Assembly (NCBI RefSeq): GCF_900106035.1
Contig: NZ_FNUC01000004.1
Coordinates: 682,001 to 746,000 of the forward strand
Origin: Jiangella alba
GTDB taxonomy: Bacteria > Actinomycetota > Actinomycetes > Jiangellales > Jiangellaceae
DNA: 64,000 nt
Reading direction: 5' to 3'
Shown here in pieces: positions 1 to 64,000 of the stretch; the stretch's first letter is position 1, and the number at the start of each line of letters is the position of its first letter. Position numbers and translations under genes: made by a program. Under the pieces are notes generated by a model, which did not search any database, was not told the origin of the DNA, and saw nothing but the letters and a program-made list of their open reading frames with translations.

Positions 1-684
1 GCCCGGCAGCTCGCCATCGACGACGCGCGCGACCGCATCGTGGCGGCGGTCTCCGCGCCCCACCAGGCCGTCGTGCGGGCGTGGTTGTCGGACGAGGCGT
101 GCCATGCGGTCGAGATCCACGGTCCGCAGGTCAGCGACCGCGAGCTCGAACTCCGCGTCGGCTGGACCCGCCCACCCGACCACTCCACCCCCGGCGCCGA
201 CCCCTGGCGCCTCCGCCCCGACGGCAAGGTCGTCTCGCGACACCGGGCCGGCTCGGAAGCGAGCCGCTTCACCTCGCCCGAGGCATTCGCCCGTCCGATC
301 GACGTCCTGCTGACTCATGCCGGCCAGTACCCGGGCGGCCTCGACACGTTCTTCGCCGACCACGCCGACGATGGGGTGGCCGCGTTCTTCCTGCCGGCCG
401 GCACCGCGGGTCTAGGTCCTGGCGACACCTTCGGCCATCGAGGCGCCGGCACGGGCACGACCGAGGCTGCTCAGGACTGGGTCCGGGTACGAGCCGACGC
501 CATGCGCAAGGACGGCGAATGCGCGCCGCCCGTACGCACGCTGGCCTACGATCCGCTCGCAGAAGGCGACGACCCGGGCGTCAGGATGGTCTTCCGAGAG
601 GGCCCCGCCGGCTGGACCATGACCACGTACTATCCGTCATCAGCACCTGGATCCGACAACGTACGCCTGGAGAACCCCGCGTGA
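1..684 (+). CDS. C-terminal part of a probable secreted polymorphic-toxin-like protein (5' truncated)
   Basis: The reading frame is already open at base 1, so the true start lies outside the window; GTG 40 is only the first internal start codon. The visible ~227 residues are soluble and have no membrane segment. They contain several scattered His residues (for example around HRAGS and the FADHADD stretch) and end in a Trp/Tyr-rich strand GWTMTTYYP close to the C-terminus. Such a terminal strand is common in nuclease toxin domains of the RNase A-like or EndoU-like kind, but I cannot assign a family. The stop overlaps the GTG of the next gene by 4 bp, which suggests a coupled toxin/immunity pair. 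That is inference from layout; the two could also be ordinary hypothetical proteins. Confidence 0.55.
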   Translation, partial: ARQLAIDDARDRIVAAVSAPHQAVVRAWLSDEACHAVEIHGPQVSDRELELRVGWTRPPDHSTPGADPWRLRPDGKVVSRHRAGSEASRFTSPEAFARPIDVLLTHAGQYPGGLDTFFADHADDGVAAFFLPAGTAGLGPGDTFGHRGAGTGTTEAAQDWVRVRADAMRKDGECAPPVRTLAYDPLAEGDDPGVRMVFREGPAGWTMTTYYPSSAPGSDNVRLENPA

Positions 685-1193
685 TCCCACGGACGAAGGC
701 CTTCGCCAGGTACATCGGGACCTGGTTCGACACCACCGACTCCGCCGATCTGTACATCGAGGCGTGCGAGCGGGCTCCGAAGCGGCTCGCCGAAGACGCT
801 GACGGCAGCTTCCACGCCATTCGCGACGAGTTCGCGGCGCACATCCGCGACTCGTCGAACCCGCCCATGCGTGGTTCGAGCCAGTGGGCGACGGACGAGT
901 GGTACCGGAGCGTCTGGTACGACCTGTTCGGGCCGGAGGCGCCGCCCGGCGACCCGTACCCCGTGCCGGCCGATCAGTGGGGCCGGGAGCGGCTCACCGA
1001 CTACATGCTGCACGCGGTCGACGAGGACGAGGAGGGCAGCAGCGAGGGGGCCGCGGCGTGGCTGGCGGCGCGCGGGCTGACCGCCCAGGGCGTGTACGAC
1101 GCGATCTCCGGCGAGACCGTGCGGCGGCCGGAGCCGGAGGGGTACGCCGATCACCTGCGGCGGCTCACCGAGGCGGGTCTGCGGGAGGCGTGA
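681..1193 (+). CDS. Hypothetical acidic protein, candidate immunity partner of the upstream gene
   Basis: 170 residues from GTG 681, which overlaps the stop of the upstream gene (GTGA). The in-frame region upstream of 681 is antisense-like low-complexity Arg sequence, so this start is preferred. The product is acidic, soluble and without a signal peptide, with an Asp/Glu-rich run (VDEDEEGSSEG) in the second half; I recognise no domain. Its size, acidity and translational coupling to a toxin-like C-terminus are typical of immunity proteins, but this is a context argument only. Its 3' end overlaps the end of the convergent sirB-like gene by 29 bp. Confidence 0.55.
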   Translation: MIPRTKAFARYIGTWFDTTDSADLYIEACERAPKRLAEDADGSFHAIRDEFAAHIRDSSNPPMRGSSQWATDEWYRSVWYDLFGPEAPPGDPYPVPADQWGRERLTDYMLHAVDEDEEGSSEGAAAWLAARGLTAQGVYDAISGETVRRPEPEGYADHLRRLTEAGLREA

Positions 1194-1857
1194 CCGCCCG
1201 GTAGCGCTCCGCGATGAGGGCGGCGACCAGGGGGTGCGGCCCGATCGGCGGGGCGACGACGTCGGCGCCGGAGGCGTCCAGGCGCTGCTGGAAGAGCCCG
1301 GGCGCGAGCAGGTACGACGCCACGCCGACGCGGGGGTGGCCGGCGGCGCGGAGGGACGCGACCGCGTCGGGCACGGGCGGCGAGGCCGTCGTCACGAAGG
1401 CCGGCACGACCGGGCGGGCCAGCGCCGACGCCAGCAAGGACGCGGCGACGGAGACCTCGGCGAGGGCCGACTCGTCGGACGAGCCGGCGGCGGCCAGCAC
1501 GACGGCGGACGGCAGGTCGGGAGAAGCAGAACGCAGCCGCGCCTCGACGGCGGCCACCACGGCGGGGTCCGGGCCGAGCGCCGGCGTCACGATCGCGCGC
1601 CCACCGTCCGCAGCCACGGCCGAGGGAACGTCGACCCGCACGTGATACCCCGACGCGAGGAACATCGGCACCACGACGGCGCGCGAGCCGTCGGGCACGG
1701 ACGCCAGCACCGAGGACAGCGTCGGCCCGATCACGTCGACGTACGCCACCCGGACGTCCACCCCCGGCAGCAACGTACGCACGCCGGCGAGCAGCGATTC
1801 CAGTACGACGGGGCCTTCGGGGGCGCGGGTCCCGTGCGCCACGGCGATGAGAGTCAC
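1165..1857 (-). CDS. CbiX/SirB-family sirohydrochlorin chelatase
   Basis: 230 residues. The N-terminus reads AVAHGTR (His8) and a second conserved His lies in GYHVRVDVP (His72), the pair of metal-binding histidines in CbiX/SirB class II chelatases. Two similar halves are present, as in the long bacterial form. The enzyme inserts Fe2+ (or Co2+) into sirohydrochlorin. With the nearby cobA and the siroheme-dependent NirB it most probably makes siroheme, so ferrochelatase is the likelier activity. The GTG start at 1857 lies 6 bases after CAGACT, a leaderless-type -10, back to back with the thrE promoter. Metal specificity cannot be read from sequence. Confidence 0.85.
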   Translation of the reverse strand: MTLIAVAHGTRAPEGPVVLESLLAGVRTLLPGVDVRVAYVDVIGPTLSSVLASVPDGSRAVVVPMFLASGYHVRVDVPSAVAADGGRAIVTPALGPDPAVVAAVEARLRSASPDLPSAVVLAAAGSSDESALAEVSVAASLLASALARPVVPAFVTTASPPVPDAVASLRAAGHPRVGVASYLLAPGLFQQRLDASGADVVAPPIGPHPLVAALIAERYRAVTPPADPPR

Positions 1858-1892
1858 GGGACAAGTCTGCGCGATGTTCGTACCGTCGGATC

Positions 1893-3308
1893 ATGACGTA
1901 CGACCCGAGCGCCCAGGGCCCGTTCCGGCAGCGGGCCCGCCGCGTGGTCCGCCCGCAGGGCCCGCCGACGCAGCCGCTGGCGATCCGCGGCCTGCAGAGC
2001 CGGCTGACGGCGGAGGAGGAGCGGCAGGTCCTGGACCTCATCCTGCGCACCGGCGACGCCATGGTGGCCACGGGTGCGCCGGTGGCGGACGTGACGGCGG
2101 CGCTGCTGCGGCTCGCGGCCGGGTTCGGGGTGACGCGGCTGCAGGTCGACATCACGTTCATCTCGATCATCGCGTCCATCGACCGCGACGACGACCCCAT
2201 CACGAAGGTCCGCGTCATCAACCTGCGCAACTCCGACTACAGCCGGTTGGCGGAGCTGTTCGACCTCGTCGACGAGGTGCATCGCGGCGGCGTCACCCTC
2301 GACGACGCGCAGCGGAAGCTGGACGAGGTCCTGGCGGCGCCGCACCCGTACCGGCGCTGGATCGTGACGCTGGCGCTGGGCCTGATGGCCTCGGGGGTGG
2401 CGCTGCTGCTCAACGGCGGCTGGCTGGTGGCGCTGGTCGCGGCGGTCACCACGATCGTCATCGACCGGACGCTGCGCGCGCTGCGCCGGTGGGGCCTGCC
2501 GTACCTGTTCCAGCAGGTCATCGGCGCCGGGTTGGCGACGGTGGTGGGGCTGGCGGCGTTGTGGGCGACGGACCGGTTCGGCTGGTCGCCGACGCTGCTG
2601 CCGCCGTCGCTGATCGTGGCGTCCGGCATCGTCGTGCTGCTGGCCGGGCTGTCGCTGGTCGGCTCGGCCGAGGACGCCATCGCCGGCTACCCGCTGACGG
2701 CGGCGGCGCGCACGTACGAGGTGGTGCTGCACACCATCGGGCTGGTGGTCGGCATCGGCGTCATGCTCGATCTCGGCCAGCGCGCCGGCATCCCGCTGAC
2801 GATCCTCGAACCGGGCACGCTGAACATCCCGACCACGATCCAGATCCTCAGCGGCGGCCTCATCGCCGGCGCCTGGAGCCTCGCGTCGTACACGCGGGCG
2901 CGCACGATCCCGGTCGTGCTCGGCGTCGGCATGGTGGCGGCCGCGGTGCTGCTGCTGGGCCGTCAGGTGCTGGAGATCGGCCCGGCCGGCTCGTCCTTCC
3001 TGGCGGCGCTGGTGGTGGGCCTGATCGCCGGCGGCCTGAGCGAGCCGCTGAAGACGCCGAACCTGGTCATCTCGGTGTGCGGCATCACGCCGCTGCTGCC
3101 GGGCCTGGCGATCTACAACGCGATGTTCCGCATGGTCGAGGGCGACGACGTCGTCGGCGGGACGGGACAGCTGATCGCCGCGTTCGGCATCGCGCTGGCG
3201 CTGGCCGCCGGCGTCACACTGGGCGAGTTCCTGGCCACGCCGCTGCGCTCGGAGATGGACCGCTGGCAGCGCCGGGTCGCCCGCCGCGCCCGCGGCACCC
3301 GCAGCTAG
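1893..3308 (+). CDS. thrE: ThrE-family threonine/serine exporter
   Basis: 471 residues, close to the usual length of actinobacterial ThrE. The first ~150 residues form the soluble ThrE N-terminal domain (LRTGDAMVATGAPVADV at its start). About ten hydrophobic segments follow from near residue 155 to 455, ending in a basic tail. The family exports threonine and serine using the proton motive force at the cytoplasmic membrane. ATG 1893 lies 6 bases after TACCGT, so the mRNA is probably leaderless. The gene sits between sirB and the siroheme/nitrate operon without an obvious functional link. Its TAG stop abuts the inverted-repeat element at 3308. Confidence 0.88.
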   Translation: MTYDPSAQGPFRQRARRVVRPQGPPTQPLAIRGLQSRLTAEEERQVLDLILRTGDAMVATGAPVADVTAALLRLAAGFGVTRLQVDITFISIIASIDRDDDPITKVRVINLRNSDYSRLAELFDLVDEVHRGGVTLDDAQRKLDEVLAAPHPYRRWIVTLALGLMASGVALLLNGGWLVALVAAVTTIVIDRTLRALRRWGLPYLFQQVIGAGLATVVGLAALWATDRFGWSPTLLPPSLIVASGIVVLLAGLSLVGSAEDAIAGYPLTAAARTYEVVLHTIGLVVGIGVMLDLGQRAGIPLTILEPGTLNIPTTIQILSGGLIAGAWSLASYTRARTIPVVLGVGMVAAAVLLLGRQVLEIGPAGSSFLAALVVGLIAGGLSEPLKTPNLVISVCGITPLLPGLAIYNAMFRMVEGDDVVGGTGQLIAAFGIALALAAGVTLGEFLATPLRSEMDRWQRRVARRARGTRS

Positions 3309-3469
3309 GGGGTGTCTCCCGGGTCTCGGCCGTAGCGAGCGGCGTCCAGGTGGATGCCTCGCAAGGTGCGAGGAAGGAGTCATAGCGGGGTTCTATGACG
3401 ACTGACGAGAACGCCGCGAGGCGCCGCCTGGACGTCGCGCAGTAGGCCACGGACCCGGGAGACACCCCC
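3308..3469. repeat. 162-bp element with 16-bp perfect terminal inverted repeats (MITE-like)
   Basis: The 16 bases at 3308-3323 (GGGGGTGTCTCCCGGG) are the exact reverse complement of 3454-3469. Complementarity continues imperfectly inward for roughly 60 bp on each side, with a matched GTCCAGG/CCTGGAC core. The centre holds two small hairpins, CCTCGCAAGGTGCGAGG and CATAGCGGGGTTCTATG (about 3382-3398). There is no open frame for a transposase and no clear target duplication. It fills the whole gap between the convergent thrE and cobA stops, so it could also act as a bidirectional terminator. Confidence 0.75.
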
Positions 3470-3477
3470 TCGGACGC

Positions 3478-4197
3478 TCACGCCAGCAGGTCGCGCAGCG
3501 CGACCACGTCGCCGATCACGACGACGGCGGGCGGCTCGATCCCCTCGGCCGCGCAGCCGACGGTGTCGAGCGTCGCGACGACGACCCGCACCCCGCTGGA
3601 CATCACCACGGCGACCGGCGTGCCCGGCCGCCGCCCGCCGGCGACGAGCCGGGCGGCGATACCGGACAGGTGCGTCACGCCCATCAGCACGACGATCGTG
3701 CCGGCGCCGGCCGCCAGCCGGTCCCAGTCGACGGTCGACTCCGGCGCGTCCGGGTGGGCGTGCCCGCTGACGATCGTCACCTCCTGCGTCACGCCGCGCT
3801 GCGTCACCGGGATGCCGGCCAGCGCGGGCACGGCGACGGCGCTCGTCACGCCGGGCACCACCTCGTACGGCACGCCGGCCGAGGCGCAGGCGAGCGTCTC
3901 CTCGCCGCCGCGGCCGAAGACGAAGGGGTCGCCGCCCTTGAGCCGGACGACGCGCAGCCCGCGGCGGGCGCGGTCGATCATCAGCGTCTCGATCTCGCGC
4001 TGGCCGCGCCGGTGCTTGTGCGGCTCCTTGCCGACGTCGACGATCTCGACGTCGGGGCACAGCGCGTCCAGCAGCGACCGCGGCGCCAGCCGGTCCACCA
4101 GCACGACGTCGGCCTGTTTGAGCAGGTCGAACCCGCGCAGCGTGAGCAGCCCCGGGTCGCCCGGACCGCCGCCGACGATCGCCACGTGGCCCGTCAT
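3478..4197 (-). CDS. cobA: Uroporphyrinogen-III C-methyltransferase (SUMT)
   Basis: 239 residues, the length of a stand-alone SUMT. The N-terminus has the family motif VGGGPGDPGLLTLRG, followed by GGDPFVFGRGGEE and YEVVPGVTSA, all typical of tetrapyrrole SAM methyltransferases. It methylates uroporphyrinogen III at C2 and C7 to give precorrin-2, the branch point to siroheme and B12. There is no fused precorrin-2 dehydrogenase/ferrochelatase domain of the CysG type. ATG 4197 overlaps the stop of the upstream regulator (ATGA), making it the last gene of the nitrate/nitrite operon; it presumably supplies siroheme to NirB. Confidence 0.93.
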   Translation of the reverse strand: MTGHVAIVGGGPGDPGLLTLRGFDLLKQADVVLVDRLAPRSLLDALCPDVEIVDVGKEPHKHRRGQREIETLMIDRARRGLRVVRLKGGDPFVFGRGGEETLACASAGVPYEVVPGVTSAVAVPALAGIPVTQRGVTQEVTIVSGHAHPDAPESTVDWDRLAAGAGTIVVLMGVTHLSGIAARLVAGGRRPGTPVAVVMSSGVRVVVATLDTVGCAAEGIEPPAVVVIGDVVALRDLLA

Positions 4198-5327
4198 GAC
4201 GAGTACTTCGCCGCGCCCGACGCCTCGGGCTCGTAGGCCAGGCGGTAGCCGCGCTTCACCACGGTCTGGACGACCTTCGCCCCGACAGCGCCGCGCAGCC
4301 GGGTGACCGCCATCTCGACCGCGTGCTCGTCCGAACCGCCGCCGGGCAGGACGGCGAGCAGTTCGGCCCGCGACACGACGACGCCGGGACGGCGGGCCAG
4401 CTCGGCCAGCACGGCCATCGGCCCGGGCGGCAGCTCGCGCACCTCCCCGTCGACGACGACGGCGTGCCCGCGCAGCTGGACGGCGTGCCCGGCGGCCCGC
4501 AGCGTGCGGCAGCGGGCCGGCAACGACGCCACGATCTCGCGGACCAGCGCGCCCAGCCGCGAGCGGGCCGGCTGCACCGTCGCGATGCCCAGCCGCTCCA
4601 GCCGCGCCGCGGTCACCGGCCCGACGCACGCGGGCAGCACCGACGACCGCAGCGCGTCGAGCACCGCGGACGACAGCCCCATGGACGACGCCAGTGACAA
4701 CAGGCTGGCCACCGCCGGCGCGCTGGTGAACACGACGCAGTCGACCTGCCGCGCCGCGACCGCCTCGACCAGCCGGCCCAGCGGCGCGACGTCGTCCGGC
4801 GGCACCCAGCGGTAGACCGGCACGGCGACGACGACGGCGCCGGCGGCGGTCAGCGCATCGGTGACGTCGGGCAGCGGTTCGCCGTGCAGCTGCACCGCGA
4901 TGCGCCGGCCGGTCAGGTCCTGCGCGAGCAGGTGCTCCAGCACCTCGGCGGACGACTCGGACGGCGGCGCCCAGTCGTCGGTCAGCCCGGCCGCCCGCAG
5001 CGCGCCGCGTGCCTTCGGGCCGCGGGCCAGCAGCGTCGCCGAGCCGAGCCGGTCCAGCAGCCGTTCGCCCAGCCCCCAGCCGTCGGCCGCCTCCATCCAG
5101 CCGCGGAACCCGATCCCGGTGGTGGCGACGGCGATGTCGACCGGCTCGTCGACGCACCGCCGGGTCGCCGCCAGCAGCTCGGCGTCGTCGTCGAGCGGGA
5201 CGATCCGGATCGCCGGCGCCTGCACGACCCGGGCGCCGCGCCGCTCCAGCAGCGCGCCCAGCTCCTCCCGCCGGCGCGCGGCCGTCAAGGCGACGGTGAA
5301 CCCCGCCAGCGGCAGGTGCTCCGTCAC
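4194..5327 (-). CDS. nnaR: NnaR-type regulator: uroporphyrinogen-III synthase-like domain fused to a winged helix
   Basis: 377 residues from GTG 5327, which overlaps the nirD stop (GTGA). Residues ~1-260 are a HemD-like domain (PLAGFTVALTAARR start, FTSAPAV segment). Residues ~280-366 are an OmpR/PhoB-type winged helix with recognition-helix sequence HAVEMAVTRLRGAVG and the terminal hairpin VVKRGYRLAY. This architecture, inside nitrate assimilation clusters, is that of NnaR, described in Streptomyces and Mycobacterium as a co-activator of nitrate and nitrite assimilation genes with GlnR. The operon would thus encode its own activator. Whether the HemD part keeps synthase activity or senses a tetrapyrrole is unknown. 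Confidence 0.85.
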   Translation of the reverse strand: MTEHLPLAGFTVALTAARRREELGALLERRGARVVQAPAIRIVPLDDDAELLAATRRCVDEPVDIAVATTGIGFRGWMEAADGWGLGERLLDRLGSATLLARGPKARGALRAAGLTDDWAPPSESSAEVLEHLLAQDLTGRRIAVQLHGEPLPDVTDALTAAGAVVVAVPVYRWVPPDDVAPLGRLVEAVAARQVDCVVFTSAPAVASLLSLASSMGLSSAVLDALRSSVLPACVGPVTAARLERLGIATVQPARSRLGALVREIVASLPARCRTLRAAGHAVQLRGHAVVVDGEVRELPPGPMAVLAELARRPGVVVSRAELLAVLPGGGSDEHAVEMAVTRLRGAVGAKVVQTVVKRGYRLAYEPEASGAAKYSS

Positions 5328-5665
5328 GGCACCGCCACCTCGACGTCGCCGTCGCGCACCCGCACGTCGTACACCGGCACCGTGACGCCCGCCGAGTCCA
5401 GGCATTCCCCGGTGACCAGCGAGAACACCTGCTTGTGCAAGGGCGACGCGACGGTCGGCTCGGCGCCGCGCGACCCCACGATGCCGCGCGACAACACGTA
5501 GGCACCGCTGAACGGGTCGCGGTTGCCCACCGCGTGGACCTCGCCGGAGACACCGCGGAAGATCGCCACCTGCACGCCGCCGACCAGCGCCGCCACTCCG
5601 CGCTCGGGCAGCAGCCGGTCGAGGCGGCAGACGACGGTCCACAGCCGGACGTCGAGAACGGTCAT
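5324..5665 (-). CDS. nirD: Nitrite reductase (NADH) small subunit
   Basis: 113 residues with the Rieske-like fold of NirD: AVGNRDPFSGAYVLSRGIVG and ASPLHKQVFSLVTGECLD in the usual places. The CxH and CxxH iron-sulfur ligands of true Rieske proteins are absent (NRDPF and SPLHKQ occupy those positions), which is normal for NirD. It partners the large subunit NirB in assimilatory reduction of nitrite to ammonium in the cytoplasm. The start at 5665 overlaps the nirB stop by 4 bp and the stop overlaps the nnaR start, so translation is coupled on both sides. Confidence 0.92.
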   Translation of the reverse strand: MTVLDVRLWTVVCRLDRLLPERGVAALVGGVQVAIFRGVSGEVHAVGNRDPFSGAYVLSRGIVGSRGAEPTVASPLHKQVFSLVTGECLDSAGVTVPVYDVRVRDGDVEVAVP

Positions 5666-8163
5666 CGGCGCACCACCTCCAGGGTCGGCCCCGCCACGAC
5701 GGGACGGATCTGCCCGCGCTCCACCTCGAACCGGATGCTCGGGTCGGGTGCGTCGGGGGCGTTGACGAACGACACGAACCGGCCGAGCTTCTCCTCGTCG
5801 TCGAGGACCGCGGCCCACTCGTCGGCGTAGGAGCCGACGTGCGCCTGCATCGCGGCCTCCAGTTCGGCGCCGAGACCCAGGGAATCGGCGACGAGGACGC
5901 GGTGCAGGTAGGCCAGGCCGTCGCCGTGCTCGTCGGTGAGCGCCTCGATCCAGGCGGACGTGCGCTGCAGCCGGTCCGCCGTCCGCACGTAGAACATGAG
6001 GAAGCGGTCCACCAGCGCGACGAGCGCCTCGGCGGAGAGGTCGGACGCGAACAGCTCGGCGTGCCGCGGCCGGAACCCGCCGTTGCCGCCGACGTAGAGG
6101 TTCCAGCCGTGCTCCGACGCGATGATGCCGACGTCCTTGCTGCGCGCCTCGGCGCACTCGCGGGCGCACCCGGAGACGCCGGCCTTGATCTTGTGCGGCG
6201 CCCGCAGCCCGCGGTAGCGCAGCTCCAGCATGATCGCCAGCGACGTGGAGTCCTGCACGCCGTAGCGGCACCAGGCCGACCCGACGCACGACTTCACCGT
6301 CCGCAGCGCCTTGCCGTACGCGTGCCCGCTCTCGAACCCGGCGTCGACCAGCCGCCGCCAGATCGCCGGCAGCTGCTCCACGCGGGCGCCGAGCAGGTCG
6401 ATGCGCTGCCCGCCGGTGATCTTGGAGTAGAGGCCGAAGTCGCGGGCCACCTCGCCGATCGCGATCAGCCCCTCCGGTGTCAGTTCGCCGCCCGGCACCC
6501 GGGGCACGACGGAGTAGGTGCCGTTGCGCTGCAGGTTGGCCAGGAAGTGGTCGTTGGTGTCCTGCAGCGCCGCCTGCTCACCGTCGAGGACGTGCCCGCT
6601 CCCGAGCGACGCCAGGATCGACGCGACCACCGGCTTGCAGATGTCGCAGCCGCGCCCGGTCCCGTGCCGGGCGACGATCCCGCTGAACGTCCGCAGCCCG
6701 GTGACCCGCACGAGGTCGAACAGCTCCGCCCGTCCCATCGCGAAGTGCTCGCACAGCGCCGGGTTCGCCTCGACGCCGGACTGCGTGAGCAGCGTCTTCA
6801 ACAGCGGGACGCAGCTGCCGCAGACGGTGCCGGCCCGGGTGCACGCCTTCAGCGCTCCCACGTCCGCGCAGCCCTCGTCGTGGATCGCGGCGCGGATGGC
6901 GCCGGCCGACACGTTCTGGCACGAGCACACCTGAGCGTCGTCGCCGAGGTCGGACGTGGACGGCCCGGCCAGCAGCAGCTGCTCGGGGGTGTCGGCGAGC
7001 GGCTGCCCGACCATGGTCCGCAGCGCCGCGTAGGCCGACGCGTCGCCGACCAGCACGCCGCCGAGCAGCCGCGACGCGTCGTCGGTGACGACCAGCTTCT
7101 TGTAGACGCCGCCGACCGGGTCGGCGTACACGACCTCGAGCGCGTCCGGCGCCGCCGCGTGCGCGTCGCCGAAGCTGGCGACGTCGACGCCGAGCAGCTT
7201 GAGCTTCGTGGACGTGTCGGCCTCGGCGAACGCCGCGTCGCCGCCGAGCAGCCGGTCGGCCACCACCTCGGCCATCTCGTAGCCGGGCGCGACCAGCCCG
7301 TAGACGCGGCCGCCGGCCAGGGCGCACTCGCCGACGGCCCAGATCGCCGGGTCGGACGTCCGGCACCCCTCGTCGACGACGACGCCGCCGCGCTCCCCGA
7401 CGGCGAGACCGGCGGACCGGGCCAGCTCGTCCCGCGGCCGGATCCCGGCGGAGAACACCACCACCCCGGTGTCCAGCGACGATCCGTCGGCGAAGGTCAG
7501 CCGCAGTCCGCCGTCGACGGCCGCGATCCGCTCGGTCGCGGTGTCCAGCCGCGCCGTCAGCCCGAGCGCCTCGACCCTGCGCCGCAGCACCTCGCCGCCG
7601 CCGCGGTCGATCTGCGCGGGCATCAGCCGCGGCGCGAACTCCACCACGCTGGTCGACAGCCCGAGCGAGAGCAGCGCGTTCGCCGCCTCCAGCCCGAGCA
7701 GGCCGCCACCCACGACCACGCCGGACGACACGGACGCCGCCCGCGTGCGGATCGCGTCCAGGTCGTCGATGGTCCGGTAGACGAAGCAGCCGTCCAGGTC
7801 CGCGCCCGGCACCGGCGGGACGAACGGCCGCGAGCCGGTGGCCAGCACCAGCGCGTCGTAGGCGAGCTCCCGGCCGGCCGACGTGCGCACCCGCCGGGCG
7901 TCGCGGTCGACCTCGACGACCGCCTCGCCCAGCACCAGCGCGCAGCCGTCGTCGTAGCAGCCGTCCGGGACCAGCCGCAGCTCCTCCTCGGTCGTCCCGG
8001 TGAGGTACGAGGTCAGCGCGACGCGGTCGTAGGCGGGCCGCGGCTCCTCGCCGAGGACGGTGATCCGCCACCGCTGCTGCGGGTCGCGCTGCCGGACCGC
8101 CTCGACCAGCCGCTGCCCGACCATGCCGTTGCCGACGACGACGAGGTGACGTGGTGTGCTCAT
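5662..8163 (-). CDS. nirB: Assimilatory nitrite reductase (NAD(P)H) large subunit
   Basis: 833 residues, full length for NirB. In order it has an FAD/NAD(P)-binding half (GNGMVGQRL at the N-terminus, second dinucleotide fold VVGGGLLGLEAA), a BFD-like [2Fe-2S] domain near residue 415 (CSCQN...CGSC), and a nitrite/sulfite reductase half. The last contains the siroheme/[4Fe-4S] cysteines in SCVGSAWCRYG and GVSGCARECAEARSKD. It reduces nitrite to ammonium with six electrons from NAD(P)H. ATG 8163 overlaps the stop of the upstream reductase gene (ATGA). The need for siroheme explains cobA downstream. Confidence 0.95.
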   Translation of the reverse strand: MSTPRHLVVVGNGMVGQRLVEAVRQRDPQQRWRITVLGEEPRPAYDRVALTSYLTGTTEEELRLVPDGCYDDGCALVLGEAVVEVDRDARRVRTSAGRELAYDALVLATGSRPFVPPVPGADLDGCFVYRTIDDLDAIRTRAASVSSGVVVGGGLLGLEAANALLSLGLSTSVVEFAPRLMPAQIDRGGGEVLRRRVEALGLTARLDTATERIAAVDGGLRLTFADGSSLDTGVVVFSAGIRPRDELARSAGLAVGERGGVVVDEGCRTSDPAIWAVGECALAGGRVYGLVAPGYEMAEVVADRLLGGDAAFAEADTSTKLKLLGVDVASFGDAHAAAPDALEVVYADPVGGVYKKLVVTDDASRLLGGVLVGDASAYAALRTMVGQPLADTPEQLLLAGPSTSDLGDDAQVCSCQNVSAGAIRAAIHDEGCADVGALKACTRAGTVCGSCVPLLKTLLTQSGVEANPALCEHFAMGRAELFDLVRVTGLRTFSGIVARHGTGRGCDICKPVVASILASLGSGHVLDGEQAALQDTNDHFLANLQRNGTYSVVPRVPGGELTPEGLIAIGEVARDFGLYSKITGGQRIDLLGARVEQLPAIWRRLVDAGFESGHAYGKALRTVKSCVGSAWCRYGVQDSTSLAIMLELRYRGLRAPHKIKAGVSGCARECAEARSKDVGIIASEHGWNLYVGGNGGFRPRHAELFASDLSAEALVALVDRFLMFYVRTADRLQRTSAWIEALTDEHGDGLAYLHRVLVADSLGLGAELEAAMQAHVGSYADEWAAVLDDEEKLGRFVSFVNAPDAPDPSIRFEVERGQIRPVVAGPTLEVVRR

Positions 8164-9596
8164 GCGGGGACCTCCACGGTGGATCGGGACGCGAGCAGCG
8201 CGGCGACGTCGGCGCGGCAGCCGCCGCAGCCGGTGGTCGCGCGGGTGGTGGCGGCGACCTCGGCGACGGTGCCGGCGCCGGCCGCGCGGATCCGGCCGGC
8301 GGTGACGCCGTTGCAGCGGCAGATGGTCTGGTCGTCCGGCGCGTCCGCGGCGTCGGCGGAGGACGCGGCCACGCCGGGGAAGATCAGCGCCCGCCGGTCG
8401 GCCGGCGCCGGCGCCGCGCGGTCAAACAGCTGGGTGACGGCGCCGACGGTCTCCGGCCCGCCGAGCATGATCGCGCCGGTGACGCGGTCGTCGCGGATCA
8501 CGACCTTCTGGTACGTCCCGCGGGCCGGGTCGGCGAACCGCAGCACCTCGACGCCGTCGGCGAAGTCGTCGACGTCGGTCTCGCCCATCGCGGCGAGGTC
8601 GACGCCGGCCGCCTTGAGCCGGGTGACGACGGCCGAGCCGCCGTAGCGCGCGGGCCCGCCGCTGAGCACGTCCGCCAGCACCGCGGCCTGCTCCCACGCC
8701 GGCGCCACCAGCCCGTACACCTGGCCGTCGTGCTGCGCGCACTCGCCGATGGCGTGGATCGCCGGGTCGGTCACCGAGGTCATGGTGTCGTCGACGACGA
8801 CCGCCCGGCCGGTCTCGAGCCCCGCCGCGGCGGCCAGCGCACTGTTCGGACGCACGCCGCAGGCCACGACGACGAGGTCGGCCGGCAGCCGGGTGCCGTC
8901 CTCCAGCCGCAGGCCGCGCCCGCCGCCGCCCCAGCCGTCGGTGAACCGCACCGCTCCCGCGTTCAGCCGCACGTGCACCCCCAGCGAGCGCAGCGTCCGG
9001 GCCAGCACCCGGCCGGCGTCGAGGTCCAGCTGCCGCTCCATCGGCCGGTCCGCCGGGTGCACGACCTCGACGGCGATGCCACGACCGGCCAGCCCGCGGG
9101 CCGCCTCCAGGCCGAGCAGCCCGCCGCCGAGCACCACCGCGTGCCGCACCCGGTGCAGCCGCGCCAGCATCGCCCGGCAGTCGCCCAGCGTGCGGAACAC
9201 GGCGACGTCGCGGTCCAGCTCGCCGTCGTCGCCGGTCAGCCCCTCGATCGGCGGCACCCACGGACGGCTGCCGGTGGCCAGCACGAGGTGGTCGTACGGG
9301 ACGTGCTCACCGGCGGTGGTCAGGACCCGGCGGCGGCGACGGTCGATCGCGGCCACGGTGACGCCGGTGCGCAGCTCGACGTCTTCGGCGGCGTACCAGG
9401 CCGACGGCACCGTCTCGATCTCCGCCGGCGCCAGCGACCCGGCCAGCACCGACGACAGCAGCACCCGGTTGTACGCGGCTTCCGGCTCCGCACCCAGCAC
9501 CGTCAGCTCGAACCGGCGGCCGGGGTCGCGGGTGCGCAGCTCCTGCACGAACCGGGCGCCGGCCATGCCGTGCCCGACGACGAGGACCCGGGTCAC
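8160..9596 (-). CDS. FAD-dependent reductase with C-terminal BFD [2Fe-2S] domain (nitrate reductase electron-transfer component)
   Basis: 478 residues from GTG 9596. It has an N-terminal FAD motif (VVGHGMAGARFVQEL), an NAD(P) fold (VVLGGGLLGLEAARGL), a rubredoxin-reductase-like middle and a C-terminal BFD-like [2Fe-2S] domain with CRCNG and CGGC cysteine pairs. It resembles the N-terminal half of NirB but lacks the siroheme part. Coupled by 4-bp overlaps between the nitrate reductase gene and nirB, it most likely passes electrons from NAD(P)H to the molybdenum subunit, like NasB/NasC-type partners. It could have arisen by duplication of the nirB 5' half; that is inference. Confidence 0.85.
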   Translation of the reverse strand: MTRVLVVGHGMAGARFVQELRTRDPGRRFELTVLGAEPEAAYNRVLLSSVLAGSLAPAEIETVPSAWYAAEDVELRTGVTVAAIDRRRRRVLTTAGEHVPYDHLVLATGSRPWVPPIEGLTGDDGELDRDVAVFRTLGDCRAMLARLHRVRHAVVLGGGLLGLEAARGLAGRGIAVEVVHPADRPMERQLDLDAGRVLARTLRSLGVHVRLNAGAVRFTDGWGGGGRGLRLEDGTRLPADLVVVACGVRPNSALAAAAGLETGRAVVVDDTMTSVTDPAIHAIGECAQHDGQVYGLVAPAWEQAAVLADVLSGGPARYGGSAVVTRLKAAGVDLAAMGETDVDDFADGVEVLRFADPARGTYQKVVIRDDRVTGAIMLGGPETVGAVTQLFDRAAPAPADRRALIFPGVAASSADAADAPDDQTICRCNGVTAGRIRAAGAGTVAEVAATTRATTGCGGCRADVAALLASRSTVEVPA

Positions 9597-11740
9597 GCGA
9601 CCACCCGCTCCAGCCGTACCGCGCACACCTTGAACTCCGGCATCCGCGACACCGGGTCCAGCGCGGGGTTCGTCACCCGGTTCACCGCCTGCTCGCCGCC
9701 CCAGTGGAACGGCATGAAGACGGTGTCGGGCCGGATGGTCGTGGTCAGCCGGACCCGCCCGACGGCGTCGCCGCGGCGGCTGACCACCCGGACGAGGTCG
9801 CCGTCGGCCAGCCCGGACCGGAGGGCCAGGTCGGGGTGGATCTCCACGTGCGGCTCGGCCGCCAGCGCCGCGATCCGGCGGGTCTGCGCACCACTCTGGT
9901 ACTGCTGCAGGATCCGCCCGGTCGTGAGGTACACCGGGTGCTCCGCGTCGACGTCCTCGGCCGGCGGCCGGTGCTCGACGGCGACGAACCGGGCCCGGCC
10001 GTCCGGCGTCGGGAAGCCGTCCGCGAACAGCCGCGGCGTCCCCGGGTGCGCGACCGACGGGCACGGCCAGAACACGCCGCCCTCGGCGTCGATGCGGTCC
10101 CAGCCGATGCCGGCGTAGTCGGCGACGCCGCCCGCACTGGCCCGGCGCAACTCGTCGTAGACGGTCTCCGGGTCGTCGCTGAACCGGTCGCCGCGGCCCA
10201 GTCGCTCCGCGAGCGCGGCCAGCACGGACAGCTCGGTGCGCACCCCCGGCGGCGGCGCGACCGCCCGGCGACGGCGGATCACCCGGCCCTCGAGGTTGGT
10301 CATCGTGCCGTCCTCCTCGGCCCACTGCGTGACCGGCAGGACGACGTCGGCCAGCGCGGCGGTCTCGGACAGCACGACGTCGCTGACCACCAGCAGGTCG
10401 AGCGCGGCCAGCCGGTCCGCGACGAACCGGCCCCGCGGCGACGACACGGCGAGATTCGTGCCGTGCACCAGCAGCGCCCGCGGCCCGCCGTCCGTCCCGA
10501 GGCGCTCGATCAGCTCGTACGCCGACGGGCCCGGCCCGGGCAGGTCGTCCGGGTCGACGCCCCAGACGGCGGCGACGTGCGCGCGGGCGGCGGGATCGTC
10601 GATGCGCCGGTACCCGGGCAGCTGGTCCGCCTTCTGCCCGTGTTCGCGCCCGCCCTGACCGTTGCCCTGGCCGGTGATGCAGCCGAACCCGCTGGACGGC
10701 TTGCCGGGCAGGCCGAGCGCCAGCGTCAGGTTGATCAGCGCCGAGACGGTGTCGGTGCCCTTGCTCTGCTGCTCCGCGCCGCGGGCGGTGAGGACGACGG
10801 CGCCGCGGCCGCGCGCGCCCGCGGCCAGCTGCGCGACCGTCGCCCGCTGTGCCTGCACCGAGACTCCCGTGACCCGTTCCACCCGCTCCGGCCACCACTG
10901 CGCGGCCGCCCGCCAGGCCGCGTCGAAGCCGGTCGTGCGGTCGTGGATGTAGGCGCGGTCGGCGTGACCGTCGGCGACGGCGATGTGCAGCAGCCCGAGC
11001 GCCAGCGCGAGGTCGGTGCCGGGCAGCACCGGCAGGTGCAGCGTCGCCCGCTCGGCCGTGGCGGTGTGGCGCGGGTCGGCGACGATCAGTGCGCCGCCGC
11101 GGTCGACGACGGCGGCCAGGTGCCGCACGAACGGCGGCATCGTCTCGGCGACGTTGCCGCCGGCCAGCAGGACGGCGCCCGTCTCGGCGAGGTCGGGCAG
11201 CGGGAACGGCAGCCCGCGGTCGATGCCGAACGCCCGGTTCGACGCCGCCGCAGCCGACGACATGCAGTACCGGCCGTTGTAGTCGATGTTCTTCGTCCGC
11301 AGCGCGACCCTGGCGAACTTGCCCAGCTGGTAGGCTTTCTCGTTGGTCAGCCCGCCGCCGCCGAGGACGGCGACCGTGTCGCGGCCGTGGTCGCGCTGGG
11401 TCGCGGTCAGCCGGGCCGCCACCACGTCCAGCGCCTCGTCCCAGCTCGCCTCGCGAAACGACGCCGACCGGTCGACACGCAGCAGCGGCGTCGTCAGCCG
11501 GTGCGGCGACGAGAGCAGCTCGGCCGCCGTCCAGCCCTTCTGGCACAGGCCGCCGCGGTTGGTCGGGAAGTCGCGCGGGCCCACGGTAACGCGGCCGACG
11601 GCGTCCGCCGTCAGCGTCATCGCGCACTGCAGCGCGCAGTACGCGCAGTGGGTGGCCGTGGTGCCCATGCCCGCCACGATGTGAACCGGCCGTTTCCGGA
11701 CCGGCTCCGTCACGTTACGCCCGCGATAAATGCCTCGCAC
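9593..11740 (-). CDS. nasA: Assimilatory nitrate reductase, molybdopterin catalytic subunit
   Basis: 715 residues. The N-terminal [4Fe-4S] site is complete (Cys32, Cys35, Cys39 and Cys66 in HCAYCALQC and GLCQKGW). It is followed by the molybdopterin oxidoreductase domain (NGRYCMSSAAAA, GGNVAETMPP) and the C-terminal dinucleotide-binding domain (YLTTGRILQQYQSGAQTRR). It reduces nitrate to nitrite in the cytoplasm. No twin-arginine signal is present, as expected for the assimilatory enzyme. GTG 11740 is preferred because GGAGG lies 6 bases before it; a shorter start near the iron-sulfur motif is possible. narK lies 22 bp upstream. Confidence 0.92.
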   Translation of the reverse strand: MRGIYRGRNVTEPVRKRPVHIVAGMGTTATHCAYCALQCAMTLTADAVGRVTVGPRDFPTNRGGLCQKGWTAAELLSSPHRLTTPLLRVDRSASFREASWDEALDVVAARLTATQRDHGRDTVAVLGGGGLTNEKAYQLGKFARVALRTKNIDYNGRYCMSSAAAASNRAFGIDRGLPFPLPDLAETGAVLLAGGNVAETMPPFVRHLAAVVDRGGALIVADPRHTATAERATLHLPVLPGTDLALALGLLHIAVADGHADRAYIHDRTTGFDAAWRAAAQWWPERVERVTGVSVQAQRATVAQLAAGARGRGAVVLTARGAEQQSKGTDTVSALINLTLALGLPGKPSSGFGCITGQGNGQGGREHGQKADQLPGYRRIDDPAARAHVAAVWGVDPDDLPGPGPSAYELIERLGTDGGPRALLVHGTNLAVSSPRGRFVADRLAALDLLVVSDVVLSETAALADVVLPVTQWAEEDGTMTNLEGRVIRRRRAVAPPPGVRTELSVLAALAERLGRGDRFSDDPETVYDELRRASAGGVADYAGIGWDRIDAEGGVFWPCPSVAHPGTPRLFADGFPTPDGRARFVAVEHRPPAEDVDAEHPVYLTTGRILQQYQSGAQTRRIAALAAEPHVEIHPDLALRSGLADGDLVRVVSRRGDAVGRVRLTTTIRPDTVFMPFHWGGEQAVNRVTNPALDPVSRMPEFKVCAVRLERVVA

Positions 11741-11762
11741 TCGTCACCTCCGCCGGCCGTGA

Positions 11763-13130
11763 TCAGATGTCGGAGCCGGCCAGTGCCGCACCCCGTCGCG
11801 CGTAGTTCCACCAGGTCAGGAGCGCACAGGTGACGTAGAAGCCGAGGAAGATCACGAACGCGGCCGCCACCGCGCCGGCCGGCACCCGGCCGTCGTTCAC
11901 CAGGCCGAGCACACCGAACGTCGCGACGATGGCGAACCCGCCGAACGCGCCCACCGCCGACGACAGCCCGATGACGGCGGCCGCCTCCGTCCGGTCACGG
12001 AAGATCATCGGGATCATCCGGAACGTCGACCCGTTGCCGAGCCCGGTCGTCACGAACACCAGCAGGAACGCGCCGAGGAACAGCGGCCAGCTGCCGCCGT
12101 CGACCGCCACGATCACGACGACGGTGCCGGCGGCCATCGCCGCGAAGTTCCAGAACGTCACCCGCGCCCCACCCACCCGGTCGGACAGCCAGCCGCCGAA
12201 CGGCCGCGCCACCGAACCGACCAGCGCGCCGAGGAACGCGTAGTTCGCCGCCGGCACCTCCGGGAACTGCAGCTGGATGAGCAGCGGGAACGCCGACGAG
12301 TAGCCGATGAACGAGCCGAACGTGCCGATGTAGAGCCACGACACGATCCAGGTGTGCCGGTGCCGGACGACCGTGATCTGCGAGCGGAACGTCGCCAGCG
12401 ACACCGACAGGTTGTCCATGAAGAACCACGCGCAGACCGCCGCGACCAGCCCCAGCGCCGCCCACGCCCATCCCGCCCGGGCCAGGTCCACCCCGGCGGC
12501 GCTCGCGCCGACCAGCCCGAACAGCCCGCCGGCGCCGACGATCAGCGGCAGCCCGAGCTGGATCAGCGCGACGCCGATGTTCCCGCCGGCCGCGTTCAGG
12601 CCGAGCGCCAGTCCCTTCGACCGGTCCGGGTAGAAGAAGCTGATGTTCGTCATGCTGGACGCGAAGTTCCCGCCGCCGAACCCGGCCGTCGCCGCGATCA
12701 GCAGGAACGCCCAGTACGGCGTGCCCGGGTTGCCGACCGCCACCGCCAGCAGCACCGTCGGCACGAGCAGCAGCAGCCCGCTGACGACCGTCCAGTTCCG
12801 GCCGCCGAAGCGCGGGACCGCGAACGTGTACGGGATGCGCAGGACCGCGCCGACCAGGTTCGGGACCGCGACGAGGAAGAACATCTGGGCGGCGCTGAAG
12901 CCGAAGCCGTAGTGGGCGACCAGCAGCGCGGACGAGATGCTCCACAGCGTCCACACCGAGAACGCGACGTTCTCGGCGACGATGGAGACGACCAGGTTGC
13001 GCCGGGCGATGCCGCGGCCGGTGCGCTGCCAGAACGTCTCGTCCTCCGGCTCCCAGTGGTCGATCCACCGCCCGCCCCGTCGCACGGGAGGGGACGGCGC
13101 GGGCGGGGCGAGCGTTGGCGTCTGTGTCAT
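11763..13130 (-). CDS. narK: Nitrate/nitrite transporter, MFS NarK family
   Basis: 455 residues with twelve hydrophobic segments and the nitrate signature glycine stretches GFGGGNFASSMTNISFFYP and TGLGNGSTFRMIP typical of NarK/NasA porters. A ~45-residue soluble N-terminus (WIDHWEPEDETFW) is usual in actinobacterial members. It imports nitrate, and may export nitrite, at the membrane. It is the first gene of the nitrate operon: nasA starts 22 bp downstream. ATG 13130 is preceded by GGAGG at a good distance. The 160 bp up to the divergent reductase gene must hold the operon promoter. Confidence 0.93.
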   Translation of the reverse strand: MTQTPTLAPPAPSPPVRRGGRWIDHWEPEDETFWQRTGRGIARRNLVVSIVAENVAFSVWTLWSISSALLVAHYGFGFSAAQMFFLVAVPNLVGAVLRIPYTFAVPRFGGRNWTVVSGLLLLVPTVLLAVAVGNPGTPYWAFLLIAATAGFGGGNFASSMTNISFFYPDRSKGLALGLNAAGGNIGVALIQLGLPLIVGAGGLFGLVGASAAGVDLARAGWAWAALGLVAAVCAWFFMDNLSVSLATFRSQITVVRHRHTWIVSWLYIGTFGSFIGYSSAFPLLIQLQFPEVPAANYAFLGALVGSVARPFGGWLSDRVGGARVTFWNFAAMAAGTVVVIVAVDGGSWPLFLGAFLLVFVTTGLGNGSTFRMIPMIFRDRTEAAAVIGLSSAVGAFGGFAIVATFGVLGLVNDGRVPAGAVAAAFVIFLGFYVTCALLTWWNYARRGAALAGSDI

Positions 13131-13294
13131 GACGTCCTCCGGGTCGGGGGTCTGACTCCGACGCCGACGCTAGGAACGCGCCGTTACCGCGGTGTCGCCC
13201 GAGCAGCCCGCCCGTGTCAACGTCTCCTCACGCCGCCCCCACCGCGCCCGTGAGCCTCTGGTGCGGGCGGGCGCCGACGGCATACGTTGGTGGG
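13131..13294. promoter_or_regulatory. Divergent promoter region of the nitrate operon and the ferredoxin reductase gene
   Basis: The reductase side has TACGTT at 13283-13288, exactly 6 bases before ATG 13295, a leaderless-type -10. On the minus strand a TTGACA lies at about 13216-13221 as a possible distant -35 for narK, followed by GC-rich sequence containing GGAAC (13173-13177) and GTTAC (13183-13187). I could not fit a convincing GlnR site to these. Confidence 0.45.
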
Positions 13295-14644
13295 ATGGAG
13301 GACGACGGGAGTCGATCCGAGGCGGCCGGCCGGGCGGCCGCCATCGTCGGTGCGGGTCCGGCCGGGCTGTACGCCCTGGCGGCGCTGGTCCGCGAGGAAC
13401 GGTTCGACCGCATCGACGTGTTCGAGGCCGCGCCCGCCCCGTACGGCCTGGTCCGTTACGGCGTCGCGCCTGACCATCCGAAGACCCGCAACATCTCGCG
13501 CGTGCTGGCCCGCGGCTTCGAGCACACCCGGGTGCGGTTCCTCGGCAACGTGAGCGTGGGCCGCGACATCACGGTCGACGAGCTGCGGGCCGGCTACGAC
13601 GCCGTGGTGGTGTCCACCGGCATGCTCGGCGACCGCCGGCTCGGCATCCCGGGCGAGGACCTCCCCGGCTCGTACGGCGCGTCCGAGCTGGTCGCCTGGT
13701 ACACCGGCCACCCCGAGGCGGGCGCCGTCTCGCTGCCACACGGTCTCACCAGTGCGACGGTCATCGGCGCCGGCAACGTCGCCCTCGACATCGCGCGCAT
13801 CCTCGCCAAGGACGCGACGGCGCTGCGCGGCACCTCCATGCCGCGGCACGTCCTCGAGACGCTCGCCGCCAGCACCGTCACCGACATCCACCTCGTCGCC
13901 CGGCGCGGGCCGGCGCAGGCCAAGTTCACCTCGCCCGAGCTGCACGAGCTGGGCGCCCTCGACGCCGTCGATCTCGTCGTCGACCCCGCCGACCTCGTGC
14001 TCGGACCGGCCGACGAGGAGGCCGTGGCCCACGACCGGCACGCCAAGGTCACCGTCGACGTCTGCCGCGAGTGGTCCGAGCGCCCGGTCACCGGCGCGCC
14101 GCGCCGCATCCACCTGCACTACTGGCGGCGGCCGGCGCGCATCCTCGGCGACACCGCGGTCGCCGGCATCGAGCTCGAGCCCACCCGGCCCGGCGGCGCG
14201 CCGACGCTCACGCTGCCGACGCAACTGGTCGTGCGGGCCATCGGCTACCACGGCCGGCCGATCCCGGGGCTGCCGTTCGACGAGAGCAGCGGCACCATCC
14301 CGTCGCAGGACGGCCGGGTGCTCGACGACGGCGCGACGCTCGCCGGGGTCTACGTGACCGGCTGGCTGCGCCGCGGCCCCACCGGCGTCATCGCGACCAA
14401 CCGCGGCGACGCCAACGAGGTCGCCGAGTCGGTGCTCGCCGACCTCGACACCCTGCCGGAGCGTCCGTCCGACCCCGACAGCGTCGACAAGCTGCTGGCC
14501 GAGCGCGGCGTCAGGGTCGTGACGTGGGCCGACTGGCTACGGCTCGAGGCGCACGAGAAGGCGACTGGCGACGCCGCGGGCGGTGACCCGATCGTGGTGC
14601 ACGACCTCGCCACCGCCCTCGAGGTCATCGACGCCGCCGGCTGA
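13295..14644 (+). CDS. FprA-type ferredoxin/adrenodoxin-NADP+ reductase
   Basis: 449 residues from ATG 13295; a frame open back to GTG 13214 exists but the leaderless -10 favours 13295. It has the FAD fold (AAIVGAGPAGLYALAAL), the adrenodoxin-reductase motif PYGLVRYGVAPDHPKTRN, and an NADP-binding fold (VIGAGNVALDIARILA). The family moves electrons between NADPH and ferredoxin in the cytoplasm. The C-terminal WLRRGPTGVIATNRGDANE is typical. It is divergent from the nitrate operon, so it might serve redox supply there, but this is not shown. Its 3' end overlaps the convergent PBP gene by 20 bp. Confidence 0.88.
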   Translation: MEDDGSRSEAAGRAAAIVGAGPAGLYALAALVREERFDRIDVFEAAPAPYGLVRYGVAPDHPKTRNISRVLARGFEHTRVRFLGNVSVGRDITVDELRAGYDAVVVSTGMLGDRRLGIPGEDLPGSYGASELVAWYTGHPEAGAVSLPHGLTSATVIGAGNVALDIARILAKDATALRGTSMPRHVLETLAASTVTDIHLVARRGPAQAKFTSPELHELGALDAVDLVVDPADLVLGPADEEAVAHDRHAKVTVDVCREWSERPVTGAPRRIHLHYWRRPARILGDTAVAGIELEPTRPGGAPTLTLPTQLVVRAIGYHGRPIPGLPFDESSGTIPSQDGRVLDDGATLAGVYVTGWLRRGPTGVIATNRGDANEVAESVLADLDTLPERPSDPDSVDKLLAERGVRVVTWADWLRLEAHEKATGDAAGGDPIVVHDLATALEVIDAAG

Positions 14645-17084
14645 TCCCGCCGACGGCCAGCGCACCCGCGCCGAGCAGCACGACCGCGCCCCGGCCCGCG
14701 TCGGCGCCGGTGTCGGTGCCGCCCAGCTCGGTGCCGATCTCGGTGCCACCGGTGTCCGTCCCGCCGGTGTCGGTGCCACCCGTGTCGGTGCCGCCGGTGT
14801 CGGTGCCGGACTCGGTGCCGCCGGTGTCCGTCCCGCCGGTGTCGGTGCCGGACTCGGTGCCGCCGGTGTCCGTGCCGCCGGTGTCCGTGCCGCCCGTGTC
14901 GGTGCCGGACTCGGTGCCGCCGTCAGTACCGGGCGGCGGCTCTTCGCCACCCTCGTCGCTGCTCGGCGGCGGCTCCTCGGTCGGCGGCGGCTCCTCGGTC
15001 GGGGGCCGCCCGCCCTCGTTGCCGTTCTGGTTGCCGTTGTTGTCGTCCTCGTCCTCGTCGTCGTTGTCAGGACGGTTGGGACGGTTGTTGCTCGGCCGGT
15101 CCTCGTCGTCGTTGCCGTTGTCCTCGCGGATGTTCGCGGCGTCGGGGAAGTCCTCCTCGGGCAGCCCCTCGAGCGCGCCCTCCATGAACGCCGTCCAGGT
15201 GCGGCCGGGGAAGGCGCCGCCGCTGAAGTGGGACATGCCGCCGACGCCGTCGAGCGACTCGGTGCCGTCGCCGCGGAAGTACACGACCGACGCTGCCAGC
15301 TGCGGCGTGTAGCCGGCGAACCAGGCCGTCTTGTCGTCGTGGGTACCCGTCTTCGCGGCGACCGGGCGGTCGAGGTCCTGTGCGGCGTCGGCGGTGCCGT
15401 TGTCGACGGTCTCGGTGAGCGCGTAGGTGACGTCGTTGGTGACGTCCTCCTCGTACACCCGCTCCCCGGACGCCTGCAGCTCGTGGATGACGGCGCCGTC
15501 GCGGTCGACGATCTGCTGGACGGTGGTCGTGGTCGAGCGCAGGCCCTGGGCCGCGAGCGTGGCGTAGGAGTTGGCCATGTTCAGCGCCGACACGCCGCCG
15601 ATGCCGATGGCGATGCGCGGGTTGAGGTTCGCGGACAACTGCTCGTCGTCGGGGAACCCGGCCCGGACCAGGGAGTCGGCCACCTTGTCGGCACCCATCT
15701 GCAGGGCGACGTCGACGAACGCGGTGTTGACGGAGCTCTCCATGGCGCGTTCGAGCGTGACGTTGCGGCCGTAGTCGCGGTTGCCCTGGTTGTTCACCGG
15801 CGGGCCGAGCTCGGGCGGGTCGAACGGCGAGTTGCCCCAGAAGCGGCTGCGCAGCGAGTAGCCGTTCTCCAGCGCCGCGGCCAGCACGAACGGCTTCACC
15901 GTGGACCCGGCCTGCGGGATGGCGTCGACGGCGTCGTTGTAGCTCTGCTCGACGGCGTCGGGCCCGCCGTACACCGCCACGACGGCGCCGTCGCCGGGCC
16001 GCACCGCCGCGAGGCCGATGCGCACGCCGTCGGCGTCCTCGGTGGGCCGCTCATCCTGGATCGCCTGGATGGCCGCCGACTGCGCCTGCGTGTTGAACGT
16101 GGACGTCACGCGCAGGCCGCCGGTCTCGATCTCCTGCTCGTCGTAGCCCATCGCGACCAGCTCGTTGCGGACCATCATCAGCAGGTAGCCGTTGGGCCCG
16201 CCGTACCGGTTGACCTGCTGCTCGGGCAGGATCTCCGGCGGCACGGTGGCGTCGGCGGTGGCTTGGTCGACGGCGCCGGTCGTGACCATGCCGTCGAGGA
16301 CGTACTGGAACCGCTGCGCGAACCGCTCGGCGTTCTCGGGGCCGAGCGTGGGGTCGTAGCGGGTCGGCGAGCGCAGGATGGCGGCCAGCGCGGCGCTCTG
16401 CGCGAGGTCGAGGTCGGCGACGTCGACGCCGAAGTACGACCGCGAGGCCGTCTGCACGCCGTACGTGCCGCGGCCGAACCAGATGGTGTTGAGGTAGTCG
16501 CCCAGGATCTGGTCCTTGTCGACGTCCTGGTCGATCTTCACCGAGATGACCAGCTCGCGCAGCTTCCGCGTGTAGGAGCGGTCCTGGGTGAGGTAGTAGT
16601 TCTTGACGTACTGCTGCGTGATGGTCGAGCCGCCACCGGCGCTGGACGAGCCGGTCAGCGCGTCCCAGCCGGCCCGGGCCATGCCGGTGATCGAGAACCC
16701 GGAGTTCTCGTAGAAGCTGCGGTCCTCGGCCGCCACGACGGCCTGCTGGAGGGTCTCGGGGATCTCCTCGATGCCGACGATCTCACGGTTCTCGGCGCTG
16801 AACCGGCCCAGCTCGGTCTGGCCGTCGTCCCAGTAGACGATGGTCGACTCGGAGGTGGAGAAGTCGTTCGGCTCGGGCACGTCGATCATCGCGAACGCGA
16901 TGCCGATGGCACCCGCGAACAGCAGGAACAGGCCGAGCACGGTGAAGCCGAACACCTTCCAGTTGAAGATGCGGCGCCAGCCGGTCCGCTTCTTGCGGCC
17001 GGCTCGATAACGCGGACCGCCCCGGTCGGGGCGGTCGGAGGGGTCGGCGGATTCGGTGTGATCGGGTTCGGGTTCCGTGCTCAT
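14625..17084 (-). CDS. Class A penicillin-binding protein (transglycosylase/transpeptidase) with long low-complexity tail
   Basis: 819 residues from ATG 17084. A basic cytoplasmic N-terminus is followed by one membrane segment (~residues 42-66). Then come the GT51 glycosyltransferase domain (EDRSFYENSGF; GGGSTITQQ) and the transpeptidase domain with all three active-site motifs: STVK in AGSTVKPF, SVN in ESSVNTAF, and KTG in AAKTGTHDD. It polymerises and crosslinks peptidoglycan outside the membrane. The tail is unusual: an Asn/Asp/Pro/Glu-rich linker, many TDTGG repeats, then a hydrophobic stretch and RRRR at the very end, resembling a cell-wall sorting signal without LPXTG. An earlier ATG at 17129 has no ribosome site. 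Confidence 0.93.
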   Translation of the reverse strand: MSTEPEPDHTESADPSDRPDRGGPRYRAGRKKRTGWRRIFNWKVFGFTVLGLFLLFAGAIGIAFAMIDVPEPNDFSTSESTIVYWDDGQTELGRFSAENREIVGIEEIPETLQQAVVAAEDRSFYENSGFSITGMARAGWDALTGSSSAGGGSTITQQYVKNYYLTQDRSYTRKLRELVISVKIDQDVDKDQILGDYLNTIWFGRGTYGVQTASRSYFGVDVADLDLAQSAALAAILRSPTRYDPTLGPENAERFAQRFQYVLDGMVTTGAVDQATADATVPPEILPEQQVNRYGGPNGYLLMMVRNELVAMGYDEQEIETGGLRVTSTFNTQAQSAAIQAIQDERPTEDADGVRIGLAAVRPGDGAVVAVYGGPDAVEQSYNDAVDAIPQAGSTVKPFVLAAALENGYSLRSRFWGNSPFDPPELGPPVNNQGNRDYGRNVTLERAMESSVNTAFVDVALQMGADKVADSLVRAGFPDDEQLSANLNPRIAIGIGGVSALNMANSYATLAAQGLRSTTTTVQQIVDRDGAVIHELQASGERVYEEDVTNDVTYALTETVDNGTADAAQDLDRPVAAKTGTHDDKTAWFAGYTPQLAASVVYFRGDGTESLDGVGGMSHFSGGAFPGRTWTAFMEGALEGLPEEDFPDAANIREDNGNDDEDRPSNNRPNRPDNDDEDEDDNNGNQNGNEGGRPPTEEPPPTEEPPPSSDEGGEEPPPGTDGGTESGTDTGGTDTGGTDTGGTESGTDTGGTDTGGTESGTDTGGTDTGGTDTGGTDTGGTEIGTELGGTDTGADAGRGAVVLLGAGALAVGGISRRRR
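14710..14925. repeat. 15-bp-period tandem repeat encoding TDTGG units in the PBP tail
   Basis: GGTGTC(G/C)GTGCCGCC-type units recur with 15-bp spacing, encoding (on the minus strand) GGTDT and GGTESGTDT pentapeptide variants. The units are imperfect and interrupted by three copies of a GGTESG variant. Copy number is likely to vary between strains. Confidence 0.8.
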
Positions 17085-17339
17085 GACGTCTTCGATGGTA
17101 CGTTGCGCGGTTTGGGTGGCTCGTGCCATTGGGAAGACGGCTGGGACCGCTGTGGAGTTCCGGGCCGCCGGGCGACGCCGATCACACCACCCGGCGCCGC
17201 TGCGGCCCGCCCGGGGACGGGCACGGCGCAGCGACGTTCTCCGCCACCCCCGCGAGCGGAGACCACGTCTCGCCGCGCCCTGCCCGCCGACCCGGTATAC
17301 CCGGTTCGTACCGGAATCGAAACCGAGGCCGGGGTCACA

Positions 17340-17867
17340 TCACTGCGCGTGACCGTGCGCCTTCGCACCGAGCCGGCGCATCGTCTCGGCGACGACGTCG
17401 TCCGGCCGGCCCTCGGCCGCGACCCGCACGCCGTCCTCGTCCGGCTCCAGCGGTTCCAGCGTGTCGAGCTGCGACTGCAGCAGGCTCGGCGGCATGAAGT
17501 GGCCCTTTCGCCGCCGCATGCGCTCGGCGAGCCGGTCCGGGTCGACGTCGAGGTGGACGAACGTGACCCCGCCGGCCGCCTCGCGGAGCACGTCGCGGTA
17601 GACCCGGCGCAGCGCGGAACAGGTGACGACGGCGGCGTGACCCTGCCGCGCCTCGTTCGTCAGCCAGTCACGCACAGTGGCGAGCCACGGCGCGCGGTCC
17701 TCGTCGGTGAGCGGCGTGCCGGCCGCCATCTTGGCGACGTTGGCCGCCGGGTGCAGGTCGTCGGCCTCGGCGAACGGCCGGCCGAGCGCGTCGGCCAGCC
17801 GGGTCGCGACGGTCGTCTTGCCGGAGCCGGACACACCCATGACGACGATGTGGGGCGGGAGGGTCAC
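17340..17867 (-). CDS. gntK: Gluconokinase
   Basis: 175 residues, the normal size of GntK. The Walker A motif GVSGSGKTT is at residues ~11-19. ADDLHPAANVAKMAAGTPLTDEDRAPWL is the gluconokinase signature block, and RKGHFMPPSLLQSQLDTLEP matches the family C-terminal part. It phosphorylates D-gluconate to 6-phosphogluconate. No gluconate permease or dehydrogenase is beside it. The start is GTG 17867 with CACGCT 7 bases upstream, a leaderless-type -10; the gene is divergent from the VOC gene at 17924. Confidence 0.93.
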   Translation of the reverse strand: MTLPPHIVVMGVSGSGKTTVATRLADALGRPFAEADDLHPAANVAKMAAGTPLTDEDRAPWLATVRDWLTNEARQGHAAVVTCSALRRVYRDVLREAAGGVTFVHLDVDPDRLAERMRRRKGHFMPPSLLQSQLDTLEPLEPDEDGVRVAAEGRPDDVVAETMRRLGAKAHGHAQ

Positions 17868-17923
17868 GCGGATCAGCGTGGCACGGTCTGGCCGGCGACG
17901 GGAGCGGCGTCCAGACTGGGGAC

Positions 17924-18328
17924 ATGACCGATTCCGCGCCGGTGCGCGAACTCCGCCTCGTCGTCACCGTCCCCGATCACGACGCCGCCGTCCGCTTCTA
18001 CCGCGACGTGCTGGGCCTGCCCGAGCTCGCCGACTTCTCCTCCCCCGACGGCCGGGTCATCCTGCTGGGCGCCGGCCGGGCCACCCTCGAGATCGTCGAC
18101 CAGTCCCAGGCCGAGTTCATCGACCGCGTCGAGGTCGGCCAACGGGTGGCCGGGCCGATCCGCGTCGCCCTGGAGGTCGACGACTCGGCCGCCACCACCC
18201 GGCACCTCGCCGACGCCGGCGCGACGGTCCTCGCCGAGCCGACCCGAACCCCGTGGGACTCCCTCAACTCCCGCCTCGACGCCCCCGGCGGCCTGCAGCT
18301 CACTCTCTTCACCGAACTCGGCGACTGA
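17924..18328 (+). CDS. VOC-family (glyoxalase/bleomycin-resistance fold) protein
   Basis: 134 residues with two beta-alpha-beta-beta-beta modules. The first begins LRLVVTVPDHDAAVRFYRDVLGLPE and the second VALEVDDSAATTRHLADAGATVLAEP. The fold often binds a metal and may act as a lyase, isomerase, dioxygenase or binding protein; the substrate cannot be inferred. ATG 17924 lies 6 bases after CAGACT, the same -10 hexamer and spacing as the sirB-like gene. A 570-bp stretch with no confident gene follows. Confidence 0.85.
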   Translation: MTDSAPVRELRLVVTVPDHDAAVRFYRDVLGLPELADFSSPDGRVILLGAGRATLEIVDQSQAEFIDRVEVGQRVAGPIRVALEVDDSAATTRHLADAGATVLAEPTRTPWDSLNSRLDAPGGLQLTLFTELGD

Positions 18329-18900
18329 CGGGCGCCGTTTCTCAGACCCTGCCAGGATCATCAACCTTTTGAGCTGCCATGACGACCCAAAAGGAGGATG
18401 ACTCGCGGTCACCACAGGCGACGGTTCCTCGGCCCAGCCTGCGACCAGACTGGACCGCGCCGGGGCGAGCCATCACCGTGGCGACCGCACAACTTCGCCG
18501 GTGCGGGCCAGATCGCCTGGATCAGGTATGAGTCATCAGACAGCAGCTCACCTCGAGCGCCCAGCGCCCGCCAAGGCACAGGTCGGCCACTCCCGACGCA
18601 GCCCACGGCGCAAGCACACCGCCCACCGGCACACGAGCCGCCACCACACGTCGCCCCGCGCTCCGGCCGCCACCGCACTGGCCGTCAGCGAGCGGACATG
18701 GTCGGTGCCCGCCCGCAGGGTGGGAAGCCCTCCCAGCCGGGCGGGGACCGTACCCGGCCGAACGCGCAGGTCGCCACCGTGCCGCCGCCCGCCCGAAGGC
18801 CAACGCGGACGTCGCCCAGCGTCGGCCGACCGCCCGCAGCCGGGCCAGGCCTTCCGCCGTCACCCCGCCGCCGGGCGGAGCAAGCATCGACCAGCCGCGG
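18329..18900. other. 570-bp gap without a confident gene
   Basis: Open frames here are Arg/Pro/His-rich and look like non-coding GC-rich sequence. One 50-codon frame, ATG 18379 to TGA 18531 (MTTQKEDDSRSPQATVPRPS start), has balanced composition. It has no upstream ribosome site, and an AAAAGGAGG sits inside it. It could be a small gene or the worn 5' end of a lost one. I see no RNA gene or repeat. Confidence 0.35.
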
Positions 18901-19398
18901 TCAGTCCTCCGCCGCCGCCTTGGAGCGGGCGTAGTGCCGCCGCGCCTTCGCGCGGTTGCCGCAGATCTCCATCGAGTGCCACTTCCGGGCGTTCGCGCGG
19001 CTGTGGTCGACGAGGAAGTGCTGGCAGTCGTGGGCCGCGCACGGCCGGATGCGCGACCCGTCCGGACCCTGTAGCGCCGCCCACTCCTCGATGGCGCGCG
19101 CGCCCACCTGCCGGCCGGCGGGGACGTCGTCCTGCCAGCTGAGGCCGTCGGGGGTGAGCAGGGCGCTTCGCCGCATGACGCCGACCCACGGGGCCAGCGT
19201 CTCCAGCGGTGCCTCGCCGCGGATGACCGCGGCCAGGACGGACCGCACCTCGCGGGCGTCGGCGATCTCGGCCCGCGTGCCCTGGGCACCTCGCGACCGC
19301 AGCCACTCGCGGGCCGCGGCGTCCGAACCCAGCTCGTCGCGCGGACCGTCGGGATAGACGATGCGCGAGTTCACCAGGTCGAGCAGCAACTCCGTCAT
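18901..19398 (-). CDS. CGNR zinc-finger/ABATE-domain protein
   Basis: 165 residues from ATG 19398. The N-terminal ABATE-like region is LLLDLVNSR... with helical DAAAREWLRSRG. The C-terminus carries the CGNR zinc finger: Cys residues in IRPCAAHDCQHF and in MEICGNRAKARRHYAR. These are probable transcription regulators with unknown ligands. The start is preferred because TAGAAT sits 7 bases upstream with CTGTCA 16 bp further, a strong leaderless promoter; an ATG at 19407 lies inside that spacer. The gene is divergent from the alpha/beta hydrolase, a plausible target. Confidence 0.88.
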   Translation of the reverse strand: MTELLLDLVNSRIVYPDGPRDELGSDAAAREWLRSRGAQGTRAEIADAREVRSVLAAVIRGEAPLETLAPWVGVMRRSALLTPDGLSWQDDVPAGRQVGARAIEEWAALQGPDGSRIRPCAAHDCQHFLVDHSRANARKWHSMEICGNRAKARRHYARSKAAAED

Positions 19399-20341
<943 letters not shown>

Positions 20342-20350
20342 TCCGCCGGA

Positions 20351-20386
20351 CGAGGGGCGGCGGGGCCACGGCCCGGCCGCCCCTCG
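20351..20386 (+). terminator. GC-rich hairpin after the hydrolase gene
   Basis: CGAGGGGCGGC (20351-20361) is perfectly complementary to 20376-20386, with a 14-base loop, starting 10 bases after the stop codon. No U-tract follows. Confidence 0.6.
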
Positions 20387-20414
20387 GCGCGTCCGGGCTC
20401 CGTAGGGTCACGGC

Positions 20415-20990
20415 ATGAGGCTGGCGTGGGTCGCGGGCGCACTGGGCGCCGTGCTGCTCTGGGGCGAGTACGAGCACTGGCGGGCGTCGCACCGTCGCCT
20501 CGGCGATGCACCGGCGGCCGGCGGCAGCGAGGCCGTCGTCGTCCTCGGGTATCGCGATCGAGGCCCGCGGGCGAACGTGATGAACCGCTGGCGGGTGCGG
20601 GCCGGGCTGCGCTCGCAGCGGCCCGACCTCGGCCCGTCCCGTCTGGTCGTCTGCGGCGGCAGTACGGCCGGGCCGGTCGCCGAGGCGACGCTGATGGCGC
20701 GGTACGCGCGGGCCGGACGCGGCTACGACGGCGACCTGCTGCTCGAGCCCGGCAGCCGCACCACCTGGGAGAACATCACCAACGCCGCACCGCTGCTGGC
20801 CGGCGCGGACCGCATCAAGATCGTGTCGCACCCGCTGCACGCCGAGAAGGGCCGCGAGTACCTCCACCGCGCCCACCCCGAGCTGGCCAGCCGCCTGGTT
20901 CGCGGCGCGGAGTACCGGTTCGGCGAGTGGATCCTGCTCAAGCCGGCCCTGGCCGCATACGGGCGACGCCGGCTGCGCCGCCTGCGATGA
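20415..20990 (+). CDS. YdcF/DUF218-family membrane-associated protein
   Basis: 191 residues. A short N-terminal hydrophobic segment (WVAGALGAVLLWG) is followed by the DUF218 domain: AVVVLGYRDRG, LVVCGGSTAGPVAEATLMARYA, EPGSRTTWENITNAAPLL and KIVSHPLHAEKGREYL. Related proteins (SanA, YdcF) are linked to envelope functions and bind nucleotide-like ligands, but no reaction is established. ATG 20415 lies 6 bases after TAGGGT, a leaderless-type -10. The next gene starts 52 bp downstream with its own ribosome site. Confidence 0.85.
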   Translation: MRLAWVAGALGAVLLWGEYEHWRASHRRLGDAPAAGGSEAVVVLGYRDRGPRANVMNRWRVRAGLRSQRPDLGPSRLVVCGGSTAGPVAEATLMARYARAGRGYDGDLLLEPGSRTTWENITNAAPLLAGADRIKIVSHPLHAEKGREYLHRAHPELASRLVRGAEYRFGEWILLKPALAAYGRRRLRRLR

Positions 20991-21042
20991 GTTCCCGCCA
21001 CCACCGCGGTCTACCCCGACAGACCGACGAGGAGGAACGGGC

Positions 21043-21876
21043 ATGAGCGCACGGGTGCTGATGGACGGGATCGCGTTCGGCGAGTCGCCGCGCTGGCACG
21101 ACGGCCGGCTGTGGTTCTCCGACTGGGGCGCGCACCAGGTCGTCGCGGTCGACGACGACGGGCGGCACGAGGTGGTGGCGACGGTCGAGTCGTTCCCGAT
21201 GTGCATCGACTTCCTGCCCGACGGCCGGCTGCTGGTGGTCGACTCCGCGCAGCGCAGGCTGCTGCGGCGCGAGCCCGACGGGTCGATGGTCGCGCACGCG
21301 GACCTCGGCGAGTTCTCCGAGCACCCGTGGAACGACATCGTGGTGACGGCCGGCGGCGACGCCTACGTCAACGGCATCGGGTTCGACTTCCCGGCCGGCG
21401 AGTTCGCGCCCGGCCTCGTCGTCCGCGTCACCCCTGACGGCCGGGTCGACCACGTCGCCGGCGGCCTCGCGTTCCCCAACGGCATGGCCGTCACCGCCGA
21501 CGGCGCCACGCTGATCGTCGCGGAGTCGTACGCGAACCGGCTCACCGCGTTCCCCATCGAGGACGACGGCACGCTCGGCGAGCGTCGCGTCTGGGCCGAC
21601 ACCCCCGGCGACCACCCCGACGGCATCTGCGTCGACGCCGACGGAGCGGTCTGGTACGCCGACGTCGGCCACCAGCACTGCGTCCGGGTCCGCGAGGGCG
21701 GCGACGTGCTGGCCACCGTCGACTTCGGCCGCGGCGCCTTCGCCTGCGCCCTCAGCCGCGGCCCCGACCCGCGGCTGTACGTCGTCGGCCAGGACTTCAC
21801 CGACCCGCCGTCGCCCGAGCCCACCGGCCGGCTGGTCGCCTATCCGGCGCCGGCGCCTGGAGCCGGCCGGCCCTGA
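21043..21876 (+). CDS. SMP-30/gluconolactonase/LRE-family protein
   Basis: 277 residues forming a six-bladed beta-propeller. The N-terminal GIAFGESPRWHDGRLWFSDW carries the metal-binding Glu, later motifs being PNGMAVTADGATLIVAESYANRL and GDHPDGICVDADGAVWYADVG with the conserved Asn and Asp ligands. Such enzymes hydrolyse sugar lactones or related esters with Ca2+ or Zn2+. GAGGAGGAA lies 8-10 bases before ATG 21043. Its last 80 bp overlap the convergent ABC permease gene. Confidence 0.9.
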   Translation: MSARVLMDGIAFGESPRWHDGRLWFSDWGAHQVVAVDDDGRHEVVATVESFPMCIDFLPDGRLLVVDSAQRRLLRREPDGSMVAHADLGEFSEHPWNDIVVTAGGDAYVNGIGFDFPAGEFAPGLVVRVTPDGRVDHVAGGLAFPNGMAVTADGATLIVAESYANRLTAFPIEDDGTLGERRVWADTPGDHPDGICVDADGAVWYADVGHQHCVRVREGGDVLATVDFGRGAFACALSRGPDPRLYVVGQDFTDPPSPEPTGRLVAYPAPAPGAGRP

Positions 21877-22726
21877 CCGCGCCGCGGCCGAGCACGAGCC
21901 GCCAGGCGATCGCCAGCAGGACGACGGTGACGCCGAGGAGGATCGCGGTCTCGATGAGCTGGAACTGCCAGAACCTGTCGTCCGGCTGGTACCGGACCGA
22001 CGGGAATCCCTCGCCGGGGCCCATGGTGATGCCGTCGATGGGCCAGCCGTGCGCGATCACGCCGGGGTCGTCCGACGTCAGTGGCTCGCGATAGCGGGGA
22101 CGGAGCCCGAACTCGATCGGCAGCCGCAGCGCGAGGTAGACGGGGATGACGACAGCCGCCGCCACGAGGACGCGACGGAAGACCGCTCCGGCCAGGACAC
22201 CGATCGCCACGCCCAGCAGCACGTAGCCGGGGAACACCAGCACGGCGTGGTTGAACTTCCCGCTCGAGAACCGCTGGATGTCCACGGGTTCGAACCACCA
22301 GCTCAGGCCGGCGGCGAACAGCACCGAGGCGATCAAGACGACGCCGAGCACCACGACGAGCTGGGTGGCCAGCCAGCGGGTCCGGGTCACGCCCTGGGTC
22401 CAGGCCAGCTGCCACGTGCCCTGCTCGAACTCGCGGGCCAGCAGCGGAGCCCCGATCAGCATGCCCGCGACCATCGGCAGGAACGGCAGCCAGGAGGTGA
22501 ACTGCTGCGGCAGGCCCACGTACTGCTGGTCGAAGGCCATCACCTCGTCGATGCAGGCCTGATCGGTACCGGAGAGGAAGACCAGCTGACACTCCCGCAG
22601 ACCCAGGCGCTCGTAGGCGTCGTGCATCGCCATGCCGTGCGTGAGCAGCAGGACGCCGAGGCCCACCAGCAGGATCGCCGCTCCGAGGAACTCTCCGCGG
22701 TGTTGACGCCAGGCCACCCAGATCAT
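21797..22726 (-). CDS. ABC-2-type transporter permease
   Basis: 309 residues from ATG 22726, overlapping the ATPase stop (ATGA). There are six hydrophobic segments, the first being FLGAAILLVGLGVLLLTHG. A ~60-residue extracytoplasmic loop follows it (with CQLVFLSGTDQACIDE), then PLLAREFEQGTWQLAWTQGVTRTRW, typical of ABC-2 permeases. It is the membrane partner of the adjoining ATPase in a GntR/YtrA-controlled operon, as in systems that respond to cell-envelope antibiotics or secondary metabolites. Substrate unknown. Confidence 0.88.
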   Translation of the reverse strand: MIWVAWRQHRGEFLGAAILLVGLGVLLLTHGMAMHDAYERLGLRECQLVFLSGTDQACIDEVMAFDQQYVGLPQQFTSWLPFLPMVAGMLIGAPLLAREFEQGTWQLAWTQGVTRTRWLATQLVVVLGVVLIASVLFAAGLSWWFEPVDIQRFSSGKFNHAVLVFPGYVLLGVAIGVLAGAVFRRVLVAAAVVIPVYLALRLPIEFGLRPRYREPLTSDDPGVIAHGWPIDGITMGPGEGFPSVRYQPDDRFWQFQLIETAILLGVTVVLLAIAWRLVLGRGAVRAGRLQAPAPDRRPAGRWARATAGR

Positions 22727-23610
22727 GCGCTCAGCTCCATCTCGCTCGGGACGGGCCGGGGTTCCCGGGCGCGTCGCAGATACGCGAGGACGAGCTCCTC
22801 GAGCCCGACGGGCCTGGCCTGCCACCCGGGCATCGGCTCGGCGGGCCCGATCCTGGCGACCACGTGGGCGTGCCGATCGGCCTGGTCCACGTGGATCACG
22901 CCCGGGCCGCCGGGCAGCGCCGCGCCCGGGCCGGTGAGCACGCGGTGATCGCCGAGCAGGGAGTCGACGTCGCCGGCGAGCTGGACACTGCCGTTCGCGA
23001 CCACCACCAGGTGGTCGCAGACGCGCTCCAACTCGGCGACGTTGTGGGACGAGAGCAGCACCGTGAGACCGTCGCCGGCCACAGCGCCCATCAGGATCTG
23101 CAGGAACTCGCGCCGGGCGAGCGGGTCGAGACTGGCCACCGGCTCGTCGAGGATCAGCAGCCGGGGGCGTTTGGCGAGGGCCAGAGCGAGGGCGACCTGG
23201 GCCTGCTGGCCGCCGGAGAGCCGGCCGGTGCGCTGCCGCGGCGAGATGCCGAGCTCGGCGATGCGCCGCTCGGCGAAGTCCTGGTCCCAGGTCCGGTTGA
23301 GGGAACGACCCAGGTGCAGCAGCTCGGACACCCGGAATCTCCGGTAGACGGGATGGTCCTGGGCCACGAACCCCAGCTGCGCCAAGGCCTGTGGCGACTG
23401 GGCCGGCGCCAGGTCGCCGAAGAGCGAGACCGACCCGGCCGACGGCCGCTGCAGCCCCGCGACCAGTCGCAACAGCGTGGTCTTCCCCGCGCCGTTCGGC
23501 CCGACCAGCGCGATCACGGCGCCCGTCGGCACCTCGAGGTCACAGTCCCGGAGCGCCCAGGTCGACCGGTACCGCTTGCCCAGGCCCCGGGTGACGAGCG
23601 CCGCGCTCAT
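22723..23610 (-). CDS. ABC transporter ATP-binding protein
   Basis: 295 residues. Walker A is GPNGAGKTT, the Q-loop VAQDHPVYRRF, the signature LSGGQQAQ, Walker B LLILDEP, and the switch His SSHN. The C-terminal ~70 residues form an accessory domain rich in His, Gly and Pro. It energises the permease encoded just downstream. ATG 23610 overlaps the regulator stop by 4 bp, giving the order regulator - ATPase - permease typical of ytr-like operons. Confidence 0.93.
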   Translation of the reverse strand: MSAALVTRGLGKRYRSTWALRDCDLEVPTGAVIALVGPNGAGKTTLLRLVAGLQRPSAGSVSLFGDLAPAQSPQALAQLGFVAQDHPVYRRFRVSELLHLGRSLNRTWDQDFAERRIAELGISPRQRTGRLSGGQQAQVALALALAKRPRLLILDEPVASLDPLARREFLQILMGAVAGDGLTVLLSSHNVAELERVCDHLVVVANGSVQLAGDVDSLLGDHRVLTGPGAALPGGPGVIHVDQADRHAHVVARIGPAEPMPGWQARPVGLEELVLAYLRRAREPRPVPSEMELSA

Positions 23611-24002
23611 GCCGCACCCTCCTCGGTCAGCTCGCGCCGCACGACGGCCAGCAGCGCCCCGACCGCTTGCTCGTCGAGTCCTGCGGCCTGGGCCTCGCGC
23701 AGCCACTGCTCCAGGCCTCGGCGCAGCTTCGCGTACTGCGCCGGCGGCACCGTGACGTCGGGAGCGCGCGCGACGAACGTCCCCACGCCAGGCCTGGGAT
23801 CGACCAGGCCCTCGTGCTCGAGCTGGCGATAGGCCTTCGACACCGTGTTGGGGTTGATCGCGAGCTGCTCGACCGCCTCTCTGATCAGCGGCAGCCGGTC
23901 GCCCTCCCTGAGATAGCCCACCATGACCGCCTGCCGCACCTGATGGACCAGCTGCAAGTACGGCGGCACCCCGGAGGTGCTGTCGAGCTGGAATACGAAC
24001 AC
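23607..24002 (-). CDS. GntR-family transcriptional regulator, YtrA subfamily
   Basis: 131 residues: a GntR winged helix (VPPYLQLVHQVRQAVMVGYLREGDRLPLIREAVEQLAINPNTVSKAYRQLEHEGLV) and only a short ~60-residue C-terminal dimerisation part, the YtrA layout. It is presumably the autorepressor of the ABC operon it heads. The start is GTG 24002 with GGGGAGG 7 bases upstream. That ribosome site lies in one arm of a perfect 16-bp inverted repeat (24007-24052), the probable control site. Confidence 0.9.
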   Translation of the reverse strand: MFVFQLDSTSGVPPYLQLVHQVRQAVMVGYLREGDRLPLIREAVEQLAINPNTVSKAYRQLEHEGLVDPRPGVGTFVARAPDVTVPPAQYAKLRRGLEQWLREAQAAGLDEQAVGALLAVVRRELTEEGAA

Positions 24003-24006
24003 GAGC

Positions 24007-24052
24007 CCGCCTCCCCTGCTTTCCTATGAAACTAGTAAAGCAGGGGAGGCGG
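24007..24052. promoter_or_regulatory. 16-bp perfect inverted repeat covering the leader of the YtrA/ABC operon
   Basis: CCGCCTCCCCTGCTTT (24007-24022) is the exact reverse complement of 24037-24052, with a 14-bp AT-rich loop. On the minus strand the promoter-proximal arm pairs with the arm that holds the GGGGAGG ribosome site of GTG 24002. It could be the operator of the GntR regulator, a translation-blocking hairpin, or the terminator of the upstream lipoprotein gene. Confidence 0.7.
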
Positions 24053-24074
24053 ACCGTCGTCAACGATCACTGCG

Positions 24075-25055
24075 TCAGGCGGCGCGTTCGAAGCCCAGAT
24101 GGACGTGGTCGCGGTGCAGGTCGTCGGCGAAGTGGTTGCCGCCAGGGCCGTCCGGGTCGACCGGGCCGCCGATCTCGTCGCTGCCGGTGGCCCGTACCGC
24201 CGCCAGGAAGTCGAGCAGGAACGGCTCGTCCTTCGCCATCGACACCACCGGCCGGTCGTCGACGGCCCAGATGTCGACGGCGCGGCCGCGGGTGTGGTTG
24301 CTGGTGCGGCCGGTGCCGAAGACGTTCTCCGGGTGGCCGGCCCGGAACACCGAGACCGCCAGCCGGTACGTCCCGGCCAGCTCCAGCAGCGCGGCGACCA
24401 CCCGCGCGTCGACGGCACCGGCGGCGAGGTCGGCGACGGCGGCCTCCGGCAGCTGGACACGACCGGCCAGGTCCGCGGCCGGGCCGGTCAGGGCGGCGGC
24501 CGCGTCCGGGGCCGGCGCGACGGGGCGCAGCTCGGCCACCGTCCACGCGCGGCCGGAGCGCCGCAGCCGGACGTCCGCCGTCACGACCCGCTCCCGCAGC
24601 GTCGTGCCGTCGGCCCAGGTCTGCCGGACGACCGCCATGATGCTCGCGGTGCTGCTCTCCAGCCCGCCGAACTGCGGGTAGACGACGTGCGCGACGGCGG
24701 GCGCGGCGGGCGGCAGCAGCGGGCCGGCGGTCGCGGCGAGCGCGGGATCGGCGCCCGCTGCGGTCAGGCGGCCGGCCGCGGGGGTGACGGCGACACCGCC
24801 GGGCACGGTGCCGAGCGCCTCCAGCACCCGCGCCGCCGCCACCTTGACCTCCGGCGAGATCTCCGCGGCGCCCGGCTGCCAGGGGACGGACGCCGGCAGG
24901 ACGGGCACCGCCGGGCCCTCCGGCTGTTTGCGGACCGGCCGCGGCAGCGACCGCCCGGCCCGCGGCGGCGACGGCTCGTCCGTCCCGCAGGCCGCCGCGA
25001 CGACGCCGGCCGCCGCGACGAGGAAGCCGCGGCGCCCGACGCTGCGACCGGTCAT
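24075..25055 (-). CDS. Lipoprotein with M15-like (D-Ala-D-Ala carboxypeptidase fold) C-terminal domain
   Basis: 326 residues. The N-terminus is a lipoprotein signal with twin-arginine flavour (GRRGFLVAAAGVVAAACG; lipidated Cys about residue 23). The middle is unrecognised and Ala-rich. The C-terminal ~120 residues hold SNHTRGRAVDIWAV (His then Asp with M15-like spacing) and HRDHVHLGF, the zinc-site signature of M15/VanY-like peptidases and related Hedgehog-type domains. It may trim peptidoglycan or bind wall peptides at the outer face of the membrane. ATG 25055 overlaps the stop of the acetyltransferase gene. Confidence 0.75.
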   Translation of the reverse strand: MTGRSVGRRGFLVAAAGVVAAACGTDEPSPPRAGRSLPRPVRKQPEGPAVPVLPASVPWQPGAAEISPEVKVAAARVLEALGTVPGGVAVTPAAGRLTAAGADPALAATAGPLLPPAAPAVAHVVYPQFGGLESSTASIMAVVRQTWADGTTLRERVVTADVRLRRSGRAWTVAELRPVAPAPDAAAALTGPAADLAGRVQLPEAAVADLAAGAVDARVVAALLELAGTYRLAVSVFRAGHPENVFGTGRTSNHTRGRAVDIWAVDDRPVVSMAKDEPFLLDFLAAVRATGSDEIGGPVDPDGPGGNHFADDLHRDHVHLGFERAA

Positions 25056-25738
25056 CGAGCCCGCACGAGCCGCGGGTCGATCCGGTACGTGTGCACCCCG
25101 TCGCCGTCGCGGTCGACGTGGTCGCCGACGCGCCGCCAGCCGGACCGCTCGTAGAACCCGGCCGCGCCGCGGGCGCCCGCCTTCGTCACCAGCTCGACGC
25201 GCTCGACACCGGCCGCCGCGACGGTCGAGAGGAACGTGTCGGCCAGCTCCGTGCCGATGGACCGGCCCCGGTGCTCGGGCGCGACGACGATCGCCTCGAG
25301 CACGGCGATCGCGCCGAAGCCCGCCTCCGGGACGGGACCCGCCCCGGCCACCCGGGCCGGCGCCGCACCCCGTCCCAGCAGCCGCTGCGCGTACCGCGGC
25401 CCGCGCGACCGGACGAACCCCGCGGCCAGCACCGGCCGGGCGAGCAGCGCCCGCAGCCCGGCCAGCGCCAGCTCACGGCGGCGGTGGCCGATGATCCAGG
25501 CGACGTTGGCCGGCCGGTCGGTGCTGCCGAGCGTGAACCCCACGACCTCGCCGGCCCGCACCGCGACCAGCACGACGCCGTACGGGGAGTCCAGGTGCGC
25601 GCGGTGCCAGCGCCGGACGAAGCCGTCGCCGAGCCGCGGGAACAGGCCGTGCGGCAACTCCGTCACGTGCAGCTCGGCGGTGGCCCGCAGCTCGTCCTCG
25701 CCGGCCGGCCGGATCTCGATCTGGTCGTCACCGCTCAT
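25052..25738 (-). CDS. GNAT-family N-acetyltransferase
   Basis: 228 residues from ATG 25738, preceded by GGAAGGG. The GNAT acetyl-CoA site is visible as EAIVVAPEHRGRSIGTELADTFL with the R/QxxGxG/A-type loop, followed by VELVTKAGARGAAGFYERSGWRRVG. The middle insertion (ALRALLARPVLAAGFVRSRG) is typical of GNATs acting on sugars or small molecules. Substrate unknown. It is coupled to the lipoprotein gene and divergent from the response-regulator gene. Confidence 0.85.
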   Translation of the reverse strand: MSGDDQIEIRPAGEDELRATAELHVTELPHGLFPRLGDGFVRRWHRAHLDSPYGVVLVAVRAGEVVGFTLGSTDRPANVAWIIGHRRRELALAGLRALLARPVLAAGFVRSRGPRYAQRLLGRGAAPARVAGAGPVPEAGFGAIAVLEAIVVAPEHRGRSIGTELADTFLSTVAAAGVERVELVTKAGARGAAGFYERSGWRRVGDHVDRDGDGVHTYRIDPRLVRAR

Positions 25739-25799
25739 CGTCAGCCCTTCCGCGGCCGAGCCGAGCACCCAGCCATGACATCCATCGTTCGGCGGGAAT

Positions 25800-25817
25800 C
25801 TCAGAGGAACCTCAGAG
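25800..25817 (+). promoter_or_regulatory. 11-bp-spaced direct repeat, probable response-regulator site
   Basis: CTCAGAG at 25800-25806 and again at 25811-25817, start-to-start 11 bp, located 22-39 bases before ATG 25839. OmpR/PhoB-type regulators bind such one-turn direct repeats, so this is a likely autoregulatory site of the two-component genes. Confidence 0.6.
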
Positions 25818-25838
25818 CACCCGTGCGAGCATCGAGGC

Positions 25839-26510
25839 ATGACAGGCGACCAGGACCGGGCGTTGTTGCTGGTCGAGGACGACGCCAAGCTGGCGGCGCT
25901 GCTGGACCGGCTGTTCACCGGCGAGGGTTACGCGGTCGACGTCGCCCACGACGGCCAGGCCGGCCTGCACCGCGCGCTGACCAGCCCGTACGCCGTCATG
26001 GTCATCGACCGCGGGCTGCCCGCCATCGAGGGCGTCGACCTCGTCCGCAAGCTGCGCGCGCAGGGCGTCGCGACGCCGATCCTGGTGCTGACGGCGCGCG
26101 GCACCACCGAGGACCGGGTCGAGGGCCTCGACGCCGGCGCCGAGGACTACGTCGTCAAGCCGTTCGAAATCGACGAGTTGCTGGCCCGGCTGCGCGCGCT
26201 GCTGCGCCGGCACACCGACACGTCGACGCGGCTGGACCTCGGCGAGCGCTACCTCGACGTCACCGCGCGGCGGGTGCTCGGCGGCGGGGCCGGGCCGATC
26301 GAGCTGTCCGGCCGCGAGAACGAGCTGCTGCAGCTGTTCGCCGCCCACCCGGCGCAGGTGTTCACCCGCGACGAGCTGCGCCGGCTGGTGTTCCAGGACG
26401 CCGACAGCCCCGGCGCCGTCGACACGTACGTCTACTACCTGCGCCGCAAACTCGGCCGGGACGTCATCCGCACCGTCCACGGCCTCGGCTACCGCATGGG
26501 GTCCGCGTGA
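25839..26510 (+). CDS. OmpR/PhoB-family response regulator
   Basis: 223 residues. The receiver domain has the acidic pocket VEDD, phosphoacceptor Asp57 (MVIDRGLP), Thr in VLTARGT and Lys in YVVKPF. The C-terminal winged helix ends DTYVYYLRRKLGRDVIRTVHGLGYRM. It is translated with the sensor kinase (GTGA overlap). A CTCAGAG direct repeat upstream suggests autoregulation. Inputs and targets are unknown. Confidence 0.94.
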   Translation: MTGDQDRALLLVEDDAKLAALLDRLFTGEGYAVDVAHDGQAGLHRALTSPYAVMVIDRGLPAIEGVDLVRKLRAQGVATPILVLTARGTTEDRVEGLDAGAEDYVVKPFEIDELLARLRALLRRHTDTSTRLDLGERYLDVTARRVLGGGAGPIELSGRENELLQLFAAHPAQVFTRDELRRLVFQDADSPGAVDTYVYYLRRKLGRDVIRTVHGLGYRMGSA

Positions 26511-27700
26511 GCCCGCGCCGGGGCGGCGCCGCACACCGTCCGCCGTCCGCACCGGCCGACCGGCGGCTGCTGCGCCGGGCGTCGCTGGTCGTCGCCGCGC
26601 AGACGGCCGTCGCGGTCGCGCTGGTCATCGGCGTGCTCGTCGCCCTGGTCTACTCCATCAGCGGGCAGGAGCGGATCTCGGCCACCGACCACAAGCTGCA
26701 GTCGAAGCTCGCCGACTCGGCTCCGGGCGAGACGATCGTCGACGGCACGCCGGAGGGCTGCTCGGACGACGAGGTCCGGGCCGCCGTCGACGCGAGAGGG
26801 GCCGGCACGCACCGGTTCGAGGTGTGTGACACCCCGTTCCTCGCCCACGTCGAAGAGACCGGCGGCGACCGCGTCGCCGCGGCGACCAACTTCACCGAAC
26901 AGCAGGAGGAGACCGAGCGGCTGGCCCGGCTGTCGATCCTGGTCGGCGCCGTCGGCGTGCTGGCCGCGGCCGGACTGGGCTGGCTGGTGGCGCGGCGCGC
27001 CGTCCGCCCGCTCGGTGACGCGCTGACGTCGCAGCGCCGTTTCGTCGCCGAGGCCAGCCACGAGCTGCGCACCCCGCTGGCGATCCTGCACACCCGCGCC
27101 CAGCTGCTGCAACGCCGTCCCGTCGGCGACGACGACCAGCGGCAGGAGATCGACCAGCTGGTCGACGACGCCCGCGTGCTCAACGACATCGTCAACGACC
27201 TGCTGCTGTCGGCGGAGATGCAGTTCCGTCCCGAGTCGCGGCAGCCGGTCGACCTCGCCCGGGTCGCGACGGAGGTCAAGGACTCGTTCTCCGCCACCGC
27301 CGACGACGCCGGCGTCGACCTCGTCGTCGACAGCGACCCCGCCGAGTCGCACGTCGTCACCGGCGTGCCGAGCGCGCTGCGCCGGGCCGTCGCCGCCCTC
27401 GTCGACAACTCGATGGACCACGTCGCCCGCGGCGGCACCATCACGCTCGGGCTGTCCGGGTCCGGCGGCACCGTCCGCATCAGCGTCATCGACGACGGCG
27501 ACGGCCTCGACCCCGAGCTGGCCGCCCAGCTCACGCAGCGGTTCCGCCGCGGCTCCGGCGGCAACGGGCACCATCCGCGGCTCGGTCTCGGGCTGGCCCT
27601 GGTGGACGAGATCGTGCACGCCCACGACGGCACCCTCGCGATCGACGGACGCCCCGGCGACGGCGCCACCGTCACCCTCACGTTCCCCGCCGCACCCTGA
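26507..27700 (+). CDS. Sensor histidine kinase
   Basis: 397 residues. There are two membrane segments (~25-50 and ~142-163) flanking a ~90-residue extracytoplasmic sensor with two Cys (GCSDDE, FEVCDTP) that could form a disulfide. Next come a short HAMP-like linker, the dimerisation helix with His185 (EASHELRTPL), and the ATPase domain (N box LVDNSMDHV, G1 DDGDGLD, G2 RLGLGLALV). GTG 26507 overlaps the response-regulator stop. Signal unknown. Confidence 0.93.
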   Translation: MSPRRGGAAHRPPSAPADRRLLRRASLVVAAQTAVAVALVIGVLVALVYSISGQERISATDHKLQSKLADSAPGETIVDGTPEGCSDDEVRAAVDARGAGTHRFEVCDTPFLAHVEETGGDRVAAATNFTEQQEETERLARLSILVGAVGVLAAAGLGWLVARRAVRPLGDALTSQRRFVAEASHELRTPLAILHTRAQLLQRRPVGDDDQRQEIDQLVDDARVLNDIVNDLLLSAEMQFRPESRQPVDLARVATEVKDSFSATADDAGVDLVVDSDPAESHVVTGVPSALRRAVAALVDNSMDHVARGGTITLGLSGSGGTVRISVIDDGDGLDPELAAQLTQRFRRGSGGNGHHPRLGLGLALVDEIVHAHDGTLAIDGRPGDGATVTLTFPAAP

Positions 27701-27810
27701 ATCGGGCATTCCGGATGAACCCCCCATGCGTAGAGAGATCCGTCATCTCCCGGTAGGTTGCGCTTGGCTGCGGAACCTGGATTTCGACGGAGCCGTTATC
27801 GCAGCAGCGA

Positions 27811-27826
27811 CGTCACAGCTGTGACG
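27811..27826. promoter_or_regulatory. Perfect 16-bp palindrome upstream of the desaturase gene
   Basis: CGTCACAGCTGTGACG reads identically on both strands with no spacer and lies 45 bases before ATG 27871. A TTATCG hexamer about 16 bases upstream could be the -10, which would put the palindrome over the transcription start, a repressor-like position. The cognate regulator is not in the window. Confidence 0.65.
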
Positions 27827-27870
27827 CCTCGGCCGGGCACGGCCGCGATCACCAGAAGGGTGCCCCTTTG

Positions 27871-28950
27871 ATGACCACGGCCATGGAGACTCCGGCTGCG
27901 CGCGGAACCGCCCGCGACCGGCACGTCAGCACGTACGCCGAGCTGTCCAAACTCATCCAGGCGGCCGGGCTGCTGAAACGCCGGTACGCGTTCTACTGGT
28001 CGCTCATGCTCGGCACCGTCGCCGCGTTCGCCGGCATCTGGGTCGGCTTCGCCATGCTCGGCGACTCCTGGTACCAGCTGCTGCTCGCCGCGGCCCTCGC
28101 CGTCGTGCTGGCCCAGTTCGGCTTCATCGGGCACGAAGGCTCGCACCGCCAGATCTTCGCCTCGCACCGCTGGAACGAGTGGACCGGTCGCATCATCTCG
28201 GGCCTGTTCACCGGGTTGAGCTACAGCTGGTGGATGCGCAAGCACACCCGCCACCACCTCAACCCGAACAAGGAGGGCGCCGACCCCGACATCGCGCCGG
28301 GCGTCCTCGCGTTCTCCCCCGCGGCGCTCGCGGTGCGCGGCCCGGTCGGGCGCTGGTTCGCGAACCGCCAGGGCTGGTTCTTCTTCCCGCTGCTGCTGCT
28401 CGAAGGCCTCGCGCTGCACGTGGCCAGCATCCAGAACATCGCCCGGCGCGAGCGCCTCGAGCACCGCTGGGTCGAGATCCTGTTCGTCACCGTCCGGCTC
28501 GGCGGCTACCTGGCGGCGCTGTTCATCGTGCTGCCGCCCGGCAAGGCCATCGCGTTCTTCTGCGTCCAGATGGGGCTGTTCGGCGTGCTCCTCGGCGGCG
28601 CGTTCGCCCCGAACCACAAGGGCATGCCGATCGTCCCCGCGTCCATGAAGATCGACTTCCTGCGGCGGCAGACGCTGATGTCGCGCAACATCAAGGGCGG
28701 CCCCGTCGTCGACCTCGCCATGGGCGGCCTCAACTACCAGGTCGAGCACCACCTGTTCCCGAGCATGCCCCGCCCCAACCTGCGCAAGGCGCAGCCGATC
28801 GTGCGCGAGTTCTGCGAGCGCCACGGCGTGGCCTACACCGAGACGTCGCTGCTCGGCTCCTACAAGATCGTCGTCCAGTACCTCAACGACGTCGGCCTGA
28901 AGGCGCGCGACCCGTTCGAGTGTCCCCTCACGGCCCAATACCGGACCTAG
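27871..28950 (+). CDS. Membrane fatty acid (acyl-CoA) desaturase
   Basis: 359 residues from ATG 27871; a TTG three bases earlier is also possible, and AAGGG lies ~10 bases upstream. The three His boxes of di-iron membrane desaturases are complete: GHEGSHRQ (His88, His92), KHTRHH (His125-129) and QVEHHLFP near residue 290. Four main membrane segments surround them. It introduces a double bond into acyl chains using O2 and reduced ferredoxin, adjusting membrane fluidity. The C-terminal TAG overlaps the stop of the convergent cupin gene. Confidence 0.92.
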   Translation: MTTAMETPAARGTARDRHVSTYAELSKLIQAAGLLKRRYAFYWSLMLGTVAAFAGIWVGFAMLGDSWYQLLLAAALAVVLAQFGFIGHEGSHRQIFASHRWNEWTGRIISGLFTGLSYSWWMRKHTRHHLNPNKEGADPDIAPGVLAFSPAALAVRGPVGRWFANRQGWFFFPLLLLEGLALHVASIQNIARRERLEHRWVEILFVTVRLGGYLAALFIVLPPGKAIAFFCVQMGLFGVLLGGAFAPNHKGMPIVPASMKIDFLRRQTLMSRNIKGGPVVDLAMGGLNYQVEHHLFPSMPRPNLRKAQPIVREFCERHGVAYTETSLLGSYKIVVQYLNDVGLKARDPFECPLTAQYRT

Positions 28951-29447
28951 TCGACCCAGTGGTTGTCGTGGCGTAGGTAGAACTCCGCGCGCTCCTCGTC
29001 GCTGAGCTCCAGCCCCTTCGACACCGCGGCCAGCGTCTCGAAGTAGTCCTCGCGCGGCGCGCCCGGCGTGAACATCAGCAGCATCGACGCCGGCTCGCCG
29101 AGGACGTTCTTGAAGCCGTGCACGCCGCCCGGCGGCACGTGCAGGAAGTCGCCCGGGCCGGCCTCGACCCAGCCGGTGCCGTCGTAGAGGCTGACCGCGC
29201 CGGTGAGCACGTAGAACGACTCGGTGATGGTGCGGTGGAAGTGCGGCCCCGGCCCCGACTGGCCGGGGCCGAAGGTCCACCGGTAGAGCCCGAAGTCGCC
29301 GCCCGTGGAGGCGCCGGTGGCCAGGTAGTCGACCGTCACACCGGACGCGTACGTCACCTCCGGCGGCTCGTCGACACGGCGCAATCGCACGTCCACCTCG
29401 CCGTTCGCACCGTCGTAGCGGCTGGGCGGATAGGGCGGGAGACTCAT
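28947..29447 (-). CDS. Cupin-domain protein
   Basis: 166 residues. A single cupin barrel has metal-site motif 1 GPGPHFHRTITESFYVLTG (two His, one Glu) and motif 2 PGDFLHVPPGGVHGFKN (His). The C-terminal helix ends YLRHDNHWVD. Small cupins of this kind act as dioxygenases, isomerases or sugar/ligand binders; no substrate can be named. ATG 29447 is preceded by GAGGAAC. The stop overlaps the convergent desaturase stop. Confidence 0.88.
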   Translation of the reverse strand: MSLPPYPPSRYDGANGEVDVRLRRVDEPPEVTYASGVTVDYLATGASTGGDFGLYRWTFGPGQSGPGPHFHRTITESFYVLTGAVSLYDGTGWVEAGPGDFLHVPPGGVHGFKNVLGEPASMLLMFTPGAPREDYFETLAAVSKGLELSDEERAEFYLRHDNHWVD

Positions 29448-29641
29448 CGCGTTCCTCCGATCGCAGCAGAACCCGGTTGGTGGCCGGGCATCCGATAAGG
29501 CACACTAGGCACCGACGGGACGACATGACACGTCCCCGAGGTCGAGTGCGTAGCGCCGTTGCCGGCGCAGGTTCCCGCTTCCCGATGAGCGGGCGTCCCC
29601 ATCGTGACCGGCCACTCCCTCTACGTCCTGGAAGGACGTCC

Positions 29642-31252
29642 GTGCCCACCGACACCCGCACCTCGCGGGGCGACGGCGCTCGTCGCCGCCCCCGCAACCG
29701 CAACCGCCGCCCGGCCGCGCCGGCCGGCACCCACAACCGCGTCGCGCCCGACACCACGGTCGTGGCCGCACCGGTCGCCGTCACCGACGACCGCTCGTTC
29801 GCCGAGCTCGGCGTGCCCGCCGCCATCGTCGCGGCCCTCGCCGCCGACGGCGTCACCAGCCCGTTCCCGATCCAGGCGGCCACGCTGCCCGACACCCTCG
29901 CCGGCCTCGACGTGCTCGGCCGCGGCCAGACCGGGTCGGGCAAGACCATCGCGTTCTCCGTGCCCACGGTCGCCCGGCTGATCGCCTCCGGCACCCCGCG
30001 GCAGCCCCGGCGTCCGCGTGCGCTGGTGCTCGTCCCGACCCGCGAGCTGGCCAGCCAGGTCGCCGCCACCGTCGCACCGCTGGCCACGGCCACCGGGCTG
30101 CGCGTCGCCGTCGTCTTCGGCGGGGTCGGGCAGGGGCCGCAGGTGAAGGCGCTGAAGAACGGCGTCGACCTCCTCATCGCCTGCCCCGGGCGGCTGGAAG
30201 ACCTCATCGGCCAGGGCCACTGCGACCTCGGCGCCGTCGAGGTGACGGTGCTCGACGAAGCCGACCACATGGCCGACCTCGGGTTCCTCCCCGCGGTCCG
30301 GCGGCTGCTCGACGCCACGCCGCGCGGCGGCCAGCGGCTGCTGTTCTCGGCGACGCTCGACAACGGCGTCGACGCGCTGGTCCGCCGCTACCTCACCAAC
30401 CCCGTGCTGCACTCGACGGCGCCTGCCGTCGCGCCGGTCTCGACGATGGCGCACCACGTCCTCGCGGTCGAGACGGCCGACAAGGGCCAGGTGGTGCGCG
30501 AACTGGCGTCGGGGCAGGGCCGCACGCTGCTGTTCGCCCGCACCAAGCACGGCGCCAAGAAGCTGGCGAAGGTGCTCACCGCGGCCGGCATCCCCGCCGT
30601 CGACCTGCACGGCAACCTCAGCCAGAACGCCCGCAAGCGCAACCTCGCCGCGTTCTCCGAGGGGACGACGCGCGTGCTGGTCGCCACCGACATCGCCGCC
30701 CGCGGCATCCACGTCGACGACATCGGCCTGGTCGTCCACGTCGACCCGCCGGCCGAGCACAAGGCGTACCTGCACCGGTCCGGCCGCACGGCGCGGGCCG
30801 GGGCCGGCGGCAGCGTCGTCACGGTCATGACGCACGACCAGACCGGCGACGTGCGCACGCTGACTCGCCAGGCCGGCATCACGCCGACGATCACCCGGGT
30901 CGGCCCGGGCCACCCGGCGATCGCTGAGCTCACCGGGCCGGCCGCCCCGCTGGTCGCGCCCGCGAAGCCGACACCGGCCGCTACGGCGGACGAGCCGGCC
31001 CGCGGACCGGGCGGCGGTCAGGCCGGACGGGGACGGCCGCGTCGCCGCCGGGGCGGCGGTTCCGGCCAGGGCGACGGCTCGGGGCGGGGCCGGGACGGCG
31101 CCGCGGCCGAGTCGAACGTCACCACGGCCAAGACCGGCACGTCGGCGACCACGACGCCCAACCGGCGCGGCCGCGGGCGGGGCGGGCGAGGTCGCGGCGG
31201 CGCCACGTCCACCTCCGCCGACTCCTTCTCGGCCTCGTTGCGACGACGCTGA
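29642..31252 (+). CDS. DEAD-box RNA helicase
   Basis: 536 residues from GTG 29642, preceded by GGAAGGA 5 bases away. It has the Q motif FPIQAATLPDTL, motif I GQTGSGKT, Ia PTRELA, II DEAD, III SAT, and VI HRSGRTARAG. The C-terminal ~120 residues are Arg/Gly-rich (RPRRRRGGG, RGRGRGGRGRGG), an RNA-binding tail common in cold-induced RhlE/CsdA-like helicases. It should unwind structured RNA in the cytoplasm. A frame open back to 29477 is not used here because the 195-base leader has better promoter and ribosome features; a long leader would fit cold-shock control. Confidence 0.92.
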   Translation: MPTDTRTSRGDGARRRPRNRNRRPAAPAGTHNRVAPDTTVVAAPVAVTDDRSFAELGVPAAIVAALAADGVTSPFPIQAATLPDTLAGLDVLGRGQTGSGKTIAFSVPTVARLIASGTPRQPRRPRALVLVPTRELASQVAATVAPLATATGLRVAVVFGGVGQGPQVKALKNGVDLLIACPGRLEDLIGQGHCDLGAVEVTVLDEADHMADLGFLPAVRRLLDATPRGGQRLLFSATLDNGVDALVRRYLTNPVLHSTAPAVAPVSTMAHHVLAVETADKGQVVRELASGQGRTLLFARTKHGAKKLAKVLTAAGIPAVDLHGNLSQNARKRNLAAFSEGTTRVLVATDIAARGIHVDDIGLVVHVDPPAEHKAYLHRSGRTARAGAGGSVVTVMTHDQTGDVRTLTRQAGITPTITRVGPGHPAIAELTGPAAPLVAPAKPTPAATADEPARGPGGGQAGRGRPRRRRGGGSGQGDGSGRGRDGAAAESNVTTAKTGTSATTTPNRRGRGRGGRGRGGATSTSADSFSASLRRR

Positions 31253-31270
31253 CGGCACCGGCGGCGCGGA

Positions 31271-31675
31271 CTACTTCTTCGCGCCGCCGGTGAACGGCGC
31301 CTCACCGGGCTTCGACGCCCGGAACCGCAGCGCCGACCACACGTCGTCGATGGCGACCTGCCCGTTCGGCCGCAGCCCGAACTCGACGGCGATCGGCCAG
31401 AGCGTGTCGCGGTTGATGTTCGCCCGCCCGCCCTTCGGGTAGGCGATCCAGACCACCGGCGGCGCCGTCACGGTGTCGCGGTGCGCCGTGAGCACGCTGC
31501 GCGCCGACGCCGCGTCGTCGGCGAAGACGACCGCCACGCCGGCCTCGGCCGGTCCGTCGACGACGGTGACGCCGGCCGGCAGCGGGTCGAGCAGGTCGTG
31601 CCGGTCCGGGTGCGACACCCACACCGACGTGCCCGGCTTGACCAGCAGCTTCTCGGCGACGGTCTTGGTGCTCAT
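31271..31675 (-). CDS. Small DUF3052-like actinobacterial protein
   Basis: 134 residues from ATG 31675. Its layout is AEKLLVKPGTSVWVS, then VAVVFADDAASARSVLTAHRD, then VVWIAYPKGGRANINRDTLWPIAVEFGLRPNGQVAIDDVWSALRFR. This resembles the fold order of DUF3052 proteins, which have no established biochemical role. It is soluble. It is divergent from the ROK-regulated sugar operon across 178 bp that carry AT-rich palindromes. Confidence 0.7.
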   Translation of the reverse strand: MSTKTVAEKLLVKPGTSVWVSHPDRHDLLDPLPAGVTVVDGPAEAGVAVVFADDAASARSVLTAHRDTVTAPPVVWIAYPKGGRANINRDTLWPIAVEFGLRPNGQVAIDDVWSALRFRASKPGEAPFTGGAKK

Positions 31676-31740
31676 CGGGGTTCTCCGCTTCTGCCGCGAC
31701 GCGGCACTCGTGCACTGTCTCGGAACTCCTCCAGCATCGT

Positions 31741-31846
31741 ACCGACAAATAATTTTGTCAAGGACCGCTTGCTTGTCGGTGGCGCACACCACTTGACAGC
31801 GCGATGTCGCGGGTGTTTCTTTATGACTAACTTTAGTCCCGAAGGA
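31741..31846 (+). promoter_or_regulatory. Promoter and ROK-type operator region of the sugar operon
   Basis: TTGACA at 31793-31798 is a likely -35, with an AT-rich -10 zone at 31816-31826. GACTAA-CT-TTAGTC (31825-31838) is a perfect palindrome with 2-bp centre, sitting over the probable start just before the GAAGGA ribosome site. A second dyad lies at 31741-31780 (ACCGACAA...TTGTCGGT) around an AT-rich GACAAATAATTTTGTC. These are plausible operators for the ROK regulator and for the divergent gene. Confidence 0.6.
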
Positions 31847-31853
31847 AGTGCCG

Positions 31854-33014
31854 ATGCCCGTTCCCCGCGGCGACCTCACCCGCTCGGCCGTGCTGGCCGC
31901 GCTGGGTACGTCCGGCCCGCTGAGCAGGACCGACATCGCCCGCACGCTGGGTGTCAGCCCGGCCACCGTGACCCAGATCGTCAAGGACCTGGTGGCCCGC
32001 GGCCTGGTCGCGGAGGTCGAGCACCGGCCGTCCCGCGGCGGCCGTCCCGCGGTGTTGCTGGGGCTGGTCGGCTCGGCCGGGCGAGCGCTGGGCGCCAAGG
32101 TCGCGGCCGACCACGTCGCCGTCGTCGACGTCGAGCTCGACGGCCGGGTGCGGCAGTCGTGGGAGTGGCCGTTCGACGCGATGGCGGCCGACGCGCCGGA
32201 CCGGCTGGTCGACCTGCTGCGGCCGCTGGTCGAGGCGCCCGCGGGCGACGATGCGCCCATCCTGGGCATCGGCATCGGCGTTCCCGGCTCCGTCAACGAC
32301 CAGGAGGCGGGCGCCGTCGACGCGCCCACGCTGGGCTGGCGCCGTCTCGGCCTCGGCGCCCGGCTGCGCGCCGCGCTTCCCGTCCCCGTCCTCGTCGAGA
32401 ACGACGTCAACGCGCTGGCCGTCGCCGAGCGGCTGTACGGCCGCGGCCGCGACCACCGGAACTTCCTCGTCGTGACGATCGGCCGCGGCGTCGGCGCCGG
32501 GCTGGTCGTCGACGGCAGCGTGTATCGCGGCGCGGGCGGCGGCGCCGGCGAGTTCGGCCACTTCCCCGTCCAGCCCGGCGGCCCGCGCTGCTCGTGCGGC
32601 AACACCGGCTGCCTGGAGGCGTCGGTCGGTCACGACGCTCTGCTGCGCGCGGCGCGGGAGGCCGGCCTCGACGCGCCGGACGCGACGATCTTCGCGGCGG
32701 CCGGCGAGCTGTTCGGCCGCGGCGTCGCCGGCCTGATCAACGTCATGGACCCCGAGGTCGTCATCGTGCTCGGCGAGGGCACCCGGGCGTGGGAGCACTG
32801 GCGGCCGGGGTTCGAGCCGAGCCTGCGCGCGCACCTCATGCCGTCGCGCCGCGGCGTGCCCGTCGTCGTCGAGTCCTGGGACGACACCTCGTGGGCGCTG
32901 GGCGCGGCCGCGCTCGTCCTCGCCACCCCGTACGACGCGGCCGGCGCGACCGGCGGTCAGGGCGAGCTGGTGCGGGCCCGGCTCGGCGGCGCGCTCTCCG
33001 GAGACCTGCCGTGA
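31854..33014 (+). CDS. ROK-family transcriptional regulator
   Basis: 386 residues from ATG 31854, with GAAGGA 7 bases upstream. The N-terminal MarR-like helix-turn-helix ([31 protein letters not shown]) precedes a ROK domain with [26 protein letters not shown] and the zinc motif [10 protein letters not shown]. It probably represses the operon until a sugar or sugar phosphate binds. Its stop overlaps the start of the first permease gene (GTGA), so regulator and transporter are co-transcribed. Confidence 0.92.
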
Positions 33015-33937
33015 ACAGGGGGACACCGGTCCGCCGCCGGCACCGCAACACCCTGCGCCACGGCGGCAACCGGCTGCGCTATGCCGGCGTCGTCGCGCTG
33101 TTCCTGGCCCCCAGCCTGATCCCGCTGACGCTGTTCACGCTGGTCCCGATGGTCAGCTCGCTGTGGGTGGCGCTGCACGACTGGAACCTCATCACGCCGA
33201 TGGAGTTCGTCGGGCTGGCCAACTTCCGCGAGCTGCTCGCCGACGGCGACACGTGGGCGGCGTTCGGGCACACGCTCGGCTACATCGCCGGGTACCTGCC
33301 GCTGGTCTACCTCCTCGGCCTCGGGGCCGCCCTCGCCCTCAACACCGCGCTCAGAGGCCGCAACGTGTTCCGGGCGGCCTACTTCCTGCCGGTCGTCACC
33401 AGCTGGGTGGTCGTGGCGCTGCTCTGGCGCTGGCTGCTGAGCCCGTCGAACGGGCTGGTCAACCACCTGCTCGGGCTGGTCGGCATCGACGGTCCCGGCT
33501 GGTGGACCGACCCCACGTGGGCGATGCCGTCGGTGATCCTCGCGTCGGCGTGGAAGGACCTCGGCTTCGTCATGATCATCCTGCTGGCCGGGCTGCAGGC
33601 GATCCCCGGCGAGCTGTACGACGCGGCCCGGGTCGACGGCGCCAGCGCGTGGCAGCGGTTCCGCCACGTGACGCTGCCGCTGCTGTCGCCGTCGACCTTC
33701 TTCGTGGTGGTGATCTCGCTGATCAACGGCTTCCAGGTGTTCGACCAGGTGTACGTGATGACCGGCGGCGGGCCGGCCGGGTCGACCGAGGTCGTCGTCC
33801 AGCAGATCTACGACCTCACCTTCCGGTACGGCCGGGCCGGCGACGCGTCGGCGCTGTCGTGGCTGCTGTTCGTGGTGGTGCTGGTGGTCACGGTGGTCCA
33901 GGTCCGCGGCCAGCGCAGGTGGGTGACGTATGCGTAG
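33011..33937 (+). CDS. Sugar ABC transporter permease (MalF/UgpA type)
   Basis: 308 residues with six membrane segments and the EAA loop [22 protein letters not shown] that contacts the ATPase. The N-terminus is basic, then [23 protein letters not shown] 33011 overlaps the ROK stop. It is one of two permeases of a CUT1-type importer. No ATPase gene is in the operon, so it probably uses a shared MsiK-like ATPase encoded elsewhere, as is common in actinobacteria. Confidence 0.93.
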
Positions 33938-34730
33938 GGCGTTGCTGTACGCGGGCGTCGCCGTCGGCGCGCTCGTCATGCTGTTCCCGTTCGCGTGGAC
34001 GGTGATCACGTCCATCACGCCGGGGGCCGGGCTGGGCGCCCCGGACATCATCCCGGACGAGCCGGGACTGGACGCGTACCGCACGCTGCTGGACGCGATG
34101 CCGTTCTGGCGGATCCTGGCGAACAGCCTGTGGATCGCCGTCGCGTCGACGTTGCTGCAGCTCATCACCAGCGCGATGGCCGCCTACGCGTTCGCCCGGC
34201 TGGACTTCCCCGGCCGCAACGCGCTGTTCCTCGTGTACCTCGCGACGCTGATGGTGCCGATGCAGGTGCTCGTCGTCCCGCTGTTCATCGAGATGCGCGA
34301 GCTGAACCTCGTCGACACCTACGCCGCGCTGCTGGCGCCGTCCATCGCGTCGGCGTTCGGCGTGTTCCTGCTGCGTCAGGCGGTCGCGCAGGTCCCGATC
34401 GAGCTGGACGAGGCGGCGACGATCGACGGCGCCGGGCACTTGCGCATCTTCGTCTCCGTCGTCTGGCCGCTGATCCGCCCGGCGCTGGCCACGTTCGCCG
34501 TCCTCGCGTTCATGTCGAGCTGGAACAGCTTCCTGTGGCCGCTGGTCGTCATCCGCTCGCCGGAGCTGATGACGCTGCCGCTCGGCCTGTCCACCCTGCA
34601 CGGCCAGTTCACCACCGAGTGGGACGTGGTGATGGCCGGCTCCGTCATCAGCATCATCCCGATCGCCGTGCTCTACCTCGCGGCGCAGACGTACGTCATC
34701 CAAGGCGTGGCCCGCTCCGGGCTCAAGTGA
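33930..34730 (+). CDS. Sugar ABC transporter permease (MalG/UgpE type)
   Basis: 266 residues, six membrane segments, EAA loop DEAATIDGAGHLRIFVSVVWPLIRPA. ATG 33930 lies inside the end of the preceding permease gene (8-bp overlap). It forms the translocation pore with the upstream permease. The binding-protein gene follows after 12 bp. Confidence 0.93.
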   Translation: MRRALLYAGVAVGALVMLFPFAWTVITSITPGAGLGAPDIIPDEPGLDAYRTLLDAMPFWRILANSLWIAVASTLLQLITSAMAAYAFARLDFPGRNALFLVYLATLMVPMQVLVVPLFIEMRELNLVDTYAALLAPSIASAFGVFLLRQAVAQVPIELDEAATIDGAGHLRIFVSVVWPLIRPALATFAVLAFMSSWNSFLWPLVVIRSPELMTLPLGLSTLHGQFTTEWDVVMAGSVISIIPIAVLYLAAQTYVIQGVARSGLK

Positions 34731-34742
34731 ATGGAGTTCCCC

Positions 34743-35990
34743 ATGACTCACCCGATCCGGCTCGGCGCGGTGGCCGCGGCGGCCGCGCTGCTGGCACTGT
34801 CGGCCTGCTCGCAGGGTTCGGCCACCCGCTCCGACGGCGGCGAGGACGGCGAGGTCGTCGTCCGGTACCACGAGTTCTCGTCCAACGGCGGCAACGAGGC
34901 GAACCTCGACGCCATCGTCACGGCGTTCGAGGAGGAGAACCCCGGCATCGACGTCCAGGTCGAGACGACACCGTATGCCGACTACTTCACCAAGCTGCAG
35001 ACGGCGGTCGCCGGCGGCACCGAGGCCGACGCGTTCGAGCTGAACTACGAGAACTTCGTCACCTACGCCGAGAGCGGCGCGCTCGCGGAGCTCTCCGTGG
35101 ACGGCGACGCCTACACGACGTCGCTGCTGGAGGCGTTCCAGCACGACGGCGCCCAGGTCGGCCTGCCCGAGTCGTTCAGCGACGTCGTCCTCTTCTACAA
35201 CAAGGACCTGTTCGCGGCGGCCGGCGTGCCGGAGCCGACGGCGGACTGGACGTGGGAGGACGAGCGGGCCGCGGCCCAGGCACTGACGGACACCGCGGCC
35301 GGCGTCTGGGGCGACTACCAGCCGGCCACGTTCCACGAGTTCTACAAGGCGCTGGCGCAGGCCGGTGGCCAGTTCCTCACCGACGACGGCAGCGCGACGG
35401 CGTTCAACAGCCCCGAGGGCATCGCCGCGGCGACCTGGCTGGCCGAGAAGTCCGGCACCGTCATGCCGACCGAGGCCGAGGGCGCCGGCACGCCGGACTT
35501 CGACTCGACGCTGTTCCGTGACGGCAAGCTGGCCATGTGGCACAGCGGCATCTGGATGTTCGGCCCGCTGGCCGACGTCCCGTTCGAGTGGGACGTCGTC
35601 GTCGAGCCGGGCAACACCGACAAGGCCAGCGCCATGTTCACCAACGGCGTCGTGGTCAGCGCGAACAGCGAGCACCCCGAGGAGGCGCAGGCCTGGCTGG
35701 AGTTCCTGACCGCGTCCGACACCACCGTCGACACCCGGCTGAACGCGGGCTGGGAGCTCCCGCCGATCGCCGACCAGGACAAGCTGGCGCCGTACCTCGA
35801 GCAGACCCCGCCGGCGAACCGTCAGGCCGTCTTCGACGCGCTGGACGCGACCGTGCTGCCGCCGGTGATCGTCCGCCAGCAGGAGATGCAGGACGCCGTC
35901 ACCGAGGAGCTGGGCAACGCCGCGGCCGGCCGCAAGTCCGTCGAGCAGGCCGTCGCCGACGCCGCCGCGAGGGTGGACGAGCTGCTGTGA
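34743..35990 (+). CDS. Sugar-binding lipoprotein of the ABC importer
   Basis: 415 residues from ATG 34743 (GGAG 6 bases upstream; ATG 34731 has no ribosome site). Signal peptide with lipobox LLALSAC, lipidated Cys about residue 22. The mature part is a family 1 solute-binding protein: VVRYHEFSSNGGNEANLDAIVTAFEEENPGIDV, DVVLFYNKDLFAAAGV, and WHSGIWMFG. It captures the oligosaccharide outside the membrane and delivers it to the permeases. The neighbours suggest an alpha-glucoside ligand. Confidence 0.93.
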   Translation: MTHPIRLGAVAAAAALLALSACSQGSATRSDGGEDGEVVVRYHEFSSNGGNEANLDAIVTAFEEENPGIDVQVETTPYADYFTKLQTAVAGGTEADAFELNYENFVTYAESGALAELSVDGDAYTTSLLEAFQHDGAQVGLPESFSDVVLFYNKDLFAAAGVPEPTADWTWEDERAAAQALTDTAAGVWGDYQPATFHEFYKALAQAGGQFLTDDGSATAFNSPEGIAAATWLAEKSGTVMPTEAEGAGTPDFDSTLFRDGKLAMWHSGIWMFGPLADVPFEWDVVVEPGNTDKASAMFTNGVVVSANSEHPEEAQAWLEFLTASDTTVDTRLNAGWELPPIADQDKLAPYLEQTPPANRQAVFDALDATVLPPVIVRQQEMQDAVTEELGNAAAGRKSVEQAVADAAARVDELL

Positions 35991-37096
35991 CGGACGACCT
36001 GCGCGCGCTCGCCGAGGCCAGCCACCGGGTCATCGCGACCCACCAGGCCCCGTCCGGCGCGTATCCGGCCAGCCCGACGTTCAGCGCGTACCGCGGCTAC
36101 AGCTGGTTCCGCGACGGCGCGTTCATCGCCGAGGGCGCCAGCCGCTACGGCGACGCCGACGGCCCGGCGGCGTTCCACCGCTGGTGCGCCGACGTGCTGG
36201 TCAAGCGGTCCGACCAGGTCGACGCGCTGGTCGCGCGGGCGCTCGTCGGCGAGCGCATCCCCGTCGCCGACATGCTGCCGACGCGGTACACGATCGACGG
36301 CGGCGTCGGGAACGACCCGTGGTGGGACTTCCAGCTCGACGGTTACGGCACCTGGCTGTGGGCGCTGGCCGCGCACGCCGACCGGCACGGTCCGGTCGAC
36401 GGCGTGGACGGCGGCGTGGCGACGGCGGTCCGGTACCTCACGACGTTCTGGGCCCGGCCCTGCTACGACTGGTGGGAGGAGCACGTCGACCACCGGCACG
36501 TGTCCACGCTGGGCGCGATCCGGGCCGGGCTCGCGGCGGCTGTGTCGCACCCGGCGCTGTCCGCGGCGCTCACGCCGGCCGAGCGCGGGGCCGCGGCTGA
36601 CGCCGTCGCCGCCATCGATGCGCTGGTGCTGTCGTCGGGCGTCGTGGACGGTCACCTGACGAAGTGGCTGGGTGCGGCCGATGTCGACGCGAGCCTGCTG
36701 GCCTGCGTCGCGCCGTTCGGGCTGGCCACCGGTGACCTCGCGCGCGCGACGGTGGCCGCGGTCGAGGACGCGCTGTGCGTCGACGGCGGGGTGCACCGGT
36801 ACGCGGCCGACACGTTCTACGGCGGCGGGCAGTGGCCGCTGCTGACGGCGTTCCTCGGCTGGAACCAGGCCGCGGCCGGCCGGGTCGAGGACGCCTGGAC
36901 GTCGCTGCGGTGGGTCGCCGCGCAGGCGACCCCGTCGGGCGAGCTGCCGGAGCAGGTCGGGCACCACCTGCTGGCGCCGGAGCGCGAGCAGGAGTGGATC
37001 GACCGCTGGGGCACCGTCGCGACGCCGCTGCTGTGGTCGCACGGCATGTACCTGACGCTGGCCGCGGAGCTCGGCCTGGTGGGGAGGGCCCGATGA
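35987..37096 (+). CDS. GH15-like glucohydrolase (glucoamylase/isomaltose glucohydrolase type)
   Basis: 369 residues from GTG 35987, overlapping the lipoprotein stop. It has an (alpha/alpha)6-barrel pattern with the GH15 landmarks GYSWFRDGAF, a WWEEHVDH block carrying the likely catalytic acid, and PSGELPEQ with the likely base near Glu319. No signal peptide is present, so it acts on imported sugar. It is short for GH15 and has no N-terminal super-beta-sandwich, as in bacterial isomaltose-type exo-enzymes. Linkage specificity is inference. Confidence 0.82.
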   Translation: MTDDLRALAEASHRVIATHQAPSGAYPASPTFSAYRGYSWFRDGAFIAEGASRYGDADGPAAFHRWCADVLVKRSDQVDALVARALVGERIPVADMLPTRYTIDGGVGNDPWWDFQLDGYGTWLWALAAHADRHGPVDGVDGGVATAVRYLTTFWARPCYDWWEEHVDHRHVSTLGAIRAGLAAAVSHPALSAALTPAERGAAADAVAAIDALVLSSGVVDGHLTKWLGAADVDASLLACVAPFGLATGDLARATVAAVEDALCVDGGVHRYAADTFYGGGQWPLLTAFLGWNQAAAGRVEDAWTSLRWVAAQATPSGELPEQVGHHLLAPEREQEWIDRWGTVATPLLWSHGMYLTLAAELGLVGRAR

Positions 37097-39312
37097 TCCG
37101 GCACCGTCCGTTCGGCTCCGAGCACCCGTACGCCGTCACCGGCGACCAGCGGGTGCCGGCGCTGCCGGTCGACGGCGAGACCTGCGAGCTGCGGGTCCGG
37201 GCGTCGGCGTCGGTCGTCTCGGTCGTCTGCGAGTGGTCCGGCCCGTCGGGGGTGGAGACGTGGCCGCTGCTGGCGCCGTCCGCCGGTCCCCTCGCCGGCG
37301 ACGGCGAGGCCGACGGCGGGCACCTGGCCGCCGCGCAGGCGCGGTCGCTGGCGGACCGGTCGTACTGGTCGGTGACGACGCCGCCGCTAGCCGCCGGGAC
37401 GACGTACCGGTACCGGTTCGTGGCGACGCTGTCGTCGGGTGCGGCGCGGCGGACGCGGTGGTTCCCGGTGGCGGCGGGCGCGTGGTCGTCGTCCTCGTCG
37501 CTGTCCCTGGACGTCGAGGGCGACCGGCTGGTGCCCGGCAGCGTCGAGTGGCTGACCGGCCCGGAGGGGCCGCGGCGGGTCCGGTTCGCGCTGCGACTGG
37601 AGCCGGACGAGCGAGTCGTCGGGTTCGGCGAGCGCTACGACGCCGTCGACCAGCGCGGCCGCACCCTCGACGCCGTCGTGTTCGAGCAGTACAAGGCGCA
37701 GGGCGCGCACGGGCGGACGTACCTGCCGATGCCGTTCGCGCTGGTGGTCGGCCCGTCGTCGTCGTGGGGGTTCCACATCCGGACGGCCCACCGCAGCTGG
37801 TACGACGTCGGCGCGACGACGCCGGACCGCCTGGTCGTCGAGGCCGACCTCGACGGTTCCGACGCGCTGTCCGTCGGGGTCTTCGCCGGGACGCCGGCCG
37901 ATGTGCTGCGCGGCTTCCTCGCCGAGGCCGGGCAGCCCGAGGAGCTGCCCGACTGGGTGTTCCGGCTCTGGGCCAGCGGCAACGAGTGGGACACGCAGGC
38001 CCGGGTCATGGCGGAGCTGGACGCGCACCGTCAGCACGACATCCCCGTCGGCGCGCTGGTCATCGAGGCGTGGAGCGACGAGTCGACGTTCACCGCGTTC
38101 CGCGACGCGGTCTATGACGTGAACGAGGACGGCGGGCCGCACCGGCTGGCCGATTTCACCTTCCCCGCCGACGGCGCCTGGCCGGACCCGCGCGGGATGG
38201 TGGAGGAGCTGCACTCGCGGGACGTTCGCGTCCTGTTGTGGCAGATCCCGCTGTTGAAGGTGCGGCCGCACCCTCGGGGCCAGCAGGCCGCCGACGTCCG
38301 CGCGGCGGTGGCCGGCGGGTTCGTCGTCACCGAGTCGGACGGGCGGCCGTACCGCAACCGCGGCTGGTGGTTCCCGCTGGCGCTGATGCCGGACCTCGCG
38401 TCGGAGAAGGCGCGCGAGTGGTGGACGTCGAAGCGCCGGTACCTCGTCGAGGAGCTCGGCATCGACGGCTTCAAGACCGACGGCGGCGAGCACGCGTGGG
38501 GACACGATCTGGTGCACGGCTCCGGCCGGGGGCTCGCGGGGAACAACCGGTTCCCGGTCGAGTACGCGCGGGCCTACGGTGACCTGCTGCGGTCGGCGGG
38601 CAAGGCGCCGGTGACGTTCAGCCGGGCCGGGTTCACCGGGTCGCAGGCGCACGGCGCGTTCTGGGCCGGCGACGAGGACTCGACGTGGGCCGGGTTCCGC
38701 GCGGCCGTGGTCGCCGGGGTGACCGCGGGCGCGTGCGGCATCGTCTACTGGGGCTGGGACCTCGCCGGCTTCTCCGGTGACGTGCCCGACGCCGAGCTGT
38801 ACCTGCGCGCCGCGGCGGCGTCGGCGTTCATGCCGATCATGCAGTACCACTCGGAGTTCAACCACCACCGGTTGCCGCTGCGCGACCGCACGCCGTGGAA
38901 CGTCGCCGCGCAGACCGGGGACGAGCGGGTGCTGCCGGTGTTCCGCCGGTTTGCGCACCTGCGCGAGCGCCTGGTGCCGTACCTGTCGTCGTCGGCCGCT
39001 TCTGCTGTCGCCGGCGGGGCGCCGCTGATGCGCGGGCTGTTCTTCGACCACCCCGCTGATCCTTCTGCCTGGTCGGTCGTCGACCGCCAGTTCCTGCTGG
39101 GTGACGACCTGCTGGTGGCGCCGGTGCTGTCCGCCGGCTCGTCCACCTGGGAGGTGTACCTGCCGGCGGGCTCGTGGGTGGATGTCTGGACCGGTGCGCC
39201 GGTCGAGGGCGGGCGGACAGTGACGCGGCCGGTGCCGCTCGACGAGATCCCCGTCTACTGCCGCGCGTCGGCCTGGCCGTCGCTGCGTTCGGCGTTCGCG
39301 GACCTCCCGTAA
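37093..39312 (+). CDS. GH31 alpha-glucosidase-family enzyme
   Basis: 739 residues from ATG 37093 (ATGA overlap). An N-terminal beta-sandwich precedes the barrel. The nucleophile is Asp463 in GIDGFKTDGGEH and the acid/base Asp527 in FWAGDEDSTW, both classic GH31 positions. MQYHSEFNHHRLP and the C-terminal beta domains follow. With no signal peptide it should act in the cytoplasm on the same imported alpha-glycoside as the GH15 enzyme. Alpha-glucosidase is likeliest; alpha-xylosidase or other GH31 activities cannot be excluded. Confidence 0.9.
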   Translation: MIRHRPFGSEHPYAVTGDQRVPALPVDGETCELRVRASASVVSVVCEWSGPSGVETWPLLAPSAGPLAGDGEADGGHLAAAQARSLADRSYWSVTTPPLAAGTTYRYRFVATLSSGAARRTRWFPVAAGAWSSSSSLSLDVEGDRLVPGSVEWLTGPEGPRRVRFALRLEPDERVVGFGERYDAVDQRGRTLDAVVFEQYKAQGAHGRTYLPMPFALVVGPSSSWGFHIRTAHRSWYDVGATTPDRLVVEADLDGSDALSVGVFAGTPADVLRGFLAEAGQPEELPDWVFRLWASGNEWDTQARVMAELDAHRQHDIPVGALVIEAWSDESTFTAFRDAVYDVNEDGGPHRLADFTFPADGAWPDPRGMVEELHSRDVRVLLWQIPLLKVRPHPRGQQAADVRAAVAGGFVVTESDGRPYRNRGWWFPLALMPDLASEKAREWWTSKRRYLVEELGIDGFKTDGGEHAWGHDLVHGSGRGLAGNNRFPVEYARAYGDLLRSAGKAPVTFSRAGFTGSQAHGAFWAGDEDSTWAGFRAAVVAGVTAGACGIVYWGWDLAGFSGDVPDAELYLRAAAASAFMPIMQYHSEFNHHRLPLRDRTPWNVAAQTGDERVLPVFRRFAHLRERLVPYLSSSAASAVAGGAPLMRGLFFDHPADPSAWSVVDRQFLLGDDLLVAPVLSAGSSTWEVYLPAGSWVDVWTGAPVEGGRTVTRPVPLDEIPVYCRASAWPSLRSAFADLP

Positions 39313-39323
39313 TTCGGTCGTCC

Positions 39324-39353
39324 GGGGTCACCCTCGTGCGGCAGGGTGACCCC
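39324..39353 (+). terminator. 11-bp perfect hairpin between the GH31 operon and the VOC gene
   Basis: GGGGTCACCCT (39324-39334) pairs perfectly with 39343-39353 across an 8-base loop, beginning 11 bases after the GH31 stop and ending on the base before ATG 39354. It can terminate the operon, but it also overlaps the CAGGGT -10 of the next gene and so may be an operator. Confidence 0.6.
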
Positions 39354-39776
39354 ATGACGTCCCGCATCTCACACACGAGCATCGACTGCGCCAACGCCTA
39401 CGAGCTGTCCGAGTGGTGGAAGCAGGTCCTCGGCTACGTCGACATCCCGGACGACCCGAACGAGGCCGGCCACGACGAGTGCATGATCCAGACGGCCGAC
39501 GGCAGCCACATGGTGCTGTTCATCGAGGTCCCCGAGGGGAAGACGGTCAAGAACCGGGTGCACTTCGACCTGCGGCCGACCGACCGCACCCAGGACGAAG
39601 AGATCGAGCGGCTGCGCGCCATCGGCGCCACCGAGGTGGCCGACCTGCGCGGCAAGTACGGCCCCGGCACCGGCTGGGTGACGATGGCCGACCCCGAGGG
39701 CAACGAGTTCTGCATTCTCCGCAGCGACGCCCAACTGGCCGCCGCGGCGGCCGCCACCGCCGCCGAGCCCGCCTGA
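39354..39776 (+). CDS. VOC-family glyoxalase-like protein
   Basis: 140 residues with the Glyoxalase_6 pattern: HTSIDCANAYELSEWWKQVLGY, MVLFIEVPEGKTVKNRVHFDLRPTD and WVTMADPEGNEFCIL with conserved His and Glu positions. The C-terminus is poly-Ala. Substrate unknown. ATG 39354 lies 6 bases after CAGGGT, consistent with a leaderless mRNA, and directly abuts a perfect 11-bp hairpin. A G-poor repetitive tract follows. Confidence 0.85.
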   Translation: MTSRISHTSIDCANAYELSEWWKQVLGYVDIPDDPNEAGHDECMIQTADGSHMVLFIEVPEGKTVKNRVHFDLRPTDRTQDEEIERLRAIGATEVADLRGKYGPGTGWVTMADPEGNEFCILRSDAQLAAAAAATAAEPA

Positions 39777-40394
39777 CCGCGGCACCGGTCTCCACACCAC
39801 CTCGTCGCCCCCCGGCCCCGGCCCCGGCCCCGGCCCCGGCCCCGGCCCCGGCCCCGGCGTCAGGCTGCCGCACCACCCCACGTCCGCACCATCACCCCCG
39901 CGCCAGCCCTCGCCACGCCAGCCCCCGCAGCGTCGGCCACAGCACAGCCCCACGTTCGCACCATCACCCCCACTGCGCCACACCCCCCGCGGCGCCGGCC
40001 GGCCCGCCACCTCACCCCGTCACCCCGCAACACCGCACCATCACGCCGCGCGCCACCCCCACGGCACCGACCAACCCGCCACCCTCACCTCGTCACCCGG
40101 CGCGCCACACCCCGCGGCGCGCCGGTCCCACGCCGGCCCGCCACCTCACCCCGCAACACCACCCCACCACCGCGGCGTCGCCTCCGCGCACCACCCCGCG
40201 GCGCCGGCCAACCCGCCACCTCACCTCGTCACCCGCAGCACCGCCCCGCCACCGCACCATCACCCCCACGCACCCCACCCCGCGGCGCCGGCCGACCACC
40301 GGCCCACTGCCCACCCCCTTCGTCGCCCCGCGGCGCCAACCTGCGCGATCCCCGTCGAACAGCCCCGAAGAGCCGGACATGCCGGGACCAACGG
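39777..40394. repeat. 620-bp C-rich, G-poor degenerate repeat tract
   Basis: The plus strand is dominated by C with A. Short motifs recur in variant form: CCGCCACCTCACC(C/T)CGTCACCC, CGCGGCGCCGGCC and ACCGCACCATCAC, each several times between 39865 and 40310. Open frames through it are Pro/Thr/His or Gly/Arg low complexity and do not look coding. It opens with a perfect (CCCCGG)8 array and ends just before the leader of the metal-transport operon. Confidence 0.75.
39810..39857. repeat. Eight perfect tandem CCCCGG hexamers
   Basis: Eight uninterrupted 6-bp units. The minus strand reads (GGGGCC)8, a sequence able to form G-quadruplexes. A pure hexamer array of this length should be prone to slippage. 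Confidence 0.95.
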
Positions 40395-40494
40395 GATGTT
40401 CACCCGGGATTCACGCGCCCGACGGCCCGACGGCGGCTGGTGCGCGCCCGGCCCCTGTTGGCTGTGCGGAGTCCCGTACGCCGAAGGAGGGCCG

Positions 40495-41193
40495 GTGCCG
40501 CACGTCCACCACCGCCGGTTGGTCGCCGCGCTCGCGACCGCCGCTGCCGTCGCTGCGATCGGAGCCGCCACGCCGGCCGCCGCGCATCCGTTCGGCCCGC
40601 CGCTGTCGGCCCGGTTGGACGTCGACGGCGCGGAGGTGGCGGTCACGTGGACCGCGGCCGAGGACGACTGGGTGAACCTGGGCGAGTTCCTCGGCGCGTT
40701 CACCGGCCAGACCGATCAGACCGGCGGCATTGGCGGGCAGCTGACCGGCGCCGACCTGCTGGCCCGCTCGGACAACCTGCCCAGCTACCTGCTCTCGCAC
40801 TTCGTCGTCGAGCAGGACGGGCGGCCGTGCGAGGGGCAGGTCACGCAGCTGGAGGAGCTGCTGACGCTCGGCGCCGGCATGGTCTACACGTGCCCGCGGC
40901 CGGTCGGCACGGTGCAGCTGACGGTCACGACGCTCACCGATATCAACGAGAACTACCGCACGGTCGTCACGTCGGACGACGCGTCGGAGCCGGCGCAGGC
41001 GCTGTTCACGAACACGACCGCCACGCAGCAGTGGAGCTTCGACGCGACGACGACCGGCCTCGGCACGGCGCGCGTCGCACTGATGGCGGCCGGCGCGCTC
41101 ATCCTGGCCGCGCTCGCCGGCATCCTGCTCTGGTGGCGTCGCGGTGCCACCCAGCGCGCGACGGCTCCCGACCCGGTCGGGGCGGCTCGGTGA
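40495..41193 (+). CDS. Secreted, membrane-anchored partner protein of the NicO transporter
   Basis: 232 residues from GTG 40495, with AAGGAGG 4 bases upstream. Signal peptide VAALATAAAVAAIGAATPAAAHP; mature N-terminus AHPFGPPLSARLDVDGAEVAVTW. The extracytoplasmic domain has two Cys (RPCEGQ, VYTCPRP), and one C-terminal membrane segment (VALMAAGALILAALAGILLWW) is followed by a basic end. Similar proteins sit before NicO/RcnA-type transporters in actinobacteria; a metal-handling or assembly role is likely but unproven. Its stop overlaps the transporter start (GTGA). Confidence 0.8.
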   Translation: MPHVHHRRLVAALATAAAVAAIGAATPAAAHPFGPPLSARLDVDGAEVAVTWTAAEDDWVNLGEFLGAFTGQTDQTGGIGGQLTGADLLARSDNLPSYLLSHFVVEQDGRPCEGQVTQLEELLTLGAGMVYTCPRPVGTVQLTVTTLTDINENYRTVVTSDDASEPAQALFTNTTATQQWSFDATTTGLGTARVALMAAGALILAALAGILLWWRRGATQRATAPDPVGAAR

Positions 41194-41999
41194 ACTGGCT
41201 CTACGAACTCGACAACCGGCTGATCTCGCTCTTCGACAACCCCGGCGTCTGGTGGGCCGGACTGGTCGTGGCCGTCGTGGTGGGCTGTGCGCACGCCGTC
41301 GCGCCCGGGCACGGCAAGACGATCGCCGCGGCGTACCTGATCGGCGCGCACGGACGCTACCGCGACGCGCTGCTGCTGGGCGCGATCGTCGCGGGGATGC
41401 ACACGTTCTCGGTGCTCGTGCTGGCCCTCGGCTGGGTCGGCCTGACCGCGTCCGGCGGCACCGACACGCGGCTGCTGACCTCCTGGCTACAGGTCATCTC
41501 CGCCCTCATCGTCCTCGCCGTCGGGGTCGGGCTGCTGCGACGGTACGTGCGCAGCGTGCGGTCGGCGCCGGAGCTCGCCGCTGCCGGGAGTGGGCACGGC
41601 CACGGCCACGGCCACGGTCATGGGCACGGCCACGGTCATGGGCACGGGCCGCCGCCCGGCGTGGCGCCGTGGTCGCGCCGTGGTCTGGTCGCGCTCGGCC
41701 TGTCCGGCGGCCTGCTGCCGTCACCGTCGGCGTTCCTGATCCTGGTCAGCGGCATCCTCACCGGCCGAACGGCGTACGCGCTGATCCTGGTGCTCTGCTT
41801 CGCCATCGGGCTGGCCGGGACGCTGACCGCGGTCGGCCTGCTGGTGATCAAGGGCAGCTCGCTGCTGACCGACTCGGCGCGCCGCTCGTCCCGGCTCACC
41901 TTCCTCACCCGCGCCGTGCCACTGGTCGCAGCCCTCGGCGTGACGCTCGGCGGCCTCGTCTACCTCGTGGTCGGCGCGACCGCGGTCTGGTCCGCCTGA
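41190..41999 (+). CDS. NicO/RcnA-family nickel/cobalt transporter
   Basis: 269 residues with six membrane segments. The family motif HAVAPGHGKTIAAAYLIG is in the first helices, followed by GMHTFSVLVLA. A cytoplasmic loop of alternating His-Gly (about ten HG pairs, residues ~131-152) is a metal-binding stretch typical of RcnA-like proteins. GLSGGLLPSPSAFLIL follows. It probably exports Ni2+/Co2+, although uptake is possible for NicO members. Translated with the upstream secreted partner. Confidence 0.88.
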   Translation: MNWLYELDNRLISLFDNPGVWWAGLVVAVVVGCAHAVAPGHGKTIAAAYLIGAHGRYRDALLLGAIVAGMHTFSVLVLALGWVGLTASGGTDTRLLTSWLQVISALIVLAVGVGLLRRYVRSVRSAPELAAAGSGHGHGHGHGHGHGHGHGHGPPPGVAPWSRRGLVALGLSGGLLPSPSAFLILVSGILTGRTAYALILVLCFAIGLAGTLTAVGLLVIKGSSLLTDSARRSSRLTFLTRAVPLVAALGVTLGGLVYLVVGATAVWSA

Positions 42000-42098
42000 C
42001 CGCGGCCTCAACACCGAACGGCAACCGCTCGCCACAGGATGGTGACGCCGCCCGCGGCCACGGCCCATCCGCTCACTCGGCGGCGAGTTGATAGGGGT

Positions 42099-43592
42099 CT
42101 AGGACTTCGCGACCTCCAGGAAACCGTCCTGCACGAACGCCCGCACTTGCGGCAGCAACTCGGCCCGCAACTCGGCCGCGTCGACCGACAGCACCGTCGC
42201 CAGTGCGTCCACGATGGTCCCGGCCGGCAACGTCCCGTCGCAAGCGCCGACGAACCCGGCCTCGGCGGTCCCGGCGGTGACGGCGCGCAACAGGCCACGT
42301 CGCTGCCGCAGCACGATGTGCTCGGGATCCTCGTCGCCGGGCCGCCCGATCTGCTCCTGCACGACGCCGTCGGCCTGGGTCAGCCGAGCGGCCAGCAGCG
42401 CGTCGTCGTCGACACGAAGGTCGGTCACGCGGTCGAACCACGCTCCGACCGCTGGGCCGAGCGGCTGCTCGACGGCGTGCGGCCATTCCTCGATGCGGAC
42501 GGACGGGTCAGCGGCACCGGTCCGCCGCAGCGCGATCCAGCCGAACCCGATGCCCTCGACGGACTGCTCGTCGAACCACCGCAGCCAGTCGGCGTAGCGC
42601 TGGGCGTATCCGGTGTCGCCGATCTCGCCGGAGTCGCGCAGCCACAACTCGACGTACTCGGCGGGATCCTCGACCTCGCGCTGGATGACCCACGCGTCGC
42701 AGCCGGTCGAGGCCACCCACGCGCCGAGCCGGTCACGCCAGTCGACCCCGCGCACGTGCGTCCAGTTCGCCAGCGACTGCAGCAGCCCGCCGTCGGCGAG
42801 ATGGCGGGCGCCGTCGACGACGACGCGGCGGGAGATCTCGTCGCCGGGCAGGCCGCCGTCGCGGTAGACGTGCGTGCCACCGGGCGAGACGACGAACGGC
42901 GGGTTGGTCGCGATCAGATCGAACGTCTCGCCGTCCACCGGTTCGAACAGGCTGCCGCGGCGCAGGTCGACGTCCAGGCCGTTGAGACCGACGGTAAGGG
43001 CGGCCAGCGCCAGCGCCCGCGGGTTCACGTCGGTCGCGACGACCCGCTCGCTGTGCCGGGCGAGGTGCAGCGACTGCACGCCGCAGCCGGTGCCGAGGTC
43101 GAGCGCGCGCGAGACCGGCCGGCGCACGGTGAGCTGTGCGAGCGTGCTGGACGCGGCGTTGAGGCCGAGGACGTGGTCGTCGGGGATCGGCGTCCGCTGA
43201 CCGTCCATGCCCGGAGTGAGGTCGGCCACCACCCACCAGTCGCCGGCGTCGTCGGCGTACGGCCGGATGTCGACCGCGGCTCGGACGGTGTCGCCGTCGG
43301 CGCTGGCCTCGAGGATGCCGCCGGCCAGCAGCGGCTCGACCGGCAGCACCCGCTCGAGCAACCGCCGCTCGACGGGCGTCTGCAGCGACCAGAGCCGTGC
43401 CAGCAGCGCCGCCGGTTCGTCCGACCCGGCGACGGCGAGCCGGCCGGGGGTGGTCTCGTTGCGGTCCAGCGCCGCTGCCGCCCGCGGACCGAGCAGGTCG
43501 CGAACGCCGTCGACGGTGTACCCGGCCGCCGCCAGCGCGTCGCGCACGCGGGCGACGTCGTCGTCGGACAGGCCGGGAGTCAGAGTCGTCAC
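42099..43592 (-). CDS. Class I SAM-dependent methyltransferase with N-terminal accessory domain
   Basis: 497 residues from GTG 43592. Residues ~1-145 form an accessory domain (LWSLQTPVERRLLERVLPVEPL). The Rossmann methyltransferase follows with motif I ALDLGTGCGVQSLHLA, motif II VVATDVNPRALALA and the NPPF motif IATNPPFVVSPG seen in glutamine- and adenine-N-methyltransferases. A ~200-residue C-terminal domain completes it. Targets may be a protein or RNA; not determinable. The start lies 7 bases after CAGAAT, a -10 that overlaps the divergent phosphotransferase promoter. Confidence 0.87.
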   Translation of the reverse strand: MTTLTPGLSDDDVARVRDALAAAGYTVDGVRDLLGPRAAAALDRNETTPGRLAVAGSDEPAALLARLWSLQTPVERRLLERVLPVEPLLAGGILEASADGDTVRAAVDIRPYADDAGDWWVVADLTPGMDGQRTPIPDDHVLGLNAASSTLAQLTVRRPVSRALDLGTGCGVQSLHLARHSERVVATDVNPRALALAALTVGLNGLDVDLRRGSLFEPVDGETFDLIATNPPFVVSPGGTHVYRDGGLPGDEISRRVVVDGARHLADGGLLQSLANWTHVRGVDWRDRLGAWVASTGCDAWVIQREVEDPAEYVELWLRDSGEIGDTGYAQRYADWLRWFDEQSVEGIGFGWIALRRTGAADPSVRIEEWPHAVEQPLGPAVGAWFDRVTDLRVDDDALLAARLTQADGVVQEQIGRPGDEDPEHIVLRQRRGLLRAVTAGTAEAGFVGACDGTLPAGTIVDALATVLSVDAAELRAELLPQVRAFVQDGFLEVAKS

Positions 43593-43610
43593 GGCGAATA
43601 TTCTGTCGCG
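43593..43610. promoter_or_regulatory. 18-bp divergent leaderless promoter with overlapping -10 elements
   Basis: Plus strand: TATTCT (43599-43604), 6 bases, ATG 43611. Minus strand: CAGAAT (43605-43600), 7 bases, GTG 43592. The two -10 hexamers overlap around the palindrome GAATATTC, so one polymerase should exclude the other. Confidence 0.65.
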
Positions 43611-44537
43611 ATGGCACGAGCGGTCGGCGTCCGAGTCCGGTATGAGGTGGTTCCCGCGGCGGTGCGCGCGTGGGTCGAGACGTCGCTCGGCGGCCCCGTC
43701 GTCAGGACGGACGAACAGACCGGCGGGATGTCGCCGGGGTGCGCGACGCGACTGGCCACTGCCGGTGGACGGACGGCGTTCGTCAAGGCGGTCGGCGCAT
43801 CGCTGCAACCGGACACGCCGGCGCTGTTCCGCCGCGAGATCGACGTGCTGCGCGCCCTCCCGCCGGCGCCGTACCGGCCGGCGCTGTTGGCGGACTACGA
43901 CGACGGCGACTGGGTCGCGCTGCTGCTGGAGGACGTCGACGGCCGCCCGCCGGATCTCGCCGACCCCCACGGTGCCGACGCGACGGCTGTCCGCGAGCTG
44001 GTCGGTCGGCAGGCCCGCGAGCTGACGCCGTCGCCACCGGGGGTGAGCGACAACCGGCGACTGCCGGAGATGGCTGAGCGCTGGCGGGACCGCTGGGCCG
44101 AGCTCGCCGGCGCACCGGACCACGTCCTGCCGCCGTGGATGGCCGGCCAGACCGCGCGGCTGTACCGGCGGGTCGCGACGCTGCCGGAGCGGCTCACAGC
44201 CGAGGCGCTGTGCCACTGGGACGTCCGCGAGGACAACCTGCTCGTCCGGCCGGACGGCACCGCGGCGATCGTCGACTGGGGAATGTCGTGCCTCGGACCA
44301 TCCTGGGGCGACGCGTTCATGCTGGCGCTGACCTGGGTGGACACGCCCGTGTTCGACGAGTTGATGGCCGCCGAGCCGGTCGCCCCGGAAGTGGTGACGG
44401 ACCTGCTGCTGGCCTTCGCCGGCGGGCAGGCCTGGCGTGGGGCGCAGCCACCGCAACCCGGGCTGCCGACGTTGGCGGATTACTGCCGCGCGGAGGCGGC
44501 GCGCGGGTTCGCCGGAGTCCACCGGCGGCTCGGCTGA
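43611..44537 (+). CDS. APH-like phosphotransferase
   Basis: 308 residues with a kinase-like fold: VRTDEQTGGMSPGCATRLAT as the nucleotide loop, AFVKAVGA with the ATP-contacting Lys, catalytic loop CHWDVREDNLLV (HWDxxxxN variant of HGDxxxxN) and metal-binding IVDWGMSCLGP. Such proteins phosphorylate small molecules such as aminoglycosides, macrolides, homoserine or choline, and most environmental members have unknown substrates. ATG 43611 follows TATTCT by 6 bases. Confidence 0.87.
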   Translation: MARAVGVRVRYEVVPAAVRAWVETSLGGPVVRTDEQTGGMSPGCATRLATAGGRTAFVKAVGASLQPDTPALFRREIDVLRALPPAPYRPALLADYDDGDWVALLLEDVDGRPPDLADPHGADATAVRELVGRQARELTPSPPGVSDNRRLPEMAERWRDRWAELAGAPDHVLPPWMAGQTARLYRRVATLPERLTAEALCHWDVREDNLLVRPDGTAAIVDWGMSCLGPSWGDAFMLALTWVDTPVFDELMAAEPVAPEVVTDLLLAFAGGQAWRGAQPPQPGLPTLADYCRAEAARGFAGVHRRLG

Positions 44538-44662
44538 CGCCACGCACACCGCCGAACCCGCTGGGGTCAGCGCAGCCACCCCGGGACCAGGTCGCTCGCC
44601 GGCTACGTCGAGGACCAGCGCCGCTTCCGCAACGGCGTCGTCCAGCTGCGCTACCGGGCCGG

Positions 44663-45313
44663 CTAGGTCGCGGCGGCCACGGGCCTCGACCGGTCGGTCA
44701 GCATCTTCACCGCTAGCCCAGCCAGCACTGATCCCATCACCCAGCGCTGCGCCCGCAGCCACAGCGGCCGCGAGCCGAGGAACGACGCCAGCGAGCCGGC
44801 GGTCAGCACGATCAGCGCGTTGACGGTCAGCGCGACGACGATCTGCGTCAGCCCGAGCAGCACACTCTGCGTCGCCACACTGCCGCGTGCGGGGTCGACG
44901 AACTGCGGCAGCAGCGACACGTAGAGGATGGCGATCTTCGGGTTGAGCAGGTTCGTCACCAAGCCCATGGTGAACAGCCGACGGGGACCGTCGGGCGGCA
45001 GCGGCTTCGGCGCGAACACCGAGTCGCCGCCAGGCCGGATGGCCTTCCACGCCAGCCACAGCAGGTACGCCGCACCGGCGATCTTCAGTGCCGTGTACAA
45101 CGCCGGAACCAGCGTGAACACCGCCGCGATGCCGACCGCCGCGGCCAGCAGATAGACGAGGAATCCCGCCGCGACTCCGGTCAGTGAGATGAGGCCCGCG
45201 CGGCGCCCCTGGGTCACCGACCGCGACACCAGGTAGATCATGTTCGGCCCCGGCGTGAGCACGAGGCCCAGCGCGACGGCCGCGATTCCGAGCAGTGCTC
45301 CGGTGGTCACCAT
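44663..45313 (-). CDS. LysE/RhtB-family amino acid exporter
   Basis: 216 residues, six hydrophobic segments. The N-terminal ALGLVLTPGPNMIYLVSRSVTQGRRAGLISLTGVAAG is the LysE/RhtB signature, and NLLNPKIAILYVSLLPQFVDP is the second conserved block. It exports amino acids or derivatives. ATG 45313 is the start. The upstream region has an inverted repeat CGATCCA...TGGATCG (about 45317-45343) that could be a regulator site. It is divergent from an MFS drug exporter. Confidence 0.92.
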   Translation of the reverse strand: MVTTGALLGIAAVALGLVLTPGPNMIYLVSRSVTQGRRAGLISLTGVAAGFLVYLLAAAVGIAAVFTLVPALYTALKIAGAAYLLWLAWKAIRPGGDSVFAPKPLPPDGPRRLFTMGLVTNLLNPKIAILYVSLLPQFVDPARGSVATQSVLLGLTQIVVALTVNALIVLTAGSLASFLGSRPLWLRAQRWVMGSVLAGLAVKMLTDRSRPVAAAT

Positions 45314-45443
45314 GTTCGATCCAACCGGCCGCCCACTGGATCGATTCCATGTGTGAACCCCCGGTTGAGGGCTGGACGGGGGATCCGTGCTGCTCGCCGG
45401 GTGACGAACGACGAAAAGTCTCCGGGCCCACTTCAACGACACG

Positions 45444-46886
45444 ATGGAAGTCATGAGTCTCGACACGGAGAAGACGCAGGTCACCGGCCGGCGATGGTGG
45501 ACGCTGGCGGTGGTGAGCGCGGCGCAGCTGCTGGTCGTCCTGGACGGAACGATCGTGAACATCGCGCTGCCGTCGGCGCAGGAGTCGTTGGGGATGGCGG
45601 ACGGCGGCCGCCACTGGGTGATCACCGCGTACGCGCTGACGTTCGGCGGGCTGCTGCTGATCGGCGGGCGGGTGAGCGGTGTTCTGGGGCACCGGCGGGC
45701 GTTCATCACCGGGCTGCTCGGCTTCGCCGCCGCGTCGGTGCTGGGCGGCGCCGCCGGCTCGCCGGAGCTGTTGTTCGGCGCCCGGGCACTGCAAGGCGCG
45801 TTCGCCGCACTGCTCGCACCGGCAGGGCTGTCGCTGCTGGCCACGACGTTCACCGGCAGCGACCGCGGCCGCGCGTTCGGCGTGTTCGCGGCGGTGGGTG
45901 CGGCAGGCTCGGCGGTCGGGCTGATCGCCGGTGGACTGCTGACGGAGTACGCCGGCTGGCGCTGGTGCCTCTACGTCAACGCGCCGATCGCACTGCTCGC
46001 GGCGCTCGGCGCGGCGCTGGTCCCGGCCGGCCGGGCGATCCCTGACCGTGGCCGTCTGGACGTCGGCGGCGCGCTGCTCAGCCTGGCCGGATTCGCCGCG
46101 CTGGTGTACGGCTTCGCCCGGGCCGAGTCGCTGGGCTGGGGCTCCGTTCAGGTGTGGACCCTGCTGGCCGGTGGACTGGGACTGCTGGCGGCATTCGTCG
46201 TGGTGGAGTCGCGGGTGGCGCGCCCGCTGCTGCCGATGCACGTGCTGCGGCACCGCGTGCGGGCCGCCGCGTTCGTCGCCGTGACGCTGCTGTTCGTCGC
46301 GATGTTCGGCTTCTACCTGTTCATGAGCTACTACACGCAGACGGTGCTCGGCTACTCCCCGGCGCAGGCCGGCCTGACGCTGATCGTCAACTCCGCGGCC
46401 GCCGTGGTCGGATCGGTGCTGGTGGCCGGGCGGCTGTACGGACGTGGCAGGCCGGCGGCGTTGATCGTGCCGGGACTGCTCGCGGCCGCCGCCGGGACGC
46501 TGCTGCTCACCCAATTGCGGGCGGACACGTCGCATGTGCTCGCGCTGTACCTGCTGCCGGCGATGGCGCTGACCGGGCTCGGTCTCGGCTGCGTGCTGTC
46601 GCCGACCGCAGGCATGGCCACCGAGGGCATGCGCGGCCACGACGTCGGCGCAGCATCGGCGGCGTACAACGCCGCCCAGCAGGTGGGCGCCGCCTTGGGA
46701 ACGGCGCTGCTGAACACGGTGGCCGCTGCGGCGACGGCTGCCTTCGCCGGGCCGGGGGCGGCCGCGGCCGTGGTGCACGGCTACACGGCCGCGCTGACCG
46801 TCGGCGGCGTGATCCTGTTGGCAGCCGCCGCCCTGACCGCCTTGCTGCTGGGCTCTCATCGTCACGCTCCCTCCGCTCCGAGTTGA
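45444..46886 (+). CDS. MFS transporter, DHA2 (14-helix) drug exporter family
   Basis: 480 residues with 14 predicted membrane helices. Motif C-like and DHA2 landmarks are LLVVLDGTIVNIALPSAQ, GGRVSGVLGHRRAF, GAAGSAVGLIAGGLLTEYAGWRWCLYVNAP and GLGCVLSPTAG. It is a proton antiporter for drugs or metabolites. ATG 45444 or ATG 45453 may be used; GGAAG lies 5 bases before the second. The stop codon lies inside the left arm of an AT-rich inverted repeat. Confidence 0.92.
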   Translation: MEVMSLDTEKTQVTGRRWWTLAVVSAAQLLVVLDGTIVNIALPSAQESLGMADGGRHWVITAYALTFGGLLLIGGRVSGVLGHRRAFITGLLGFAAASVLGGAAGSPELLFGARALQGAFAALLAPAGLSLLATTFTGSDRGRAFGVFAAVGAAGSAVGLIAGGLLTEYAGWRWCLYVNAPIALLAALGAALVPAGRAIPDRGRLDVGGALLSLAGFAALVYGFARAESLGWGSVQVWTLLAGGLGLLAAFVVVESRVARPLLPMHVLRHRVRAAAFVAVTLLFVAMFGFYLFMSYYTQTVLGYSPAQAGLTLIVNSAAAVVGSVLVAGRLYGRGRPAALIVPGLLAAAAGTLLLTQLRADTSHVLALYLLPAMALTGLGLGCVLSPTAGMATEGMRGHDVGAASAAYNAAQQVGAALGTALLNTVAAAATAAFAGPGAAAAVVHGYTAALTVGGVILLAAAALTALLLGSHRHAPSAPS

Positions 46887-46927
46887 TCTTGAAACGAGAG
46901 TATGCCAACCTCTCTTCAAGATCAACT
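46881..46927. terminator. AT-rich 13-bp inverted repeat, probable bidirectional terminator
   Basis: AGTTGATCTTGAA (46881-46893) pairs perfectly with 46915-46927, and GAGAG/CTCTC extends the stem across a two-base bulge. It is strikingly AT-rich for this genome, overlaps the MFS stop codon and lies between convergent genes. Confidence 0.65.
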
Positions 46928-46966
46928 TCGAACGCCGGGGAGGGCGACATGCGTACGAAAGACAGG

Positions 46967-47008
46967 CGTGCACCTGGCCGCCCTCGTGCGAGAGCGACCA
47001 GGTGCACG
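46967..47008 (-). terminator. Hairpin after the giant surface-protein gene
   Basis: CGTGCACCTGG (46967-46977) pairs with 46998-47008 across a 20-base loop, beginning 10 bases beyond the minus-strand stop at 47018. Only a short mixed T-stretch follows. Confidence 0.6.
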
Positions 47009-47017
47009 GTCCATCGA

Positions 47018-50000
47018 TCAGACCCGGCGGCGGCGGTCGTAGAGCACCACCGCGATGCCACCTGCCAACAGCACCAGGCCGGCGATCAGCACCACCAGCG
47101 GGTCGGCACCGGTGTCGGGCAGGTCGCCGTCACCGCTGTCGCCGCCGCTGTCGGTGCCGCTGTCGGTGCCGCTGTCGGTGCCGCTGTCGGCGCCGTCAGC
47201 CGCCCCGCCGGCGTCGCCACCGTCATCGTCGCCGCCCTCGTCGGAACCACCGTCGTCGCCCGGCTGGGCGGCGGTCACGGTGAACGGCGCCGACGCGGTC
47301 AGCGCGGAGTCCGCGCCGGCCAGCGTGACGGTGGCCGGGCCCACCGGCGAGTCGGCCGGGACCGTCCAGTCGATGCGCACCGTCCCGTCCTCCGACGTCG
47401 TACCCGTCACGGTGACGGGCTCGGCCTCGGCCTCGGCGGCCAGTTCGTCAGCGCTGACGAACTCCAGCGGCACCCGCAGGTCGAACGCGCGGTTGGCCGC
47501 CGACCTGTGGTCCGTGCGCAGGTAGAGCACGCAGCCGGCATCGCAGTCGGCGTACTCGTCGGCCGCGGCCAGCGCGATCGAGGTCTCGGCCACCCCGGCG
47601 GCGATCGGCACCACGACGTCCTCGCTTCCCGCGTACGGGAAGTTGGTGATCCACCTCGAGGTACCCGACTCCCCACTGGTGTCGGCACCGCCGATGGCCG
47701 GCGTCGCCACCTCGCCCGGGCCGTTGTCGACCGCCGTCAGCAGGTAGAACCCGGCCGGAGCGTCCGGCGTGTTCTCCTCGCTGGTCGGTTCCAGCCCGGT
47801 CACCGTGACGTCCAACTGGCCGCCGTCGACGACCAGCAGCTTGCCGTCGCGCCGCACCAGCGGGGTGCCGTCGGCAGACCTGACGGTGATCGCCTGGCCG
47901 TGGTCGTTCTCGAACGTCAACTCCTCGGTTGCGGCGTCGATCAGGATCGTCGCCTCGACCGTCTCCTCGGGGCCGAAGTCGGTGCCGGTGAACGTGACCG
48001 TCTCACCCTGGGCCACCGTCTCCGGGTCGACGCTGACCGCGGGGTCGGGCTCGGGCTCGTCGTCCGCCTCCTCCACGGTGAAGGTGGCGCTGGCCAGCGA
48101 CTCGTCCGCAACCACGAGGTCGACGGTGTGCCCGCCGGCCACGAGGTTCTCCGGCACGCTCCAGCCGATCTCCACCGTGCCGTCGTCGCCCACGGTTCCG
48201 CTGCCCGCCTCCACCGAGGCCGCGGGCGCACGGATGTCGGCCGCAGCCGCGGCCTCCTCGACCGGCACCGCGAACGTGACCGGGTCCAGCTCGGTGCCCG
48301 CGGGGTAGAAGTCGGCGAACGCCGCCACACCGGCCTCCGTCAGCGCCGCCGGCACCTCCGACGCCGTCACGACACCGCCGGTCTCGGTCACCGGATGGTC
48401 GGTGAAGTCCAGCGTCGCCAGCTCGACGTCGTCGTAGGTCACCAGCTCACCGGAGTCCAGCGACTTGCTCACCACGTCGGCCACCAGCACGCCGTCCGTC
48501 GCGGAGGAGACGAAGACCCGTGGGTCGGTGACGGTCAGCTCGAGCAGCGGGCCGGCGCCCATGTCGTGACCGGCGAAGTACACCTCGCCACCGAACGCCA
48601 GCGCGGTTGCGTCGCCGGTGCCATCGCTGAATCGGAAGGTGCCGTCGCCGTTCTCCGTCGCCGGGTCGCGCACCTCGATGGACCCGTGCGCGATCGGACC
48701 GGTGATGTAGCTCCGGAACGATGCCTTGACGCCCCAGTCGAGCGTGCCGGTGCCACCCGGCGACGTCGCGTCGCGGTCGACGACGGCCGTCACCGTGGCG
48801 CCGGGCGCGAACCCGGTGCCGGTGAACGTCACCGCCTCGCCCTGCACGACGGGGTCCGGCTCGACGGTGACGGCCGGCGGCTCCGGCTCGGGGCCGGGGT
48901 CGGTCGCGAACGCCACCGGGACCACGACATCCTGGCTGCGGTCCGCGCGATAGTCCACCGGCGTCGCGTCGGAGGCCTGCGCCGAGCTGAAGCTCGCCAC
49001 GAAGCACGCCGTCTCGGCGCAGTCCACTCCGCTGCCGGTCACGGTGCCGGCCAGCGTCAGGGTCCGCGAGAGCACGCCCGAGGCGTCGGCCTGCACCACC
49101 TCGTGCTGCAGCCAGCCGGTCGGCCAGCCGTACTCGGGGTCCTGCTCCGCGTTGGCGGTGATCGCCAGCGAGATCCGACGGTTCGGCGCGAATCCGGTGC
49201 CCTCGATCCGCACCTCGGTGCCGACCGCCAGCTCCTCCGTCGGCGTGACGGTGAGCTCCGGGGTGCGGACGTCGGCGAACGCGATGCGCGTCTGCGTCGT
49301 GTACGCGGCGTCGGCCGCCGGGTCGACCGGCGACGTGTGCACCGCCAGCGTCGTACCCGGCTCGACCGTGCCGGTCGTCAGCGTCACCTCGAACGTGCCG
49401 AGCGCGGCACGGCCGAACGAGAGCAGGCCGCTGACCGGTTCGAACGAGACGGTCTCGACCGGGTCCAGCGCCGGCACACTGCCGTCGCCCGTCACCACGC
49501 CGACGCCGACCCGCAGGCCGCCGGCCAGGTCGGCGGGGGTGAACCCCGACCCGGTGACGGTGATCTGATCGGCGTACGGGTCGAGATCCGCGACCTCGGA
49601 CACCACGACCGTCGGCGTCGGAGCCGGCGGCTCGTCCTCCAGCGTCACGCTGAACGTGACGGGGTCCAGCTCAGTGCCCGCGGCATAGAACCCGGCGAAC
49701 GCCTCGGCGCCGGCCGCCGTCAACGCCGCCGGAACGCTGGCCGCCGTCGCGACGCCGCCGGTCTCCGTGATCGGGTGGTCGGTGAAGTCCAGCGTCGCGA
49801 ACTCGACATCGTCGTAGGTCACCAGTTCACCGGACGTCAGCGACCTGCTCACCACGTCGGCCACCAGCACGCCGTCCGTCGCGGAGGAGACGTCGAGCCG
49901 CGGGTCGGTGACGGTCAGCTCCAGCAGCGGCCCCGAACCGGTGTCGTGACCGGAGAAGTAGACCTCGCCGGCGAACGTCAGCTCGGCGTCCTGCACCGAC

Positions 50001-53000
50001 CCGGTGCCGGTGCCGTCGGCGAACCGGAACATGCCGTCCTCGTTCCGCGTCGCCGGGTCGCGCACCTCGATCGACCCGTGCGCGATCGGACCGTTGATGT
50101 AGTTGCGGAACGATGCCTTGACGCCCCAGTCGAGCCTGCCGGTGCCCGTCGGCGGCTGGTCGTCGGCGAACGTGATCGGGACGAAGACGCTCTGGTCGAG
50201 GTCGGCGCGGCGGCTCGGGAACACCGCCACGGCGCACTCCGCCTCGCGGCAGTCGACCGTCGCGCCGTCGTCCGTGGTGAAGGTCGGCGCGAGGCCGTCG
50301 AGCTTCAGGCTCCACGCGCCGTCGCCCTCGCCGGGAACCAGCTGGCTGGTGCCGGCAGGGTTGCGCGGCAGCTCGCGCGGGTCGCTCACCGTGCCCAGCG
50401 CACTGGTCTGCACGACCAGCAGGTGGTCGCCGGCGACGAAGCCGGTGCCGTGCACGTAGGTCGAACCGCCCTCGGCCGGGAACTCGGCAGCGTCCAGCGT
50501 CACCGACGGCGCGGGCCGCTCGGTGTCGTCGAACGCGATCGGCGCCCAGACGTCCTGGGTCCGGTCGGCGGGGTCGCCGAAGTCGTAGGCCACCACGACG
50601 CACTCGACGATCTGGCAGTCGTAGACGTCGCCGCTGCCGTCCGGGACGAACCGCGAGGTCACGGCGGTGAGCGACGCCGGCGCGAGGAACTCGCCACCGG
50701 CCGTCGTCATCACCCGGGCCGAGCCGATCGCCTTCGGCCACGTCGACGGATCCGTGCCCTCCACCCGGACGGCCTGCACTACCTCGATCGCCGTCTGCGG
50801 GTCGAAGCCGCTGCCGGTCACCTCGACGACGTTCGTGCCGGCGTTGTCCAGGCCGGTCCACGCGGAGAGCGTGAGCGCGGGCGCGGCCGGCTCGTCGTCG
50901 GCGACGGTGAGCGGCACGGCCAGTTCCTGGTCCGCGTTCGTCGTGCCGCCCGCCGCGTAGGTGTACACGCCTGGTGTGGTGTCCGCCGGCCACTCGACCG
51001 GCTCGCCGGTCGTGCGGTCCGTCGGCTTGGCCAGCGTCAGCTCCGCGGTGAACGTCCCGTCGGCCGCGATCTCCACCCACTGGGCCCTGATCGCGTCCTG
51101 GTACTGCGCCGGCACCTGGTCGAGCGCGTCCTGCGCCAGCGCCCACTTCTGGGCGCCCACGGTGCGCGCCGACGACGGGGCGCCCTCGGACGGCCGCCAC
51201 TGGTCGGCGAACGCACCGAACACCACGTACGCGCCGGCAGGCACGCCGGCCGGGATCGGCGGCCGGTTGCCCTCGGGCGCCACGTTGCCTTCGGGGTCGA
51301 ACCCGCTGCCGCGCACGACCACGGTGTCGCCGTAGCTCAGCTCAGCGTCGGCCACCGGAGTCACGCCGTCGGCCGCGAACACCTCGATCGACGGCTCGAA
51401 CACCGGCTCGCCGTCGCCGAACGGGATCGCCACCTCGGCGTCGTGACTCCGGTCGCCCGGCGTGGCGCTGAACGTGACGAAGACGTAGTCCTTCGTCGCG
51501 TCGACCAGCCCCGTCCCGAGGTACAGGGCGGGTTTGACGAATCCGTCGGTGAAGTTGATCGAGTGCAGGTTCGACCACGCGACCGCCTCGGTCTCGTAGT
51601 CGAACGTGTCGCCACGGTCGGCCCAGACGGCCGCCTCGACGACGGCCATGATCGTGTTGCCCGTCGGCACCGGGAAGCCGCCGCCGAGCACCTCGACGAC
51701 CAGGTGCTCTGCCGCGGGGTCGTACTCGGCGCCCGCAGGGAAGACCAGCGTCGGCTCGTCCGGCGCCGGGAGCACCGTCAGGGTCGCGGCCTCGGTGACG
51801 ACGTCCTCGCCTCGGCCGTTGCCGGCGGTCGCACGCACCCGCAGCCCGTCCTGATCGGCGGTGACGCCGGTCAGCTGCAGGTTCGCGGAGCTGCCCGCCT
51901 CGCCGTGGTCGGTCCAGGTCGCACCGCCGTCGGTGCTGGTCTGCCACTGGAGCGTGGGCCGCGGCCAGCCGGAGACCTCGGCGGCGAACTGCGCCCGATA
52001 CCCCGCGAACGTGGTGTCGTCCTCGGGCGACGACCCCAGCGCCGGCGCGGCGGCATCCTGCACCTGCAGGCCCGCGGCGGTCGACATCAGCGAGATCGTG
52101 CTGTTCGCGACGGCGACCCGGACGTAGGTGCTCGTGTCAGCCGCGGTGACGGCCGGCAAAGTCAGCGTGGCACCGGTCGCGCCGTCGACGTTCACCCAGT
52201 CGGTTGCGCCCGGGGCGCGACGCTGCCACTGGTAGGTCAGCGCGTCGTCACTCTCGGCGGCAACGGTGAACGTGGGGTCCTCGCCGGTGACGGCCTGCGC
52301 CCACTGTGGCTGCCCGGTGATCGTCACCGGAGCGACGTCGACGAAGTCCGGCACACCGCCATCGAGGTCGAGCAGCACGGGCAGCGGCGGCTTGTTCGGG
52401 TCGGCGCTCAGCCCGCTGCTGTGCCAGTACGACGACAGCCCGGTGCGGTAGTGGAAGTCGACGATCGGGGTCGGCCACGAGCCCCAGTCCGGGTTCGCCG
52501 CCTTCGCCTCGTCAGGGATCGCCGACGTCTCGCGCCGGCCCGACTGTGGGTCCGTCGGGTCGTTCAGCGGGAAGTAGTCGACGCCGCGGTAGACCGGCGT
52601 GCCGGAGACGACGCCGTCCTCGATCGCGACGCCAGACAGCTCCAGGATGGTCACGTCCTGCTCGGGGTCGAGCGGTTCCTTGACTGTCGGGTCCTCCATC
52701 GACGACGCGAAGCCGCCGACCTCGGCGGTGATGGCGCCGTTGCCCGCGCCGTCGATCGTCAGCACCGGGTCCTTGACGTACCACGGCACCATGCCGCCGT
52801 AGGAGTAGATGGTGAACGCGCCGGTCCAGGCGATGCTGCCGGCGCCGTTGGCGTCCAGTTCGCCGGCGCCGCCGGTGAACAGCGCGCGCTGGTTGATCTT
52901 GTCGTCGACGAGCGGGAGGCAGCGGTTCGCTGCGGTCACCTGCGTAGCGCGGCCGTCGGCCAGCCGCTTGAGCAGGTGGACCCCACCGTCCTGGGTCTTG

Positions 53001-54454
53001 TAGCTGGCCTCGGTGCCGTCGGCGATACCAGCGACGAAGAAGCTGCAACCACCGGCCGGCGAACCGTACTGGGAGACCAGGTTGATGCCCCACTCGAAGG
53101 TCGCGTCGGTCACCACCACCGGCTCCGGGTCCGGGTCGGGCTGCTCGGCGACGGTCAGCGGGACACCCAGCTCTTGGTCCGCGTTGGTCGTGCCGCCGGC
53201 GGCATAGGTGTAGATGCCGAGCGTGCCGGTCTCCGGCCACTCGACCGGCTCGCCGGTACTGCGGTCGGTGGGCTTGGCCAGCGTCAGCTCGGCCGTGAAC
53301 GTGGCGTCCGACTGGACGTCGGCCCACTGTGCGCGAATCGCGTCCTGGTACTGCGCCGGCACCTGGTCGAGCGCAGCCTGCGCCAGCGCCCACTGCTGGG
53401 TGCCGACGACACGGCTGGCCGACGGCGCGCCGGTCGAAGGCCGCCAGTCGTCGGCGAACTTGCCGAAGACGACGTACGTGCCTGCGGGGACGCCGGCCGG
53501 GATCGGCGGGCGGTTGCCGTCGGGCGCCACGTTGCCTTCGGGGTCGAAGCCGCTGCCGCGCACGACGACGGTGTCGCCGTAGGTGAGCTCGGCATCCGCT
53601 GCCGGGGTGGTCCCGTCGGCCGCGAACACCTCGATCGACGGCTCCCAGACCGGCGCCGTCGCTTCCAGGGTGGCGGTGAACGTGACGGGGTCGAGGGCAG
53701 TGCCGGCGGTGTAGAAGTTCGCGAACGCAGGCACGCCGGCCGCGGTCAACGTCGCCGGAACGCCGGTCGCCGACACCGTGTCGCCGTCGAACGTCAGCGG
53801 GTGATCGGTGAGGTCGAGGTCGGCGAACTCGACGTCGTCGAAGGTGACCAGTTCGCCGGAGTCCAGCGACTTGCTGACGACGTCGGCCACCAGCACGCCT
53901 TCGGTCGCGGACGTCACGGCCACCCGCGGGTCGGTCACGGTCAGCTCGAGCAGCGGACCGGCGCCCATGTCGTGACCGGCGAAGTAGACCTCGCCGGCGA
54001 AGGACAGGTCGGCAGTGCCGGCGCCGGGTTCGGATCCGGGTTCGGCTTCGGGGGCGGAGCTGGCGGTACCGGTCGCGTCGGCGAACCGGAACGTGCCGTC
54101 CTCGTTGCGTGTGGCGGGGTCGCGCACCTCGACGGAGCCGTGCGCGATCGGGCCGGTGATGTAGTTCCGGAACGACGCCTTGACGCCCCAGTCGAGGCTG
54201 CCGCCGGTGACGTCGGCCGCGGCGGACACGGCAGATCCGGGGTTGCTAGCGGATGCGGCGGGCTGGGCCGCCAGTGCAGCTGGCGCAGCGCCCGCGACCG
54301 GCGAGCCAGCGGCCAGCCCGCTGGCGGGCACAGTGCTCGCGATCGGCGAACCGGACGCCAAAGCGGCGGGTGCGGCGCCCGCGACCAGCGTGCCGGTGGC
54401 CAGCGCGGCGGCGATCAGCGCTGCCACGGTCGGTCTGAACAATGTGGTCCTCAC
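47018..54454 (-). CDS. Giant cell-wall-anchored multi-HtaA heme-binding protein
   Basis: 2,478 residues from GTG 54454 (GAGGAG upstream, GTGA overlap with the preceding gene). Signal peptide ~1-33. HtaA-type domains lie at ~86-265, 1440-1606 and 1904-2067, each starting LDWGVKASFR(N/S)YI(T/N)GPIAHGS. A longer divergent one at ~449-690 has FEWGINLVSQYG and VDFHYRTGLSSYWHSSG. Between them are Ig-like (~701-895) and neocarzinostatin/IPT-like beta domains with paired Cys, and a ~169-residue module present twice (268-436, 1018-1186). The C-terminus is Asp/Gly/Ser-rich, then LPDTG (2445-2449), a membrane helix and RRRR: a sortase signal. HtaA domains bind heme, so this probably captures it at the wall for hmuTUV; an iron box lies upstream. 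Confidence 0.9.
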   Translation of the reverse strand: MRTTLFRPTVAALIAAALATGTLVAGAAPAALASGSPIASTVPASGLAAGSPVAGAAPAALAAQPAASASNPGSAVSAAADVTGGSLDWGVKASFRNYITGPIAHGSVEVRDPATRNEDGTFRFADATGTASSAPEAEPGSEPGAGTADLSFAGEVYFAGHDMGAGPLLELTVTDPRVAVTSATEGVLVADVVSKSLDSGELVTFDDVEFADLDLTDHPLTFDGDTVSATGVPATLTAAGVPAFANFYTAGTALDPVTFTATLEATAPVWEPSIEVFAADGTTPAADAELTYGDTVVVRGSGFDPEGNVAPDGNRPPIPAGVPAGTYVVFGKFADDWRPSTGAPSASRVVGTQQWALAQAALDQVPAQYQDAIRAQWADVQSDATFTAELTLAKPTDRSTGEPVEWPETGTLGIYTYAAGGTTNADQELGVPLTVAEQPDPDPEPVVVTDATFEWGINLVSQYGSPAGGCSFFVAGIADGTEASYKTQDGGVHLLKRLADGRATQVTAANRCLPLVDDKINQRALFTGGAGELDANGAGSIAWTGAFTIYSYGGMVPWYVKDPVLTIDGAGNGAITAEVGGFASSMEDPTVKEPLDPEQDVTILELSGVAIEDGVVSGTPVYRGVDYFPLNDPTDPQSGRRETSAIPDEAKAANPDWGSWPTPIVDFHYRTGLSSYWHSSGLSADPNKPPLPVLLDLDGGVPDFVDVAPVTITGQPQWAQAVTGEDPTFTVAAESDDALTYQWQRRAPGATDWVNVDGATGATLTLPAVTAADTSTYVRVAVANSTISLMSTAAGLQVQDAAAPALGSSPEDDTTFAGYRAQFAAEVSGWPRPTLQWQTSTDGGATWTDHGEAGSSANLQLTGVTADQDGLRVRATAGNGRGEDVVTEAATLTVLPAPDEPTLVFPAGAEYDPAAEHLVVEVLGGGFPVPTGNTIMAVVEAAVWADRGDTFDYETEAVAWSNLHSINFTDGFVKPALYLGTGLVDATKDYVFVTFSATPGDRSHDAEVAIPFGDGEPVFEPSIEVFAADGVTPVADAELSYGDTVVVRGSGFDPEGNVAPEGNRPPIPAGVPAGAYVVFGAFADQWRPSEGAPSSARTVGAQKWALAQDALDQVPAQYQDAIRAQWVEIAADGTFTAELTLAKPTDRTTGEPVEWPADTTPGVYTYAAGGTTNADQELAVPLTVADDEPAAPALTLSAWTGLDNAGTNVVEVTGSGFDPQTAIEVVQAVRVEGTDPSTWPKAIGSARVMTTAGGEFLAPASLTAVTSRFVPDGSGDVYDCQIVECVVVAYDFGDPADRTQDVWAPIAFDDTERPAPSVTLDAAEFPAEGGSTYVHGTGFVAGDHLLVVQTSALGTVSDPRELPRNPAGTSQLVPGEGDGAWSLKLDGLAPTFTTDDGATVDCREAECAVAVFPSRRADLDQSVFVPITFADDQPPTGTGRLDWGVKASFRNYINGPIAHGSIEVRDPATRNEDGMFRFADGTGTGSVQDAELTFAGEVYFSGHDTGSGPLLELTVTDPRLDVSSATDGVLVADVVSRSLTSGELVTYDDVEFATLDFTDHPITETGGVATAASVPAALTAAGAEAFAGFYAAGTELDPVTFSVTLEDEPPAPTPTVVVSEVADLDPYADQITVTGSGFTPADLAGGLRVGVGVVTGDGSVPALDPVETVSFEPVSGLLSFGRAALGTFEVTLTTGTVEPGTTLAVHTSPVDPAADAAYTTQTRIAFADVRTPELTVTPTEELAVGTEVRIEGTGFAPNRRISLAITANAEQDPEYGWPTGWLQHEVVQADASGVLSRTLTLAGTVTGSGVDCAETACFVASFSSAQASDATPVDYRADRSQDVVVPVAFATDPGPEPEPPAVTVEPDPVVQGEAVTFTGTGFAPGATVTAVVDRDATSPGGTGTLDWGVKASFRSYITGPIAHGSIEVRDPATENGDGTFRFSDGTGDATALAFGGEVYFAGHDMGAGPLLELTVTDPRVFVSSATDGVLVADVVSKSLDSGELVTYDDVELATLDFTDHPVTETGGVVTASEVPAALTEAGVAAFADFYPAGTELDPVTFAVPVEEAAAAADIRAPAASVEAGSGTVGDDGTVEIGWSVPENLVAGGHTVDLVVADESLASATFTVEEADDEPEPDPAVSVDPETVAQGETVTFTGTDFGPEETVEATILIDAATEELTFENDHGQAITVRSADGTPLVRRDGKLLVVDGGQLDVTVTGLEPTSEENTPDAPAGFYLLTAVDNGPGEVATPAIGGADTSGESGTSRWITNFPYAGSEDVVVPIAAGVAETSIALAAADEYADCDAGCVLYLRTDHRSAANRAFDLRVPLEFVSADELAAEAEAEPVTVTGTTSEDGTVRIDWTVPADSPVGPATVTLAGADSALTASAPFTVTAAQPGDDGGSDEGGDDDGGDAGGAADGADSGTDSGTDSGTDSGGDSGDGDLPDTGADPLVVLIAGLVLLAGGIAVVLYDRRRRV
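50897..51403 (-). repeat. Internal ~507-bp duplicated module, copy 2 (copy 1 at 53147-53653)
   Basis: Encodes residues ~1018-1186 of the giant protein (EPSIEVFAADG... to ...QELAVPLTVA) and matches residues ~268-436 over nearly the whole length with scattered substitutions, including the identical segments GDTVVVRGSGFDPEGNVAP and DQVPAQYQDAIRAQW. It is evidence of recent segmental duplication within the gene. Confidence 0.85.
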
Positions 54455-55290
54455 GGTCGGTTCATCTCCTCGCTGCGACGACGCGCGGCGACGGCCACGA
54501 CTCCGCCGCCGAGCAGGGCCAGTCCGGCCAGCGCGGCCGGGATGATCGGGGCGCCGGTCTTGGCGAGGTCAGATCCGTCGGCCGCTGAACCCCCGGCGCC
54601 GGCGGTCGACGACGTGCCGCCCGAGGCGCCGCCGTTGTCGCTACCGCCCGCGGCGCCGTTGTCGCTACCGCTCTCACCGGCCGCGGCCCCGCCCCCACCG
54701 GTTCCGCCGGCGTCGCCAGTGCCGCCGTCCGCGCCGGTCCCGGCGGCGAACGTGATCGGCAGCAACACGTCGGCGCTGCGGTCGGCCGTGCGGGTGTGGT
54801 CGGCGCGGGTGCCGACGACGCAGCCGTTGGGCGCTTGGGTGGGGTCGAGGCAATCGGTGAACTCGTCGCTCGCGGCGACGCTCAACTGGACGTCGAACGA
54901 ACCCTTGCCGCCGACCTCCTCGAACGGCGTCGCCAGGCCCTCGCCGTAGGACGGCGGGTTCGACGAGATCCATGCCGAGGCACCGCCGCCGCCTTCCATG
55001 TCGGCGCCACCGAGGCACGGAGTGGGCTGCTGACCTGCGCCGTTGTTGACACACACGACGACGTAGATGCCCTTGGTGAGGTCGTAGCCCTCGCCGTGGA
55101 CGGTGATCGTCTCACCGGCCGGGTCAAGTCCGTCGACCTTGGAGACGGTGATCGTCTGGCCTTCCGGGCCGGTGGCGGATGCGGCCGCCGCGGTCCCGGC
55201 GAGGCTCAACGAGCCACCCGTCGCCAGGACCACCCCCAGCGCCGTCGCGAGTCGACGGCGACGTGAGCGCCGTCGGGAAACGTTCGACAT
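54451..55290 (-). CDS. Small cell-wall-anchored protein of the heme locus (LAKTG sortase signal)
   Basis: 279 residues. Signal peptide after an Arg-rich start (SRRRSRRRRLATALGVVLATGGSLSLAGTAAAA). One neocarzinostatin/IPT-like beta domain (~40-190: VSKVDGLDPAGETITVHGEGYDLTKGIYVVVCVNN) has paired Cys. A Gly/Ser/Ala-rich spacer follows, then LAKTG (242-246), a hydrophobic stretch and basic end. It has no HtaA domain but resembles the beta domains of the giant protein. As first gene of the leftward iron-box operon it probably helps heme capture or spaces the giant protein in the wall. GAAGGG precedes ATG 55290. Confidence 0.85.
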   Translation of the reverse strand: MSNVSRRRSRRRRLATALGVVLATGGSLSLAGTAAAASATGPEGQTITVSKVDGLDPAGETITVHGEGYDLTKGIYVVVCVNNGAGQQPTPCLGGADMEGGGGASAWISSNPPSYGEGLATPFEEVGGKGSFDVQLSVAASDEFTDCLDPTQAPNGCVVGTRADHTRTADRSADVLLPITFAAGTGADGGTGDAGGTGGGGAAAGESGSDNGAAGGSDNGGASGGTSSTAGAGGSAADGSDLAKTGAPIIPAALAGLALLGGGVVAVAARRRSEEMNRP

Positions 55291-55346
55291 GTCCCACCCT
55301 TCAACCTGATGTCGGGGTCTGCGGATCAATGAGGCACCATATCGGC

Positions 55347-55365
55347 ATAGGTAAGGCATACCTAC
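55347..55365. promoter_or_regulatory. IdeR/DtxR-type iron box 1
   Basis: ATAGGTAAGGCATACCTAC matches 16 of 19 positions of the iron-box consensus TWAGGTWAGSCTWACCTWA. It lies between the divergent heme-uptake operons, 57 bases from ATG 55290. Iron-loaded IdeR/DtxR would repress here. Confidence 0.85.
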
Positions 55366-55366
55366 A

Positions 55367-55385
55367 TTGGGGTAGGCAAACCTAA
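55367..55385. promoter_or_regulatory. IdeR/DtxR-type iron box 2
   Basis: TTGGGGTAGGCAAACCTAA matches 16 of 19 consensus positions. Its centre is 20 bp (about two helical turns) from that of box 1, so two repressor dimer pairs could sit on the same or adjacent faces. It lies 46 bases before the heme oxygenase start. Confidence 0.85.
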
Positions 55386-55431
55386 GATGCAATACTTGTC
55401 TCATCTGCAGCGCCGACCCGGAGGAGCATCC

Positions 55432-56121
55432 GTGCCGACCACCCGAACGCCGGCCGAGGCCGAGCCCCGAACGTTCTCCCAGGCCCTGCGCGAGCGCAGC
55501 TGGCCCCTGCACGACGTCGCCAACGGCGCGGAGTTCATCAACGCGCTGATGGAGGGCCGCATCAGCCGCGCCGGCTACGCCGCGCTGGTCACGCAGCACC
55601 TGTTCGTCTACGAGGCGCTGGAATCGGTCGCCGCCGCCATGCGTGACGACCCGATCGCCGGGCCGTTCGTCACCGACGAGCTCCCCCGGGTGCCGTCGCT
55701 GCGGCGCGACCTCGCGTTCCTGCTCGGCAGCGCCGACGCCGTCGACGACCTCGAGCCGCTCCCGGCGACGCGCCGCTACGCCGACCGCATCCGCGAGACG
55801 GCGCAGTGGCCCGGCGGGTTCGTCGCGCATCACTACACGCGCTACCTCGGCGACCTCTCCGGCGGGCTGGCCGTCGGCACCATCGTGTCGCGAACGTACG
55901 GCTTCCAGCTCGGCGGCGAGGGCGTGCTGTTCTACCACTTCGCGCAGATCCCGAAGCCGCGGCCGTTCAAGGACGCCTACCGCGCCCGGCTCGACGCGGC
56001 GCCGTGGAACCCCGACGAGCGGGAGCGGGTCATCGACGAGGTGGTCCTGGCGTACGGGCTGAACACGGAGATCTTCACCGAGCTGGGCGCGGTCCACCCG
56101 GCGACGCCCGCGGGCGGCTGA
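55432..56121 (+). CDS. hmuO: Biliverdin-producing heme oxygenase
   Basis: 229 residues from GTG 55432, with GGAGGA 6 bases upstream; the in-frame ATG 55387 lies against the iron box and has no ribosome site. The proximal heme ligand is His27 (SWPLHDVANG) and the distal-helix motif is YLGDLSGGLAVG. It opens the heme ring with O2 to biliverdin, CO and Fe2+ in the cytoplasm, the final step of the pathway encoded here. It heads the rightward iron-box operon with hmuTUV following 1 bp later. Confidence 0.95.
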   Translation: MPTTRTPAEAEPRTFSQALRERSWPLHDVANGAEFINALMEGRISRAGYAALVTQHLFVYEALESVAAAMRDDPIAGPFVTDELPRVPSLRRDLAFLLGSADAVDDLEPLPATRRYADRIRETAQWPGGFVAHHYTRYLGDLSGGLAVGTIVSRTYGFQLGGEGVLFYHFAQIPKPRPFKDAYRARLDAAPWNPDERERVIDEVVLAYGLNTEIFTELGAVHPATPAGG

Positions 56122-56122
56122 C

Positions 56123-57316
56123 GTGCGGCGATGGGGGCGCGGGCCGGCCGTCGTCGTGGCGGCCGGCCTGCTGCTGGGTGCGGCGGCGTGCGTGGCTCCG
56201 GCGGACGACGCGGCTGATGGAGGGACGGACGCACGGTCCGCGTCGCAGAGCACCCCGGCGGACCCCGCAGCCGATCCCGTCAATGCCTGTCAGGAACCGG
56301 TACCCGGGTTCGGCGTGACGGTCGACGCGGACGGTGAGCCGCTGCCCGAGCGCGCGGATCCGCCGGCCGACGACTCGGCCAGCGACGAGGACGGCGATCC
56401 GCGCGAGATCCTCGGCCCGTCCACCGCGACGGTCGACCAGACGGTGACGCCGGTCGCCGACGATCCCGCCCCCGCGCTCCCCGTCACGGTCGAGTCCTGC
56501 GACGGCGAGACGGTCGTCGTCGACGACGCCAGCCGCATCCTCGCCGTCGACCTCTACGGCACGCTCGCCGAGATCGTGTTCAGCCTGGGCCTCGGCGACC
56601 ACGTCGTCGGCCGCGACGCGTCCACCGGGTTCCCGCAGGCCGCCGACCTGCCGCTGGTCACGCCCGGCGGGCACGACCTCAACGCCGAGGCGATCCTCGA
56701 CCTCGACCCCACCGTCGTCCTCACCGACGCCAGCGTCGGCCCGCCCGAGGTGCAGCAGCAGCTGCGCGACGCCGGCATCCCGGTGATCTTCTTCGACGAC
56801 GCCCGCGACCTCGACCGCATCCCCAGCCAGATCCGCGCCGTCGCCGGCGCGCTCGGCGTCCCCGACGAGGGCGAGCAGCTGGTCGAGCGGACGTCCGGCG
56901 AGATCGCCGACGCGCTTGCGCTCGCCCCGGCCGGCGCCGACCCGCTGCGCATCGCGTTCCTCTACACCCGCGGCGGCATGGTGCAACTGCTGGCCGGGCC
57001 GGGGTCCGGCGCCGACGCGATGATCCGTGCCATCGGGGCCGTCGACGTCGGCACCGACATCGGGCTGGAGCGGCCGTTCACGCAGATCACGTCCGAGGCG
57101 CTGATCGAGGCCGCCCCCGACGTCATCATCATGATGACCAAGGGCCTCGAGTCCATCGGCGGCGTCGACGGCATGCTCCGGCTCCCGGGCGTCGCGCAGA
57201 CGCCGGCCGGCGAGAAGCTGCGCGTCGTCGACATGGCCGACTCCGTGCTGCTCAGCTTCGGGCCCCGCTCCGGGCGCACCATCGAGGCGCTCGCCCACGC
57301 CGTCTACCAGCCATGA
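56123..57316 (+). CDS. hmuT: Hemin-binding lipoprotein of the ABC importer
   Basis: 397 residues from GTG 56123. Lipobox LLLGAAAC, then a ~100-residue acidic linker that is long for the family. The class III periplasmic-binding fold follows from ~135: RILAVDLYGTLAEIVFSLGLGDHVVGRDAST, DLDPTVVLTDASVGP, and SEALIEAAPDVIIMMTKG. It receives heme from the wall proteins and passes it to HmuU. Heme specificity is inferred from the neighbours; the fold is shared with siderophore and B12 binders. ATGA overlap with hmuU. Confidence 0.92.
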   Translation: MRRWGRGPAVVVAAGLLLGAAACVAPADDAADGGTDARSASQSTPADPAADPVNACQEPVPGFGVTVDADGEPLPERADPPADDSASDEDGDPREILGPSTATVDQTVTPVADDPAPALPVTVESCDGETVVVDDASRILAVDLYGTLAEIVFSLGLGDHVVGRDASTGFPQAADLPLVTPGGHDLNAEAILDLDPTVVLTDASVGPPEVQQQLRDAGIPVIFFDDARDLDRIPSQIRAVAGALGVPDEGEQLVERTSGEIADALALAPAGADPLRIAFLYTRGGMVQLLAGPGSGADAMIRAIGAVDVGTDIGLERPFTQITSEALIEAAPDVIIMMTKGLESIGGVDGMLRLPGVAQTPAGEKLRVVDMADSVLLSFGPRSGRTIEALAHAVYQP

Positions 57317-58473
57317 CGGCGACGGTGTCGGCGCCACCGGAAGCACCAGCGACGGCACAGGCCGCGGCCGCCCGGCCCAGCCGATGGCGGCGCAGCCGAG
57401 GCGGGCTGCTGATCGCCGCGCTGTCCGTCGCTCTGGTCGTCGTGACGATCGTGTCGGCCGGACGGGGCCAGTTGCAGATCCCGCCGGCCGAGGTCGTCGG
57501 GTCGATCCTGCACCGGCTGGACGCGAATCTGGAGTGGCTGCTGCGGCAGATCGGGGTGACGGCGGACCTCCCGCTGGACGCCGGGCCGCGGCCGCAGCAC
57601 GTGCAGGGCGAGAACACGCTCTGGCTGGTCCGGTTCCCGCGCGTCGTGCTGGCGCTGCTGGTCGGCGCGGCGCTGGCGACGGCGGGTGCGCTGATGCAGG
57701 GCGTGTTCGGCAACCCGCTGGCCGAGCCCGCCATCGTCGGGGTCTCGCCGGGCGCGGCGGTCGGCGCCAGCCTGGTGTTCGTCACCGGCGCGAACTTCCT
57801 CGGCGAGTGGACGGTCGCGGTGGCGGCGTTCGCGACGGGGCTGGTCACGACGCTGCTCGTCTACGCGCTGTCGCGGTCGGGCGGCCGGACGGAGGTCGTC
57901 ACGCTCGTGCTCACCGGCGTCGCCGTCACCGCGGTCGCGTTCGCCATCGTCGCGTTCGCGACGTTCATCGCGTCGCCGGAGGCGCGCGAGCAGATCGTGT
58001 TCTGGCAGCTCGGCAGCCTCAACGGCGCCCGCTGGCAGGCCGTCGTCGCCGTGCTGCCGTTCATGGTCGTGGGGCTGACGCTGGCGCTCGCGATGGCGCG
58101 GTCGCTGGACCTCCTCGCGCTCGGCGAGCGTTCCGCCCGGCACCTCGGCGTCCACGTCGAGCGGCTGCGCCTCGTCGCCATCGCCGCGGTCGCCATGCTG
58201 GTCGGCTCCGGGGTCGCGTTCGCCGGCGTCATCGGCTTCGTCGGGCTGGTCGTGCCGCACCTGATCCGGATGATCGCCGGGCCCGGCCACCGGGTGCTGC
58301 TGCCGGCGAGCGCGCTGGGCGGGGCGCTGCTGCTGGTGTCGGCGGACCTCGTCGCCCGCACCGCCATCCGGTACGCGGACCTCCCGCTCGGCATGCTGAC
58401 GGCGCTGGTCGGGGGCCCGCTGTTCTTCTGGTTGCTGCGCCGCACGCGCACCAGCCAGGGCGGCTGGGCATGA
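57313..58473 (+). CDS. hmuU: Heme ABC transporter permease
   Basis: 386 residues, BtuC/FecCD family, nine to ten membrane segments. It has LWLVRFPRVVLALLVGAALATAGALMQGVFGNPLAEPAIVGVSPGAA (family block), the coupling-helix region LGERSARHLGVHVER and GFVGLVVPHLIRMIAGPGHR. It forms the heme channel. ATG 57313 overlaps the hmuT stop and the stop overlaps hmuV, so the importer genes are strictly coupled. Confidence 0.94.
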   Translation: MTATVSAPPEAPATAQAAAARPSRWRRSRGGLLIAALSVALVVVTIVSAGRGQLQIPPAEVVGSILHRLDANLEWLLRQIGVTADLPLDAGPRPQHVQGENTLWLVRFPRVVLALLVGAALATAGALMQGVFGNPLAEPAIVGVSPGAAVGASLVFVTGANFLGEWTVAVAAFATGLVTTLLVYALSRSGGRTEVVTLVLTGVAVTAVAFAIVAFATFIASPEAREQIVFWQLGSLNGARWQAVVAVLPFMVVGLTLALAMARSLDLLALGERSARHLGVHVERLRLVAIAAVAMLVGSGVAFAGVIGFVGLVVPHLIRMIAGPGHRVLLPASALGGALLLVSADLVARTAIRYADLPLGMLTALVGGPLFFWLLRRTRTSQGGWA

Positions 58474-59315
58474 CCCGGCCGGCGGCGCGCCGCGGCTGGG
58501 CCGCCGTCCGCCGCGGGCACCGGCTGCCCGTCGCCCCCGTCGCCGGGTCGGTCGCCGCCGCGGCCGCGGGCGTCTCCGTCACGCTCGGCGGGGCGCGGGT
58601 GCTGGACGACGTCAGCGTCGAGGTCCGCGCGGGCGAAGTGCTGGCACTGGTCGGGCCCAACGGCGCCGGCAAGTCGACGCTGCTGTCCGCCCTCACCGGC
58701 GACGTCGCGGTGTCGGCGGGGGCCGTCACGCTCGACGGCGCGCCGCTGACGGCATGGACGGCGACCGAGGCCGCCATGCGCCGCGCCGTCCTCCTCCAGC
58801 AGGTGCGGCTGTCGTTCCCGTTCACCGTCGCCGAGGTGGTCGAGATGGGCCGGGCGCCGTGGGCCGGAACACCGCTCGAGGACGGCGACGACGACGCGGT
58901 CCGCGCCGCGCTCGCCGAGGCCGACGTCGTGCCGTTCGCCGGGCGCCGGTTCACGTCGCTGTCAGGCGGCGAGCAGGCACGGGTCGCGCTGGCCCGGGTG
59001 CTCGCGCAGCGCACCGGCGTGCTGCTGCTGGACGAGCCGACCGCCGCCCTCGATCTGCGCCACCAGGAGCTCGTCCTCGGCGTCGCCCGCACCCGCGCCG
59101 CCGCCGGCGTCGCCGTCGTCGTCGTGCTGCACGATCTCAACCTCGCCGCCGCGCACGCCGACCGCGTCGCCGTCCTCGCCGGCGGCCGCCTCGTCGCGAC
59201 CGGACCGCCGCGGGACGTGCTCGGCGGCACGCTGCTCACCGACGTCTACGAGCACGACGTCGAGGTGATCGCGCATCCGCGCACCGGCACGCCGGTCATC
59301 CTCCCGCGACGCTGA
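58470..59315 (+). CDS. hmuV: Heme ABC transporter ATP-binding protein
   Basis: 281 residues. Walker A GPNGAGKST (62-70), Q-loop LLQQVRLSFPFTV, signature LSGGEQARV, Walker B VLLLDEP, switch VLHDLN. A basic N-terminal extension of ~30 residues precedes the ATPase core. It powers HmuU. It is the last gene of the operon; a strong GC hairpin follows 56 bases after the stop. Confidence 0.94.
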   Translation: MTRPAARRGWAAVRRGHRLPVAPVAGSVAAAAAGVSVTLGGARVLDDVSVEVRAGEVLALVGPNGAGKSTLLSALTGDVAVSAGAVTLDGAPLTAWTATEAAMRRAVLLQQVRLSFPFTVAEVVEMGRAPWAGTPLEDGDDDAVRAALAEADVVPFAGRRFTSLSGGEQARVALARVLAQRTGVLLLDEPTAALDLRHQELVLGVARTRAAAGVAVVVVLHDLNLAAAHADRVAVLAGGRLVATGPPRDVLGGTLLTDVYEHDVEVIAHPRTGTPVILPRR

Positions 59316-59370
59316 CCGGCTCGGGCCACGGGCCGCGGGCTTGGGCCGCGGGACACGCCTGCCCCGCGGG

Positions 59371-59399
59371 CCGGCCTGGCCTCGGCCCGGCCAGGCCGG
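59371..59399 (+). terminator. GC-rich hairpin ending the hmuOTUV operon
   Basis: CCGGCCTGGCC (59371-59381) pairs perfectly with 59389-59399 over a 7-base loop. No U-tract follows, as usual for high-GC actinobacterial terminators. Confidence 0.7.
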
Positions 59400-59927
59400 C
59401 GTCCGTCGGCTCCCGGCGTCCCCCAACGTCGCCGGGTCGCCGTGCGCGGGCCCGCGGCGCCTTCCCCGGCTCCGGGCGGACGGGCCGTCGCCGGGAAAGG
59501 CGCCGAGCTCAGCGGGCGGTCACCAGGACCGGGTCACGAACCTGATTCTGAACCGCTGGCGCAGCCCGGGCCGGTGCGCGCGGGCTCGATGCGCTCCGGC
59601 GCTGCGGCTCATCGCGGTCAGGTATCTCGGACCCGCCCCGAACTGGACGTGCGTGGCCCGGTACTTACGCCTGCGTTCTGCCATGGATCTTTCGCCCCCT
59701 CCAACTGGCGGCCTCACCCCTGAAGAGCCGCCACGTCGGCACCACAGCACGAATGATAAACGTGATCTGCCTCACAGTCATTGGTTTCGCTTGTCCACAT
59801 TGGGGCGATTTCAACGGTTTTGAACCGTCTATTTCAGTCAATTTCCGGACCACGTACGTGTTTACCGAATACACGAATGCGGACATCCCCGACGCCGGAT
59901 CGGCCCGGCTCCGGCGAACGTTTCACC
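59400..59927. other. Intergenic region with AT-richer palindromic promoter zone before the sigma-factor gene
   Basis: The left half is ordinary GC-rich sequence. From about 59745 to 59885 GC content drops visibly. This part holds two perfect dyads: ACGGTT-TTG-AACCGT (59814-59828) and CACGTACGTG (59851-59860). They are good candidates for regulator sites controlling the sigma factor at 59928. A hairpin TGGCGGC...GCCGCCA lies at 59706-59733. Confidence 0.5.
59520..59684 (-). CDS. Possible small basic protein of 54 residues
   Basis: ATG 59684 has GGAGGGGG about 10 bases upstream on the minus strand, and AT-richer sequence lies beyond. The product (MAERRRKYRATHVQFGAGPR start) is strongly basic, with mostly G/C third codon positions and no recognisable domain. 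It lies alone between the hmu operon and the sigma-factor gene. It may equally be chance; no homologue can be claimed. Confidence 0.3.
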   Translation of the reverse strand: MAERRRKYRATHVQFGAGPRYLTAMSRSAGAHRARAHRPGLRQRFRIRFVTRSW

Positions 59928-60470
59928 ATGATCAAGGGGTGGGATCATCAAGAGTCGACCATGTTGCTCGACCGTGTGTATCAGGGGGACGATGCCGCGT
60001 TCGGAACTCTCTACCGCAGGGTGTCCCCGATGGCCCGGCGCGCCGCGCACAACATCGTGCGCGACTCACACGCCGCCGACGACCTCGTCCAGGAGACGTT
60101 CTATCTCGTGCTGCGGGCGGTCCGGTCCGGCCGCGGCCCGCGTGACTCCTTCGCCGGCTACGTCCTGGCGACGGTGAAGCACCTGGCGTACCGGTACTGC
60201 AAGACCGAGAGCCGCACCGTCGCCAACGACGATCCGGACATGTGGGAGCGCCACACCGATATCGTGCTGCCGGCGGCGCAGACGGAGCGGGTCACGGCCG
60301 CGTGGGCGTCGCTGCCGCCGCGGTGGCGCAGCATCCTGTGGCTCGTCGAGGTCGACCGGTACTCGCCGGCCGAGCTCGCGCCCGGGCTCGCGCTGACGCC
60401 GAACGCGGTCTCCAGCCTCGCGTCGCGGGCGCGGCAGGCGTTGCGGACGGCGTACCTGGCGACCGACTGA
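59928..60470 (+). CDS. ECF-type sigma-70 family RNA polymerase sigma factor
   Basis: 180 residues from ATG 59928 (ATG 59961 is an alternative). Region 2 is seen as DDAAFGTLYRRVSPMARRAAHNIVRDSHAADDLVQETFYLVLRAV, and region 4 as LPPRWRSILWLVEVDRYSPAELAPGLALTPNAVSSLASRARQALR. No anti-sigma or zinc-finger partner gene is adjacent, so control is probably at its own AT-rich promoter with palindromes. The downstream neighbour encodes a tyrosine-phosphatase-like protein on the other strand. Confidence 0.88.
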   Translation: MIKGWDHQESTMLLDRVYQGDDAAFGTLYRRVSPMARRAAHNIVRDSHAADDLVQETFYLVLRAVRSGRGPRDSFAGYVLATVKHLAYRYCKTESRTVANDDPDMWERHTDIVLPAAQTERVTAAWASLPPRWRSILWLVEVDRYSPAELAPGLALTPNAVSSLASRARQALRTAYLATD

Positions 60471-60519
60471 CGGCGTCGGCGGCGGCCGCCCGCCACGTGC
60501 TGCGGGCGGCCTTGCTGCG

Positions 60520-60930
60520 TCAGCGCACGCCGCGCAGCCAGCGGCGCTGCCAGGGCGTCTCGACCGCCTTGGGGTGGTAGTGGGTACGGATCCAGCCGAC
60601 CGCCTCGTCCGCCGGAACGCCGTCCAAGATCGCGAGCGCCGCCAGCGCCGTCCCCGTCCGGCCGCGACCACCGCGGCACGCGACCTCCACTCGCTCGCCA
60701 CCGGCCGCCCGGCTGTACGCCTCGTGCAGCGCGTCGAGGGCGTCGGCGCGGTCGAGCGGGATCCAGAAGTCCGGCCAGCGGATGCGCCGATGCGGCCACG
60801 CCGGCATGGTCCCGTCCGTCAGCACCAGCGCGAAGTCGGCCGGACTCGCCGCCGCGCCGAGCGGCCGTCCGCGCACCGTCGCGCCGCTGGGCAGGGTCAC
60901 CACGCCGAGATCGTCCAGCCATTGCGTCAT
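60520..60930 (-). CDS. Protein-tyrosine-phosphatase-family protein
   Basis: 136 residues. The active-site loop is VACRGGRGRTGTALA, a CX5R motif with the catalytic Cys and Arg. The general-acid Asp may be in the WIPLDRADAL segment. It is the small form of the fold and may act on phosphotyrosine proteins or other phosphoesters. ATG 60930 is preceded by GAGAAT at 6 bases, a leaderless-type -10. Confidence 0.85.
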   Translation of the reverse strand: MTQWLDDLGVVTLPSGATVRGRPLGAAASPADFALVLTDGTMPAWPHRRIRWPDFWIPLDRADALDALHEAYSRAAGGERVEVACRGGRGRTGTALAALAILDGVPADEAVGWIRTHYHPKAVETPWQRRWLRGVR

Positions 60931-60999
60931 CCGTCGATTCTCGGACGCCGCACGCCGTATCGGCCCTGGCCGGCCCTTCGCCCGTCGCGAACGGCGCCC

Positions 61000-61962
61000 T
61001 CAGACGGTCTCGGCGACCGGGTCCCCGACGGTGTCGCCGACGACGGGCTCGCGGCGACGGACCGGCGTACGGCGCAGGCCGAGGGCGATGCCGGCGCCGC
61101 AGAGCAGCGAGCCGGCCAGCCCGATCGGGGTCCAGACCGACGTCCCGGCGACGACGCCGACGACCATCCCCGCGATCGGCATGATGCCGGCGAACAGGCC
61201 GGCCCGGTCGGCGCCGAGGCGGATCACGCCGCCGTACCAGAGCAGGAACGCGATCGCCGTCGTGCACACCGCCAGGAACGTGAGTGTCGCCGCCTCGGAC
61301 ACCGTCGGGACGACGAGGTCGGCGCCCGGCTCGAGCACCGCGAGCCCAGCCAGCAGCGGAACGGCGACCAGGCACACCGCGCCCGACACCTGCAGCGGAC
61401 TGAACTCCTTCAGCAGCGGGACGGCGAGCAGCGTGAACGCCGCCTCGCAGAGCAGGAAGCCGACGGCGTACGGCACCGCGCCGAGCGGGGCGACCGTCGC
61501 GCCCTGCACGATCAGGATGCCGGCGACGACGACCGTGCTGCCCGCGATCGTCCACCCGCGCAGCCGGCCGCCGTCGAGCAGCGGCCCGGCCAGCGCGAGC
61601 ACCAGCGGCGTCGCACCGACGACGGCCGCCATGAAGGCCGGGTCGGAGCGCTGCGTGCCTTCGATCAGCAGCCAGTTGAACGCCGCCAGCCCGGTGCCCG
61701 CCAGCAGCACGAGCCGGCCGAGCTGGCCCGGACGCACCCGCGGGAACCGCACCCGGCGCAGCCGCATGACGGCGAGCAGCACGAGCCCGGCCAGCAGATA
61801 CCGCCAGGCCTGCCCGGCCAGCACCGGATAGTCCGCGAGCAGCGGGCCGAAGGCGATCGAGGCGCCCACGACCGTCATGCCGACGGTGCAGGCCAGCGCT
61901 CCGGCAGCGGTGGGCGACGTGAATCGGGTCATGAACCGATCGTTGCCGAGCAACTGGCCCAT
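61000..61962 (-). CDS. EamA/DMT-family transporter
   Basis: 320 residues with ten hydrophobic segments in two five-helix repeats (first AAGALACTVGMTVVGASIAFGP, second YAVGFLLCEAAFTLLAVPLLKEF). It is probably a small-metabolite or amino-acid exporter. ATG 61962 or ATG 61932 may be used; the second matches the usual N-terminus better. The 35-bp gap to the divergent MocR regulator suggests that regulator controls it. Confidence 0.88.
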   Translation of the reverse strand: MGQLLGNDRFMTRFTSPTAAGALACTVGMTVVGASIAFGPLLADYPVLAGQAWRYLLAGLVLLAVMRLRRVRFPRVRPGQLGRLVLLAGTGLAAFNWLLIEGTQRSDPAFMAAVVGATPLVLALAGPLLDGGRLRGWTIAGSTVVVAGILIVQGATVAPLGAVPYAVGFLLCEAAFTLLAVPLLKEFSPLQVSGAVCLVAVPLLAGLAVLEPGADLVVPTVSEAATLTFLAVCTTAIAFLLWYGGVIRLGADRAGLFAGIMPIAGMVVGVVAGTSVWTPIGLAGSLLCGAGIALGLRRTPVRRREPVVGDTVGDPVAETV

Positions 61963-61997
61963 GGACAGGGCCAGACACGACGTGGTCCACTAGGCCA

Positions 61998-63329
61998 GTG
62001 ACGTCCGACGCCGCTGCCGAACTGGTCGGCCCCTGGGGCCCGCCGCCACCGGGCGGGAAGGCCGCCTGGCTGCGCGGACGGCTGATCGACGCGATCCTCG
62101 GCGGACGGTTGCCGCCGGGCACGGCGCTGCCCGGCGCCCGCGACCTCGCCCAGGCCGTCGGCCTCGCCCGCGGCACGACCGACGCCGTCTACGCGCAACT
62201 GCAGGACGAGGGGTTCATCCGCTCGGCGCCGCGGCGGCGGCCGGTCGTCACCGGCGGGCCGGGTCCCGGCGCACCGGCGCTGGCGCCGCCCAGCTCGGCC
62301 GCCCCGCCGCCGTCGCCGGGCGTGCCCGATCCGGCGCTGTTCCCGCACCGCGCCTGGGCCGCGGCGACGCGTGAGGCGCTGGCCCGGCTGTCCGACCGGG
62401 ACCTCGGGTACCCGGATCCGGCCGGTCATCCGCGGCTGCGCGCGGCGCTGGCCGACTGGCTGGCCCGGACCCGCGGCGTGTCCGCCGAACCAGACCAGAT
62501 CCACGTCACCGGCGGCGTCTCGCACGCGATGTGGATGCTGACGACGGTGCTCGGCGTCGCGACGTGGGCGGTCGAGCGGCCGTGCTCGCCCGGCACCATG
62601 CATCACCTGGTGCGCCGTCCGGTCGAGGTCGTCGAGGTGCCGATCGACGCGGACGGCCTGGATCCGGCGCTGCTGGACGGGGCGGGCGTCGGTCTCGGCT
62701 CGGGGCCACGCTCCGGCTTCGGCGGCTCGCGCGTCGGGGCGGTGATGATCACGCCGAGCCACCAGTACCCGACCGGCGTGCAGCTGTCCGCGCCGCGGCG
62801 ACGGTCGCTGGTCGACGGGTGCCGCGCGGCGGGCCGCTGGCTCGTCGAGGACGATTACGACTCGCACATCGCCGCCCCAGGCGTCGTGCCGGCGGCGGTG
62901 CAGGCGCTGGCGCCGGATCTGGTGGTGTTCACCGGGTCGCTGTCGAAGCTGCTGGCGCCGGGGCTGCGGCTCGGCTGGATCGTCGCGCCGCCCACCGTGG
63001 CCGACCGGTTGCGCGAGCAGCGCGAAGACTCCGACCTCGGCGTCTCGGTCGTGCTGCAGCTGACCGTGGCGGCGCTGATCGAGTCCGGCGGGCTGGACCG
63101 CCACCTGCGCCGCGCCCGCCGCGTCTACGACGAACGCCGGTCACTGCTGGCCGCGCGGCTGGCGCCTCGGTACGAGCTCGGCGGCGCGCCGGTCGGGGTG
63201 CACGCCTTCGCCCCGACGGCGGACGCGGCGGCGCTGGCGGGCGAGCTGCGGTCGTCCGGCGTACCGGCCGCCCCCGTCGACGACGTGCGTCACCCCGGCG
63301 CCGTGATCTCCGTGGCCGCCGTCCGCTGA
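61998..63329 (+). CDS. MocR-type GntR regulator with aminotransferase-like domain
   Basis: 443 residues from GTG 61998. The N-terminal GntR winged helix is KAAWLRGRLIDAILGGRLPPGTALPGARDLAQAVGLARGTTDAVYAQLQDEGFI. A Pro/Ala linker (~88-110) leads to a fold-type I aminotransferase domain with the PLP Lys317 (GSLSKLLAPGLRLGW), DPAGHPRLR and EDDYDSH. Such regulators sense PLP or an amino compound, and it probably regulates the divergent EamA exporter. The intergenic stretch holds repeated TGGNCC-type motifs that may be its site. Confidence 0.9.
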   Translation: MTSDAAAELVGPWGPPPPGGKAAWLRGRLIDAILGGRLPPGTALPGARDLAQAVGLARGTTDAVYAQLQDEGFIRSAPRRRPVVTGGPGPGAPALAPPSSAAPPPSPGVPDPALFPHRAWAAATREALARLSDRDLGYPDPAGHPRLRAALADWLARTRGVSAEPDQIHVTGGVSHAMWMLTTVLGVATWAVERPCSPGTMHHLVRRPVEVVEVPIDADGLDPALLDGAGVGLGSGPRSGFGGSRVGAVMITPSHQYPTGVQLSAPRRRSLVDGCRAAGRWLVEDDYDSHIAAPGVVPAAVQALAPDLVVFTGSLSKLLAPGLRLGWIVAPPTVADRLREQREDSDLGVSVVLQLTVAALIESGGLDRHLRRARRVYDERRSLLAARLAPRYELGGAPVGVHAFAPTADAAALAGELRSSGVPAAPVDDVRHPGAVISVAAVR

Positions 63330-63508
63330 CGGCCACTGGCCGCTGGCGCCTGCAGGCGGCGCTGCCTCCCGACGGTCGATGCCCGCCGACGGTCGCCGTG
63401 GCCGGGCTCCTGGCGGACGTCTCCGCTGACCGGCTCAGCGTCAGCGTCCAGCGACGGTCCCTCCGGGCGTGCGGCCGCAACCAGGCACCCAGCCGTAGCC
63501 GATTCCGT

Positions 63509-63556
63509 CAAAGAAAAAACAGAACGGCGGCCGCCCCCAGTGGGAGCGGCCGCCGT
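63509..63556 (-). terminator. Intrinsic terminator of the H+-pyrophosphatase gene
   Basis: On the minus strand an 11-bp perfect GC stem (63546-63556 with 63524-63534) is followed by TTCTGTTTTTTCTTT, a clear U-tract. It is the only classical Rho-independent terminator I see in the window. It lies 16 bases beyond the stop. Confidence 0.9.
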
Positions 63557-63572
63557 GCCGTGGATCAGCGGG

Positions 63573-64000
63573 TCAGACCGCCGCGCCCTCGCGGGCCGGC
63601 TCGTCCTCGCCGATGATGGCCGAACGCCGCTTCGAGAACCAGACGGCTGCGACGATGATCGCGACCGCCACGATGGCGATCGTGTAGCGCAGACCGTCGT
63701 TGGCGTCAGCGCCCACCGACATCGAGACGATGGCCGGGGCGATCAGCACGGAGACCAGGTTCATCACCTTGATCAGCGGGTTGATGGCCGGACCGGCGGT
63801 GTCCTTGAACGGGTCGCCGACAGTGTCGCCGATGACGGTGGCGTCGTGGGCGCCGGAGCCCTTGCCGCCGTGGTTGCCGTCCTCGACCAGCTTCTTCGAG
63901 TTGTCCCAGGCGCCACCGGAGTTGGCCAGGAACACCGCCATGAGCACACCGGTCGCGATGGCACCGGCCAGGTAGCCGGCCAGCGGGCCGACACCGAGAC
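63573..64000 (-). CDS. hppA: Membrane-bound proton-translocating pyrophosphatase, C-terminal part (truncated by window edge)
   Basis: About 142 C-terminal residues are visible and the frame runs off the right edge. [54 protein letters not shown] is the highly conserved C-terminal block of H+-PPases with the Lys/Asp cluster. Two membrane helices follow and the tail is acidic. The enzyme couples pyrophosphate hydrolysis to proton export across the membrane. A strong intrinsic terminator lies just downstream. Confidence 0.96.

Follow-up and report, generated by a model that had tools for sequence, protein, structure and literature searches.

Bacterial MITEs derived from IS5-family elements are short and non-coding, carry inverted ends of the IS5 type, use a CTAG-type target, and occur in many copies. 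For IS5 of Escherichia coli itself, the published account gives YTAR, mostly CTAG, as the target (PMC5493358). ERIC and similar repeats are long intergenic stem-loops with terminal inverted repeats (PMC2267715), and QMITE2 of Coxiella burnetii, according to a review, is a MITE that has a core and whose predicted transcript folds (PMC10969869). The 162-bp element that we analyzed in Jiangella alba, within a stretch of 64 kb (the window), shares with the IS5-derived MITEs all the features just listed, but differs from them in having as its interior a conserved fold that is common to elements with other ends and unmatched in the IS elements examined. It resembles the E. coli IS5 in target preference (PMC5493358) and in the superfamily of its presumed transposase, although it has no transposase gene and is likened to IS5 by its target, not by its ends. 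The likeness to ERIC lies in the long intergenic stem-loop with repeated ends; set beside ERIC by description, however, these elements are actinobacterial and surround a single core with ends of more than one kind (PMC2267715). QMITE2, also compared by description, is alike in its core and folding, but has direct repeats of 7–9 bp (PMC10969869).

The preliminary description had read the element as a non-autonomous inverted-repeat element, which membership among the MITEs is now well supported because the copies are dispersed, their flanks are of the CTAG type, orthologous sites are element-free, and the ends are of the IS5 type. The fuller reading—a non-autonomous MITE moved by an IS5-family transposase into CTAG stop codons and carrying a conserved core under selection—we hold to be quite probable.

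The element occupies positions 3308–3469 of the window on the plus strand, exactly where it had been placed, as delimited by alignment of 16 full-length genomic copies at 91–100% identity. It lies between two convergent genes: thrE on the plus strand (1893–3308; PF06738, with a match of 222 bits, and PF12821), encoding a threonine/serine exporter, and a gene for a CobA-type tetrapyrrole methylase on the minus strand (3478–4194, the start codon being approximate; PF00590, 160 bits). The TAG stop codon of thrE (3306–3308) shares its last base with the first base of the element, whose other end stops 8 bp short of the minus-strand gene end at 3478, so that the junction position given earlier holds as well. 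The ends had been described as perfect over 16 bp; perfect they are, but the length must be corrected to 18 bp (GGGGGTGTCTCCCGGGTC), or to 19 bp if A3307 and T3470 are included, in which form the left terminal inverted repeat (AGGGGGTGTCTCCCGGGTC; 3307–3325, plus strand) has its perfect complement in the right one (3452–3470, minus strand). On the left, the target flank CTAG (3305–3308, plus strand) comprises the flanking TA and the G3308 of the element that together form the TAG of thrE; on the right, the unstranded flank at 3470–3471 is TC here and TA in fresh copies. The complementarity claimed for the whole element and the nesting of hairpins were both borne out: the element strand folds at −119.6 kcal/mol, versus −70.7 (sd 3.9) for shuffled sequences (z −12.6; none of 200 shuffles equalled it), the arms of an inverted repeat of 47 nt show 79% complementarity, and within that larger repeat an inner hairpin, GTCATAG-CGGGGTT-CTATGAC (3379–3399, plus strand), pairs 3379–3385 with 3393–3399, which stem varies among elements. 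At 162 bp, with terminal repeats perfect over 18–19 bp, the element has no coding capacity; the core as a coding sequence was rejected, the short frame of other cores being disrupted here by an extra base and, as read from the core alignment, ending early in Jiangella-type elements.

Far from being single-copy and conserved solely as a terminator at this locus, the element is multi-copy and dispersed. The J. alba genome (7.68 Mb in four contigs) contains, besides fragments, the 16 full-length copies, and matches to the element were found in at least 21 of 60 genomes, J. alba included. Among the 11 Jiangella congeners, at least eight had some match and at least six had near-full-length copies; G001, G002, and G005 had none among the matches listed. 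When the exact pattern of one conserved stretch was sought in a collection of named genomes, all 27 stretches recovered were from Jiangella (J. muralis, J. anatolica, J. ureilytica, and J. endophytica).

The flanks were counted in 78 distinct full-length copies from nine genomes, two entries (L191 and L236) that represent a single site being counted once (79 reduced to 78) and 32 other loci, at which the form was partial, deleted, or unmatched, being excluded. In J. ureilytica all 10 full-length copies are flanked by CTA and TAG, reading CTA-GGGTGTG...CACACCC-TAG, and seven of the 10 are identical, so that the spread there looks recent. Over the 78 copies, CTA/TAG flanks occur in 32 and TA on both sides in only 40, which target-site duplication is compatible equally with TA and with CTAG, the two being indistinguishable. 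Older copies lose the CTAG, the second flank base being C in 21 of 78. Very-short-patch mismatch repair would turn CTAGG into CCAGG, and that change of the flanking CTAGG is what we observed in many older copies. We also noted internally deleted forms of about 40–95 bp that retain both ends (L184, L186, L188–L191), several of them with CTA/TAG flanks, and, in J. muralis, longer forms with related ends and another interior (L225–L230, L261, L262; L226 having 268 bp), which interior carries GATCAGGTGAC...GTCACCTGATC palindromes, present twice in most members.

The empty-site check proposed in the preliminary description gave a positive result: among the matches listed, the thrE–cobA junction lacks the element in eight of the 11 congeners, namely those with both flanks aligned, in which 7–47 bp separate the aligned thrE and cobA flanks; in G009, G001, and G011 a single flank was aligned among those matches. 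Since the thrE stop codon of the congeners is TGA wherever readable, we infer the CTAG precursor at this junction; the site of G009 (AGCTGACCGGACGC) is not a clean precursor of the insertion. For the other J. alba sites we compared four congeners, and 13 of 14 sites could be read together with both flanks in one or more of them, the fourteenth (L015) having an IS982 element on one side. Element-free orthologous sites with CTAG were found for three of the 13 (L003 and L016 in two congeners each, L011 in one), and the element-free orthologue of L004 has GTAG in two congeners; at the remaining nine, neither CTAG nor GTAG is present at the insertion point. The L009 site retains a right-end remnant in three congeners and a deleted form in one, the L007 site a sister element in one congener and short remnants in two, and the L006 site in J. 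muralis the 268-bp form with a different interior (L226), so that some apparently empty sites may be scars. For the nine sites, a CTAG precursor would accordingly have to be presumed, or the sites would be deletion scars, the occurrence of which is shown by L009.

That the element should fit where insertion is harmless, as had been remarked, is accounted for by insertion into CTAG stop codons. We analyzed 70 of the 78 copies in this respect, leaving out five from G031 and G054 and three with less than 400 bp of flank, and called genes from open frames and GC content at codon positions, not from annotation. In 41 of the 70 Jiangella copies a coding-like frame reaches the edge of the element and its stop codon, of which two bases belong to the flank, is completed by the first base of the element, on both sides in 10 copies; the position on the last base of the thrE stop is thus one instance of a common arrangement. 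If any junction codon is counted, a coding frame occurs in that phase in 52 of the 70, versus 11 and 5 in the other two phases, which control phases establish the pattern. The tetranucleotide itself is scarce in the window, with 12 occurrences against about 36 expected from trinucleotides, and four of the 12, including the one at thrE, are TAG stops of coding-like frames. Where both neighbours could be called (63 copies), they were convergent in 30, tandem in 24, and divergent in 9.

Comparison of the ends with those of IS families found their match in the IS5 family, near-identical ends with CTAG flanks being present in plasmid elements of Pseudonocardia and Rhodococcus. Among the matches listed, we examined ten actinobacterial plasmid relatives: nine have CTAG-flanked inverted ends, seven start with CTAGGG, and three extend to TGTCTCC like the MITE, those of Pseudonocardia pLS2-1 (CTAGGGTGTGTCTCCCAAT / CTAGGGCGTGTCTCCCAGA), P. 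alni (CTAGGGCGTGTCTCC at both sides), and Rhodococcus jostii pRHL2 (CTAGGGCGTGTCTCCCAATG / CTAGGGCATGTCTCCCAATA); the MITE end in J. ureilytica is CTAGGGTGTGTCTCCCAAG. The autonomous elements that share the ends were found in plasmids of other genera and not in the element's own genome, and end scans of G000, G004, G008, G010, and G011, with single-end hits examined in part (leaving aside, for example, G010:3424013 and several in G004), found no autonomous partner with the MITE ends. The sole partner located was that of a sister MITE: a scan of six genomes with CTAGGGNGTGTCT recovered in G010 a 1,017-bp element in five identical copies (L328–L332), with ends GGGAGTGTCTGACGGATC and two overlapping frames that encode an IS5-family transposase (NF033580, 159 bits), which arrangement suggests programmed frameshifting. 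The sister MITE ends differ from those of this element at the fourth base alone, and at one copy end (L333) the agreement is exact. From ends and target together, mobilization of the MITE by an IS5-family transposase is indicated.

Other transposase types were considered as partners and rejected. DUF4096 (PF13340) had no match in the J. alba genome; DDE_3 (PF13358; IS630) had none there and matches in five of 12 further genomes, though without these ends nearby; DDE_5 (PF13546; IS701) had none in any of nine genomes, the J. alba search being negative; and DDE_Tnp_1 (PF01609) gave in J. alba only the IS982 type, with other ends. At two single ends GGGTGTGTCTCCC in J. alba (L063, L066), no transposase was recognized among the adjacent listed frames. 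Two kinds of IS982-family element occur in J. alba (L108–L117; four and six copies, with open frames of 317 and 309 aa), and CTAG flanks every copy.

Outside Jiangella, many relatives match the interior of the element and not its ends, and prove to be elements mostly of 159–174 bp in which differing inverted repeats surround one common interior. In other actinobacteria more than 10 end variants surround this core, for example CTAGTGTCGYGTGAGGGAAGCGCTT (L039), TAGTGTCCCGTGAAGCCGGT (L040), GAGGCTCCGGCAATAGG (L041), TAAGAGGCCGCGCGGAATGGG (L042), and GGGAGTGTCTGACAAAT (L037), and several core-bearing elements lie in Streptomyces plasmids (L380–L386); the automatic end search was unsettled for L283 and L382 (we read L382 by eye), and L036 is masked at its right end. 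An alignment of 29 diverse cores has 19 invariant columns, some of them in the GCAAGG/AACG loop and some at G·A positions; conservation is complete or at least 90% at the loop bases and at several of the G·A positions. The RNAalifold consensus has an outer stem, a second stem, and the inner hairpin, between which single G-C pairs are spaced by two-by-two mismatches, which mismatches are tandem G·A (GGAGGAGGAG opposite CGACGACGAC). In the J. alba element, the individual fold and the consensus place the 5′ side of this ladder at 3369–3378 (CGAGGAAGGA) and the 3′ side at 3400–3409 (GACTGACGAG), both on the plus strand. When the cores were folded singly, at least two G·A steps appeared in 22 of the 29; the seven without the ladder were L036, L041, L270, L273, L343, L383, and L386, among which L270, L343, and L383 have ordinary pairs in its place.

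The 28 pairs of the core are paired in 92.0% of cells, versus 78.2% after shuffling, with two-sided changes at 22 pairs; the covariation score was 0.424, against 0.195 (sd 0.013) for shuffles, none of 500 being as high; and pairing fell to 29–49% when the partner columns were shifted by one to three. Because related sequences inflate covariation tests, we give more weight to a leave-out covariance model (R1), built from 21 of the 29 cores, all from other genera, with every Jiangella element and L036 excluded. In 116,937 bases from 15 sources, R1 identified positions 3331–3453 of the window (plus strand) at 87.6 bits (E 1.3e-15), and also recovered the nine other full-size elements present in those sources, plus a weak match at 5613–5662 of the window (E 0.66); neither the 268-bp forms nor the elements of the IS5 family gave a match. 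The core is thus real as a sequence and as a fold. An Rfam search of the element and six core-bearing loci returned solely miRNA matches far under the cut-off; apart from the core, a cobalamin riboswitch (RF00174, 34.5 bits) was observed at L035:359–428 in a related genome. Phage records contained no relative, the 22 stretches of viral contigs that matched 16 core bases all lacked the rest of the core, and a limited search of the published literature found no description of the element or its core.

The function of the core is a matter of prediction, and the evolution of the palindrome bears upon it. Template-switch repair keeps the arms of a palindrome complementary, so that covariation in a stem is not by itself proof of selection. 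In orthologous copies we found two-sided changes that had occurred in place, two in the pair L002/L195 and one in L208/L222 (included despite agreement over only some 24 bp of its right flank), where about 0.06 would be expected per pair; L196/L242 and L205/L215 had one-sided changes only—two-sided changes being thus in two of four pairs—and L201/L220, with one common flank, was uncounted. Such changes suggest template-switch repair, from which, rather than from selection, part of the arm covariation may derive. Taken to its limit, this reasoning would make the entire conservation of the core a by-product of template-switch repair and gene conversion, the common interior reflecting horizontal spread only, and the different interiors at the shared site of L006 and the 268-bp L226 of J. 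muralis would fit such a view. We nevertheless regard it as unlikely, if deserving of serious attention, since repair should erase the G·A mismatches and the asymmetry of the GCAAGG/AACG loop, whereas in the 29 diverse cores the loop bases and several of the G·A positions are strongly conserved, and the fold is retained around many different ends.

A bidirectional terminator or mRNA-stabilizing hairpin used by the host, and kept at gene ends for the sake of the neighbouring genes, would agree with the very stable hairpin and with the 30 of 63 copies that lie between convergent genes. The stop-codon target, however, itself yields a position at gene ends; moreover, within 3000–3900 we found no intrinsic terminator with a GC stem and a following U-tract, the junction is element-free in the eight congeners with both flanks aligned among the matches listed, and the strand of the core is unbiased with respect to the genes, 12 copies being (toward, away) and 12 (away, toward), which absence of preference speaks less for a part in host mRNA than for one in the cycle of the element itself. 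We accordingly judge a host-used hairpin to be improbable. Still less credence attaches to mobilization by the resident IS982-family elements: their 10 copies in J. alba are all flanked by CTAG, and one is inserted directly in the CTAG of the MITE copy L015, but their ends after CTAG, ATGAGTGAGTCC and ATGACCTATTCC, are unlike those of the MITE, whereas the IS5-family ends are alike.

In the IS5-based reading that we prefer, a DDE transposase of that family, itself presumed, would be supplied in trans and cut the ends of the element, which would then insert at CTAG with duplication of either TA or CTAG. As CTAG is scarce and is found in part where a TAG stop is preceded by C, many copies would land in stop codons; and because the element begins with G, that base and the flanking TA would rebuild the TAG and leave the host gene intact, in which manner the end of thrE would have been formed. 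The core at 3331–3453, whose strand-specific fold is common to elements with other ends, would change partners by exchange of ends, and would be kept by selection for the life cycle of the element itself, as RNA or as single-stranded DNA. In its widest form—to which we assign even chances—this proposal envisages a single actinobacterial parasite of about 160 bp, an undescribed structured element whose portable G·A-ladder core of about 100 nt repeatedly exchanges its terminal repeats, rides different transposases of the IS5 family and perhaps of others, and has, in the form of RNA or of single-stranded DNA, a function of its own under selection.

The interiors of MITEs are usually treated as filler. 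If the core stays while the ends change, the interior would be the inherited part and the ends the replaceable one, and what MITE cores are for would become a question open to experiment. The stop-codon rule, for its part, offers a simple means of harmless insertion in a gene-dense genome, and predicts the sites at which new copies should be found.
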